The notes under the pieces: generated by a model | Told to the model about the DNA's origin: nothing | Database searches by the model: none | What the model saw: only the letters and a program-made list of their open reading frames with translations | Shown here: positions 1-45,531 of the stretch, piece after piece | Numbering within the stretch: position 1 is the stretch's first letter | Layout: every line of letters starts with the position of its first letter | Origin: a virus | IMG/VR virus record: IMGVR_UViG_3300046007_012091 | Coordinates: 1 to 45,531 of that record | Strand: one strand, 5' to 3' | Length of the DNA: 45,531 nucleotides | Made by a program: the position numbers and the translations under genes

Positions 1-227
1 GTAGAGGGATAAGTTATCCCTGCTGTAACCATTGCAGAGTTTACAGTACCATCTAAACCAAAATAACCAGAAGTATTGTAAAGAGTGTTTGCTCCTAGTG
101 TTGCGTATGAACTATCTAAAAGTCCTGTCCACGTTAGTCCATTACCTGAATAACTTTTTAAATTTATAGCATCTAAATACAACTGTAATCTACTGGTGAC
201 AATTCTTGGGTTATGATGTAAACTCAT
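1..227 (-). CDS. LamG-like adhesin, 3'-truncated by window edge
   Basis: Read on the minus strand from the ATG at 227-225, the frame is open to the window edge (75 codons). The N-terminus (MSLHHNPRIVTSRLQLYLDA, then a KSYSGNG stretch) is closely similar to the start of the next gene upstream, MSLHHNPRIVTNGLVLCLDA. It is therefore another member of the tandem family of concanavalin A/LamG-like virion adhesins. Its ATG overlaps the TGA of the upstream gene by ATGA, which suggests translational coupling. The rest of the lectin fold lies outside the window. Family membership is seen in the sequence; a role as a receptor-binding or decorating protein is inferred. Confidence 0.75.
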   Translation of the reverse strand, partial: MSLHHNPRIVTSRLQLYLDAINLKSYSGNGLTWTGLLDSSYATLGANTLYNTSGYFGLDGTVNSAMVTAGITYPS

Positions 228-913
228 ATACTATATCTCCCACGTAGAGCTTGAAAGTTTTGAGCTACTTCTTGGGCGGTCAAGGCTATATTGTATATTG
301 ATACATATGCGATATTTCCTATGAAATATCTTCCAGAAATAGGATCGTCTCTTCCAATAATTAAATTCGGTGTAATGCTTCCCGAATAATCAATTGCAGA
401 TGTCGCAGAAAGTGTTTGAACTTGAATTCCATTTTTATATAATCTCATAGTATTTCTATCATATGTTCCAGAAATCATAGCCCATTCGTTTAATTCCAAT
501 GACGTTGTTGCCGTCTGTCCCCATGTAGATGATCCGAAATATAGTTTCCACCAAACTTCTGGGGTAGAAATTCCTAATTGTAATGCATAGGAATCACGGT
601 CATTTCTTCTAATGATCAGCTGATTACTCGAATTATAAGAGGTTCTACTAATTATGGCGGACACTGTAATATTATCCGTAATAGTCAAAGAAGACGGATT
701 ACCGCCATCTATAAAATCATTTGAACCGTCAAATACAATGCTTCCTCCATTAGAATTACTAAACGTAGGTCCATTGGTTAATGTAGAATTATTAACATTT
801 TTTGACAAATCAGTCCATGTAGTACCACTACCGGGATAGCTTTTTGTATTAGCTGCATCTAAACACAATACTAATCCATTGGTAACAATTCTTGGGTTAT
901 GATGCAAACTCAT
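224..913 (-). CDS. LamG/concanavalin A-like adhesin
   Basis: This is a 229-aa single-domain protein with the pattern of LamG-type (concanavalin A-like) jelly rolls in phage and bacterial surface proteins. The opening is GLVLCLDAANTKSYPGSGTTW, a FDGSNDFID motif follows near residue 65, then a WAMISGTYDRNTMRLYKNG strand near 145, and the end is NFQALRGRYSI. That C-terminal motif is shared by the two upstream paralogues. It starts at 913 with an ATGA overlap to the gene before it, and its own TGA overlaps the ATG of the next. There is no signal peptide or membrane segment. Virion-surface glycan binding is inferred from the fold and the location beside fibre genes. Confidence 0.75.
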   Translation of the reverse strand: MSLHHNPRIVTNGLVLCLDAANTKSYPGSGTTWTDLSKNVNNSTLTNGPTFSNSNGGSIVFDGSNDFIDGGNPSSLTITDNITVSAIISRTSYNSSNQLIIRRNDRDSYALQLGISTPEVWWKLYFGSSTWGQTATTSLELNEWAMISGTYDRNTMRLYKNGIQVQTLSATSAIDYSGSITPNLIIGRDDPISGRYFIGNIAYVSIYNIALTAQEVAQNFQALRGRYSI

Positions 914-2097
914 ATTCCATATCTCCCACGCAAGGCTTGAAAGTTTCGTGCTATTTCTGCAGGAGTAAGTGCAGTATTATGTATCATAACATTGTCAACT
1001 TTACCTTTAAAGTATCTTGCAGAATCTCCTAAATGAAATCCTCTTCCTACATTAACTGAATTCATAACATTTACGAATCCTTGAGCAACATTTTGATTTA
1101 AAGAAATAGGGCGGCCGTCTAAGTATGTAGAAACTGATGATCCGGCATTTAGTGTTATTGCCGCATGATACCACTTGTTTAGAGACATCCCGGAATCAAT
1201 AATTGTATAAAAGTTATATAAACCATTATCATTTGTAACCCCACTAAAAATCCAAGTTAAATTTCCTGACGAACTTTGTTCTAATCTCGGACCTATATTT
1301 CCAGATGTACCGTTATAGGCATAATTACAATCTATAGGATTTCTATAATTTTCAACTGCTGTAGAATACAACCATAAACTAACTGTAAAAGAAGAATAAG
1401 ATCCACTTAGTGCAGTTGAAGATACATAATTAGAACCATCAAAACTAAAAGTGTTATTAGAATTATAGGTTAAACTATTAGCAGTAATTGTATTACTTCC
1501 AGTTAAATCTAAAATAGCTTGTGTGTTTGATCTTGTACCATCTACAAACGGTGAATAAATCGAACCTGCTTCCATTTGAACTTCTTTCAATTCAAATGAA
1601 TGCGTATATGTTGTGTAATCATCGCCATCCTGCATAAACCATAAAACTCTTGTTGTATTAGCAGGCGTTGTTAAAGTAATAGAAGCTGTTTGCCAATCCT
1701 CTTTATCAGTAATACCTAATTCTGCTGTAGTAGCGAATGACATTAAACTTAAATACGTAACCCCATTGTAAGCCTGGATCTGAAAACGCAAGGTGGGAGT
1801 TCCTGATATTTTTTTATATTTTACAGAAAATGTATAAGTTGTACTTGCTGATACACCTTCAATGTATATATTTTGGCGAGTATTTTGATTAACGTCAGAG
1901 ATTGTACAATAATAAGTGCTATTAATAGTACGTGTTCCAATATTACCTTGACCTGATCCATCAACTGACCATGCTGCCCACGAAGGATTTACTAAATTTG
2001 TAGTAGGTTTACCTTTCCAAGACTTCTCAGTATTGTTTATATCAAAATAGAATACCAATCCACTATTAGATATTTCTGGACCTGCAAACGCACTCAT
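910..2097 (-). CDS. Two-domain adhesin: CBM-like plus LamG-like
   Basis: This 395-aa member of the tandem adhesin family differs from its neighbours by an extra N-terminal half. Residues about 30-190 read as a beta-sandwich similar to phage carbohydrate-binding modules, ending in a KEVQMEAGSIYSPFVDGTR-type segment that often closes such modules in phage fibres. Residues about 195-395 are a LamG-like domain (FSFDGSNYV; KWYHAAITLNAG; YLDGRPI) ending in NFQALRGRYGI, the same tail as the paralogues. ATGA overlaps exist at both ends. The domain gain suggests shuffling of receptor-binding modules within a fixed C-terminal frame. Specific ligands cannot be read from the sequence. Confidence 0.7.
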   Translation of the reverse strand: MSAFAGPEISNSGLVFYFDINNTEKSWKGKPTTNLVNPSWAAWSVDGSGQGNIGTRTINSTYYCTISDVNQNTRQNIYIEGVSASTTYTFSVKYKKISGTPTLRFQIQAYNGVTYLSLMSFATTAELGITDKEDWQTASITLTTPANTTRVLWFMQDGDDYTTYTHSFELKEVQMEAGSIYSPFVDGTRSNTQAILDLTGSNTITANSLTYNSNNTFSFDGSNYVSSTALSGSYSSFTVSLWLYSTAVENYRNPIDCNYAYNGTSGNIGPRLEQSSSGNLTWIFSGVTNDNGLYNFYTIIDSGMSLNKWYHAAITLNAGSSVSTYLDGRPISLNQNVAQGFVNVMNSVNVGRGFHLGDSARYFKGKVDNVMIHNTALTPAEIARNFQALRGRYGI

Positions 2098-2810
2098 AGT
2101 CCATATCTCCCACGTAGAGCTTGAAAATTATTTGTAATGTCAGAGGCCGATAATACTTTATTATAAATCAAAACTTGTGATAATCTACCGTCCAAATATT
2201 CTGAAGTACCAGGGGACACTCCTATAGTCGTACTGTCGGACATTGTTTTAAGTTGTCCGCCTGAGGAATGAGAACTCGAATTGAATAGCACACCATCCTT
2301 ATATGCCCTTAAAACAGAATTGTCATACATACAAGTATAACAGTGCCACTCATTTATATTAGCAAATATTGACATCCCTGTAGTAGTTCCAGAACTATTA
2401 GTTATTGCCCAGTTTAACTTTGTGCCGTTGTTATCGCCCCCGAAATAATCCTCTCTTCCATATCTTAAATCAAATCCGCCAAGTCTATCTGCAACTGTTC
2501 CATTATTAACAACACCTCTATAAAACCCCGTTCCGCCTCCATTGTAATGCCATACAGATACAGTTATCCCGGTTGCGTATGAAAAATTCTGCATACCAGT
2601 TGTTGTTACATAATCATTAGTATAATCAAATGCAAAATACCCACCATTAGCATTGACAAAGGTTGGACTATTTACTAAGCTTCCATTATACCCGTTTTTG
2701 CTAAGATCACTCCACGTAGTACCACTTCCTGGATAGCTTTTTGAGTTAGCTGCATCTAAACACAATACTAATCCATTGGTTACAATTTTAGTATTGTAAA
2801 ATATTGCCAT
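2094..2810 (-). CDS. LamG/concanavalin A-like adhesin
   Basis: A 238-aa LamG-like protein and first of the tandem series in transcription order. The opening, with GLVLCLDAANSKSYPGSG, is nearly identical to that of the 229-aa paralogue, and a DYTNDYVTT segment, a NEWHCYTCMYDNSVLRAYKDG strand and a terminal NFQALRGRYGL follow. The ATG directly abuts the TAA of the long fibre gene (TAAATG). A strong Shine-Dalgarno GGAGGA lies just before it inside the end of that gene, so translation is probably coupled. Its 3' end overlaps the next ATG by ATGA. It may be a tip adhesin carried by the upstream fibre; this is inferred from order only. Confidence 0.75.
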   Translation of the reverse strand: MAIFYNTKIVTNGLVLCLDAANSKSYPGSGTTWSDLSKNGYNGSLVNSPTFVNANGGYFAFDYTNDYVTTTGMQNFSYATGITVSVWHYNGGGTGFYRGVVNNGTVADRLGGFDLRYGREDYFGGDNNGTKLNWAITNSSGTTTGMSIFANINEWHCYTCMYDNSVLRAYKDGVLFNSSSHSSGGQLKTMSDSTTIGVSPGTSEYLDGRLSQVLIYNKVLSASDITNNFQALRGRYGL

Positions 2811-5800
2811 TTAGTCCTCCACATGGAGTTTGGCTATATCCTTACGTTCTCCTAATACCATAAAATAAAAATCTGTAGCGCCAAAAATATTTTCATTACC
2901 GATGTGTATTTTTGAATTTTCAATATTTTTCACATAGAGTTTTTGATGATTATCAATTGGTGTCAATGAAACTGTAATTGTGTCCATATCTACCAATGAC
3001 ATCCAATAATCTGGCAGGTCAATAACTGTACTATTTTTTAATCTTCCACGAACGTAAACACCATTTTCAGGACCTTCAAGAGATCCATATACTAACATCT
3101 TACCTTCTTGTGTCGGATGAGGAATACGGAAAGACTTTGTGGTAGCGAATAATGACCCGGCGACATATAAATCTTTTCCGACACCAACTCCTCCAGTTAC
3201 AACTAGTGCACCAGTCGTAGTAGAGGTAGATTGCGTAGTATTTGATATAGTTAGAACATTGGGATAAGGATTATCTATTAATCCACTAAAACCACTGATA
3301 CCTGAATATCCAGAGAAACCACTGATACCTGAATATCCAGAGAAACCACTGATACCTGAATAACCACTAAATCCACTGATACCTGAGTATCCTGAGAAAC
3401 CACTGATACCTGAGTATCCTGAGAAACCACTGATACCTGAGTATCCTGAGAAACCACTGATACCTGAGTATCCGCTTTTTCCAGAGTATGCCGTATCTAA
3501 CACACCGTAGATTGTACCACCGACATATAAATCTTTTCCAATACCAGCACCGCCGGCAACTACTAAAGCACCTGTAGTTGTACTTGTAGCATTTGTACTT
3601 GCAGGGATAGTAACTTGATTGGCTGAATTGGCTGTGAGTTTAATATTGCCAACACCATCACTAATTATAACATTGCACGAACTTGTAGCTATTGTAGATC
3701 CGTTATTTCCACCTATGATAACATTGGAATTACCTGTTGTGATCGAGCATCCTGCACATTCTCCAATTGCTATATTATTGCATCCGAATGTATTATTGAA
3801 AAGTGCTTTACAACCAATAGCAATATTATCAACACCAATGCTATTACAGTTAAGTGCAGCAAGTCCTACAGCAATATTGTTACAACCTGTAGTGTTATTA
3901 GTAAGTGCACAATTTCCGAGAGCAACATTATCACTACCGGTGGTATTAAAATAAAGTGCACCCCCTCCGATAGCAATATTACAAGAACCAAATGTATTAC
4001 AATGAAGTGATCTACATCCTACTGCAAAGTTAAAAATTCCAGTAGTGTTACCATATAGTGATCTGAAACCTAAAGCAGTATTATCAACACCAGTAGTATT
4101 ACAAAATAGTGCCTGATATCCTTGAGCATTATTTCTTAAGCCCGATGTGTTATTAAACAATGCACAAAATCCAATACCGATATTATTATTACCTGTAGTA
4201 TTACAACGGAGAGCATTTAACCCTATTGCTGTATTGTTAATACCTGAAGTATTACCATAGAGAGCATTACAACCTATTGCAATATTGTTTCTACCTGTGG
4301 TATTACAACGGAGAACATTGTTACCAATAGCTACATTATTACATCCTATGGTATTGTTAAAGAGAGCATTGATTCCAATTGCTGTATTGGCACATCCTGT
4401 AGTATTACCATATAGAGCATTACCCCCAATAGCAGTGTTGTTAACACCTGTGGTATTACAACGGAGAGCATTGAATCCAATTGCAGTATTTAAACAACCT
4501 GTAGTATTGTATACGAGAGCAGAGACACCAATTGCGGTATTATAATTACCTGTGGTATTACAACGGAGAGCATCTCGACCAACTGCGGTGTTGCTAACAC
4601 CTATGGTATTTATACAAAGGGCATTGACTCCAATAGCAGTGTTGTTAACACCTGTAGTATTACAACGTAGAGCTTCAAACCCGATTGCGGTGTTACAATT
4701 ACCTATGGTATTACCATATAGAGCATTACCCCCAATTGCTGTGTTGTTGATACCTGTGGTATTACAACGGAGAGCATTGAATCCAATTGCAGTATTAAAA
4801 CAACCTGTAGTATTGTATATGAGACTCCCAACCCCAATTGCGGTATTATAATTACCTGTGGTATTACAACGGAGAGCACTTAATCCAATAGCGACATTCT
4901 GCATACCTATGATATTACAACGGAGAGCATTGTGTCCAATTGCTGTATTATCACAACCTGTGGTATTACCATAGAGAGCACCAAACCCGATTGCAGTGTT
5001 AAAGTTACCTGTTGTATTACAAAGGAGAGCATTGACCCCAATAGCAACATTCTGGATACCTGTGGTATTACAACGGAGAGCATTGAATCCAATTGCTGTA
5101 TTGGCACATCCTGTAGTATTACCATAGAGAGAACCAACCCCGATTGCGGTGTTAAAGTTACCTGTTGTATTACAACGGAGAGCACTTAATCCAATTGCTG
5201 TATTGGCACATCCTGTAGTATTACCATATAGAGCATTACCCCCAATAGCAGTGTTGTTAACACCTGTGGTATTACAACGGAGAGCATTGGTTCCTATAGC
5301 TATATTACAGGTACCGGTTGTAAGACTAGATAAACTTAAACGACCAATAGCAATATTATCTGATCCAGAATTTGTTGTATTGCCAGATTGATATCCTAAA
5401 CTTATATTATTATTAGAAGGTGTATAAGCATATACTGTGCCTAATGCAGTAGGAGTTGCAGACCATGTACTGGCAGTTGTTATTACATTAGAACCATTTT
5501 GTGTCAGTGCACCTGTAAGGTTGAGATTACCACCGACATATAAATCTTTTCCAATACCAGCTCCACCGGTAACCACAAGTGCTCCAGATGTTGTACTTGT
5601 TGCATTTGTGCTATTGGTAGTTTGAATAATATCATCAGTTACAACTAAAGTAGTGGTCACTGTGGTTAACTCAATGGTCAATTTTTGCGCAACTATTTCA
5701 CCACCGACATATAAATTGCCACCAACTCCTACACCACCTGATACCTGTAATGCGCCAGTAATTGTAGAACTAGCTTGCGTTACATTTGTAATTGTTAAAA

Positions 5801-7076
5801 TTCCAGAAAATGGATTATCGATTAAACCACTAAAACCACTTCTTCCTGAATATCCACTAAATCCAGAGAAGCCACTTATACCCGAATATCCGCTGATACC
5901 TGAAAAACCACTTATACCTGAGTACCCACTGATACCTGAGAAACCACTGATACCTGAGTACCCACTGATGCCTGAGTACCCACTGATGCCTGAGAAACCA
6001 CTGATACCTGAGTACCCACTGATGCCTGAGTACCCACTGATGCCTGAGTACCCACTGATACCTGAATAACCTGAATAGCCACTAAATCCACTGATACCTG
6101 AATATCCTGAATAACCACTTATACCCGAATAACCACTTATACCTGAGAAACCACTGATACCTGAATAGCCTGATATACCACTGTAACCAGAATCACCTGA
6201 AAAACCACTTGATGAAAATGCTGCCGCTCCGCTAAATCCTGAATAGCCTGAGATTCCTGAATACCCCGATTCACCACTGTAACCGCTGTAACTCGAATAT
6301 CCACTAATACCTGAATATCCACTAATACCTGAATATCCGCTATATCCACTTATACCACTATATCCACTGAAACCCGAATATGCTGTGTCTAATACACCAT
6401 AAATTGTACCACCAACATATAGATCTTTTTCAATTCCTACACCGCCTGCAACCTGTAGAGACCCAGACTGAGTACTGACAGCATTAGTAGAACCTACTAA
6501 TATAAGATCTTTAGCCCTGATAGTTCCGTAACTTGTTCCAGTGAATACACCATTAGTTTCTGTCCCGTCATCGAACCATTCTAAATAACCAGAAGCATTA
6601 TCCCAACCTAAAAATGAAGTTTTATCTACACCTTTATAAAAATGAAAAATGAAACCTATGTCTTTACCGTCATCAAATGTCCAGTCATGGTTGTTTATAT
6701 CTCCCCCTGGGGGTATGTGTAATTGAATAAGATTATCAGTATATACCGTATTTGTACTCAAGACAAAAGTTGAAGTACCATTAAATATTACAATATCATT
6801 GAACAGTGCAGGTCCATCTACAACTAAACTTTCATCAAACCACCCACCACCTTTAACATACAAAGCATTTGCTGTACTAGTACCAGTATTCCAACTCGTA
6901 CTGTTAACAATTAAATTTTCACCGACATATGTACCACCGACAACCTTTAATGCCCCATTACCGCCTCCTGTAACCACCGCCAAGGTAGTAGTTGTTATAG
7001 TAGTTTCACCTCCTATTTGTGTATCAGATTGTACAGAAAGACTTTTGAGTACGAAATCATTATTAAAAGTTGTCAT
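2811..7076 (-). CDS. Long tail-fibre protein, collagen-like and 17-aa Cys repeats
   Basis: This 1421-aa protein has clear modular architecture. Residues 1-230 hold strands and a TQSGSLQVAGGVGIEKDLYVGG module. Residues about 233-417 are collagen-like Gly-X-Ser triplets (GYS, GIS, GFS). Residues about 575-1120 are 32 tandem 17-residue repeats of the type NTAIGxNALRCNTTGxx, resembling the NxAIGxxA head repeats of trimeric adhesins. A second collagen-like block lies at about 1195-1265. A compact C-terminal domain (KSFRIPHPTQEGKMLVYGSLEGPENG..., ending HVED) matches a C-terminal domain common in marine T4-like fibre proteins. It is probably a trimeric fibre shaft. The start is ATG at 7076 with AAGGT upstream. 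It is followed immediately by the LamG genes, its likely partners. Confidence 0.8.
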   Translation of the reverse strand: MTTFNNDFVLKSLSVQSDTQIGGETTITTTTLAVVTGGGNGALKVVGGTYVGENLIVNSTSWNTGTSTANALYVKGGGWFDESLVVDGPALFNDIVIFNGTSTFVLSTNTVYTDNLIQLHIPPGGDINNHDWTFDDGKDIGFIFHFYKGVDKTSFLGWDNASGYLEWFDDGTETNGVFTGTSYGTIRAKDLILVGSTNAVSTQSGSLQVAGGVGIEKDLYVGGTIYGVLDTAYSGFSGYSGISGYSGYSGISGYSGISGYSSYSGYSGESGYSGISGYSGFSGAAAFSSSGFSGDSGYSGISGYSGISGFSGISGYSGISGYSGYSGISGFSGYSGYSGISGYSGISGYSGISGYSGISGFSGISGYSGISGYSGISGFSGISGYSGISGFSGISGYSGISGFSGFSGYSGRSGFSGLIDNPFSGILTITNVTQASSTITGALQVSGGVGVGGNLYVGGEIVAQKLTIELTTVTTTLVVTDDIIQTTNSTNATSTTSGALVVTGGAGIGKDLYVGGNLNLTGALTQNGSNVITTASTWSATPTALGTVYAYTPSNNNISLGYQSGNTTNSGSDNIAIGRLSLSSLTTGTCNIAIGTNALRCNTTGVNNTAIGGNALYGNTTGCANTAIGLSALRCNTTGNFNTAIGVGSLYGNTTGCANTAIGFNALRCNTTGIQNVAIGVNALLCNTTGNFNTAIGFGALYGNTTGCDNTAIGHNALRCNIIGMQNVAIGLSALRCNTTGNYNTAIGVGSLIYNTTGCFNTAIGFNALRCNTTGINNTAIGGNALYGNTIGNCNTAIGFEALRCNTTGVNNTAIGVNALCINTIGVSNTAVGRDALRCNTTGNYNTAIGVSALVYNTTGCLNTAIGFNALRCNTTGVNNTAIGGNALYGNTTGCANTAIGINALFNNTIGCNNVAIGNNVLRCNTTGRNNIAIGCNALYGNTSGINNTAIGLNALRCNTTGNNNIGIGFCALFNNTSGLRNNAQGYQALFCNTTGVDNTALGFRSLYGNTTGIFNFAVGCRSLHCNTFGSCNIAIGGGALYFNTTGSDNVALGNCALTNNTTGCNNIAVGLAALNCNSIGVDNIAIGCKALFNNTFGCNNIAIGECAGCSITTGNSNVIIGGNNGSTIATSSCNVIISDGVGNIKLTANSANQVTIPASTNATSTTTGALVVAGGAGIGKDLYVGGTIYGVLDTAYSGKSGYSGISGFSGYSGISGFSGYSGISGFSGYSGISGFSGYSGISGFSGYSGISGFSGYSGISGFSGLIDNPYPNVLTISNTTQSTSTTTGALVVTGGVGVGKDLYVAGSLFATTKSFRIPHPTQEGKMLVYGSLEGPENGVYVRGRLKNSTVIDLPDYWMSLVDMDTITVSLTPIDNHQKLYVKNIENSKIHIGNENIFGATDFYFMVLGERKDIAKLHVED
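3280..3484 (-). repeat. Collagen-like Gly-X-Ser coding repeat, block 2
   Basis: A second, shorter block of about 65 codons of GYS/GIS/GFS triplets. It contains almost identical 30-bp DNA units (ISGFSGYSG repeated), which suggests very recent expansion by slippage or recombination. Confidence 0.85.
3710..5340 (-). repeat. 32 tandem 51-bp coding repeats (17 aa)
   Basis: I counted about 32 successive units of 17 codons with consensus N(T/I/V)AIGxxALxxNTTGxx. Units tend to alternate between a form with Cys at position 11 (ALRCNTTG) and a form with Cys at position 16 (ALYGNTTGC), giving a 34-aa super-period. Degeneracy increases towards the C-terminal end. The repeats are translated, so this is a protein repeat array and not a CRISPR. 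Confidence 0.9.
5826..6376 (-). repeat. Collagen-like Gly-X-Ser coding repeat, block 1
   Basis: About 180 codons of G-Y-S, G-I-S and G-F-S triplets, interrupted once by AAAFSSSG. Glycine every third residue is the collagen signature. Here X is aromatic or aliphatic and Y is serine, with no proline. At DNA level it is a long, near-perfect short-period repeat prone to length change. Confidence 0.85.
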
Positions 7077-7087
7077 TTGATTTTACC

Positions 7088-8185
7088 TTATACCTTAATA
7101 GCAGTCCTAACAACAGTAATCGATTTATCGGTAGCTTGATTTGGAGTAAAATATAAATTTACCACTGTAGCACCCGAAACATCGGCATCCCATGCTCCTA
7201 GTGTAACCAATGGACCTTGTGTGTTAATTATGCCATATTCAGTTGCAAATACAGTGTTATTATTATTGACTGTCATTAAAATTTTACTCACTTGAAATGT
7301 AGCTGTTGAACCTATACCTGAACTTATTTGTGCTGTATATTCTGCTGTTCTGTAATCTGCTATTAGGTAACTATCAACAAGAATAGTAGCAGTATTATTT
7401 ATAGTCACCTTTGAAGTAGAAATTTTAGCATAAGGTATTTCAAATGTATCCGCTATTACACTATTGTTAACATGAATATTTTGACCTACTGCTAGACCAC
7501 CTGATATTATAACTGCTCCAGTAGTTGTAGATGTAGAAGCAGTAACATTTGAAATATTAGTTATACCTAAAATGTTGGTCGATCCATTGACATATAAATC
7601 TTGACTTATTCCTACTCCTCCAGATACAATTAACGCACCTGTATTTGTAGATGTAGAATTTGTATTATTTGTGATATAAGTGATACCGGCAAATGTAGAA
7701 TTTCCACCGATCCCGATCCCACCTACTACCTGTAAAGATCCTGTATCGGTTGAGTTACTATCAATAGAACCTATAATTTTCAAATTGGCAGTCTTTACAG
7801 TACCATCTTGAGACGTAATCAAAGCTCCGCCTATATCTATTGTACTCGATGATACATACAGTGTATTCCATCTGTTTTCTGCACTACCTAAATTATATAT
7901 TCCGTCTTGCGAAGGAATAAGGTCTCCAGAAAATGTTCCCGAAGATCCTACAAACAAATTACCGCCTATACCGACTCCACCTGTTACAATTAGTGAACCC
8001 GATGATGTACTATTAGCATCTGTAGACGAAGTTACAAACAATACATTTGTTACTGTAAAGACATTTGCTATATTTTTTGGTGGTACAAGTTTTATCCAAG
8101 CAGCTCCATTCCATTCCCAGGTATTTGTACCTATAGTATATTGTTGACCTATGACTGGATTGGTTGGAAAATTTAATTGAGTCAT
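7088..8185 (-). CDS. Virion fibre-associated protein with repeated GGVGIG modules
   Basis: A 365-aa protein when begun at the ATG at 8185 (MTQLNFPTNPVIGQQYTIG). The frame extends 11 codons further upstream, but that would run back into the preceding gene, and the NFPxxPxxGQ start is typical of phage fibre proteins. The first 35 residues form a small tip-like domain (WEWNGAAWIKL). Five modules of the type STxTGALIVSGGVGIxxDLYV follow, the same module seen in the neighbouring giant proteins. The last 110 residues (IADYRTAEYTAQISSG..., SKILMTVNNN) form a beta-rich C-terminal domain common in marine phage structural proteins. The stop is 11 nt before the long fibre gene's ATG. Fibre or baseplate decoration is inferred. 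Confidence 0.7.
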   Translation of the reverse strand: MTQLNFPTNPVIGQQYTIGTNTWEWNGAAWIKLVPPKNIANVFTVTNVLFVTSSTDANSTSSGSLIVTGGVGIGGNLFVGSSGTFSGDLIPSQDGIYNLGSAENRWNTLYVSSSTIDIGGALITSQDGTVKTANLKIIGSIDSNSTDTGSLQVVGGIGIGGNSTFAGITYITNNTNSTSTNTGALIVSGGVGISQDLYVNGSTNILGITNISNVTASTSTTTGAVIISGGLAVGQNIHVNNSVIADTFEIPYAKISTSKVTINNTATILVDSYLIADYRTAEYTAQISSGIGSTATFQVSKILMTVNNNNTVFATEYGIINTQGPLVTLGAWDADVSGATVVNLYFTPNQATDKSITVVRTAIKV

Positions 8186-8193
8186 TTTATAAA

Positions 8194-10434
8194 TTAAATC
8201 CCTGTAAATTGTATCCAAATAGTACTTGTACCATCTTTTATAAACTGTAATTCTATTCCATAGTTCGGATCAATCCAAAAATCTCCTATTCTAGCATTCA
8301 ATGGAGTAGATGTACTGATAGTGACTCTAGGTGTATACAAAAGATAATTTTCATCAACTTGTCCTTCGGGACTTCTTATACTGCCTTGGCTGGCAATCCC
8401 TCCCGAAACAACTAATGCCTGATTACTATTTGTGCTTGTTGATGCTAAATTACTTGTAATATTTACTTTAGGGATAGATAAACTAGAATCAGTAGCATCA
8501 TAAATTAATAAAGTTTGTGTTGTAACGGTTGTATAATTTGATACGGTATTGGTCAACACCAAATAATATTGAGTAGTTGTATCAGCTTGATCAACAAATA
8601 TTTCATTTGCATTACCTGCTGAAGTTGCAAACGCAGCAATACCGACTGAAGACGACCACACCGGAAGTGTACCATCACTGGTTAATACTTCACCATTATT
8701 ACCGATTGGTAAAAATGCAGTTACATTAGGAGCAGATTGATATAATACTGTGCCTGTGTTACCACCGGCTAGCGATACTGCATTAGTTGCAGAACCGGCT
8801 CCGGATACTGTACCATAAATAATTCCGCCCACTCGTAGATCGCCACCTATTCCAACTCCACCAATTACTGTTAATGCTCCATTAGATGAACTAGTTGTAA
8901 CGGTACTATCATTAATTTGAACAGGTCCATAGGTAATAATATTTTCACTTACACTTATTCCACCTAGTACTGCTAATGCACCTGTATTTGTACCTGTAGC
9001 CGCTGTACCTAATCCAATTCCGGTATCAGCATTTAGTTGTAAATATCCTGCTCCGTTGTAATAGAATATACCACCGATATTAACTTGATTGTCTCTACCA
9101 TCAACGAGATTATCTCCCATGATAGATACATTGCCGCTACCTCTTTTTAAATTATTACCTACTTCATGACCTAAAAAGAAATTATAACTACCTGTAGTTA
9201 AATTTTGTGCAATGAAATCACCTAGAAAGAAATTTCTTTCTCCATCGTATAAACTTTTACCTGCATTTGTTCCGATTGCAATATTATTGTTACTTAAAAG
9301 AACCCTAGTGCTTGTACCTCCAGACACGTATGGAGTATAGATAGTACCATCTGCACCATCACTCAATATTGGATCGGCATATAACTGAAATCTATCGGAA
9401 CCTAAAGGATAAACATAAAAGGTCATTCCTTCTAGTTCTTCTAATCCATTGGTAAAATTAGTTAATATAATCCCTGTACTTGTGGTGTAATCATTGTTAG
9501 GGACTGTAATTTCAATAGGATATACTAAAGTTCCACTATTGACATATGTAGTGGCTATCCCTAATGTGGTATCTAATGCAGTGCTAGTTGTTAATGGTAA
9601 ACTATTATAAAGAGCAAATGTATTTGTACTTAGAGTTTCTACAAAGAAAGATTGTTCATTGACCAAACTGAATGAACCGGTACTGACACCGTTTACATCA
9701 TAAATAGAAATTCTTGACCCGGTACTAAGGTTATGATAATCAACTGTTACAACAGCAGGTTTAGCATTGGTGATTCCTAATATAGGTTTATTGCTTATTA
9801 CAGTTGCACTAGTAATAGCTCTAATAAAGTTGCTGTATGTAACACCGTTTTCTTTTAAGGCACTATCCCCGATTGCAATACTGTTTCTAATATTAGTACC
9901 TGAACTTAGAGCCAGTCTACCTATTGCAATAGATTTATAAGCACTATTAAGATTCTGTAAAGCATTATAACCTATTACAACACTGTTCTGTCCGTTACTA
10001 AAATCATTAGTGACTGTTGATGCAACAGCTCTAATTACTATATTATTAACTGCTCCATCTTCGTCATTTCTATATCCCTGTCCTATTGTTAATCCATTGA
10101 CAGTAATATCATCTCTTGTAATAATATTTGCGCCAACCCCTATGCCGCCTTGAACTACCAAATTAGCGGTATAAGTATTCACTGCAGAGAAACTGGTGCC
10201 AGAAGATAAAATTCTAATAGAACCATCAGGCATGGCACTAAACATTGTACCTGAATTAAATTCTATAAAACCTAGACTACTACGATAAGAAGTTCTAAGA
10301 AAACTGTCCGTAATCAGTGTAAAACCTGTATCGGTAGTAGGAGTGACTGGTAATTGTGGTTGAGCTCCTCTTAGATCAATAAACTCACCGCTACCACCTC
10401 GTCGAAGTGTTTGTCCGCTTATAAGTCGTGCCAT
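8194..10434 (-). CDS. Large virion/fibre protein with AIG repeats
   Basis: A 746-aa protein with a conserved start (MARLISGQTLRRGGSGEFIDLRGAQPQLP-type). It carries degenerate adhesin-type repeats (NSVVIGYNALQNL, KSIAIGRLALSS, NSIAIGDSALKE, NNIAIGTNAGKS, NFFLGHEVGNNL), between which a globular insertion of about 150 residues sits. Later come GGVGIGGDLRVGG modules and a C-terminal segment (TISTSTPLNARIGDFWIDPN...) found in phage fibres that end with a short beta domain. The 3' end is 8 nt from the next ATG. No enzymatic motif is seen. A structural role is inferred from composition and operon position. Confidence 0.7.
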   Translation of the reverse strand: MARLISGQTLRRGGSGEFIDLRGAQPQLPVTPTTDTGFTLITDSFLRTSYRSSLGFIEFNSGTMFSAMPDGSIRILSSGTSFSAVNTYTANLVVQGGIGVGANIITRDDITVNGLTIGQGYRNDEDGAVNNIVIRAVASTVTNDFSNGQNSVVIGYNALQNLNSAYKSIAIGRLALSSGTNIRNSIAIGDSALKENGVTYSNFIRAITSATVISNKPILGITNAKPAVVTVDYHNLSTGSRISIYDVNGVSTGSFSLVNEQSFFVETLSTNTFALYNSLPLTTSTALDTTLGIATTYVNSGTLVYPIEITVPNNDYTTSTGIILTNFTNGLEELEGMTFYVYPLGSDRFQLYADPILSDGADGTIYTPYVSGGTSTRVLLSNNNIAIGTNAGKSLYDGERNFFLGDFIAQNLTTGSYNFFLGHEVGNNLKRGSGNVSIMGDNLVDGRDNQVNIGGIFYYNGAGYLQLNADTGIGLGTAATGTNTGALAVLGGISVSENIITYGPVQINDSTVTTSSSNGALTVIGGVGIGGDLRVGGIIYGTVSGAGSATNAVSLAGGNTGTVLYQSAPNVTAFLPIGNNGEVLTSDGTLPVWSSSVGIAAFATSAGNANEIFVDQADTTTQYYLVLTNTVSNYTTVTTQTLLIYDATDSSLSIPKVNITSNLASTSTNSNQALVVSGGIASQGSIRSPEGQVDENYLLYTPRVTISTSTPLNARIGDFWIDPNYGIELQFIKDGTSTIWIQFTGI

Positions 10435-10450
10435 AATATCTTATCTCTAA

Positions 10451-10840
10451 TTATTCGTTAGCAGTTTCTAATATACTTAAGGTCAATTGTAGTGTAGAAG
10501 TATTAGAACCAATACATCTTATACTATCTAATGTCTCTATAATTAATTTTCCACTCAAAGGATTAGCTGCATCTTGAGCAGGAATTTGAAAATCTTTCAC
10601 TAAAAAAGTATCAACATTAGGTTCTTGAGCACCATTACCTTGAGCATCGGCTAAAACTCTTCTATTTCTATGATGCATAAAACTAACGCTTTCTGTTTGT
10701 GTACCAACATTAGATATTTGTGCCATTAAAATAATACTGGTAACACCTACAGGTGCTGTATATACAGTCGAAGTGCTGTAGACCCCATTACTGACTCTTG
10801 CGGTTTTAGTTTTAAACGTGTTTAATGGAATTAATGCCAT
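10451..10840 (-). CDS. Small conserved virion protein
   Basis: A 129-aa beta-rich protein. The central VYTAPVGVTSIILMAQISNVG stretch and the later GKLIIETLDSIR stretch match a small protein family repeatedly found between fibre genes of marine T4-like phages. I recall no assigned function for it. It starts at 10840, 10 nt after the stop of the 1804-aa gene, and ends 16 nt before the next ATG. No signal or membrane segment is seen. A minor structural or fibre-attachment role is only inferred. Confidence 0.6.
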   Translation of the reverse strand: MALIPLNTFKTKTARVSNGVYSTSTVYTAPVGVTSIILMAQISNVGTQTESVSFMHHRNRRVLADAQGNGAQEPNVDTFLVKDFQIPAQDAANPLSGKLIIETLDSIRCIGSNTSTLQLTLSILETANE

Positions 10841-10850
10841 AATCTTTCCT

Positions 10851-13800
10851 TTATAATGCTCCTTCTACGGCTAATATAAATGGTGTCATATTTGCAAATA
10901 GGCTCTTGGTAAATGTTCTTCCACTAAGTACACCAGTAGCCTGGCTAATTACTAATCCTGGACCGATTCTAAAATCGCCGTTTTGATCTGTACTGGTAAA
11001 AAATACCTTACCACTATCTAATTGCACAACTTCTTTTGTTTGAACAGGATCGGCTCTACCAACCTGCGGTAATGCGCCATAGTCTGTACCTGCACCTACA
11101 TATTCAAATACATATCCAGATGCACTGATATAGCTTCTTTGGTAGAAATTGACAACTGCTCCGTCAGGGAATAGATCATTACGTCGTACATTTTCTCCCA
11201 GTTGAACAATATGATGAGTACCGTCTCTTGACCAATAACTTAACCCCACCATAACACTATTATAATTTCCGCCCGATTCTAAATCATAAATTAGCCGTTG
11301 TAGAATAATTTCTATATCGCGTTTACATTTTAATTCATTATATGTTAAACTTGGATATAATTGCTTAACATATGCATTAACTTCTTCAGAAAGAAATTCT
11401 AAATTATTTTCAATTAGTGTAACCGCAGCCCCTGCACCTTGAGGAATAGTACCAGTTTTGGTTCTAAGATTATTAGGAACAACGGCTTCAGCTGCGGTAA
11501 TATTTGCCGCATTGATAATATTTCTCATGTATCCAAATCTTTGATTAATAAATGTATTAGATCCGCTACCTCCTAATACAAATTGATCAGTATATTGAGT
11601 CGATGTATTTCCTGCTGTTGGTGTAATAACTTGATTACTGATTATTTGCAGTGTACAAGTATTAAGATGATTCAAAGCTGCCAAGTGAGCTTCAACTTGA
11701 TCGGTTAAGAAATCTCCCCCTGACGCAGTAGTTAATATATTTGTACCTGTGTTTCTAGGATTCAATGCAATAGTACTACTTAAAACAGTATAGTATGCAT
11801 TACCGCAGATAATTATATCAAAAAATAAATTATTATAAGAATTTGTTGCAGTGTTACCTGGATCAAATCCTCCACTACTGATTGCTTTATTCAAAGTAAT
11901 ACTTTGATAACCGATATTTGTTACCACAGTTCCAGTTTCGGCGTATAAAAGACCGTTTGTACCAGTAAAACTATTATTTTGATCTCTTATATAGACTGCA
12001 TTACCTATTGCTATTCCGTCTGTAGCTATACCGTTAATAGTAATACTTCCGGTATTTAACGTACCAGTATTAACAATAGCATTTAAAAATCCAGACAATC
12101 CTTGGTCATTTGTTTGAATAATAGGGTTCCCATCAACATCATAGACAAACTCGGGAGCAATAACTTCCATTACTAAAGAAATATGTGGTCTATCTAATAT
12201 ATCAGGAGTAAAGATCTGTACCTGTCCATTGTCTGGCCAATAACCAGTTGGGTAATATTGATTTAATTCTGGATCTGGGGGATAAGATTTAAGTCTCGGA
12301 TTGTAAACTGTACCACTGAATTTTCTAGAACCATACCCTCTTGCTAATAGACAAATATCTCCAAAGTTAGCATTACTGTTTACAATTGAAGCAATGCCTC
12401 CACTTTCTACCTCAACACCGATCGAGCAGAAAATTGTAAACACTGAAACCAATTGAGCATATCCGTTATTCTTAATATGAATACCTCTTCCGCCCTGATT
12501 AACCTGTGTAAATGCATCATAGACAAATGATTGTATTGGACTTCTAGCACTAATAACTGCTCCGTCTACCAAACTACCGCCCATAGACCCAATTGGATCG
12601 ACTTTTCTACTATTCCATGTAGTTGATGTACCTGAAAATTCTATACTTTTTGCCTCTACCTCTTGACTTGTTAATGGGAAAGTATAAACATCTCCAAAAT
12701 ATAAAGTAGCATCATTACCGAACCCTATTGTAGCTGTGTTCAAACCAATTCTATAGGTATTTGTTGACACAGTCTGTACACTAGTAACTTGTGGACTAAT
12801 TTTTACATCAGATCCGTTGAGACCTGTTAATGCAAACAGACCTCCACCGGCATATACTGGAGGAGCATATAGCGGACCATTTTCTATAATTGTTTTAATT
12901 ATGTTATAGTTTCTGCTAACTGCCTGCTGTGGCATATAGTCCCCACCGTACTGGAAGAATGGATTAATAATTTGACTTATTTCTGTACCAGTTTGTGGTG
13001 TTACTGCTATATTAGCAATAATATCTAATGAAATATTTTCAGCATGAGATATAGCTGCTGTTGTGGTAGATACTTGTCCTGCAACAGAATTATACCCTCC
13101 AGTCCAGTAAGCTAATCCTGCATCAATGCTTTTTTGATTACCACCTAAAAGAACATCTTGAGATACTGCATCGACAATTAGTCCTACATCTCTATAACAT
13201 TTTTCTTCATTGTAATTAAAATTACCTGCATTAAAGTAATTATCTATATAGGCAATAACTTCATCTTGAATAAAAGCTCTATTAGCTACCAATATATCGT
13301 AAGCTTTTTTATCGTTTACATCCGCACTAGCCACAAGACTGATAGGCATTGGAGGGCTTGCAACGTTTGGACCATTGGTTATAATATTCGTAATAGTTGT
13401 TACCAATTGTATTAGTTGTACTGCTTCAGCTATTGTAGCCGCAGGTAAAGAAGTATCTTGTACTTCTGTCACACCTGGACTTACTGTAATAGGATTATTA
13501 GTTACCAACTGTGGTAGAATAAATGAAATTCTATTATACGCAAGAGTTGTTGCAGTAGATTGCCCTTCTATTACAATATTAGTATTTGTTACACCATAAT
13601 AATAAAGCCCGCTTTGTACTGCCTGTTTATTCCCACCATGTAATAAATCAAAACTGATCGAATCAATTATATTTCTAATATCAGTAATATAGGTAGCAGT
13701 ATTGAAAGTGGTTAATCCTAACCCGCCTGTACTGGTACTTGCAGACAAATAAGCTACAACTTCTTGCTGTAGATAAGTTTTATTTGCTTGTAAAATTGTA

Positions 13801-16265
13801 ACTGCATTATTTGGACTTATAAAATCTGTTCTCGGTCCATTAGGTATAATTTTATCAGTCCATCCTGCATTTCCATTTTCTAATATGTCAATTATAGTAT
13901 TGTATTCTGAATTTAATTTAGTAACTTCGTCGTTAGTAGCAGGTTCATAGCTTGTGTTTTGTGTACCAGTACTAAATCTATTAATACCCAAAATAAAGTC
14001 AGTAGCAGTTGTAATGTTAAGAACAACTTTTGCACTCATAGTTTTCAAATAATCTATAGCTGCCACTGTAGCTGTAACTTCAGTAGCTATACTGACGTAA
14101 TTAGATTGATTATAGTATTGTAAACCTGCAAAAGTTGACTGACTGGTAGCAGTAGTAGGATATAATAAATCTAAAGCTATACTATCAACAATTAATCCAG
14201 TATCTCTTTTGCATTTGATTTTACTATATGGGAAATTTTTAACAATATTGTTAATATAGTTTACAGTATCTTCTTGAATAAACTTACGATTGGCCTGTAA
14301 TAATATTTCTGCACTAACATAAGCAGCATCTGGTCCTGTGCTAGTATAAATGGAAGGTGCCGCATCAGGACCATTATTAATAATGTTTGTAATTGTAGAA
14401 AATAAACTATTAATACTGTTTATCGATATATCGCCACCGGTCAATACAAAGTTTATAACTTGTTTAAACTTACCTGTTCCACTTAATAGATCAGTGCAAG
14501 TTGAATTAACAATGACCTGTGTTGTTAGAGTATTCAGATAATTAATCGCCGCAGTTGTTTGGGCTTCTTGTCCTTCTATAACACTAACTACTCCATCGTA
14601 GTATGCCAATCCGCTTTCTACTGCTTTTTGATTGCCACCGAATGCTGCATCATAGGCAACATTTTCTACCAAAATACCTACATCTCTAAAACATTTTTCA
14701 TCATTGTAGACAAATCCATACCATATACTTGATGAATTTGCCACATTAGCTGCAACCTGTTGGTCAACATATGCTACAGTTTGTTCTTGTAAGAATGGTT
14801 TATTAGCTAATAATAAAGTTCTTGCATTAAAAAATCCCGGATTTTGTTGACCTGAATTTACATACATACCTTGGGTAATAGTACCGGTACTGACTACCAC
14901 AATCACCGATGTTGTATTTTTTACCCATGTACCTGTACCCACTGCGATAGGAACTTGAACTGTTTGATTTGGTATAAACAGTGTACCGTCTTTAAGCCAT
15001 GGTCCGCTCTGGTTAGTACAATTTTGAACATATGGTGAATGGAATAAATCTATTCTATCATCGCCCACTAATGGAGGGAAAGCTGTTGCATAAGCACCTC
15101 TATTAAATCCTTGTGCATATTCACCTTCTAAGAGTCCGCTTCTTCCATTCAAGAAGGTCATATAATTTAGATAGCAACCACTATCTAAATGGAAAAGGTC
15201 TTGAGTTTTATTAATTGGTTCTATGAACGTTGTTCTTATATCACTGCCACGAATTGAAGTATATGGTAATAATCTAAGAGGATTATCTTCGTAGTAAGTT
15301 CCTGCACTAACTAAAATTTGTGTACCTGGTCTATAGTATGGACTATTAATTGCTCCCCCTATTGTTCTACATGCTCTGCTAGAATCCTGAGCAAGACCGT
15401 CATTAGTATCATTACCGTCTACAGTTACATAGAGTGTATTAGTAACTACTGGAGCAGTACCAATGGGTCTATCACCTAATACTCTAATATTGCCTTGAAC
15501 TTCAAGATAAGGATCAGAAGTCGGTGGTTTAACTGTTATTTTTTCGGTAACATTTCTTAAAAATTTTGTATATATGTCATCTACATACAAATTTTCCTTA
15601 ATACCAACACCGCCGTCTACCACTAATGCTCCTGTAGATATACTAGAAGCAGTAGTTTGATCTTTAACTGTAATTTTTTCAACAGATAAGGTACCTAGTC
15701 CGGGGTTATAACTTAAAGCACCGTAAGTTCCGACTAGATCTGCATATAGTGGAACTCCAGTAACACCTATAGTTTTTACAAATGTAGGATAATATAATTC
15801 ATTTGTATTAGTTGATTCAACTGTAATTTGACTGGTAGTACTAGAGAACTGAATTCTACCATAGATAAATCCGCCTACATTTAAATCTTTTTCAATTCCT
15901 ACACCGCCTGGAAAATAAGCACCGGCCTGTTTTCTTAAATTTTTCTGTGTAGTAATATCAGGTTCTGATGTAGCGTTAAAATAGACGTTTGTAGCTGTAT
16001 ATTCAATTCCAAAAGGATTACCTACATTAGCAGCATTATTAGTATTAAAGACGATTTCTTGATCTGATCGGCCAACATCACTAACAACTAATTTCTGACC
16101 AATTCTAGCTGATCCGATTACAATTGCATCTGATAATACATTTAATTGACCTGTAACAATTGTACTGGTAGAGCTTAGGACAACATTACCAGCAGGTGCA
16201 GCAATGGTATTTGGACCAGATAATGTTACCTGCCTTGTTCCCGAAACTCTTACTAAATCAGCCAT
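10851..16265 (-). CDS. 1804-aa virion protein, beta-helix with internal repeats
   Basis: This is the largest gene in the window. Residues about 1-240 carry GGVGI(E/K)xLxV modules like the other fibre genes. Residues about 270-400 (LYVTVDGNDTNDGLAQDSSR, CRTIGGAI, SAGTYYEDNPL) look like the start of a right-handed pectate-lyase-type beta-helix. Within it are five copies of a helical module of roughly 170 residues (ANxxFxQExVxAYI, then EKCxRDVGxIVDxxxxD, GGNQKAxxxGLxYY) near residues 485, 655, 820, 990 and 1618. The C-terminus (PVQTKEVVQLDSGKVFFTS, GDFRIGPGLVISQATG) is a conserved ending of marine T4-like structural proteins. Its ATG follows a good Shine-Dalgarno (AAAGGAAT) and a late-promoter-like AATAAATA. 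It is probably a long fibre or whisker-like adhesin. Confidence 0.7.
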   Translation of the reverse strand: MADLVRVSGTRQVTLSGPNTIAAPAGNVVLSSTSTIVTGQLNVLSDAIVIGSARIGQKLVVSDVGRSDQEIVFNTNNAANVGNPFGIEYTATNVYFNATSEPDITTQKNLRKQAGAYFPGGVGIEKDLNVGGFIYGRIQFSSTTSQITVESTNTNELYYPTFVKTIGVTGVPLYADLVGTYGALSYNPGLGTLSVEKITVKDQTTASSISTGALVVDGGVGIKENLYVDDIYTKFLRNVTEKITVKPPTSDPYLEVQGNIRVLGDRPIGTAPVVTNTLYVTVDGNDTNDGLAQDSSRACRTIGGAINSPYYRPGTQILVSAGTYYEDNPLRLLPYTSIRGSDIRTTFIEPINKTQDLFHLDSGCYLNYMTFLNGRSGLLEGEYAQGFNRGAYATAFPPLVGDDRIDLFHSPYVQNCTNQSGPWLKDGTLFIPNQTVQVPIAVGTGTWVKNTTSVIVVVSTGTITQGMYVNSGQQNPGFFNARTLLLANKPFLQEQTVAYVDQQVAANVANSSSIWYGFVYNDEKCFRDVGILVENVAYDAAFGGNQKAVESGLAYYDGVVSVIEGQEAQTTAAINYLNTLTTQVIVNSTCTDLLSGTGKFKQVINFVLTGGDISINSINSLFSTITNIINNGPDAAPSIYTSTGPDAAYVSAEILLQANRKFIQEDTVNYINNIVKNFPYSKIKCKRDTGLIVDSIALDLLYPTTATSQSTFAGLQYYNQSNYVSIATEVTATVAAIDYLKTMSAKVVLNITTATDFILGINRFSTGTQNTSYEPATNDEVTKLNSEYNTIIDILENGNAGWTDKIIPNGPRTDFISPNNAVTILQANKTYLQQEVVAYLSASTSTGGLGLTTFNTATYITDIRNIIDSISFDLLHGGNKQAVQSGLYYYGVTNTNIVIEGQSTATTLAYNRISFILPQLVTNNPITVSPGVTEVQDTSLPAATIAEAVQLIQLVTTITNIITNGPNVASPPMPISLVASADVNDKKAYDILVANRAFIQDEVIAYIDNYFNAGNFNYNEEKCYRDVGLIVDAVSQDVLLGGNQKSIDAGLAYWTGGYNSVAGQVSTTTAAISHAENISLDIIANIAVTPQTGTEISQIINPFFQYGGDYMPQQAVSRNYNIIKTIIENGPLYAPPVYAGGGLFALTGLNGSDVKISPQVTSVQTVSTNTYRIGLNTATIGFGNDATLYFGDVYTFPLTSQEVEAKSIEFSGTSTTWNSRKVDPIGSMGGSLVDGAVISARSPIQSFVYDAFTQVNQGGRGIHIKNNGYAQLVSVFTIFCSIGVEVESGGIASIVNSNANFGDICLLARGYGSRKFSGTVYNPRLKSYPPDPELNQYYPTGYWPDNGQVQIFTPDILDRPHISLVMEVIAPEFVYDVDGNPIIQTNDQGLSGFLNAIVNTGTLNTGSITINGIATDGIAIGNAVYIRDQNNSFTGTNGLLYAETGTVVTNIGYQSITLNKAISSGGFDPGNTATNSYNNLFFDIIICGNAYYTVLSSTIALNPRNTGTNILTTASGGDFLTDQVEAHLAALNHLNTCTLQIISNQVITPTAGNTSTQYTDQFVLGGSGSNTFINQRFGYMRNIINAANITAAEAVVPNNLRTKTGTIPQGAGAAVTLIENNLEFLSEEVNAYVKQLYPSLTYNELKCKRDIEIILQRLIYDLESGGNYNSVMVGLSYWSRDGTHHIVQLGENVRRNDLFPDGAVVNFYQRSYISASGYVFEYVGAGTDYGALPQVGRADPVQTKEVVQLDSGKVFFTSTDQNGDFRIGPGLVISQATGVLSGRTFTKSLFANMTPFILAVEGAL

Positions 16266-16282
16266 TTTCTATTCCTTTAGAG

Positions 16283-16290
16283 TATTTATT
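16283..16290 (-). promoter_or_regulatory. Candidate late promoter AATAAATA for fibre operon
   Basis: On the minus strand the short gap before the 1804-aa gene reads AATAAATACTC, then AAAGGAAT, then ATG. This fits the T4-type late -10 element (TATAAATA) at 7 of 8 positions, with a Shine-Dalgarno in the short leader. It is the only promoter-like element I see for the downstream 16-kb fibre operon. Confidence 0.5.
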
Positions 16291-16293
16291 AGT

Positions 16294-16821
16294 TTAATGA
16301 ATTCGTAGCTGTACCGATATTAAATCCATCGGATCACTATGCGGCCATTCAGGATGACTTTTAAATCTTAAAACTACACCAAATGAAGGATCTTCTATTA
16401 TCTGTTTGGTAATATTTGATACGCCCCATAATAATAAAGGTCCTCCATAATACATAGTGGGATTTATCTCTAACCTTGCCTGATTCTCTCCTATTAATTG
16501 GTTATTATATGTTAATGAAACGGTATCATCTGTAATTCTTCCAACTCTTTTACTAAGTAATTTAAGTTCAATTCCGTTAATTGTATTAGATAAATTTGTA
16601 AAACTATAGTTGGTCATTTTAATATAATATGTTTTATTCACAATATCCGGCTTAGGGCTTCTAGCTATATGAATTAATTTTCCTAATGTACCTACTGAAG
16701 ACCCATTAGATGAACGCAGACCTGCATAACCGTTAGAATCATCCCACTTTATATGAATAGTTTCAGCATTTGATTCCGAATATTGAGAAACTAATCTAGG
16801 ATTGCGCCATTCTGTAATCAT
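16294..16821 (-). CDS. Conserved phage virion protein, lectin-like fold
   Basis: A 175-aa protein whose central NGIELKLLSKRVGRITDDTV stretch and IGENQARLEI, YYGGPLLLWG and PSFGVVLRF motifs match a family common among phage fibre or fibre-adjacent proteins. The ATG at 16821 is the only possible start: the in-frame codon four codons upstream is TAG-bounded and no other initiator exists. No Shine-Dalgarno is visible, and a GGTAAATA late-type element ends 5 nt before the ATG. The gene sits between the 294-aa virion gene's terminator and the fibre operon. Function is unassigned; a structural role is inferred. Confidence 0.6.
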   Translation of the reverse strand: MITEWRNPRLVSQYSESNAETIHIKWDDSNGYAGLRSSNGSSVGTLGKLIHIARSPKPDIVNKTYYIKMTNYSFTNLSNTINGIELKLLSKRVGRITDDTVSLTYNNQLIGENQARLEINPTMYYGGPLLLWGVSNITKQIIEDPSFGVVLRFKSHPEWPHSDPMDLISVQLRIH

Positions 16822-16826
16822 ACCAG

Positions 16827-16834
16827 TATTTACC
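16827..16834 (-). promoter_or_regulatory. Candidate late promoter GGTAAATA, 5 nt before ATG
   Basis: The minus strand reads GGTAAATACTGGTATG. A -10-only late promoter here would start transcription at or within a few nucleotides of the ATG, leaving no room for a Shine-Dalgarno. It lies directly downstream of the terminator at 16858-16884, so the 175-aa gene would need its own promoter. Confidence 0.5.
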
Positions 16835-16857
16835 TAATTGAGTATTATGCATGATCA

Positions 16858-16884
16858 ACAAAAAAGGGCTCAAAAGAGCCCTTT
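16858..16884 (-). terminator. Rho-independent terminator after 294-aa virion gene
   Basis: A perfect 9-bp stem AAAGGGCTC/GAGCCCTTT with a 4-nt loop is followed on the minus strand by a run of six T. It begins 17 nt after the stop of the 294-aa gene. Confidence 0.85.
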
Positions 16885-16901
16885 GTCAAATCAAATAATT
16901 T

Positions 16902-17786
16902 TTAATTATTTGCGATTTGAACTGTACCAGTCGTAGCGGTATCTAAACTCCAACGTGTTACATCACCGTCGGCATATTCATAAGAACCGGTTGATAGATT
17001 ATACTGATACAATCTTGCTTTTCTTGATGTCAGTTTGTCAACAAAATAAGTGTTACCTAAAACATCAGAGGCAGTAATATACATTTCTCCTGATGCCAAT
17101 GTTGAAGTTGTTACTAAAATACACTGACCTGAACCTTGTGCAGTTTGCACAAGATATCTGCGACTAGCTTCTTGTTTCATAATATCACCAATTACACCAC
17201 TACTACCGCCAGGAACATAAGCGTAGACAGTAATACCATTTTGTTGGCTGCTAGTTAATGATGTTACAAATGAAGCACCACTACCATCATCGCGGAAAAT
17301 TAAAGTACCTGTAACTGTGCTTGCATTTGCCACGCTTGGCACAACTGATGCAGATGCTATTGAATTTATTTTTGCGCTAGCACCTACACCTGTACCAGTA
17401 ATAGACATTCCTACAAATAAACCAGATGTAGTTACATATATAACGCTTTGCCCCGATGTACCGGTACCTGCTACATTAACTCCTGTTGCAGTAGTAACTG
17501 TAATTGTTGCTGTACTTGTATAACCGGCTCCATTTGATGTAACAGAAACTGCTGTAATTCCGCCGTTACCTGATGTTACCGTAGCAGATCCTGTAGCAGT
17601 AGATCCTCCTGAAATCTGAGGATTACTAAAAGTAATTGTTGCACCTTCAGAGTAGTTAGTACCAGATGAACCAACTACTACGGTTGATACTCCTTCTCCG
17701 CCGACTCCAGTCAGTCCGCCAGTTTGTGCATCATCGTATGGTGCATTTGTATTTGCAAAATATTTTTTATTAATAGGACGTCCCAT
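16902..17786 (-). CDS. Putative virion protein downstream of gene 23
   Basis: A 294-aa protein beginning MGRPINKKYFANTNAPYD, an opening recognisable from proteins encoded next to the major capsid gene of marine T4-like phages. The middle is rich in Gly/Thr/Ser/Val strands with repeats of the type VVVGSSGTNYSEGATITFSN and VSVTSNGAGYTSTATITV. The C-terminal 90 residues (YLVQTAQGSGQCILVTTS..., ARLYQYNLSTGSYEYADG) look like a compact beta domain. It has a strong Shine-Dalgarno (AAGGAG, 6 nt before ATG) and is framed by the gene 23 terminator upstream and its own terminator downstream. It is therefore a separate late unit. A capsid-decoration or head-associated role is inferred from position only. 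Confidence 0.65.
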   Translation of the reverse strand: MGRPINKKYFANTNAPYDDAQTGGLTGVGGEGVSTVVVGSSGTNYSEGATITFSNPQISGGSTATGSATVTSGNGGITAVSVTSNGAGYTSTATITVTTATGVNVAGTGTSGQSVIYVTTSGLFVGMSITGTGVGASAKINSIASASVVPSVANASTVTGTLIFRDDGSGASFVTSLTSSQQNGITVYAYVPGGSSGVIGDIMKQEASRRYLVQTAQGSGQCILVTTSTLASGEMYITASDVLGNTYFVDKLTSRKARLYQYNLSTGSYEYADGDVTRWSLDTATTGTVQIANN

Positions 17787-17863
17787 TTGTTTCTCCTTTG
17801 TATTAGACAGTTCTATTGCCTACGCGGTGGGTGCCGCATAAACCCCTAAAAGGGCGAACAAAT

Positions 17864-17871
17864 TATTTAGC
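17864..17871 (-). promoter_or_regulatory. Possible late promoter GCTAAATA for 294-aa gene
   Basis: The minus strand reads GCTAAATAATTTG, 5 nt past the T-rich tract of the gene 23 terminator and 77 nt before the ATG of the 294-aa gene. It matches the TAAATA core of the other late-type elements here, with weaker flanks. The isolated transcription unit needs a promoter in this gap. Confidence 0.35.
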
Positions 17872-17875
17872 GATA

Positions 17876-17904
17876 TAAAAAGAAAACGCCCCGAAGGGCG
17901 TTTT
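17876..17904 (-). terminator. UUCG-tetraloop terminator after gene 23
   Basis: On the minus strand AAAACGCCC-TTCG-GGGCGTTTT forms a 9-bp stem with a classic C(UUCG)G tetraloop, followed by CTTTTTAT. It starts 22 nt past the gene 23 stop. UUCG-loop terminators are typical of T4-type phages. Confidence 0.9.
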
Positions 17905-17926
17905 TGTACTTAGTAAGTAAAGTAAA

Positions 17927-19108
17927 TTACTTGAAGCTAACTTTAGCGTGAGTAATTGCAACTTTACCTAAGTAGTCAGCGGCGTTACCGAGTGAGCTAG
18001 CTGTATTTGTTAACTCAACATAACCGTAACGTGTTAAGAAGCCAACTACTGGCTCGAATGTTGCCGGATCAAGAACAACACCGGAGCTCATTAGAGGAAT
18101 ATATGGGCAATAGAAAGCAGCAGCATCAGCTTCGCTTGCGCCCTTATAACCAATTAGAACCTGATTGTTGTCTTGTGCTGTTGCATCGCTTAGATATGCA
18201 TCAACATAAACACGCATTGCGCCATTTAGTGTACCAACAAACTTGGTGTTAGTTGGTGCTTCAAAAGTGCCTTCTGTTGTACGAGCGAATGCACTAGTTG
18301 TTGCGCTTTGAAGAATTGTAAGAGCTTGGTTAGAAACAACTGCCCAATTACCAGCACCACGACGTGTACGCTGAGCAATCAAGTTTGCAACACGGTTGAT
18401 TTGAATTGCAAGAGCAGCATGTTCATCGCCAACGAATGTAGCAGTACCAGAAACTAATGACTGGTCATATGTTTCTTCAACACTGGCTAAACTACGTAGA
18501 GAAGCAAGAATCTCTTGATCGATCTCAGCAGTAATTTCTTGTGCTAGAGCAGCCATAATTTCTGCTTCAATATCGATACCTTGTTGTGCTTGTGCGTCTT
18601 GTGCAGCCTCAAAGGTCCAGCGAGCGCTTAGTTTACGTGACTTAGCTTCTACTGGTGCCTTTAAGATTTGAATGCTCATTCTACGACCTGGACGACCTTC
18701 TAAGCTAGCAGTTGTGTCAGCTTTAGGTGTTGCGTCTACGTTATTACCTGAGTAAGCAGCAGCAATCTTGAATGGGCTTAGAGCTTCTTCACCTGCTACA
18801 ACGTTGTTGCCGTCATCAGCATAACGAACACGTAGTGTATGGATTTGTGCAACTGGTCCAGTCATAGGCTGAACACCAACGATTTCGTTAGCAATAACGG
18901 TTGGCATTACACGACGAATTACTGGAAGAATAACACGGTTAAGTGTTGCAATATTTCCTGTGCTTGTTGCGCCAGCGGTTGCGCTTTCTGTCAAGTAACG
19001 ACGAGTATTTTCTAAACATACGTCCATGACTCCGCGCTTATTACCCTGTAGGCCTTCAAGCAGAGCGACTTTGGTCTCTGACCATCTTTCATTTAAAAGT
19101 TGTGACAT
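17927..19108 (-). CDS. 23: Major capsid protein gp23
   Basis: A 393-aa protein in the T4 order 20-21-22-23, with recognisable gp23 segments: an N-terminal LLEGLQGNKR and LENTRRYL region; IATLNRVILPVIRRVMPTVIANEIVGVQPM near residues 53-83; then LRVRYAD and the RKLSARWTFEAAQDAQAQ helix. It is much shorter than T4 gp23 (521 aa), placing it among the more distant T4 relatives. Short L-x-E motifs in the first 30 residues (LNE, LLE) could be gp21 processing sites, but this is inference. It is preceded by an excellent Shine-Dalgarno (AAGGAGAC) and followed by a UUCG terminator. It forms the hexameric shell of the head. Confidence 0.93.
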   Translation of the reverse strand: MSQLLNERWSETKVALLEGLQGNKRGVMDVCLENTRRYLTESATAGATSTGNIATLNRVILPVIRRVMPTVIANEIVGVQPMTGPVAQIHTLRVRYADDGNNVVAGEEALSPFKIAAAYSGNNVDATPKADTTASLEGRPGRRMSIQILKAPVEAKSRKLSARWTFEAAQDAQAQQGIDIEAEIMAALAQEITAEIDQEILASLRSLASVEETYDQSLVSGTATFVGDEHAALAIQINRVANLIAQRTRRGAGNWAVVSNQALTILQSATTSAFARTTEGTFEAPTNTKFVGTLNGAMRVYVDAYLSDATAQDNNQVLIGYKGASEADAAAFYCPYIPLMSSGVVLDPATFEPVVGFLTRYGYVELTNTASSLGNAADYLGKVAITHAKVSFK

Positions 19109-19133
19109 TTTTGTCTCCTTGAATTTTTTCTAA

Positions 19134-20222
19134 TTATCTTAGACCAGCTAATTTGCGGATATCTAAGATGTTATCTAAGCCTACCTCTGGCTTGGATTCA
19201 CGATTACCAGTGATTTCTTTACTTTCGGCAAGTACAGTTTTCTTTGCGGCAACCTTACTTTCACCCTCCATTACTGCGGGTAGGTATTTTTCAAATGCAG
19301 ATCCTAGTTTACGTGTTTCAACGCTCTCTAATAATTGCTGCATTACTTCTCTTTTGCTAGCATCCAATGGTGCCAACATTTCAGCCATCACAGCTTTACG
19401 CTCCATGAGATCTTTCTGAACACGTAATTCACGTTCTTTAGATTCTGCAATTTGCTGTTTTTCTGCAATCTGCTGTTGAGCTTCGGCAAGTTGTTTATCT
19501 TTATTATGAATAATCTTTAACAATTTACTGGTTTCAGATTTTTCATTTAAGAAACTTACACTATACTCTTGTGCAAAAGCTTCGTAAATTCTACGTCCGA
19601 AATCGTTATTACGAGCACTTTCAATATCTTCTTTCAGCTGATAAATTTCAGCTGTAAGTTTTTTACTAATAGTGTTCTCAACAACTTTTGCAGAACGTTG
19701 AATAAACTGTTTACGAATTTCTTCAAATTTACCTTTAGCTTCGCGCACTAAACGAACTTTCGTTTCAGTTAGATCGCGCTTATCCTGTGCAAATTCTGAA
19801 ATTTCTTTAGCTAATGCATGTACAACAAAACTTTCTAATTTAGAAAAATTCTCTGTGACCTTTTTACGATCACTTTGAAATTCTATTAATTCTTTACCTA
19901 GTTGTGAAATGATAAAACTTTCTAACATTTTACTGTGCTGTACTATTTTTTGTTCATAGACAACTTTTGCTTCTGTTAAAGCTTTTTTATCTTCGTACAA
20001 TTCGGCCATTTCAGCAGCCAATCTGTCGCTTAACATCTTGTCAATTGCTTCAACCATAATTTGTTTATCATGATTGTATTTTTGTGCAAATTCTTCACGA
20101 AGCTCAGCGGCAACTTGGTCGCGATTCTCTTGAATCTTAGCTTGTAATGCAGTTTCAACAATAGTTCTTGTTTCTTCTGTCATCACGCCTGATTCGACTA
20201 ACTGTTTGAATGCGTCCAACAT
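19134..20222 (-). CDS. 22: Prohead core scaffold protein gp22
   Basis: A 362-aa, highly charged, almost entirely helical protein with long coiled-coil stretches (Gln/Glu/Lys-rich, for example QLAEAQQQIAEKQQ). It sits directly between the protease gene and the capsid gene, as T4 gene 22 does. It starts MLDAFKQLVESGVMTEETR and ends with a conserved LDNILDIRKLAGLR-type tail, typical of gp22 in marine T4-like phages, where the C-terminus contacts the shell. The Shine-Dalgarno AGGAGA lies 6 nt before the ATG. It is the internal scaffold of the prohead and is expected to be degraded by gp21 during maturation. Confidence 0.88.
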   Translation of the reverse strand: MLDAFKQLVESGVMTEETRTIVETALQAKIQENRDQVAAELREEFAQKYNHDKQIMVEAIDKMLSDRLAAEMAELYEDKKALTEAKVVYEQKIVQHSKMLESFIISQLGKELIEFQSDRKKVTENFSKLESFVVHALAKEISEFAQDKRDLTETKVRLVREAKGKFEEIRKQFIQRSAKVVENTISKKLTAEIYQLKEDIESARNNDFGRRIYEAFAQEYSVSFLNEKSETSKLLKIIHNKDKQLAEAQQQIAEKQQIAESKERELRVQKDLMERKAVMAEMLAPLDASKREVMQQLLESVETRKLGSAFEKYLPAVMEGESKVAAKKTVLAESKEITGNRESKPEVGLDNILDIRKLAGLR

Positions 20223-20239
20223 ATATTTCTCCTCGGGCT

Positions 20240-20869
20240 TTATTTTAGACCTTTAATAACTTTCAAGATCGCCTCTTGAAGATATTTTTGGGCCTTTGGA
20301 TCATCTTGTGTTTCTACAGAGACCCTGTGTGCTTTCATACCATAACGTGTATTCATCAAATGTTCATACACGGGAGTAGGATAAGCACCAGGGGCACTGG
20401 GTTGAGCAACTACATCTACTGTGATTATCTCGAAATCGGACACTTGACCGTTTGTGTCATTGACATTGCCACTACCTCGAGAACTAACTCCAAGTTTTAC
20501 ACCACTTTCGAGCATAGTACGAATTAAGTTACCCATCGGTGTAGGTAAAATTTTCATTTTACCATAACCATTAGGACCTTCCATCCACATCTGTGTTATC
20601 ATATGTGAGACTCGGTCCAAATTTACTTTTAGATCATCGGGATGGTCAACTTCTCCTAATACAGAATATCCGTTTTGTATTTGATCATTTAGTGTTTTAA
20701 CTGCACGTTCAATTTCATTTACTGGATATATTCGTCCATTTGCATTTCTAATTCCGCCCTGGATGGCAATACCCTTTAAGTAAAGAGTTTTACCATCTTT
20801 ATCATCACTTTCCAGTATAATACCGGATTGATCGAAACTTAAATGTTCTCTAAGATAAGTTAATTTCAT
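20240..20869 (-). CDS. 21: Prohead core protease gp21
   Basis: A 209-aa serine protease of the T4 gp21/herpesvirus-assemblin-type fold. The segment RNANGRIYPVNEIERAV (residues 41-57) is a family signature. The catalytic His is in GEVDHPDD (His76) and the nucleophile in GVKLGVSSRGSG (Ser129 or Ser130), with an acidic ITVDVVAQPSAPGA segment near 150-162. It cleaves scaffold and capsid proteins at L/I-x-E sites in the prohead. It lies between the acidic core protein gene and gene 22 with 13- and 17-nt gaps. Its Shine-Dalgarno is weak (GAGATTTGGG). Confidence 0.93.
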   Translation of the reverse strand: MKLTYLREHLSFDQSGIILESDDKDGKTLYLKGIAIQGGIRNANGRIYPVNEIERAVKTLNDQIQNGYSVLGEVDHPDDLKVNLDRVSHMITQMWMEGPNGYGKMKILPTPMGNLIRTMLESGVKLGVSSRGSGNVNDTNGQVSDFEIITVDVVAQPSAPGAYPTPVYEHLMNTRYGMKAHRVSVETQDDPKAQKYLQEAILKVIKGLK

Positions 20870-20882
20870 CCCAAATCTCTAA

Positions 20883-21809
20883 TTATTTGATGTGCTTCAA
20901 AGGACTGGTAGTATTTGTTGCACCTTTGACACTGTTTTCACCTGTTCCAGCACCGACAGCATGACCTTCTGCATCAGCTGGATGTGCTACTTTACTAAGA
21001 GTTTTCACTCCGGATTTAACATTATCAACATTGTGCGTATTGTTTCCAACAAATTTACCACCTTGTTTTACCACCCCTCCAACTTTACCTTTAGGACTGG
21101 TTCCATCTTCATTTGAAGTTGCACCTTTAGCTACAATATTTTTACTATTGGCACCACTGGTAGGTTTACCAGATCCACTGCTAATTGGACTTTGGCCTTC
21201 ATTCGAAACAGGCATTTTTTCACCAGTATTTGCACCGGCTACATGTCCACTTGGTTTAGCAACAGTTTCTCTGTATTCTCGTAATCCCATCATATCATCT
21301 TTTGAATCCATGTCCGTGTCCATGTCCATGTCATCGGATGAATCCATGTCTGAATCAGGCATTCCTTTTGCTGCTTTTAATTCATCAAAGGCAGCTTCTA
21401 GATCTTCAATTGCCTGCTTGATATCTAAAATAGCATCTTCTTCATCACCCATACCATCTACTTCAATATCTCTAAGAACATCATCCCCTTTATCTTGATC
21501 GGGCATATCGTCCTCATCATCATCCTCTGCTTCTAGTTCATAACTATCTTCTAATGATGTATCATCATTACCCATAGATTCGTCTTGCTGTTCTTCCTCT
21601 TCTTCTCTACCCATAGATTCGTCTTGCTGTTCTTGCTCTTCTTCTCTATCTGTAGATTCGTCTTGTTGTTCTTCCTCATCTTCTTCAGCGATGAGATTTT
21701 CATAAATTTCGCGTGACTTTTCTACAACGATTTCATGAAAAAGCTCATTGGCCTTATCCATTTCTTCGTTGACAATGTAGTCAAGCAATTGCTCAAATTT
21801 AGTTGACAT
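20883..21809 (-). CDS. Acidic prohead core protein (gp67/68 position)
   Basis: A 308-aa protein in the place of T4 genes 67/68, between portal and protease. Residues about 1-45 form a helical head (FEQLLDYIVNEEMDKANELFHEIVVEK). Residues about 45-175 are extremely acidic with Glu/Gln/Asp/Met repeats (EEEQQDES, MDMDTDMDS). The C-terminal 130 residues are Gly/Ser/Asn/Lys-rich and disordered-looking, with motifs such as KPSGHVAGANTGE. A start of this kind is seen in marine T4-like prohead core proteins. It has a strong Shine-Dalgarno (AAGGAG, 9 nt before ATG) and two late-type elements upstream. Scaffold membership is inferred from position and composition. Confidence 0.7.
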   Translation of the reverse strand: MSTKFEQLLDYIVNEEMDKANELFHEIVVEKSREIYENLIAEEDEEEQQDESTDREEEQEQQDESMGREEEEEQQDESMGNDDTSLEDSYELEAEDDDEDDMPDQDKGDDVLRDIEVDGMGDEEDAILDIKQAIEDLEAAFDELKAAKGMPDSDMDSSDDMDMDTDMDSKDDMMGLREYRETVAKPSGHVAGANTGEKMPVSNEGQSPISSGSGKPTSGANSKNIVAKGATSNEDGTSPKGKVGGVVKQGGKFVGNNTHNVDNVKSGVKTLSKVAHPADAEGHAVGAGTGENSVKGATNTTSPLKHIK

Positions 21810-21846
21810 TGCGAATTCTCCTTATGGTTGTGGCAATATGTAGATA

Positions 21847-21854
21847 TATTTACA
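21847..21854 (-). promoter_or_regulatory. Candidate late promoter TGTAAATA
   Basis: The minus strand reads TGTAAATATATC, giving a leader of about 30 nt that contains AAGGAG before the ATG at 21809. A second element, AATAAATA, lies about 100 nt further upstream. The 163-nt gap between the acidic core gene and the small gene holds only these elements and a weak 5-bp hairpin (ACAGA/TCTGT). Confidence 0.45.
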
Positions 21855-21949
21855 AACTGTAAAGAATTTCGATATCAAATACGCCAAAAATGAGCAGTTT
21901 TGACTAAAAGTGACAGATTTTTATTCTGTTTTGATAATTTTACTAAAAA

Positions 21950-21957
21950 TATTTATT
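21950..21957 (-). promoter_or_regulatory. Candidate late promoter AATAAATA, distal
   Basis: The minus strand reads AAAAATAAATATTTTTAG just after the stop of the 80-aa gene. It could give a leader of about 135 nt for the 308-aa acidic protein. It is a 7 of 8 match to TATAAATA but lies in AT-rich sequence, so it is weaker than the proximal element. Confidence 0.35.
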
Positions 21958-21972
21958 TTTTAATTACAAAAT

Positions 21973-22215
21973 TTAGGCAGTTGGAGCAGGAGGGGGTAAG
22001 GCATACATCTTACGTATTAGTCCAAGATCCTCTTTTCTTTCAATATCGTGTGCTTCACTGGCACGACGTATCTCGTTGATCATTTTTAATGTCAATCTAG
22101 TTTTTCTAGTATCTTCATTCCTTAATATACTACTATCATTGTGAGAAATGTAACGTCGATCATCTGCGACATCTAAAGGTTTTCGATCGATATACATAAA
22201 TTCTTTTAATAACAT
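21973..22215 (-). CDS. Small conserved protein between genes 20 and 21
   Basis: An 80-aa protein if begun at the ATG at 22215 (MLLKEFMYIDRKPLD), 4 nt after the portal stop. The frame is open further upstream inside gene 20, but that extension is a low-quality Leu/Val-rich out-of-frame reading. The central NEDTRKTRLTLKMINEIRR and C-terminal LGLIRKMYALPPPAPTA segments resemble a small helical protein found just after the portal in marine T4-like phages. T4 gp67 occupies the same slot and is the same length, but I see no gp67-like acidic character. No function is assigned. Confidence 0.65.
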   Translation of the reverse strand: MLLKEFMYIDRKPLDVADDRRYISHNDSSILRNEDTRKTRLTLKMINEIRRASEAHDIERKEDLGLIRKMYALPPPAPTA

Positions 22216-22219
22216 AATA

Positions 22220-23941
22220 TTAACTCGCAGGAGTTGCTGCAGGAGCAGCAGCTTCACCTTCAACCGGGGCAGCACCAGTAGCACCAGGATCAGGTAGTGC
22301 TGTTGCACCTTGTAAATTATTTATATCGCCCGAAATATTATTTGCCGTCACACCTTGACTACGTAATTCTGCGCTAGCACTTAATTTTACATCTATATCT
22401 ATATTTTCTTCCTTCCACATAGATTCATTCTGTGCTATCTCTTCAGATGTTAATCCCATAAATCGTTTTAGAGCAAATCTTCTACTCATAAATGGTACAG
22501 CTAACAAAGTATTAAATGTATTAACACGAGCAGTATCCATTTCTGACTGCCTATATGAAGCAAAATTTTGAGGTGGATTGAATTTTAAATCAAAAATATT
22601 GTTATCTATATTAATACCTTTATTCAGCAAATACATTTTAAATTCAATATCAAAAGTTTCATTGAGCAGACTTTGTAATCTTTCACAGTATTTGTTAAAT
22701 CTTAATTCTTGAATATAGGCTGTTCCAACTCTTCCATCATTGAAATTACTTCCTCCATCGTCCGGTCCTGTAGGTAAGTAACTGCTAGGTATACGTAGTG
22801 CTCTAAATAATTTATTGGTAAAATATTTTAAATCATCTATTTCACCCAAATTAGTTCCTCCTGGCAAAATTTCAACCTTACTACCTCTGCCTTCTGCTGT
22901 TTGAGGGAAAAAATAATCTTCATTAATGCTTAACGGATTATAGCTTGAATCAATTACTGTTTGACTTCCACCTGTTACGCTAGGAATTCTACGCTGATTA
23001 ACTTCATTTTTCACACGTTCAACAAATCCCATAGCCAAATGACTGGGCATATTACCTACATCAATATAAAAAACTCTGCGTTCTGGTGCTCTTTGAACTC
23101 TGTAAATTATGATAGCATCTTCAAGTAGTTCTTTTTGTTTGAAAACTTTGAAGATGCTTTCCAATAAACTGTTACCAAAAGGATAATTGTTATCTAACCC
23201 TTCACTCATTGAAATATGGATTACATGTCTAGCATCTATAGCATATTGATTTTGATTTTGTGTAAATCTTGATCCAGATGTACTTGTAGGGAAGCTGCCC
23301 ACCATTCCTCTACTACCTCCTGCACCTCCCTGACCAGTGCCATAGGCCCCTCCGAAAGTACTACCTCCTCCTTGAAGATTACTTGGATTTATTGCTGTTG
23401 TAGCCAGTGTTTCTAAATTTGGATTGAAATCTCGAATATGATATTGTTCTGGTTTTTTCCCATCACTTTCGTTAACTATAATTTTATCTACTTTAGCAGG
23501 ATCTATATACATCCATGCTTGTGTTTCTGGATCTCTAACAAAAAATACGTCACCATACTTGAAACTATTTCTAACAATTTTGAAAATTCTTTTTTGAAAT
23601 TTATTTAATTTACTCCATTGTTGAAGATACTTTTGAATAATTTTAATTTCAGTATGTGTAGCCTGTTCTTTGAAAAATACTTGAAAAGGAGTCCCATTTT
23701 CTATATTTTCTTGCGTACAAAATTCTGCTAGAATATCTAAAGCAGCATTCACTTCACTATCAGTATCCATAGTGTCATACTGTCCATATCTTTCTAAACG
23801 ATTAGGATGTCCAGCATAAACATCGGGCAAATAACTAGAATAATTTGATCTAGACGGGTTGGCCGCTGTACTGGCTATCCCACTAACAGGACTTAAATTG
23901 CCACTAGTATTAACGGTTGTGAAATATTTTCTCCAGGACAT
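22220..23941 (-). CDS. 20: Portal vertex protein gp20
   Basis: A 573-aa protein with the hallmarks of T4-type portals: RLERYGQYDTMDTDSEVNAALDI near residues 48-70; FKYGDVFFVRDPETQAWMYIDP; an AIDARHVIHISMSEG region; the RVQRAPERRVFYIDVGNMP segment; and EDYFFPQTAEGRGSKVEILPGG near residues 340-360, followed by FRALRIPSSYLP. It forms the dodecameric ring through which DNA is packaged and to which the neck attaches. A glycine-rich insertion (about residues 190-215) looks like a loop. The Shine-Dalgarno AAGGAA precedes the ATG. The C-terminal 40 residues are Ala/Pro-rich. Confidence 0.95.
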   Translation of the reverse strand: MSWRKYFTTVNTSGNLSPVSGIASTAANPSRSNYSSYLPDVYAGHPNRLERYGQYDTMDTDSEVNAALDILAEFCTQENIENGTPFQVFFKEQATHTEIKIIQKYLQQWSKLNKFQKRIFKIVRNSFKYGDVFFVRDPETQAWMYIDPAKVDKIIVNESDGKKPEQYHIRDFNPNLETLATTAINPSNLQGGGSTFGGAYGTGQGGAGGSRGMVGSFPTSTSGSRFTQNQNQYAIDARHVIHISMSEGLDNNYPFGNSLLESIFKVFKQKELLEDAIIIYRVQRAPERRVFYIDVGNMPSHLAMGFVERVKNEVNQRRIPSVTGGSQTVIDSSYNPLSINEDYFFPQTAEGRGSKVEILPGGTNLGEIDDLKYFTNKLFRALRIPSSYLPTGPDDGGSNFNDGRVGTAYIQELRFNKYCERLQSLLNETFDIEFKMYLLNKGINIDNNIFDLKFNPPQNFASYRQSEMDTARVNTFNTLLAVPFMSRRFALKRFMGLTSEEIAQNESMWKEENIDIDVKLSASAELRSQGVTANNISGDINNLQGATALPDPGATGAAPVEGEAAAPAATPAS

Positions 23942-23956
23942 TACATTTCCTTAAAT

Positions 23957-26143
23957 TCAATTCGGACTAGGAAAAAGATTCCTATCCAATCGTCTTGTTG
24001 CTTCATAAGTTCTTTGAGTGTTGTCTGAGGTCTGTCTCATTAGATTAATCATCGAAGCTGTTTGATTATTTAATAAAATCAATTGCTGCAATAAAGATTC
24101 TCCCCCTGATCCAACTGCTACGGCACTGGAAGATTGTGGTTGATTACTACCTGCCGGAGGGGATTCACTATCCTCTTCTTCACTAGACTTTAAAAATGTT
24201 TCTAAGTTTCTTATTGTCTGTATTAAAGCTCCTGCTCCACCTCCAACAATTGCTCCAGCTGCTGTTCCTACACCCGGTACCACTGATCCTACAGCAGCAC
24301 CTATTCCAGCACCTGTAGCTGCTCCTCCTGCTATATTCAATCCTGCAGCAGTTCTAGGCATCCCTGCTGCTTGAGCATTATCTGATAAAAGATCAGCACC
24401 TACTCCTAGTATTCCTAGTAGAGAACCGGCCCCTACTCCTCTAAGAACTCTTCCCCCGGTACCTCCGCCTGGTGTTCTTCCAGTACCTGTGCCTCCACCT
24501 CCGCCTGGTACTCCGCCACCTGGTATTCCGCCTCCGCCCATTAGTTGTTTTGCAGCATATAATGCAATAATGGTTTTAAGTGCTATAAATGCTGTAGTTA
24601 AAGCGATTGTAACATTGATTAAATTAATAAATCCAGTTTTTATACCTAATAAATTTCCTATAAATTCTTCTGCTTTCTTTACAAACCCATCTATCTTATC
24701 TACCATAGGTTTCAAACCCTGAATCAAAGGATTCATACCGTCTAGCATTTTTTTGATATCAGGCAACGTTTTTTCAAGGATAGTAGTACCTAATTCCTGC
24801 ATAGCTTTTTCAGTTTTAGCTGCATTTGCGGCTTCAGATGCTGTTCTTTCTTTTTGATTATCAAGAATTCCTTCCATCTGCCGTTGAGCATCTTCTTCAG
24901 TTTTTATACCTTGAGCATTCATTCTATTACGAGTAGACATCATTCCTGCTACTGTAGTATTACCCTGCATAACCATAACATCTGCGGCTTTACCCATTCT
25001 TGATACGTCAGTAGCAATAGCTACTCCCAATCTACCACCTTCTCGCATTTGGTCATTAATTGTTTTGGATGCATCATTGACATTTCTAGCCAAGGAACTT
25101 ATACTTTGGGTACCTCTTGCGCTTAATCCAGCAAACTCTGCCGAAGCTTTTGTAATACCCGGTCCTATACCTAACAATTCACCTTGTAAAGCTTGAACTG
25201 CACCTTTCCCCCCCTGTGCCATAGCTACCTGCATAGCAGCATTAGCTTTTTTTCTTCCTTCTTCATCTAATGTCTGTAAATAGGCCTGATAAGCTGCGTT
25301 TGCTGCTTCCTCTTTAAGTTGATTTTCTAAAGCCTCTTTACTTTTACCGGTCATTTGACTCAACGCATCTAAATTCTGCATATATTCGGCAGCACTTTGA
25401 GCTAGTGCATTGGTATTTTTCATTTCTTCTTTGGTTCTGCCGCCTGTCATTGTAATGTAATTTGCAAGACTTTGACTGGCTGTTTCTCCAGTATATCCCA
25501 ATGCTCTCAGTTGGTCACCTAGGTCACTTTTTAATAAAGTTTGACTAACTTTAACAAAACTACGAGCACCATCATCTGCCGTAGATCCCATCATAGCCAT
25601 TGATTCACTGTTACGGTTCATCAGGGCAGTAAATTGATCTAAAGTCATGTATGTTTTGCTAGCAGCTAATCTTATTTCAGTTAAACTTCCTCCAAAATTG
25701 ATTCCAGCTGTGCTCATATTTCTATATGAAGTCAGCATCTGTTCTTGGAATTGGGCTAATCTTTGCATACCTGAGAAGACCAATCCTAATGGTCCTCCCA
25801 TTCTAGCCAATACTCCTAGAGTATCGCTGGCTTTACCAGTTCCCACTGTCATTGTTTGAGTGAGATCTAATACATTGTTTAATCCTAGACGTAATTGATT
25901 GCTACCTACATTAATAGCACCTAAGGCAGCACCGGTCATGGCTACCGATTTTCCAAATGCACCTAACTGTTGTTGTGCTCCGGTAATGTTTAGTCCTGCC
26001 GAGCCTGCTATGTTTGAAACAGCAGCCGCAGTACCTTTTCCCGATGTGGAAACCGCAGCTATAAGTTGTCGTAATGTTGCTTCTGTTGCAGCATTATTCA
26101 GCTCAACCTGCTCATTGCCTATTCGTCCAAATACGTCAGCCAT
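23957..26143 (-). CDS. 29-like: Tail tape measure protein
   Basis: A 728-aa protein with tape-measure features: a long helical Ala/Gln/Met-rich body (residues about 1-480, including NMSTAGINFGGSLTEIRLAA and MTGKSKEALENQLKEEAANA segments); a hydrophobic segment near residues 505-535 (INVTIALTTAFIALKTIIAL); a Gly-rich linker near 540-575; and a glycine-zipper hydrophobic stretch near 610-650 (GAGIGAAVGSVVPGVGTAAG). Such hydrophobic segments suggest insertion into the host inner membrane during DNA ejection. It lies head-to-head with gene 26, a chaperone/hub gene, across an 85-bp gap. No Shine-Dalgarno is seen before the ATG at 26143. T4 gp29 is 590 aa, so the tail may be longer. Confidence 0.8.
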   Translation of the reverse strand: MADVFGRIGNEQVELNNAATEATLRQLIAAVSTSGKGTAAAVSNIAGSAGLNITGAQQQLGAFGKSVAMTGAALGAINVGSNQLRLGLNNVLDLTQTMTVGTGKASDTLGVLARMGGPLGLVFSGMQRLAQFQEQMLTSYRNMSTAGINFGGSLTEIRLAASKTYMTLDQFTALMNRNSESMAMMGSTADDGARSFVKVSQTLLKSDLGDQLRALGYTGETASQSLANYITMTGGRTKEEMKNTNALAQSAAEYMQNLDALSQMTGKSKEALENQLKEEAANAAYQAYLQTLDEEGRKKANAAMQVAMAQGGKGAVQALQGELLGIGPGITKASAEFAGLSARGTQSISSLARNVNDASKTINDQMREGGRLGVAIATDVSRMGKAADVMVMQGNTTVAGMMSTRNRMNAQGIKTEEDAQRQMEGILDNQKERTASEAANAAKTEKAMQELGTTILEKTLPDIKKMLDGMNPLIQGLKPMVDKIDGFVKKAEEFIGNLLGIKTGFINLINVTIALTTAFIALKTIIALYAAKQLMGGGGIPGGGVPGGGGGTGTGRTPGGGTGGRVLRGVGAGSLLGILGVGADLLSDNAQAAGMPRTAAGLNIAGGAATGAGIGAAVGSVVPGVGTAAGAIVGGGAGALIQTIRNLETFLKSSEEEDSESPPAGSNQPQSSSAVAVGSGGESLLQQLILLNNQTASMINLMRQTSDNTQRTYEATRRLDRNLFPSPN

Positions 26144-26167
26144 TGTTTTTTATGAGTTTTCTACGCA

Positions 26168-26175
26168 TATAAATA
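26168..26175 (+). promoter_or_regulatory. Late promoter TATAAATA for gene 26
   Basis: An exact T4-type late element (TATAAATATG) on the plus strand, about 50 nt before the gene 26 ATG. The leader carries the Shine-Dalgarno GGAGAC. Confidence 0.7.
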
Positions 26176-26207
26176 TGTTAAAGTAATCATATCCCAATAT
26201 AACCAGT

Positions 26208-26215
26208 TATTTATC
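26208..26215 (-). promoter_or_regulatory. Candidate late promoter GATAAATA for tape measure gene
   Basis: On the minus strand GATAAATAACT matches the late element at 7 of 8 positions and faces the tape measure gene. With the plus-strand element at 26168 it makes a divergent pair whose start sites overlap, so each leader would be antisense to the other. Confidence 0.5.
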
Positions 26216-26228
26216 GGAGACAGAAAAT

Positions 26229-27095
26229 ATGGAAAATATCCAAAATACAGTAAATCCTTTGACACATTTCATGAGACAACCAAAAATTTACATAAAATTA
26301 CCAAGTCAAGGGCAATATTGGCCTCCAGGGTCGCTGATCAAAACTGAAAATCAAGAATACCCTGTATATTCGATGACAGCCAAGGACGAACTGATTTTAA
26401 AAGTACCTGATGCATTAATGAATGGTCAAGCAGTAGTCGATGTGATACAAAACTGTGTCCCTAATATAAAAAATGCATGGGCAATACCTTCTATAGATGT
26501 TGATTATATTTTAATAGCCATAAGGATAGCTACATATGGAGAAAAGATGAATTTTCCTATAAGTATTTCCGATGACTATAATGTCGATTACGAAGTCGAT
26601 CTTAGAAATATAATGGATCGATTAACAGCTCAAATTACTTGGGAACCGGTTATTCCTATAAATGAAAATCTTACTGTATATGTAAAGCCTATTACATATA
26701 AAAACATAACCGAATCGGCATTACAAACATTTGAAACACAAAAAATAATACAGATTGCCAACGACGACTCTTTCAGTGAAGAAAATAAAATTAAAGCTTT
26801 TCAAGAAAGCTTTGCCAAACTGAATTCTGTTACGATTAATCTTGTTTCCAATAGTATATATAGAATAGACAGCAGTGCAGGTAGTACAGAAAATCCAAAA
26901 TTTATCAAAGAATTTATAGAAAATGTTGATAAAGAAATATTCAATGTTATTCAAAATCACTTAGATATTTTAAAAGAAAAGAATATTTTGAAACCAATTA
27001 CTGTAGATGTTACAGAAGAAATGAGAAACTTAGGTGTTCAAGGAGATACAATAGAAGTTCCTTTGGTGTTTGATGCATCTAATTTTTTCGTGTAA
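26229..27095 (+). CDS. 26: gp26-type baseplate hub/tail chaperone protein
   Basis: A 288-aa protein of the T4 gp26 baseplate family. Recognisable are the start region with the IKLPSQGQYWPPGSL motif near residues 22-36, VYSMTAKDELILKVPDALMNG (near 47-67), IQNCVPNIKNAW, and DYILIAIRIATYG followed by a pair of acidic YxxDYEVDL strands. The Shine-Dalgarno GGAGAC lies 9 nt before the ATG, and an exact TATAAATA late promoter lies further upstream. The zero-frame ends SNFFV-stop, but its last codons form a U UUU UUC slippery site leading into a -1-frame ORF. It may thus make a short form (288 aa) and a frameshifted long form (about 363 aa), as lambda G and GT do. Role: hub assembly or tape-measure chaperoning. 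Confidence 0.88.
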   Translation: MENIQNTVNPLTHFMRQPKIYIKLPSQGQYWPPGSLIKTENQEYPVYSMTAKDELILKVPDALMNGQAVVDVIQNCVPNIKNAWAIPSIDVDYILIAIRIATYGEKMNFPISISDDYNVDYEVDLRNIMDRLTAQITWEPVIPINENLTVYVKPITYKNITESALQTFETQKIIQIANDDSFSEENKIKAFQESFAKLNSVTINLVSNSIYRIDSSAGSTENPKFIKEFIENVDKEIFNVIQNHLDILKEKNILKPITVDVTEEMRNLGVQGDTIEVPLVFDASNFFV

Positions 27096-27163
27096 GGCTT
27101 TTGTATCTTTCAATACAAGAAATTGAAAAAATAATCAATACTCATGAAACAGATACAAAAGCC
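27083..27163 (+). promoter_or_regulatory. Candidate -1 programmed frameshift site of gene 26
   Basis: The heptamer T TTT TTC (27083-27089) is in phase with the gene 26 codons TTT TTC. The -1 frame has a stop at 27080-27082, immediately before the heptamer, and the zero frame stops at 27093-27095. The overlap window between the two frames is therefore just the slippery site. After a 6-nt spacer, GGCTTTTGTATC (27096-27107) pairs perfectly over 12 bp with GATACAAAAGCC (27152-27163). A competing local hairpin (27099-27106 with 27113-27120) could tune efficiency. Confidence 0.75.
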
Positions 27164-27319
27164 ATAAAACAAGAACTTTTTAAATTATGTTGGTACATGC
27201 GAGGTAGTATAACTTATCATCAAATGTTAGATCTAACATTTGAAGAAAGAGAAATTATAAGTAAAATAGTTGAAGAAAACCTTAAAACCACTAAAGAAAG
27301 TGGTTTACCTTTTTTTTAA
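27083..27319 (+). CDS. -1-frame extension of gp26 (GT-like tail chaperone domain)
   Basis: The frame opens at 27083 and runs to TAA at 27317-27319. After slippage the added residues are RVRLLYLSIQEIEK... through CWYMRGSITYHQMLDLTFEE to SGLPFF, 76 residues fused after residue 287 of gp26. There is no ATG before position 27178, inside the conserved body. The only early initiator is TTG at 27101, which would give 72 aa, with an AAGG too close to serve as a Shine-Dalgarno. The acidic/helical content and the YMRGSITYxxMxxLTFEERE segment resemble small ORFs that follow gene 26 in marine T4-like phages and tail-chaperone C-terminal domains. Expression by frameshifting is inferred from the slip site, spacer and stem; independent TTG initiation is the alternative. 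Confidence 0.75.
   Translation, partial: FFRVRLLYLSIQEIEKIINTHETDTKAIKQELFKLCWYMRGSITYHQMLDLTFEEREIISKIVEENLKTTKESGLPFF
27285..27317 (+). terminator. Intrinsic terminator inside the end of the gene 26 -1 ORF
   Basis: A perfect 8-bp stem AAACCACT (27285-27292)/AGTGGTTT (27299-27306) with a 6-nt loop is followed by ACC and eight T (27310-27317). It lies within the last 11 codons of the -1-frame ORF. The stop codon follows the T run and overlaps the stop codon of the convergent gene. Confidence 0.8.
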
Positions 27320-27726
27320 AGTTTTATATTTAAAAAATTACTCCATCCTTCTACTGTGACTACAGGATTTGAAAATGTAGATGTACTACTAGAAGTTGAC
27401 CTATTTGTCGAAGACGTTCTGTTTTTATTCCTGCTATCTTCTTCAACCATTCTTTTTAAAATGACCAACAATCGTTTGCGCTGATATGGGGTCATGTTTT
27501 TGATAATTTCACCTAAATCATTGATTACAGGAGCCGTAACAGGGGAAGTAGGATCCTGTAATTCTGTTGAGGGAAATAAAACATCTAACAGACCCATTTT
27601 CCCTGCACCTACCTTACTCCCAATTTCGTATCCTTTTTTAAATTGATCTCTTAATCTCCCGAGCTTTGAGCGCAAAGAAGAATTATTTTGCTCATTTAAA
27701 TTTTGTTCAATGTCATTTAAATTCAT
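27316..27726 (-). CDS. Uncharacterised small protein, convergent with gene 26
   Basis: 136 aa if begun at the ATG at 27726 (MNLNDIEQNLNEQNN). The N-terminal 60 residues are helical and charged (SKLGRLRDQFKKGYEIGSKVGAG). The middle is LLDVLFPSTELQDP, followed by an INDLGEIIKNMTPYQRKRLLVILKRM helix, and the C-terminus is Ser/Thr-rich. I recognise no family. The frame is open for 33 more codons upstream to an ATG at 27825 with no Shine-Dalgarno. I chose the internal ATG because a late-type AATAAATA sits 22 nt before it, and because the extension runs into the structured RNA region. Its stop overlaps that of the plus-strand gene 26 extension (TTAA shared). Confidence 0.6.
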   Translation of the reverse strand: MNLNDIEQNLNEQNNSSLRSKLGRLRDQFKKGYEIGSKVGAGKMGLLDVLFPSTELQDPTSPVTAPVINDLGEIIKNMTPYQRKRLLVILKRMVEEDSRNKNRTSSTNRSTSSSTSTFSNPVVTVEGWSNFLNIKL

Positions 27727-27748
27727 TTTTAAATCCGGATGAATAATA

Positions 27749-27756
27749 TATTTATT
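27749..27756 (-). promoter_or_regulatory. Candidate late promoter AATAAATA
   Basis: The minus strand reads AATAATAAATATATT, 22 nt before the ATG at 27726 and directly after a 7-bp GC-rich hairpin (AGGGCGA/TCGCCCT, 27761-27778). It supports the downstream start chosen for this gene. Confidence 0.4.
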
Positions 27757-27840
27757 ATTAAGGGCGAAGCATCGCCCTGCTCTTTCGTCTAAAGACTCAG
27801 AGCAATTTTTCTTTCTATAATTCATCTAGATTAATCGGTC

Positions 27841-28169
27841 ACACTTAGCCCTACTGGGCTAAGAAATGAAAGTTTTCATCTGAGTTGTACCTTTCACATA
27901 ACGTTATAGCATTACAGAGGCGGTCAGCCTGTACCTCGAGCTATGTCTTAATCTGACGGCGGTCACTATACAAACGTTATCTTATATAGTAACGTGGGGT
28001 TTATCTCCCCTCATTTCGCCTGTTCAATTCTTTTCAAACAACCAAATCGCAGGACTTACAAGCGATCTTCATCCATTTGGGTAGTGGTTGAGCACTCTCA
28101 ACGGCGAGAGTTTTACTCATCCCTGCGACACAAGGTCCAGGTATAGAGGTGTATGAAATTAGCCTACAC
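27841..28169 (-). ncRNA. Structured RNA with group I intron-like core
   Basis: The 595 nt between the small gene and the endonuclease ORF (27727-28321) hold no convincing CDS and are more GC-rich and more hairpin-rich than their surroundings. Read on the minus strand, pairings occur in group I order. P2-like GTGTA/TACAC is at 28169-28149. P3-like ACCTTG (28136-28131) pairs with CGAGGT (27938-27933). P4-like TCGCAGG (28128-28122) pairs with CCTGCGA (28053-28047). P6-like GGCG/CGCC is at 28020/27958. P7-like ATAGC (27944-27940) pairs with GCTAT (27910-27906). A P8-like hairpin lies at 27932-27914 between the P3 and P7 3' strands, and a P9-like 8-bp hairpin is at 27863-27844. The P3/P7 pseudoknot order is the group I hallmark. 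Splice sites are not certain and P7 lacks the usual GACUA/UAGUC sequence. Confidence 0.5.
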
Positions 28170-28200
28170 TAGCCGATACCGAATTTATGAGCCTAAGATT

Positions 28201-28321
28201 TTAATATATGTGAGCCATGTTTAGACTAATCTAAAGTCAAGATTAGTCTGTAAAAGTTTTCTTATTTTGAAGCCTGATAGATTATGTGCAATTGCTGCCT
28301 TGTGTATAGAGGTAAAAATGC
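28201..28321 (-). other. Non-coding stretch with 9-bp hairpin and direct repeat
   Basis: The stretch between the endonuclease stop and the group-I-like core has a perfect 9-bp hairpin AGACTAATC/GATTAGTCT (28223-28231 and 28241-28249) with a 9-nt loop. The 10-bp direct repeat GTATAGAGGT occurs at 28304-28313 and again at 28141-28150. Neither is a convincing terminator for the minus strand, as no T run follows. Confidence 0.5.
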
Positions 28322-28891
28322 CTAATGGTGTTTGTATTGTTTTCGCGTTTCCGGGTATATTGCCTTGATGTGATAATGATAATTTTTTCTAGTTTCTTGT
28401 GTGAAGATTTGTTTTTTTCGTTTTTCTTTAATTTTTTGTATAGTATCGTTAGATAAAATTCTACCGGTATTTGATTTAGATATTTTTTGTCTAGTTTCTT
28501 CTGAAACAGGTGGTCTTGTTTTACCCAATTTACCTTTTGTAATGTTAGCACAATGTTCTGGTGAAAACTTTTTACCTTTATTTGATGGGGGACAAAATCC
28601 GCCTTTATTCAAATTCCAACCTATATTTTTTGTAGGTCGAACCTCTTCTTCATAAGTATAACAGGCATCAGAATCACCAGTAAATATAATAGATTGAATT
28701 ACTTCGTGTTTATTGATAATTCTTTCTAAATACTTGTTGTGATGTATACCCTTTTTAGCAGCATTTTTATGTTCCCACAGCCGCTGTGTCGGATCAATAG
28801 AAACACCTACGTACCCTTGAGAATGGATGTCTTTGTGTTCGGATAAATGCAACCAGTAGACATAACACTTTTCAGTATTATAAATATTCAT
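28322..28891 (-). CDS. GIY-YIG homing endonuclease
   Basis: 189 aa from the ATG at 28891 (MNIYNTEKCYVYWLHL), chosen because AAGGAA lies 9 nt before it. The longer open frame to 29008 runs back through the preceding gene. The N-terminal half is a GIY-YIG nuclease: CYVYWLHLSE, QGYVGVSIDPTQRLWEHKN with the catalytic Arg in the QRLWEH helix, and the C-terminal Glu in CYTYEEEVRP near residue 85. The C-terminal half holds NUMOD-type DNA-binding repeats (SNKGKKFSPEHCANI, SEETRQKISKSNTGR, SNDTIQKIKEK). Such proteins nick or cleave intronless or endonuclease-free alleles in co-infecting phages. It lies directly 5' of the group-I-like RNA, consistent with an intron-encoded enzyme, although a free-standing Seg-like element is equally possible. 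Confidence 0.85.
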   Translation of the reverse strand: MNIYNTEKCYVYWLHLSEHKDIHSQGYVGVSIDPTQRLWEHKNAAKKGIHHNKYLERIINKHEVIQSIIFTGDSDACYTYEEEVRPTKNIGWNLNKGGFCPPSNKGKKFSPEHCANITKGKLGKTRPPVSEETRQKISKSNTGRILSNDTIQKIKEKRKKQIFTQETRKNYHYHIKAIYPETRKQYKHH

Positions 28892-28953
28892 GCTGATAGT
28901 TCCTTGTAAACTGTTAGAGCGGGTGGATGCGTCAACATCGCGACTCGCAATAT

Positions 28954-28961
28954 TATTTATT
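28954..28961 (-). promoter_or_regulatory. Candidate late promoter AATAAATA for homing endonuclease
   Basis: The minus strand reads GTAATAAATAATATT at the stop codon of the upstream gene, about 60 nt before the endonuclease ATG. A 7-bp inverted repeat AAACTGT/ACAGTTT (28968-28962 and 28914-28908) brackets it. Only read-through transcripts, not transcripts from this promoter, would contain both arms. Confidence 0.4.
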
Positions 28962-29379
28962 ACAGTTTGAATTTTCTTACCTTTACCGATATCCATCCGT
29001 TGTACCATAGATTTTCATTTAATAAAACATCATACTCGAATTGATATTTCGCTTCATAATATGATAATTCATTTTTCGAATTACAATATCTCAAAATCTC
29101 TCTCTTAAAATTAGCCTCGCCTATTTCTGCAACATCAGATCTTAATTCCTCTGAACTTGACCAATATGTTTGCCAGTCTGAGTCTATTTTTGATTTGATT
29201 TTTTGTCTTTTCTTTTTGCCGTTCTTTAACTTTACAGTCTTGTAGGTCGTTTTACTAAACTTTGCTAATTTTTTGCCTATGTATTTTTTACCATTTTCTA
29301 AATTGGTTATAAGGTAAACAAATCCTATACAGTCATCTGGAAGAGTATCAATTTGTTTATCTTGATATAACCATGTCAT
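28960..29379 (-). CDS. GIY-YIG-fold phage nuclease-like protein
   Basis: A 139-aa protein, MTWLYQDKQIDTLPDDCIGF, with a GIY-YIG-like strand pair (GFVYLITNLENGKKYIGKK), a Lys-rich linker (KLKNGKKKRQKIKSK), and then SDWQTYWSSSEELRSDV, FKREILRYCNSK and ELSYYEAKYQFEYDVL. This is a widespread small T4-like phage family usually annotated as hypothetical or putative endonuclease. The end (WYNGWISVKVRKFKL) has the length and pattern I expect for intact members, so I take the gene as complete rather than an exon. It is downstream of the H1-like gene with a 1-nt gap. The physiological target is unknown. Confidence 0.65.
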   Translation of the reverse strand: MTWLYQDKQIDTLPDDCIGFVYLITNLENGKKYIGKKLAKFSKTTYKTVKLKNGKKKRQKIKSKIDSDWQTYWSSSEELRSDVAEIGEANFKREILRYCNSKNELSYYEAKYQFEYDVLLNENLWYNGWISVKVRKFKL

Positions 29380-29380
29380 A

Positions 29381-29578
29381 TTATTTGTTTGAGGCCTTTG
29401 CTTCTTTTCTTTGGTTCTTTTCAGTTGTGATTTCGTTTCTACGTTGTTTAATCAATTTACCAATTTCTGCTAAAGCTTTACGTGCTCTTGTTCCTGCAGC
29501 ACTATTACCTTCTACAAATTTGGTATCTTCTTTTAAAAAATTTTCAAATTGATCTTTTATTTGCTGTGTTGTTGACAT
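29381..29578 (-). CDS. Histone H1-like small basic protein
   Basis: A 65-aa protein with the signature FVEGNSAAGTRARKALAEIG near residues 21-40, followed by KLIKQRRNEI and a Lys/Glu/Ala-rich tail. This core matches the short histone H1-like (Hc1-like) proteins found in many bacteria and marine phages, which are thought to bind DNA. The start at 29578 has AAGGG 9 nt upstream, and the first 35 nt overlap the end of the preceding gene. A nucleoid or DNA-binding role is inferred from the family only. Confidence 0.7.
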   Translation of the reverse strand: MSTTQQIKDQFENFLKEDTKFVEGNSAAGTRARKALAEIGKLIKQRRNEITTEKNQRKEAKASNK

Positions 29579-29858
29579 TACGTTTTTTCCCTTGTAATTT
29601 TTTTAGTGCTCTTTCTTCTCGAATTTTTTTCATTAGTTCTGCTTGATTTACTCTGCCTTCTTTGTAAACTAATTTAGCTAACCTTTTCATTGATGCAGCA
29701 GATTTGTGAATATTTCTTAATGCTTCTTTGACTCTTCTCACAACTTCTATATTATATGGAGTACGTGCCATTACCATATTGTAATTGTGTAATTGAGCTA
29801 GATTTTCTATAAATTTAGAATATTCAGCTTGAAATTTTTGTAATTCACTGTTCGACAT
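29544..29858 (-). CDS. Uncharacterised 104-aa helical basic protein
   Basis: A 104-aa, strongly helical, Lys/Arg-rich protein (NIEVVRRVKEALRNIHKSAASM; NQAELMKKIREERALKKLQG). Its ATG at 29858 lies inside the end of gene 46 (14-nt overlap), and its 3' end overlaps the H1-like gene by 35 nt, so it belongs to the same compact transcript. I recognise no family. Nucleic-acid binding is possible from charge, but this is inference. A shadow-ORF origin is unlikely because the frame fits the operon spacing exactly. Confidence 0.6.
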   Translation of the reverse strand: MSNSELQKFQAEYSKFIENLAQLHNYNMVMARTPYNIEVVRRVKEALRNIHKSAASMKRLAKLVYKEGRVNQAELMKKIREERALKKLQGKKRNVNNTANKRSI

Positions 29859-31626
29859 ATTCTAAATCATTAGCAAAACTAGTAAATCCGTTTTCTTTTA
29901 TAACTCGTAATACATGATTTACTCTACCTACAAGTTCATCTTTATGACTAATTAGATAAACATTTTTATTTCTTTCTCTAGACATCTTTTTCAACACAGC
30001 TAATCCTGCTTCAACACCAGCTGAATCCATACCTGCATCCATGAGTTCATCTATGAACAATAAATTAATATTTTGATAAAGTCCTTCCCAAACATCTCGA
30101 AAAGCAAAACTCAATGAAAGTATTAATCTATTTCTTTCTCCTCTACTTAGATTGTCAAAATCTAAATCTTGTCCCAATTGTGTAATTTCGACTGTTAAAT
30201 CATTTTGAAATAATACAGAATGAGGCAAGCCCATTTTTTCAATATAGTAACTAAGCCGTTTGTTTAAGTATGCTAAATTTTGGTCAATTATTTTTTTCCT
30301 AATAAAACTATCTTTGTTTGTTAATAGTTTATGAAGAAATTCTTGATGATCTTTAGTCTTTGTTAAATTATTTACATTGGTCCAATCTATTGCTTTGATT
30401 GCTGTTTTCTTTAGTTCTTCAATTTGTTCTTGATAGGGATTAGTCTCTTCTGCTTTCTGCATCAATGCTTTTTCTAAATTTTCTAAATTATTTTTATGTC
30501 CCAGTGCTTCTGCTTGGGTCTCATAAAATGTTTTTGGTTTTTTAGGTAATTCGCCGATTTCTTCTAGTTCTAAATTTATTTCTTTTAGTTCATTTAGTAG
30601 TTTGGTACGATATTTTTTAAATTCTAATTCTTGTTTTTTTAAATTTTCTACCATCTCGTCGTGCTTATGATCGTGGAGTTCTTGTTCACATGCAGGACAT
30701 TTTTTATCATTCAGTTTAGTTAATTCTTTTAGATATTTCTCAACAGTTTTATCATTTTGATGTAGTGCTGATTCTATAGTAGCTTTTTGTTTGTTAAGAT
30801 TTCTAATCTTAAGATCATTATCGTCCCATATTTTTAAATCAGTATGAGCTTGAAGTTCTGAAACTATATCGACTGATTCTAAGTTAAGAATAGCCTTACC
30901 GAAGTTTTCTAATTCTTGTTGATGTTTTGTTTCCCAAGCGGAACTTTTTAATTGAAGACTATCTATACTTTTTTGAACATTATCATTAGCTGTTTTTATA
31001 GCTTCAATAGTAGCTGCTTCTGATTGAATTTTATCTTTTGTATCTTTGATCAGTGTTTTAAGAGTATCTGCCTTTTCTGATAAAAGAGTAATTCCAAGCA
31101 ATTGTTCAATAACTTCTCTTTGATCTGCGGCTTTCATACTAAGAAAAGGTTCACTATAGGTATTCAAGGCAACTAGATGTTTAAACATAGTATGACTCAT
31201 GTTTAAAAGATCTTCGATCACTTTTTGAGTTTCTCTACTGTCGCCTTGACTTTCGTCTTCGTTATCCAGTTTCAGTTCTGTACTATTAACAAATAATTTT
31301 AATAAATTAGGTTTGCGACCTCGTTCTATTTTATATCTATTACCATTTGTTTCAAATTCAGCAGTGACCAACATATTTCTACCGTTGGTTTTATTAATTA
31401 AGTTTTCTTTTTTGATATTAGTTAATGCCTGACCGTATAGTGCATATGATAGTGCATTTAGTATTGCGGTTTTACCGACACCGTTTCTGCTGCCAGTATC
31501 ATCTCCGCCAAGGTCTACGTTCTCGCCTAGCACCAATGTGAGATGCTCTTTACTAAAATCAACCCCTTGTGTTTGATTACCTATTGAAAGGAAATTTTTT
31601 GCAGTAACAGTTTTAATTTTAAACAT
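29845..31626 (-). CDS. 46: Recombination endonuclease subunit gp46 (Rad50/SbcC-like)
   Basis: A 593-aa SMC-like ATPase. Walker A is GSRNGVGKT at residues 45-53. The coiled coil is split by a zinc hook KKCPACEQEL (Cys310, Cys313). The ABC signature LSRGERNRL is at about 493-501 and Walker B LLFIDELMD at about 522-530, followed by a D-loop-like region and the switch His in YLISHKD. With gp47 it forms the nuclease that resects double-strand ends for recombination-dependent replication, and it helps degrade host DNA in T4. The start shares one base with the gp47 stop (TGATG), so the two are translationally coupled. Length is close to T4 gp46 (560 aa). Confidence 0.95.
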   Translation of the reverse strand: MFKIKTVTAKNFLSIGNQTQGVDFSKEHLTLVLGENVDLGGDDTGSRNGVGKTAILNALSYALYGQALTNIKKENLINKTNGRNMLVTAEFETNGNRYKIERGRKPNLLKLFVNSTELKLDNEDESQGDSRETQKVIEDLLNMSHTMFKHLVALNTYSEPFLSMKAADQREVIEQLLGITLLSEKADTLKTLIKDTKDKIQSEAATIEAIKTANDNVQKSIDSLQLKSSAWETKHQQELENFGKAILNLESVDIVSELQAHTDLKIWDDNDLKIRNLNKQKATIESALHQNDKTVEKYLKELTKLNDKKCPACEQELHDHKHDEMVENLKKQELEFKKYRTKLLNELKEINLELEEIGELPKKPKTFYETQAEALGHKNNLENLEKALMQKAEETNPYQEQIEELKKTAIKAIDWTNVNNLTKTKDHQEFLHKLLTNKDSFIRKKIIDQNLAYLNKRLSYYIEKMGLPHSVLFQNDLTVEITQLGQDLDFDNLSRGERNRLILSLSFAFRDVWEGLYQNINLLFIDELMDAGMDSAGVEAGLAVLKKMSRERNKNVYLISHKDELVGRVNHVLRVIKENGFTSFANDLEYVEQ

Positions 31627-32639
31627 CAGATATTATTGTAAATTTCTAGTAAAATTTGTTTATCAAATTCTTTGCTATCTATATTAACTAGTTGTTCGGT
31701 AACTATTTGATCAACACTTTCAAATCTTTGATCATTATTATCATCAGTACCGCCTTCTAAATTAGTTTTATCTTGAATAAGGCTTATCTCTCTAATATTA
31801 TATTCGTTAATAAATGTTTCTTTAATTAAATTTGCCTCTTCAAAGCTGATATCTATATCTAAGTTTACTTTAAGATACATTTTAGATTTCATAATTTCAT
31901 TTTTTCGATCAATCAGTTCACTTAGTTTCAATGTTCTAAATTTTGGAGCATCGGGCCAATTTATGTATTGTGGTTCACCTCCCCATTCTAAGATCATCAT
32001 ACCTCTATTATCGTCCCATGTATCGGAAAAATTATGGGGAAAGGCATTTCCTATATAATGAATCTTACCTCTTGATTGTCTTTTATGAAAGTGTCCGCTG
32101 AATACATAATCTTGATGGATAAAATGTTCTGCTTGTAGTTCGCCGTGATCCGGCATTTGGATCATAGCATTCATATAGAAAAGCGGAAGTTCGAAATGAC
32201 CGAACATATATCTGCTCTTAATCTGACTAATAGTTTTCCATTCATCTCCTACTAGCCAAGGTACTAACGTAACATCATCTATGGTGTTTACTTTTTCAAC
32301 TACAACGACACCGGGAATGTGTCTTCCGAAATTACTAGAATGAACATCGCGTTTATCTTTATAAAAGAGATCGTGATTACCTGGAAACCAAAAAAACTGT
32401 TTAAATGATCGACCTAATTTTTCTAAAAGTTGTATCGAAGTATTAAGTGTAACTAAATTTAAATTGTTTCTGTTATGACTCCAGTCGCCCATAAAGATAC
32501 AAGTTTCGCAATTATTTTCAATAGCTTGGTCAATAAACCAATCTATAAATTCTTCACAATCCTTAAGATGTGTAGTGGAATTTGATTTTAGACCTACATG
32601 TAGATCTGTAAAAACTGCAACTTTTTTAAATAAAGGCAT
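31626..32639 (-). CDS. 47: Recombination nuclease subunit gp47 (Mre11/SbcD-like)
   Basis: A 337-aa calcineurin-like phosphoesterase with all metal-binding motifs in order: FTDLHVG (Asp12, His14), FMGDWSHNR (Asp52), FPGNHD (Asn88, His89), FGHFE (His148), and SGHFHKRQ (His183, His185). It is the nuclease partner of gp46 in end resection. It lies 46 nt after gene 55 and ends in a 1-nt overlap with gene 46. The Shine-Dalgarno (CAGGAG) is partly inside a perfect 18-bp palindrome, which could regulate initiation. Length matches T4 gp47 (339 aa). Confidence 0.95.
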   Translation of the reverse strand: MPLFKKVAVFTDLHVGLKSNSTTHLKDCEEFIDWFIDQAIENNCETCIFMGDWSHNRNNLNLVTLNTSIQLLEKLGRSFKQFFWFPGNHDLFYKDKRDVHSSNFGRHIPGVVVVEKVNTIDDVTLVPWLVGDEWKTISQIKSRYMFGHFELPLFYMNAMIQMPDHGELQAEHFIHQDYVFSGHFHKRQSRGKIHYIGNAFPHNFSDTWDDNRGMMILEWGGEPQYINWPDAPKFRTLKLSELIDRKNEIMKSKMYLKVNLDIDISFEEANLIKETFINEYNIREISLIQDKTNLEGGTDDNNDQRFESVDQIVTEQLVNIDSKEFDKQILLEIYNNI

Positions 32640-32652
32640 CGATTAAGTTTCT

Positions 32653-32670
32653 CCTGTAAAATTTTACAGG
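32653..32670 (-). promoter_or_regulatory. 18-bp perfect palindrome overlapping gp47 ribosome binding site
   Basis: CCTGTAAAATTTTACAGG lies 14 nt before the gp47 ATG. As RNA it can form a 7-bp hairpin with an AATT loop whose 3' arm contains the AGG of the Shine-Dalgarno. As DNA it would suit a dimeric repressor. The 46-nt gap contains nothing else. Confidence 0.5.
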
Positions 32671-32685
32671 GCTGAAAACCTAAAG

Positions 32686-33594
32686 TCAAGAATCTTTTTC
32701 TTCTAAATCTTCTTCACTTTGGTCAATTTCATCGCTTTTGGGCATACGTATATTTTTATATAATTCGGCCTGTCTAGCAATTTCTTCGGCGTACTCGTGA
32801 CTGTTTTGTCTGGTCAAGCTCGGAGTTAGTCCTGCTTCTTCTAACAAATCATCACGTATATTTTGGTTCTTTTTTTCTAAATTTAAAATTCTTGTAAATG
32901 AATTTGTTACTGCTGCCGTATAATAGGCGAACGGATTTTCAGATTTAGATTCATCGAATTGTAATCCGATTTGACTTAATTGTAAAATAGCTTGCCCTTT
33001 CATTTCGTCGATATAGGTGTAGCCTCTCCAATTAGATCTTTGAGCGTATCGTTCACTTAATTTAATAAACATTCGACCTAAATTTTCGGTAATTCTTCCG
33101 TGATCTTTATTAAATTTGCCAGTTTTAATCCCACCTTGCCAATGACTTTTACCTACACATATTAATTCATCTTGATCATTAAATTTCCAATGTTGGAATG
33201 GAGGAAAGTTAACTTTTTCATGAACATCGGCTCTGGTTTTAGTTGTTTTTTTACGTCCTGGGGCTAATGGAATATGATCGAATGTCATTATTCTAATTAC
33301 AATATCAGTTTTTAGAATAGATTTGTAGTCCGGGGTTATATCTGCTAATTTTATTTTTTTGTCACCTTTAGATCTTGCGTCTAAAAAGCTTAACATGCCT
33401 ATTCTTTTAGCACGGTTTCTTCTAGCTTCGGCAACGGTTCTTATATTGATCTTGTCTAAACTTGGTAAAATTATATCGTGTTGTGAATATTCTTGTTTAC
33501 TGAAACTTGAGTATGAACATTTGCTTTTGTGTATCTCTGCTAATAAATCTCGATTGTTTAGGTATTTTATTTTTCTTGTAAGTATATCAGTCAT
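32686..33594 (-). CDS. 55: Late-transcription sigma factor gp55
   Basis: A 302-aa protein of the long gp55 type seen in cyanophages and relatives. The N-terminal half (RKIKYLNNRDLLAEIHKSK; ILPSLDKINIRTVAEARRNR; FDHIPLAPGRKK) and a NFPPFQHW/VGKSHWQGGIKTG segment precede a sigma region 2-like core (SERYAQRSNWRGYTYIDEM, QLSQIGLQFDESKSENPFAYY, TAAVTNSFTRILNLEKKNQN) at about residues 185-250. It replaces host sigma factor and recognises TATAAATA-type -10 elements. T4 gp55 is 185 aa, so the N-terminal half is extra. The 55-47-46 order is as in T4. A sigma70-type promoter with an operator-like palindrome precedes it. Confidence 0.9.
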   Translation of the reverse strand: MTDILTRKIKYLNNRDLLAEIHKSKCSYSSFSKQEYSQHDIILPSLDKINIRTVAEARRNRAKRIGMLSFLDARSKGDKKIKLADITPDYKSILKTDIVIRIMTFDHIPLAPGRKKTTKTRADVHEKVNFPPFQHWKFNDQDELICVGKSHWQGGIKTGKFNKDHGRITENLGRMFIKLSERYAQRSNWRGYTYIDEMKGQAILQLSQIGLQFDESKSENPFAYYTAAVTNSFTRILNLEKKNQNIRDDLLEEAGLTPSLTRQNSHEYAEEIARQAELYKNIRMPKSDEIDQSEEDLEEKDS

Positions 33595-33618
33595 CTTATT
33601 ATTGTTATCCTTTTGAAT

Positions 33619-33646
33619 ATTGTAACAGAAAATGACACAGTGTCAA
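33619..33646 (-). promoter_or_regulatory. Sigma70-type promoter with palindromic operator for 55-47-46
   Basis: On the minus strand a perfect -35 TTGACA (33646-33641), a 16-bp spacer and -10 TACAAT (33624-33619) lie 25 nt before the gp55 ATG. TGACACAGTGTCA, a 13-bp palindrome at 33633-33645, covers the -35 hexamer and part of the spacer. It fits an early promoter read by unmodified host polymerase with room for a repressor. Confidence 0.7.
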
Positions 33647-33668
33647 CCTTTGAATAATCTACGCACTT

Positions 33669-33676
33669 TATTTATT
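33669..33676 (-). promoter_or_regulatory. Possible late promoter AATAAATA towards gp55
   Basis: On the minus strand CCAATAAATAAAGTG lies about 75 nt before the gp55 ATG, upstream of the sigma70-type promoter. If active, gp55 would also be made late from a second start. It directly abuts a plus-strand GGTAAATA. Confidence 0.3.
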
Positions 33677-33684
33677 GGTAAATA
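33677..33684 (+). promoter_or_regulatory. Candidate late promoter GGTAAATA for baseplate block
   Basis: The plus strand reads TTGGTAAATATTGG, 20 nt before the ATG at 33705. The leader contains AGAGGA as Shine-Dalgarno. The same GGTAAATA element precedes the 175-aa gene at 16821. Confidence 0.45.
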
Positions 33685-33704
33685 TTGGTATAGAGGATTT
33701 ATTT

Positions 33705-34955
33705 ATGTCGTTAGAAACTTATAAAAGATTAAGCAATGAATTCGTAGAAATTAGAAATTTTGCTTCGGGTAAAGCTGCTGAGTTAGAACCCAGATTAAAT
33801 GCAATAAATCCAAACTCTCCTGATGCACGGGAGCAATACGATCAAATTACAGCTGAGTGGACTGCACTTAAAAATGAGTTTAATCCAAAATTTTCAGAAT
33901 ATGCGCAAAAACTTAATGCAGAATTTCAAACGTTAACAGATCCGGCAGAAATAGAGGAAGCTCGAGAAGAACGTATTGTAAGAAACAGAGATAATAAAGC
34001 GACTAATAATGACTTCATACGATTAAGAGATCTATTAAGAGAAACTGAGAGACAAATTGATGCCGGTACTAATACAACTAATAAAGATGCTTCTGCTGAG
34101 AATACAGAAAATAAATTAGAAAATTCTTCTACTGTAGCGCCTTCTACGGCTGACACTTCTAATGTAGATAGTCAAACTTCTTATGATACCGGAAATAATA
34201 ATACTGTAGGGCAAGGAACTAATTCATTAGGAAGAACAATTCCATTACCAGTAGGAGCAATGCCTCCTAAACCTAATCCGGTTAACGTTACATTTAAAAA
34301 TATGGCAGGTGAGCAACAACCTCAAGATATGCGAGTTAAAATTCGTGTACCTAAAAACTATCTGACACTATATACCAAAGGTCCCGGTAATAAAGATGGA
34401 GTATTAGGAGAATTTGGAGGTATCATATTTCCATATCAGCCTAGCATAAGCTATGAACATAAAGCTGAATATAATATGCAGACTCCTTTGCACTCAAATT
34501 ATACTCAATATTTTTATAAAAATAGTCAAGTTACTCCTATTAATATTTCTGGAAAGTTTAGTGTATCGAATGAAAATGAAGCGATAGTATATATTGCAAC
34601 AGTTCATTTGCTTCGATCTCTTACGAAAATGAGATTTGGAGGCAGTACAGGCGATGCAGATAGTGGGGCTCCGCCTCCGGTATGCAGATTAGATGCCTAT
34701 GGTACTTTCATGTTACAGAATGTCCCCGTAGTAATAAATTCTTTTAAAATTGATCTCACTGAAAATATGGATTTTTATACATTGGGAAAACGTTCTGGGA
34801 GTCTAGCCAATACATTATATGAAAAAACCGCAGTACCTATTTTAAGCACCATATCGATTGGTCTATTACCTGTTTACAGTCGAGACGAAATTCAGAAATT
34901 TAATGTTACTCAATGGTTAAATGAAAAGTATGTAAGAAAGGCAGGATACTTATAA
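33705..34955 (+). CDS. Baseplate tube cap/initiator, gp48/gp54-like
   Basis: 416 aa from the ATG at 33705 (MSLETYKRLSNEF; AGAGGA 7 nt upstream). An open TTG-started extension of 10 codons is rejected. Residues 1-115 are helical and charged, and residues about 120-190 form a Ser/Thr/Asn-rich linker. The C-terminal 220 residues hold the conserved part: IIFPYQPSISYEHKAEY, NISGKFSVSNENEAIVYIATVHLLRSLTKMRFGG, GAPPPVCRLDAYGTFMLQNVPV, and a last PVYSRDEIQKFNVTQWLNE. This resembles marine T4-like tail-tube-cap proteins of the gp48/gp54 type, which nucleate the tail tube on the hub. I cannot decide between 48 and 54. The stop overlaps the next ATG (TAATG). Confidence 0.75.
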   Translation: MSLETYKRLSNEFVEIRNFASGKAAELEPRLNAINPNSPDAREQYDQITAEWTALKNEFNPKFSEYAQKLNAEFQTLTDPAEIEEAREERIVRNRDNKATNNDFIRLRDLLRETERQIDAGTNTTNKDASAENTENKLENSSTVAPSTADTSNVDSQTSYDTGNNNTVGQGTNSLGRTIPLPVGAMPPKPNPVNVTFKNMAGEQQPQDMRVKIRVPKNYLTLYTKGPGNKDGVLGEFGGIIFPYQPSISYEHKAEYNMQTPLHSNYTQYFYKNSQVTPINISGKFSVSNENEAIVYIATVHLLRSLTKMRFGGSTGDADSGAPPPVCRLDAYGTFMLQNVPVVINSFKIDLTENMDFYTLGKRSGSLANTLYEKTAVPILSTISIGLLPVYSRDEIQKFNVTQWLNEKYVRKAGYL

Positions 34956-35254
34956 TGGCAACCTATAAGGGAACAAGTCCTTATTTTCAAACTGGGGATG
35001 AAAATGGATATTTAGATCTGATGGTTTATAGAAATATACCATCAGAAGCAGATGATATATTGTTTGAAGTTACAAAAAATTATGAATATAGGCCTGATCT
35101 ATTAGCTTTTGATTTATATAATGATGTAAACTTATGGTGGGTATTTGCTATTAGAAATAAAGATATATTAAAAGATCCTGTGTTTGATTTAGAAGCAGGA
35201 ATTAAAATTTATTTGCCAAAAATTTCTACATTAAGATCTGCTTTAGGATTGTAA
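34955..35254 (+). CDS. 53: Baseplate wedge protein gp53
   Basis: A 99-aa protein with the gp53 core YEYRPDLLAFDLYNDVNLWWVFA, RNKDILKDPVFDLEAG and IKIYLP. The last part resembles a LysM-type motif. T4 gp53 is 196 aa, so this is a compact form, as in other marine T4-like phages. gp53 joins neighbouring wedges during baseplate assembly. The ATG overlaps the stop of the tube-cap gene, and the next gene starts 1 nt after its TAA, so the three are probably translationally coupled. Confidence 0.85.
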   Translation: MATYKGTSPYFQTGDENGYLDLMVYRNIPSEADDILFEVTKNYEYRPDLLAFDLYNDVNLWWVFAIRNKDILKDPVFDLEAGIKIYLPKISTLRSALGL

Positions 35255-35255
35255 A

Positions 35256-38200
35256 ATGAGTGATTCTCGAGTTCAAAGAAAAACCGAAACGACTCCGACA
35301 AATGATAGACCAAAGGTAGTACAATCTTCAAAAAAAAATGTATTAAATTCCTATAGATCATATACATACAATTTTACCTTGGCAGCACTAAGAAAAGAAG
35401 TTGTTAACAATCCGGATCTATATAGACAAAGTGCTTTAGATTTTATCATATTGAAAAGTGGAGGGAAAGGAACCCAAGGTATTTCTACAGATGTGTCATC
35501 TGTAGATAGAGTTACTGGACAGGAAGAATATGAAGTCGAGGAGACTGAAGATGTTCCTATTCGAGAGGGCGGTCGAATAACAGGCTACAATAAAGAAAAG
35601 GTAAGGAAAAAAAGAAAAAGAGATGTATTTTCAAAAGATGATATAACTGGTAAGGAGTTAGTTAAATCATTTAACGAAAAGAGTCCTGGTAGATTTGATT
35701 TATATATAGACAATGTTGAAATCGAAACTACAATGGCCTTCAGTCAAGAAGGCGGTACAACATTGCCCACCGCATTTAGATTTAGAGTTTTTGAACCTTA
35801 CAGTATTAATGGATTTATAGAAGCTTTGCATGTATCTGCCGTAGCAGCAGGATATCCTAATTATACAGAAGCTAGTTTCATATTAAAAATGGACTTTATT
35901 GGTTATCCTGATAATGATACCGTGTCTTTCCAAAGTCCTAAGATTATTGAAAATACCACAAGATATTTTCCAATAAAGTTTACGGGTATAGATGTTGAAA
36001 TAGGTGAAAGAGGTACTCGTTATAGTTGTTCGGCAATACCATACAGCGATTCTGCATTTGGTCAGGCTAATAAACTCAAAAGACCTATTACAATGGCAGG
36101 TAATACTGTAGAAGAAGTTTTGAAAAATTTTGTTTCGAATTTAAATGAACAAATTAAAAATGACGAGAATTTAGCTAAAGTTGGAGCCAAAGATTTTGAT
36201 GAATATGAAATTCTTTTTCCACTTAGAGAAGATGGGTTTAATAGAAATGTAACGAATGAAATAGGAAAAAGTAATATAACATCTATACTTAAAACCAATT
36301 CCATTTACAAATTTCCCGACCCTGGAAGATCACAACCTTCTCAAACTCCTAGACAAAGTGATGCAGCCCCCGACGAAATAAAACTTCATCCAAATTCGGG
36401 AACGCCACCGCAGATACAGTTTTCAGATGGACAAAATATAAATGAAATTATTGCTGCTGTTATTAGAGATAGCGAATACGTAAAAAATATTCTTAGAGAG
36501 AAAAAAATAGATAGTAATGGTTTTATAGATTATTTCATGATCAAAGCAGATGTAACCAATAAAGAAACTATAGATCCGGTAAGTAGAAAACCTTTTCAAA
36601 TTTATACCTACAATGTTTTACCTTACAAAATACATTTTACAAGAATCCCATCACTTCAAGGACAGAAGTTTGATGCATCCGATATAACCTCATTAAGTTT
36701 AAGAGAATACAATTATATCTATACAGGAAAAAATGTAGATGTCATAAATTTTAAATTATCTTTTAATAAATTATTTTTCGAAGCTATACCAGTTGCTATG
36801 GGTAATAATGATCAACCTGGTGCTAGAGATTCTGTTGCACAACCTAACGATGTCAGAGAAAGATTAAAAGGCACCGACATGGTTAATGAAACTACGGATC
36901 AAAATGGCTCACCTACACAAAGATCTGTTTCACAATCTGTGATAATGAACGGTGCCAATGCAGGGCAAATGTCAAATGACCCTTATTATACATTAGCTAG
37001 AAATATGCATAATGCTATTATTGATTCTAAAGCTAGTATGGTAACAGGCGAAATTGAAATAATAGGAGATCCTTTCTTTTTGGTAACGGGTGGTATTGGG
37101 AATTATAATCCTAAACCTGGTGAGTTATCGGGCACAACCACAGACGGAGAAGCCGATCATATGCAGGGAGAAGTTTTAATCACTATAAATTTTAGAAATC
37201 CTGTTGATATTAATCCATTACAGAAAGGCGGTCTTTTATATTTTGAAACAGAAAAATTACCATTTAGTGGTGTATATCGTGTGATTAGAGTACATAACAC
37301 TTTCAATGATGGTTTCTTTAAACAGCGATTAGAAATAGTAAGATATCCTGGACAAATTATAGGTAAGACTAAGGAGACTGTTTTAGCTGATGCTACTTCC
37401 GAAGAACCTAAACCCGGGGCACAAGTTGTACAATCTACTACATTAGGAGAAAATAGAGGAGGTACAGCTATTTCTACAGTGAATGCTGCAACTGCGTTGG
37501 GTAGGGGTTTGCCTAGTTCCGGACTTCCTGGATTTTTAAGTAATTTTATAGGCCAACAAGGAGGACTAGGAGGTGTAGGAAATTTATTAAATCAATTTAG
37601 TGGTATAGCAGCAAAAGGACTAGGTGCATTAGGATCTGCTAATTCTGTATTAGGTGCTAATAATCCCATTAATTTAGATCAATTATCTGCTGGCATAAGA
37701 ATGAAAACATCTGGTTTATTTGATGCAGTATCCGCAGGTTTAGGTAATGCAGCAGCATTGGTTAAATCTTCAGCAGCTATAAACAGTGTATTGCCTACGA
37801 ATAGTTCTGCAGAAACTTTAGCTGATAATATTGTAAAACAACAAAATGCAATTGCAAATCAAATCGGTGTAGAAGGGTCGGGAATAGGTGAAGGTGCAAA
37901 ATATAGTGTTAATGTTCTAACCTCTTCTGATGGTAATCCTGTAGTAACATCTGATGGTACTCCGGTTTCTGTAGGAAATTCGTCTAGTTTAAATTTAGAT
38001 GTAAAATCCACAGACTTAAAAGCATCAGTCGGTCTTTCTTCTGTTGCAGGTGTAGCATCGGGTTTATTACCTACTGATATTTCTGCTGTAAAATCATTAG
38101 GTGCTAATGTCTCTGGATTAATTTCTTCTGTCGGTGGAAAAATTCAAGGATTAACCTCAGGTGTTCCCAGTGATCCTAATGCTATTGCTGCTAAGTTTGG

Positions 38201-38798
38201 AATAAATCCTTCTCAATTATCTGGACTTAGCGACAATATGAGAAGTAAAGTTTTAAATGATCTAACAGACTTATCCAAAAAAATCCCAAAAGATGCAAAT
38301 TTGGATTTGGCTACCAGTAGGGGTTTGATGTTGAAATATGTTCCTAAGGATAAATTACAAAATCTTCCTGCTACTGCACCTTATAGAACTGCTCCTCCAC
38401 CTGAATATGATGAAAAATATTTACAGGAATTAGCTAGTCAAGGAAGTCAAAAATTGGCAAATGCATTTGGTGTTAGTAATCCAAGCAGTTTGAATGACGA
38501 TCTAAAAGAATCTTCAGCTTTTCAAAATTTAGCCAGTATGTCTTCTTTATTGCCAGATGGATTAAAAGCTGGACTGGGAGATACGAATGCGTTAGATGTT
38601 AATGCAATAAGAAATAAATTAACTGGAGCTTCAAATCTAATCAACACAGTTTCTCCGATAGAAGGCTCAGTTGAATCTAATTTGAAATCAATTCAAAACA
38701 AAATAGGAAATTCATTTCAAACAACTAATCTTGCTACATCTGTAGTTACTAAATTTAATCAAGGACCTAGTCCATTGGATAAATTACTTAATACATAG
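35256..38798 (+). CDS. Large baseplate hub-like virion protein
   Basis: A 1180-aa protein. The N-terminus (NSYRSYTYNFTLAALRKEVV; FIILKSGGKG) is a signature of large baseplate proteins in marine T4-like phages. Residues about 140-290 (DLYIDNVEIETTMAF, FEPYSINGFIEALH, RYFPIKFTGIDVEIGERG) and about 590-710 (MVTGEIEIIGDPFFLVTGG; FETEKLPFSGVYRVIRVHNTF; GFFKQRLEIVRYPG) look like the strand-rich hub domains of gp27/gpD-type proteins. The last 430 residues are low-complexity Ala/Gly/Leu/Ser-rich with helical segments. It lies between 53 and 5, consistent with a hub partner of gp5. A gp27-equivalent role is inferred, not shown. The Shine-Dalgarno (TTAGGA) lies inside gene 53. Confidence 0.65.
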   Translation: MSDSRVQRKTETTPTNDRPKVVQSSKKNVLNSYRSYTYNFTLAALRKEVVNNPDLYRQSALDFIILKSGGKGTQGISTDVSSVDRVTGQEEYEVEETEDVPIREGGRITGYNKEKVRKKRKRDVFSKDDITGKELVKSFNEKSPGRFDLYIDNVEIETTMAFSQEGGTTLPTAFRFRVFEPYSINGFIEALHVSAVAAGYPNYTEASFILKMDFIGYPDNDTVSFQSPKIIENTTRYFPIKFTGIDVEIGERGTRYSCSAIPYSDSAFGQANKLKRPITMAGNTVEEVLKNFVSNLNEQIKNDENLAKVGAKDFDEYEILFPLREDGFNRNVTNEIGKSNITSILKTNSIYKFPDPGRSQPSQTPRQSDAAPDEIKLHPNSGTPPQIQFSDGQNINEIIAAVIRDSEYVKNILREKKIDSNGFIDYFMIKADVTNKETIDPVSRKPFQIYTYNVLPYKIHFTRIPSLQGQKFDASDITSLSLREYNYIYTGKNVDVINFKLSFNKLFFEAIPVAMGNNDQPGARDSVAQPNDVRERLKGTDMVNETTDQNGSPTQRSVSQSVIMNGANAGQMSNDPYYTLARNMHNAIIDSKASMVTGEIEIIGDPFFLVTGGIGNYNPKPGELSGTTTDGEADHMQGEVLITINFRNPVDINPLQKGGLLYFETEKLPFSGVYRVIRVHNTFNDGFFKQRLEIVRYPGQIIGKTKETVLADATSEEPKPGAQVVQSTTLGENRGGTAISTVNAATALGRGLPSSGLPGFLSNFIGQQGGLGGVGNLLNQFSGIAAKGLGALGSANSVLGANNPINLDQLSAGIRMKTSGLFDAVSAGLGNAAALVKSSAAINSVLPTNSSAETLADNIVKQQNAIANQIGVEGSGIGEGAKYSVNVLTSSDGNPVVTSDGTPVSVGNSSSLNLDVKSTDLKASVGLSSVAGVASGLLPTDISAVKSLGANVSGLISSVGGKIQGLTSGVPSDPNAIAAKFGINPSQLSGLSDNMRSKVLNDLTDLSKKIPKDANLDLATSRGLMLKYVPKDKLQNLPATAPYRTAPPPEYDEKYLQELASQGSQKLANAFGVSNPSSLNDDLKESSAFQNLASMSSLLPDGLKAGLGDTNALDVNAIRNKLTGASNLINTVSPIEGSVESNLKSIQNKIGNSFQTTNLATSVVTKFNQGPSPLDKLLNT

Positions 38799-38807
38799 AG
38801 TTATCAA

Positions 38808-41066
38808 ATGCCAAATGAAGAAAGATCACCGGGAAAGTTGCCGTCTCCGGGCCCATACATTGCAGAAGTAACAAATCACTTAGATCCTACCTATATGGGT
38901 GGCTTAGAAGTGTCATTGGTAAAAGGTGTTGTCAACAACATCGATATGCAAAATCAAACCTTTATAGTCAAATATCTTAGTCCATTTTATGGAGTCACTA
39001 GTTTGAGGTTTGAAGGAACTAACAGTGGCGATTTCAATGATGTTCAAAAAAGTTATGGTATGTGGATGATTCCTCCGGATATTGGTACAAGGGTTATGGT
39101 AATTTTTATTGAAGGTGAACCTAATCAGGGATACTGGTTTGGTTGTATTCAAGATCTTTATCAAAATCATATGGTTCCTGGTTTAGCAGCCAGTAAACAG
39201 GTTGTCTTGACACCTGAACAAGAAAGAAAATACGGTACTGATTTTCTTCCAGTGGCAGAATATAATAAACAAACTTTTACACTTGATAATTCTAATCCTA
39301 ACAAAGCAGGAAAACCTGTTCATCCATTTGCAGATAGACTTTTGGCTCAGGGATTGTTATTAGATACAATTCGTGGTGTTACAACTAGCGGAGCAAGACG
39401 AGAAATTCCTAGTCAAGTATTTGGTATCAGTACCCCAGGTCCTTTAGATAAAAGCTCGGGAGCTAGAAAAGGCCAAATAGGATATAAAGAGAAAAGATTA
39501 GCACCAGTTAGTAGATTAGGTGGATCTACATTTGTTATGGATGACGGTGACGCCAATGGACAAAATGAATTAGTTAGAATACGTACTAGAACAGGTCATC
39601 AAATTTTAATGCATAATAGTCATGATTTAATTTATATTGCAAATAGTAAAGGTTCGGCTTGGATAGAGTTAACTAGTAATGGAAAGATTGATATATTTGC
39701 AAATGATAGTGTTAGTATTCATACCGAATATGATTTCAACTTTAGAGCCGACAGAGATATTAATTTAGAAGCTGGTAGAAATATCAATATTAGAGCTTTA
39801 AAAAATATGGAAACAAATGTAGCAGGACACCATTTTTTAATTGTTGATGAAAATTCTAAACTACATGTTAAAAAAGATAATGAAATTTTAGTAGGACAGG
39901 ATTATAAATTAACTGTTTCTCAAGATATAAATCAATTTGCAGAAAATAATACTATGCATACAACAGGGAAACAGTTTAATGTAAAAGCTGGCGATCAATA
40001 TAGAGAAACTGCTAGTCAAATTCATATGAATGGACCGACTGCTACTGCTGCAGAAACAGTGTCAGCACCGCCACTGATTTCCACATATAAATTACCTAAT
40101 AGAAGTGTTGAAGAAGGATGGGCTAACGGCAATTTTTACAAAACTAACGATATTGTCAGTATCATGCAACGTGTTCCTACACATGAGCCTTGGGATCAAC
40201 ATGAAAATATAAATCCGTCTAAATATTCTCCGTCGGCTACAGATCAAAGTTTACAAAGTAGAGCAAGTTCAGGCATTGCCGATAACCCTGCTTCAGGTCT
40301 TCAAGAAACTGCCAATTCATCTAGTATAGTTCCGGGAACTTGTGATCCTAAATTCGCAAAAGATATTAATAATAGTAGTGCTCAAGCTGGCATTGCTGCT
40401 CTAAAGAAAGCTTGCCAAGATCTTGGACTAACTAGTCCATACGCTGTAGCAGCTTTATTAGGTATTGCAGGTGGAGAAAGCCGCTGGAAAGTCGTAGAAG
40501 AAAGTTTTAATTATAGTGCAAATAGATTATTACAGGTATTTCCAAGTGTATTTAAAGGAAACGCAGCACTGGCTCAACAATATGCCGGTAATCCTAACAA
40601 TAGTTTACCTGAATTTTTGTATGGTTATCAAACCGCAAAGGGCAAAGGGCTTGGTAATACACAGGCTGGAGATGGTGCAAAATTTATAGGTAGAGGATAT
40701 ATTCAACTTACAGGCAGAGCTAATTATACTCGTTATAGTTCTCAAATGTTCAGTAATGGTCTATTATCAAGTGCTATAGAACTGGTAGATAATCCTCAAC
40801 TTTTAAATACTCCTAAAATAGCAGCAGAGGTCAGCGTATTATATTTCTTAGATAGAGTTAAGTTAGCTCAAACTGATCCTGGATATTTTGAAGCAGCATA
40901 TAGAGCAGTGGGATTTTGTACACCGGATATATACATTGCTAAAAGAGGCTTCTATGAATGTTTTTATGCACAATTAAGTGGTGCGGCTGTAAGTACAGGT
41001 GCAGGTGGTATATTAGTTGATGGACAGGGCAATCCTATTTCAACTGGCGTAGGTTCTACTCCATAA
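38808..41066 (+). CDS. 5: Hub needle protein gp5 with C-terminal GH19-type lysozyme domain
   Basis: A 752-aa protein. Residues 13-125 are an OB-fold domain (PGPYIAEVTNHLDPTYMGG; YGMWMIPPDIGTRVMVIFIEG). Residues about 235-410 are a VgrG/gp5C-like triple-helix needle (VRIRTRTGHQILMHNS; AWIELTSNGKIDIFAND; then 8-residue-period strands). A conserved PTHEPWDQHENINP follows. Residues 515-735 form a GH19 chitinase/lysozyme-like domain: GIAGGESRWKVVEESFN with candidate catalytic Glu557 and Glu564/565, and GRGYIQLTGRANY at 628-640. In T4 the (unrelated) lysozyme is inserted between OB and needle. Here the lytic domain is at the end and of another family. It punctures the outer membrane and cleaves peptidoglycan locally. 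No clear Shine-Dalgarno is seen. Confidence 0.88.
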   Translation: MPNEERSPGKLPSPGPYIAEVTNHLDPTYMGGLEVSLVKGVVNNIDMQNQTFIVKYLSPFYGVTSLRFEGTNSGDFNDVQKSYGMWMIPPDIGTRVMVIFIEGEPNQGYWFGCIQDLYQNHMVPGLAASKQVVLTPEQERKYGTDFLPVAEYNKQTFTLDNSNPNKAGKPVHPFADRLLAQGLLLDTIRGVTTSGARREIPSQVFGISTPGPLDKSSGARKGQIGYKEKRLAPVSRLGGSTFVMDDGDANGQNELVRIRTRTGHQILMHNSHDLIYIANSKGSAWIELTSNGKIDIFANDSVSIHTEYDFNFRADRDINLEAGRNINIRALKNMETNVAGHHFLIVDENSKLHVKKDNEILVGQDYKLTVSQDINQFAENNTMHTTGKQFNVKAGDQYRETASQIHMNGPTATAAETVSAPPLISTYKLPNRSVEEGWANGNFYKTNDIVSIMQRVPTHEPWDQHENINPSKYSPSATDQSLQSRASSGIADNPASGLQETANSSSIVPGTCDPKFAKDINNSSAQAGIAALKKACQDLGLTSPYAVAALLGIAGGESRWKVVEESFNYSANRLLQVFPSVFKGNAALAQQYAGNPNNSLPEFLYGYQTAKGKGLGNTQAGDGAKFIGRGYIQLTGRANYTRYSSQMFSNGLLSSAIELVDNPQLLNTPKIAAEVSVLYFLDRVKLAQTDPGYFEAAYRAVGFCTPDIYIAKRGFYECFYAQLSGAAVSTGAGGILVDGQGNPISTGVGSTP

Positions 41067-41073
41067 TTTAGCT

Positions 41074-41081
41074 TATAAATA
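41074..41081 (+). promoter_or_regulatory. Late promoter TATAAATA, 5 nt before gp25 ATG
   Basis: An exact TATAAATACT element ends 5 nt before the gene 25 ATG. With the normal T4 late geometry transcription would start at or next to the A of the ATG, predicting a leaderless or nearly leaderless mRNA. No Shine-Dalgarno is present, and an in-frame TAG at 41069 excludes an upstream start. Confidence 0.7.
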
Positions 41082-41086
41082 CTTTC

Positions 41087-41524
41087 ATGCCCTATAAGAA
41101 CATTGAAATTGAACCAGTAGAAAAACCATATCTTCAACCGGTTAAGAAAGATCATTTTTATAAAGGTTTCAGTTCTGTAAACCCTTTAAATTCTGGAGGA
41201 AGATTATACGATTTTGAATTAGTGAAGCAAGATATTGTAAATCATTTTAATACAAAAAAAGGTGAAAGGTTAATGAATCCTGCATTCGGTAGCATAATTT
41301 GGGATTTACTTATGGAACCTTTAACAGAACAAACTAGAGAAGCTTTGAATCAAGATATTACAGAAATCTGTAATAGTGATCCTAGAGTTTATCCTACTGA
41401 TATTACCTTGACAGAATATGAAAATGGTTATATTTTGGATGTAACTTTAGTCTTAAAAAACACCGATCAATCTGGCAATATGCGAATTGCTTTTGATCAA
41501 AAATTAGGATTGTTGGTACAATAA
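41087..41524 (+). CDS. 25: Baseplate wedge protein gp25
   Basis: A 145-aa protein of the gp25 family (lysozyme-like name, wedge function). It has FYKGFSSVNPLNSGGRLYDFELVKQDIVNHFNTKKGERLMNPAFGS at residues about 25-70, with the conserved GERxMNPxFG motif, then IIWDLLMEPLTEQTREAL. It forms the core bundle of the wedge with gp6. T4 gp25 is 132 aa. It seems to be its own transcription unit, with an exact late promoter just before the ATG and a hairpin terminator around its stop codon. Confidence 0.93.
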   Translation: MPYKNIEIEPVEKPYLQPVKKDHFYKGFSSVNPLNSGGRLYDFELVKQDIVNHFNTKKGERLMNPAFGSIIWDLLMEPLTEQTREALNQDITEICNSDPRVYPTDITLTEYENGYILDVTLVLKNTDQSGNMRIAFDQKLGLLVQ

Positions 41525-41541
41525 TATACCAACATTATTTT
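41511..41541 (+). terminator. Terminator hairpin enclosing the gp25 stop codon
   Basis: A perfect 8-bp stem TGTTGGTA (41511-41518)/TACCAACA (41527-41534) holds the TAA stop in its 8-nt loop and is followed by TTATTTT. The U tract is imperfect. A new late-type promoter follows immediately. Confidence 0.55.
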
Positions 41542-41544
41542 AAA

Positions 41545-41552
41545 AATAAATA
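41545..41552 (+). promoter_or_regulatory. Candidate late promoter AATAAATA for gene 6
   Basis: The plus strand reads AATAAATATGG, 20 nt before the gene 6 ATG and directly after the gp25 terminator. The leader (TATTGATTATATATT) has no recognisable Shine-Dalgarno. Confidence 0.5.
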
Positions 41553-41572
41553 TGGTATATTGATTATATATT

Positions 41573-44500
41573 ATGATTCCATCAACAAATTCTAAATTAC
41601 TCGTAGCAGAAGATTGGATTAAAATCTATCAAAGCTTTAGAAATGCCGATTTCAAAAGTTACGATTTTGAAACTTTACGTAGAACAATGATTCAATACCT
41701 TCAGGAAAATTATCCTGAAGATTTTAATGATTTTATTGAAAGCAGTGAATTCATAGCTTTGGTTGATTTATTAGCATATCTTGGACAAAATCTAAGTTTC
41801 AGAATTGATTTAAATGCTCGAGAAAATTTTCTTGAGACTGCGCAAAGAAGAGATAGTATTTTAAGATTAGCACAATTAATTAGCTATGTACCGAAACGTA
41901 ATACTCCTTCTAGCGGTTTTTTAAAAATAACCTCATTATCAACAACTGATAATGTATTGGATGCTAATGGAATAAATTTATCTAACAGTACAATCGCATG
42001 GAATGATCCAACAAATCCCAGTTGGTATCAACAATTCATAACAGTTTTAAATTCAGCGATGACAGGGGTAGCAGTATTTGGAAAACCGTTTGATAGAAAT
42101 ACTATAGATGGAATTCTTACTGAGCAATATCGACTTAATAGTACTAATACTGATGTGCCGGTTTACAGTTTTTTGAAAAACATAAACGGTACGAACATGA
42201 ATTTTGAGGTAACTTCTTGTGCATTTAGTGGTAGTACTTCGATATATGAAGAACCACCTAGACCCGCAAATACATTCAGTTTAATTTACAAAAACGATAA
42301 TCAAGGTTCGGGTAGTATCAATACAGGATTTTTTGTACATTTTAGACAAGGTAGATTAGGTTTAGCTAATTTTGAAATTAATGCTCCTGTACCTAATGAA
42401 ATTATAGGTATTAATACACCAAACATTAACGATACTGATGTTTGGTTGTGGCAATTAGATAGCAACGGAAATTACGGAACATTATGGACCAAAGTTCCTG
42501 CTGTTACTGGAAACAATATAATTTACAACAGTGTAGATCGCAACGAAAGAAATATATATAGCGTAACTTCTCGAGATAGAGATCAGATAGATTTAAATTT
42601 CGCCGACGGAGCTTTTGGCAATTTGCCTAAAGGAAAATTCGTCTTAATTTATAGACAAAGTAATGGATTGAGTTATAGTATTAAACCCGAACAATTAAGT
42701 GGAATAATTGTAAATGTTCCATACGCGAATAAATCGGGACAAATTCATTCTTTAAGTTTAACTTTAAATTTACAATATACTGTTAATAACAGTTCAGGAC
42801 CTGAATCCAATAATAGTATACAAAGTAAAGCACCTCAAGCTTACTATACTCAAAATAGGATGGTCACAGCTGAAGATTACAATATAACTCCTTTGACATT
42901 GGGTAATGATATATTAAAAGTAAAAAGTGTTGCTAGAGCCACTAGCGGACTGAGCAAATATTTTGATCTAAGTGATGTGACAGGAAAATATAGTCAAACA
43001 AATATTTTTGCGAATGATGGTATAATTTACAAGAATTCTGTTGAAGAAAATTTTGAATTTGAATTTACTAATAGAAATGAAGTTTATGCAGTAATAAAAC
43101 AGAGATTGGCACCTATACTGGCTTCTACTTCCATGAGGTCTTTTTATTTTGATAATTATTCGAGACCGTCTTTTTCTGAATTAAGTCTTTTATGGAAATT
43201 AGTTAATAGAGTCTCTAGTGAATCTAGAGGGTATTTCTATTCAACGATAAACAATGCTCCTGCTAATGTGGGAAGTTTTACAACCGATAATTTAAAATTT
43301 GTGTCTCCTGGTGCTTTAATTAAATTTCAGGATCCTGATAATAAAATCATTTGGACTAAAATTGTAAATGTAATAGGGGATGGATCTAATTCAGGATTAG
43401 GTTTATTAGATGACGGTACGGGACCAATAATAGTAAGCGATATAATTCCGGATGGAAGTATTCCTATAGAAGTTATCCCTAAATTCATAAATGTATATTC
43501 ATTTGCATTTGAAACGGAATTAGTAAATTTATGTATTAATCAAAGAAATTTTGGATTAAGTTTTAATCAAAATACTAGAGTATGGAATATTATATTAGAT
43601 ACCAATTTAAACATCTTAGGACCTTTTGATTTGTCTTTTCAGGGCGATAAGACCAATTCGAGTAAAGATGCTAGTTGGCTTATTAGTTTTACATGGACAG
43701 GAAAAAATTATAAGGTAAGATACAGATTAACCGATTACATTTTTGAAAGCGAAAAGCAGACAAGTTTCTTTGTTGATCCAAGTACAATTAATTATGATTT
43801 TACATCAGATAGTGTTGTTAAAGATCAAATTACTGTACTGTCTATCAATACACAAAATAATAATATCAATAGCAGTCTAGGCGAAGATTATCTTTGGCAA
43901 ATTGACGGATCAAAAGTTGAACCTGATGGATATGTAGAACCAAAGAAAGTTAAGGTAAGTTTTTATGATTACAATAGTTCTGGGCAGATAGACAATCCTG
44001 ATACTTTTACAGAAATAGTAGGAACAGGTACAACTAACTTTGTCTATTTTGAAACTTTACCAGACGGCCTTAGATATCGGGTAATGAATACTGCTACTAT
44101 TTTACCATATCAGTTTGAAAGCGATGTGTTATCACCGATAGATAATCAACTATACTATTTTTATGATTTAAGTTTAGATGTTGTTAAAAGTTATTCAACT
44201 TCTACCGCCGAATTTATCTATCAACCCAAATATTATGCTTACCCGGGACGTAAAAACTTGAAGTTTCAATATCAACATAATAGCAGTGAAGATAGACGTA
44301 TAGATCCTAGTAAGAGCAATTTAATTGACGTGTATTTGCTTACGAATGAATATGACATCGCCTACAGATCATGGTTATTTGATAATGTAGGAACTAATGA
44401 ACCTCTTGCTCCTACCAGCCAAGGACTAGAACAAAGTTTTGGAGGAAAATTGGAATTATTAAAAACTATTAGTGACGAAATAATTTTTCAACCGGTGAAA

Positions 44501-44890
44501 TATAAAATATTATTTGGATCAAAGGCGGATATTAATTTACAAGCTATATTCAAGGCAGTAAGAAATTCAACAATACCTATTAGTGATAATGAAATTAAAT
44601 CTCAAATTTTAGATGCAATTAATCAGTTTTTTGCTTTAGAAAATTGGGATTTTGGACAATCGTTTTATTTTAGCGAATTAGTAACTTATGTTATGAATTT
44701 ACTTACACCTAATATAACAAATTTTGTAATCGTACCTAGAGTGAATAATTTTGGCAGCTTATATGAAATAACATGTCTAAGTAATGAAATTTTTATCAGC
44801 GGAGCTACTGTGTCTGATATTGAAGTCATTGATGGAATAACTGCGGCTCAATTAAGAACATCATCTATATTGACAAATAGTGGAAGTTAA
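41573..44890 (+). CDS. 6: Baseplate wedge protein gp6
   Basis: A 1105-aa protein with the gp6/baseplate-J signature at the N-terminus: SKLLVAEDWIKIYQSFRNADF, YDFETLRRTMIQYLQENYPEDF, FIALVDLLAYLGQNLSFRIDLN, and TAQRRDSILRLAQLISYVPKRN. A later AYYTQNRMVTAEDYNI segment near residue 425 is also family-typical. T4 gp6 is 660 aa, so this form is far larger. The extra part appears to be inserted in the middle and C-terminal thirds (strand-rich, about residues 570-960), before a C-terminal domain (NEIKSQILDAINQFFALENWDFGQSF) that resembles the usual gp6 end. It builds the wedge ring with gp25 and gp53. Confidence 0.9.
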   Translation: MIPSTNSKLLVAEDWIKIYQSFRNADFKSYDFETLRRTMIQYLQENYPEDFNDFIESSEFIALVDLLAYLGQNLSFRIDLNARENFLETAQRRDSILRLAQLISYVPKRNTPSSGFLKITSLSTTDNVLDANGINLSNSTIAWNDPTNPSWYQQFITVLNSAMTGVAVFGKPFDRNTIDGILTEQYRLNSTNTDVPVYSFLKNINGTNMNFEVTSCAFSGSTSIYEEPPRPANTFSLIYKNDNQGSGSINTGFFVHFRQGRLGLANFEINAPVPNEIIGINTPNINDTDVWLWQLDSNGNYGTLWTKVPAVTGNNIIYNSVDRNERNIYSVTSRDRDQIDLNFADGAFGNLPKGKFVLIYRQSNGLSYSIKPEQLSGIIVNVPYANKSGQIHSLSLTLNLQYTVNNSSGPESNNSIQSKAPQAYYTQNRMVTAEDYNITPLTLGNDILKVKSVARATSGLSKYFDLSDVTGKYSQTNIFANDGIIYKNSVEENFEFEFTNRNEVYAVIKQRLAPILASTSMRSFYFDNYSRPSFSELSLLWKLVNRVSSESRGYFYSTINNAPANVGSFTTDNLKFVSPGALIKFQDPDNKIIWTKIVNVIGDGSNSGLGLLDDGTGPIIVSDIIPDGSIPIEVIPKFINVYSFAFETELVNLCINQRNFGLSFNQNTRVWNIILDTNLNILGPFDLSFQGDKTNSSKDASWLISFTWTGKNYKVRYRLTDYIFESEKQTSFFVDPSTINYDFTSDSVVKDQITVLSINTQNNNINSSLGEDYLWQIDGSKVEPDGYVEPKKVKVSFYDYNSSGQIDNPDTFTEIVGTGTTNFVYFETLPDGLRYRVMNTATILPYQFESDVLSPIDNQLYYFYDLSLDVVKSYSTSTAEFIYQPKYYAYPGRKNLKFQYQHNSSEDRRIDPSKSNLIDVYLLTNEYDIAYRSWLFDNVGTNEPLAPTSQGLEQSFGGKLELLKTISDEIIFQPVKYKILFGSKADINLQAIFKAVRNSTIPISDNEIKSQILDAINQFFALENWDFGQSFYFSELVTYVMNLLTPNITNFVIVPRVNNFGSLYEITCLSNEIFISGATVSDIEVIDGITAAQLRTSSILTNSGS

Positions 44891-44892
44891 TA

Positions 44893-45531
44893 ATGGCAAA
44901 GAAACCTATTAAATCTCTCAAACTTTTACCAGAATTTTTACAAACAGAAAAAAATTCAAAATTTTTGTCAAGCACTATTGACCAACTCATACAGCCTGCT
45001 CAATTAGAACGACTAGATGGTTTTATTGGTAGTAAGTTTACACCTACTTATAAAAGCACCAGTGATGTATACATTTCTGAAGTATTACCTCTCAGAACAA
45101 GATATCAATTAGAACCTGCGTTAGTTATCAAAAATGAAGTTTTAGATGTAGAGCAAATTAAAGCTTTAGATGATTTAATCAACGAAATATCTATTCAAGG
45201 AGGATTTGTTAATAATCTCAATAGACTTTTTTCTCCTGAATTTTATTCTTTTAATCCTCATATAGATTTTGATAAATTTGTAAATTTCCAAAAATATTAT
45301 TGGTTACCTACAGGTCCAGCTACGATCACGATTACAGGTAAACAGCTTAATTCATCTAGCACCTATTCGATTGTAGACAACGAATTAAAATCGGCCTGGA
45401 TTTTTTCTCCTGACGGTTTTACTGCTAATCCTGTAATCACTTTGTATAGGGGTAATACCTATAATTTTAGCATTAATAGTGAATATGGCTTTTATATTAA
45501 AACTGCTCCTACTACAGGATCGGATGATCCT
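44893..45531 (+). CDS. Baseplate wedge-position protein (gp7-like slot), truncated at window end
   Basis: The ATG at 44893 lies 2 nt after the gene 6 stop, with GGAAG inside the end of gene 6 as Shine-Dalgarno. The frame is open for 213 codons to the window edge (MAKKPIKSLKLLPEFLQTEK...). Segments such as YISEVLPLRTRYQLEPALVI, LINEISIQGGFVNNLNRLFS, and FDKFVNFQKYYWLPTGP are typical of the very large structural protein that follows gene 6 in marine T4-like phages. T4 has gene 7 here. Assignment to gp7 is by position only; fold homology cannot be judged from the fragment. Confidence 0.7.
   Translation, partial: MAKKPIKSLKLLPEFLQTEKNSKFLSSTIDQLIQPAQLERLDGFIGSKFTPTYKSTSDVYISEVLPLRTRYQLEPALVIKNEVLDVEQIKALDDLINEISIQGGFVNNLNRLFSPEFYSFNPHIDFDKFVNFQKYYWLPTGPATITITGKQLNSSSTYSIVDNELKSAWIFSPDGFTANPVITLYRGNTYNFSINSEYGFYIKTAPTTGSDDP

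Follow-up and report, generated by a model that had tools for sequence, protein, structure and literature searches.

In phage lambda, the small gene beside the tape measure gene encodes gpG, and a −1 frameshift on the slip site G GGA AAG at the end of this gene yields the minor long product gpGT. For T4-like phages, the abstract of a study by Vladimirov and colleagues is said to describe frameshifting as conserved in several groups, with the T4 group reportedly using two genes. The study (Vladimirov, Gautam & Davidson, Virology 2022;566:9-15) is cited for tail-assembly chaperones by both the PRFect paper (PMC10885494) and the Adele paper (PMC12846349), and, as relayed there, it found that the short gene of T4-like phages carries a polyT slippery site (PMC12846349) and that some T4-like phages have a separate long fusion gene (PMC10885494). 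Here, we analyzed the 3′ end of gene 26 in a viral genome of 45,531 nucleotides (IMG/VR record IMGVR_UViG_3300046007_012091; the whole stretch is called the window), and our comparison of sequences argues for −1 ribosomal frameshifting at this position with a probability of roughly 0.96. As Vladimirov et al. reported such genes in T4-like phages, according to the two citing papers, the frameshifted chaperone of the window belongs to a known kind, and the initial annotation of this DNA, which had suggested that a gp26 frameshift is undescribed, needs correction on this point. With the TAC-N/TAC-NC set of Vladimirov et al., as described in those papers, the locus shares the short and long forms and the polyT slip site, but profile comparison of its −1 domain with T4 gp51 and with the cyanophage set gave nothing significant. 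With lambda gpG/gpGT, it would share a minor long form that is generated by −1 frameshifting at the end of a gene adjoining the tape measure gene, whereas it differs in that the phage is contractile-tailed, the proteins belong to other families, the slip site is T TTT TTC, gene 26 points away from its probable tape measure neighbor, and the slip site is followed by a long-range stem. New aspects may be the clade, this long-range stem, and a C-terminal domain that is not recognizably related to that of T4 gp51.

Gene 26 occupies positions 26229–27095 of the plus strand, from the ATG at 26229 to the TAA at 27093–27095, and its zero-frame product comprises 288 amino acids and ends with DASNFFV. 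The product matches PF12322 (T4_baseplate) with E=6e-10 and 39.6 bits against a curated cut-off of 24.5, as well as the baseplate hub family phrog_150 with E=1e-13, and by these profile matches it is a homologue of T4 gp26. Over the slip site, the zero-frame codons are AAT TTT TTC GTG TAA, and the heptamer T TTT TTC (27083–27089, plus strand) lies in phase with the gene, followed by the 6-nt spacer GTGTAA (27090–27095, plus strand) that includes the zero-frame stop. In the −1 frame, a TAA codon (27080–27082, plus strand) directly precedes the heptamer, which makes a start of the −1 ORF upstream of the heptamer impossible, and past the slip the frame continues over 76 codons (RVRLLYL...GLPFF) to a stop at 27317–27319. 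This extension (27089–27319, plus strand) is the predicted C-terminal part, TAC-C, of a long product TAC-NC of 287 + 76 = 363 amino acids, and as read from the sequence a short protein and a frameshifted long protein thus originate from one gene. The initial annotation had described the in-phase U UUU UUC, the preceding −1 stop, the 76 open codons, and the zero-frame stop just past the heptamer, and all of its coordinates proved to be correct. On the minus strand, divergently to gene 26, a gene at 23957–26143 encodes a 728-residue protein that matches phrog_794 (tail length tape measure) with E=1.4e-6 and weakly matches the protein of a RaK2 neighbor gene annotated as tape-measure-like. The neighbor of gene 26 is therefore probably the tape measure gene, although its identification is weak. 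The late-promoter-like site TATAAATA upstream of gene 26 (26168–26175) is no more frequent in the window than expected by chance, and we do not claim it.

Some further features of the window were recorded. A 1421-residue protein with collagen-like repeats (PF01391), probably a fiber, is encoded at 2811–7076 on the minus strand. Two Rfam RNA motifs were matched on the same strand: freshwater-2 RNA (RF02980) at 17784–17856, with E=4e-5 barely above the cut-off, between the major head protein gene (17927–19108, minus strand) and a gene at 16902–17786 (minus strand), and Polynucleobacter-1 RNA (RF01718) at 28036–28174, with 102 bits against a cut-off of 37 and E=4e-21, in the non-coding stretch between position 27825 and a GIY-YIG gene. 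Beside the latter motif, two neighboring GIY-YIG endonuclease genes, one of them SegE-like (PF19835), are found at 28322–29379 on the minus strand.

T TTT TTC occurs 26 times in the window against 20.9 expected copies, and a heptamer that is so common in this A+T-rich window was set aside as evidence by itself; the case therefore rests on conservation. Using gene 26 as a query against viral contigs, we inspected 23 loci by eye, all of which have a −1 ORF reaching 71–74 codons past the stop. One of them (L001) is identical to the window, and in another (L018) A AAT TTT, three bases earlier in phase, replaces T TTT TTC, with an 11-bp stem downstream. A wider search with a gp26 alignment resulted in 71 distinct untruncated loci, which without exception contain the in-phase T TTT TTC together with a −1 ORF of 69–75 codons past the stop; the zero-frame stop starts 3 nt past the heptamer in 64 of the 71. 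When the −1 domain served as an independent query, the heptamer was found exactly before the domain in 73 of 73 distinct loci, none of which has a long in-frame extension. The two sets overlap in part, as some contigs are in both, and neither was preselected for a T-run heptamer. Such preselection does apply to the 103 non-redundant genomes in which we analyzed codon usage, as they were drawn from loci with a recognized T-run heptamer, leaving L018 and the Ackermannviridae-like loci L062–L065 outside the set. In these genomes, the codon before Phe-Phe ends in T in 103 of 103 cases although it encodes eight different residues (Asn, Thr, Ser, Asp, His, Ala, Tyr, and Arg), whereas upstream control codons have T as the third base in 415 cases and C in 203. 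Both the conservation of the heptamer and the suppression of synonymous changes, which the initial annotation had proposed to check, are thus clearly seen. A homopolymer run at the right place could in principle also permit slippage of RNA polymerase on the six T, and the fusion would then be made without any slippage of the ribosome. However, six T are a short run for an RNA polymerase to slip on, and the run is not free to vary, as the Phe-Phe codons are TTT TTC in 100 of the 103 genomes (TTT TTT in 3), which holds the run at six T followed by C. Furthermore, the downstream stem described below is conserved at ribosomal spacing, and we regard polymerase slippage as the least probable of all explanations considered.

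According to our comparisons, the −1 frame is coding. In 15 pairs, its pN/pS is 0.04–0.57 and lies below both other frames wherever all three could be computed, which indicates purifying selection. The AlphaFold2 model of the −1 domain is helical, with a mean pLDDT of 84.5. It could still be argued that no fusion is made and that the −1 ORF functions as a small gene of its own, with ribosomes either reinitiating past the gene 26 stop or starting at TTG 27101. Several GenBank records do annotate the ORF in this way, an ATG overlaps the gene 26 stop (ATGA) in four relatives (L002, L036, L041, and L044), in which reinitiation could therefore add to expression, and TTG is common at codon 5 of the domain among the relatives. 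In the window itself, the initial annotation was right that there is no ATG near the start of the −1 ORF: TTG 27101 is the sole early start codon, lies within the stem, and has AAGG just 3 nt upstream. However, the −1 domains of PA5oct (L042) and Desulfovibrio phage 7757 (L061) contain no ATG, GTG, or TTG at all, and L008 and L024 offer no start before codons 30 and 37, respectively, so that in some relatives the comparison leaves no other route to the whole domain than the slip site. The conserved RxRLL residues sit directly past the slip, and reinitiation would require neither the heptamer nor the preceding third-base T that are kept at synonymous positions. Separate initiation is therefore hard to maintain in view of the startless relatives, and we consider a small independent gene to be very improbable, if slightly less so than polymerase slippage.

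The second element of the frameshift signal is a stem formed by the predicted 5′ arm at 27096–27108 and 3′ arm at 27151–27163 (both plus strand). A 6-nt spacer and a perfect 12-bp stem had been noted before (27096–27107 with 27152–27163), and a 13th pair (27108 with 27151) has now to be added. The region folds with −20.9 kcal/mol (z = −6.5), and none of 200 dinucleotide shuffles was as good. In an alignment of 12 sequences, 84% of the stem cells are paired, and pairing drops to 42–51% when the partner is shifted by one column. Changes on both sides of a pair amount to 15 cells in this alignment against 5.9 in shuffled alignments (0 of 500 shuffles reach 15). Apart from the main stem, no helix is seen in the consensus fold of the 12 sequences, as given by a program that cannot predict pseudoknots. 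Among 62 gapless relatives, the helix from +6 to +73 ranks first in the region at lengths of 8 and 10 bp, and at 12 bp the lead is taken by registers of the same helix (+3/+76, +4/+75, and +6/+73). Covariation in these sequences is seen at +13/+66, +14/+65, and +15/+64 past the heptamer: the pair +14/+65 is UA in 19, AU in 19, and CG in 6 of them, and the pair +15/+64 is AU in 22 and CG in 14. The median best-helix score is 27.25 compared to 10.5 in codon-shuffled controls, and changes on both sides were counted in 60 cells against 30.4 in shuffles (0 of 1000); the number of covarying pairs and the number of pair types in the 62 sequences are not clearly in excess over shuffles. With an allowed range of 4–8 nt, the best helix begins 4–6 nt past the heptamer in 61 of the 62 relatives, which extends the conservation to spacer and stem, and the loop of about 40–45 nt lies inside the coding −1 frame. 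A covarying structure is thus present at the 5–9 nt past the slip that characterize −1 frameshift cassettes, here with a 6-nt spacer and a 13-bp stem. The contigs L019–L034 have an 8-bp stem of their own, mostly invariant, with the 3′ arm farther downstream. The stem is not universal, since a strong one is absent from the usual place in L005 and in most RaK2-type phages.

What could be the function of the two products? In T4, gp26 (208 amino acids) and gp51 (249 amino acids) both match PF12322 over nearly the full length of the profile, and gp51 has a C-terminal extension that matches phrog_634. T4 gp26 would therefore correspond to the short form and gp51 to the long form, a layout equivalent to the fusion in the window, with the difference that T4 uses two separate, divergent genes. 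The initial annotation had regarded gp51 as a separate chaperone; separate it is in T4, but it looks like a long version of gp26 and not like an unrelated protein. This correspondence, together with the probable tape measure neighbor and the review of the T4 tail, makes a pair of the lambda G/GT type the most likely interpretation, and the early suggestion of a G-like gp26 is further supported by the heptamer, the stem, the selection on the −1 frame, and the startless relatives. It might be objected that the frameshift is real, but that gp26 and its long form are structural parts of the baseplate hub, as the names of both families (PF12322, phrog_150) refer to the baseplate or its hub, the annotation of the CBB homologue calls it a structural protein, and genetic studies favor the presence of T4 gp26 in the hub (PMC3004832). 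In the same review, however, gp26 and gp51 are named among the chaperones of hub assembly, and gp51 is described as required yet absent from the particle (PMC3004832). As a short and a long form beside a probable tape measure gene also reproduce the G/GT pattern, a role as hub parts appears unlikely to us, albeit clearly less so than the two explanations that dispense with a ribosomal frameshift. From position and homology, we thus consider it quite likely that the two products, short and long, act on the tape measure protein as chaperones of tail assembly.

According to the mechanism that we propose, gene 26 would give rise to two proteins. Most ribosomes would terminate at TAA 27093 and release the short, lambda G-like chaperone TAC-N. 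A minority would stall at the stem with the two Phe codons in the P and A sites, both tRNAs would slip back by one base, from UUU/UUC to UUU/UUU, and translation would go on for the 76 codons to give the long chaperone with its helical C-terminal domain. By analogy with gpG/gpGT, the short form may cover the tape measure protein, around which the minor long form may recruit tail-tube subunits through its C-terminal domain. Both the efficiency of frameshifting and the action of the chaperones on the tape measure protein are inferred.

The origin of the C-terminal domain is a question of its own. Searches of Pfam and PHROGs with the −1 domain alone returned nothing significant, and Foldseek gave no match at E<=0.001 and no convincing fold relative for either gp26 or the −1 domain. 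With hhalign, the −1 alignment matched T4 gp51 with a probability of 3.7%, covering only the N-terminal part, and the cyanophage set with 0.7%, without significance; homology to T4 gp51 (phrog_634) or to the cyanophage extensions was therefore rejected as an explanation. T4 gp51 and the cyanophage-type extensions align with each other at E=1.4e-4 and a probability of only 52%. A recognizable but distant relative of the −1 domain is that of the RaK2-type phages (94%). The lack of a match to T4 gp51 would be explained either by replacement of the C-terminal domain or by simple divergence. Tentatively, and with some doubt, we suggest that in this large clade, which is known mostly from environmental metagenomes, the chaperone frameshift depends on the conserved long-range stem, and that the C-terminal domain has an origin separate from that of T4 gp51, the recruiting domain having been replaced while the translational trick was kept.

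The same arrangement was found in the GenBank jumbo phages Phosso, Atu_ph07, PA5oct, XaC1, BF, CBB, GAP32, Vibrio 2.275.O, Munch, RaK2, 121Q, Hallingskeid, XacN1, and SCTP-2, in which the −1 domain is annotated as a separate gene, partially, or not at all. It was also found in P-SSM2, S-TIM4, HTVC008M, phiM7, Aeh1, nt-1, and Desulfovibrio phage 7757, and the heptamer with an open −1 ORF is likewise present in GenBank genomes of Kyanoviridae and Emdodecavirus. The jumbo phages RaK2/121Q/GAP32/CBB and Atu_ph07/Phosso share the heptamer and the position of the −1 domain with the window, and the RaK2, GAP32, and CBB types also have a structural gene divergently beside gp26, which in RaK2 is the one called tape-measure-like; the RaK2/121Q type differs in mostly lacking the long stem at +73. 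The word frameshift does not appear in the Atu_ph07 paper (PMC6102473), and the CBB paper mentions neither a frameshift nor a chaperone. In HTVC008M, a small “gp51”, separately annotated in the −1 frame after gp26, also matches phrog_634. Annotations as “gp51” or baseplate hub assembly catalyst are found in the −1 frame after gp26 in L055 (3250–3387), L057 (2723–2896), L058 (2729–2905), and L059 (2714–2875), and they probably represent the frameshifted C-terminus of gp26 with a guessed start. In Ackermannviridae and similar phages (L062–L065), the −1 ORF after gp26 is kept, but a canonical heptamer is replaced by A CTT TTC, A ATT TTC, or C ATT TTC.

In conclusion, most of the T4-like phages in our sample, jumbo phages included, appear to have frameshifted tail-assembly chaperones, and several public genes that are annotated as “gp51” or “hypothetical protein” 3′ of gp26 probably correspond to the C-terminus of a frameshifted gp26. 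The locus provides a strong frameshift signal of natural origin, complete with a covarying stem, and it offers a clear test case for the question why the T4 branch keeps two genes, gp26 and gp51.
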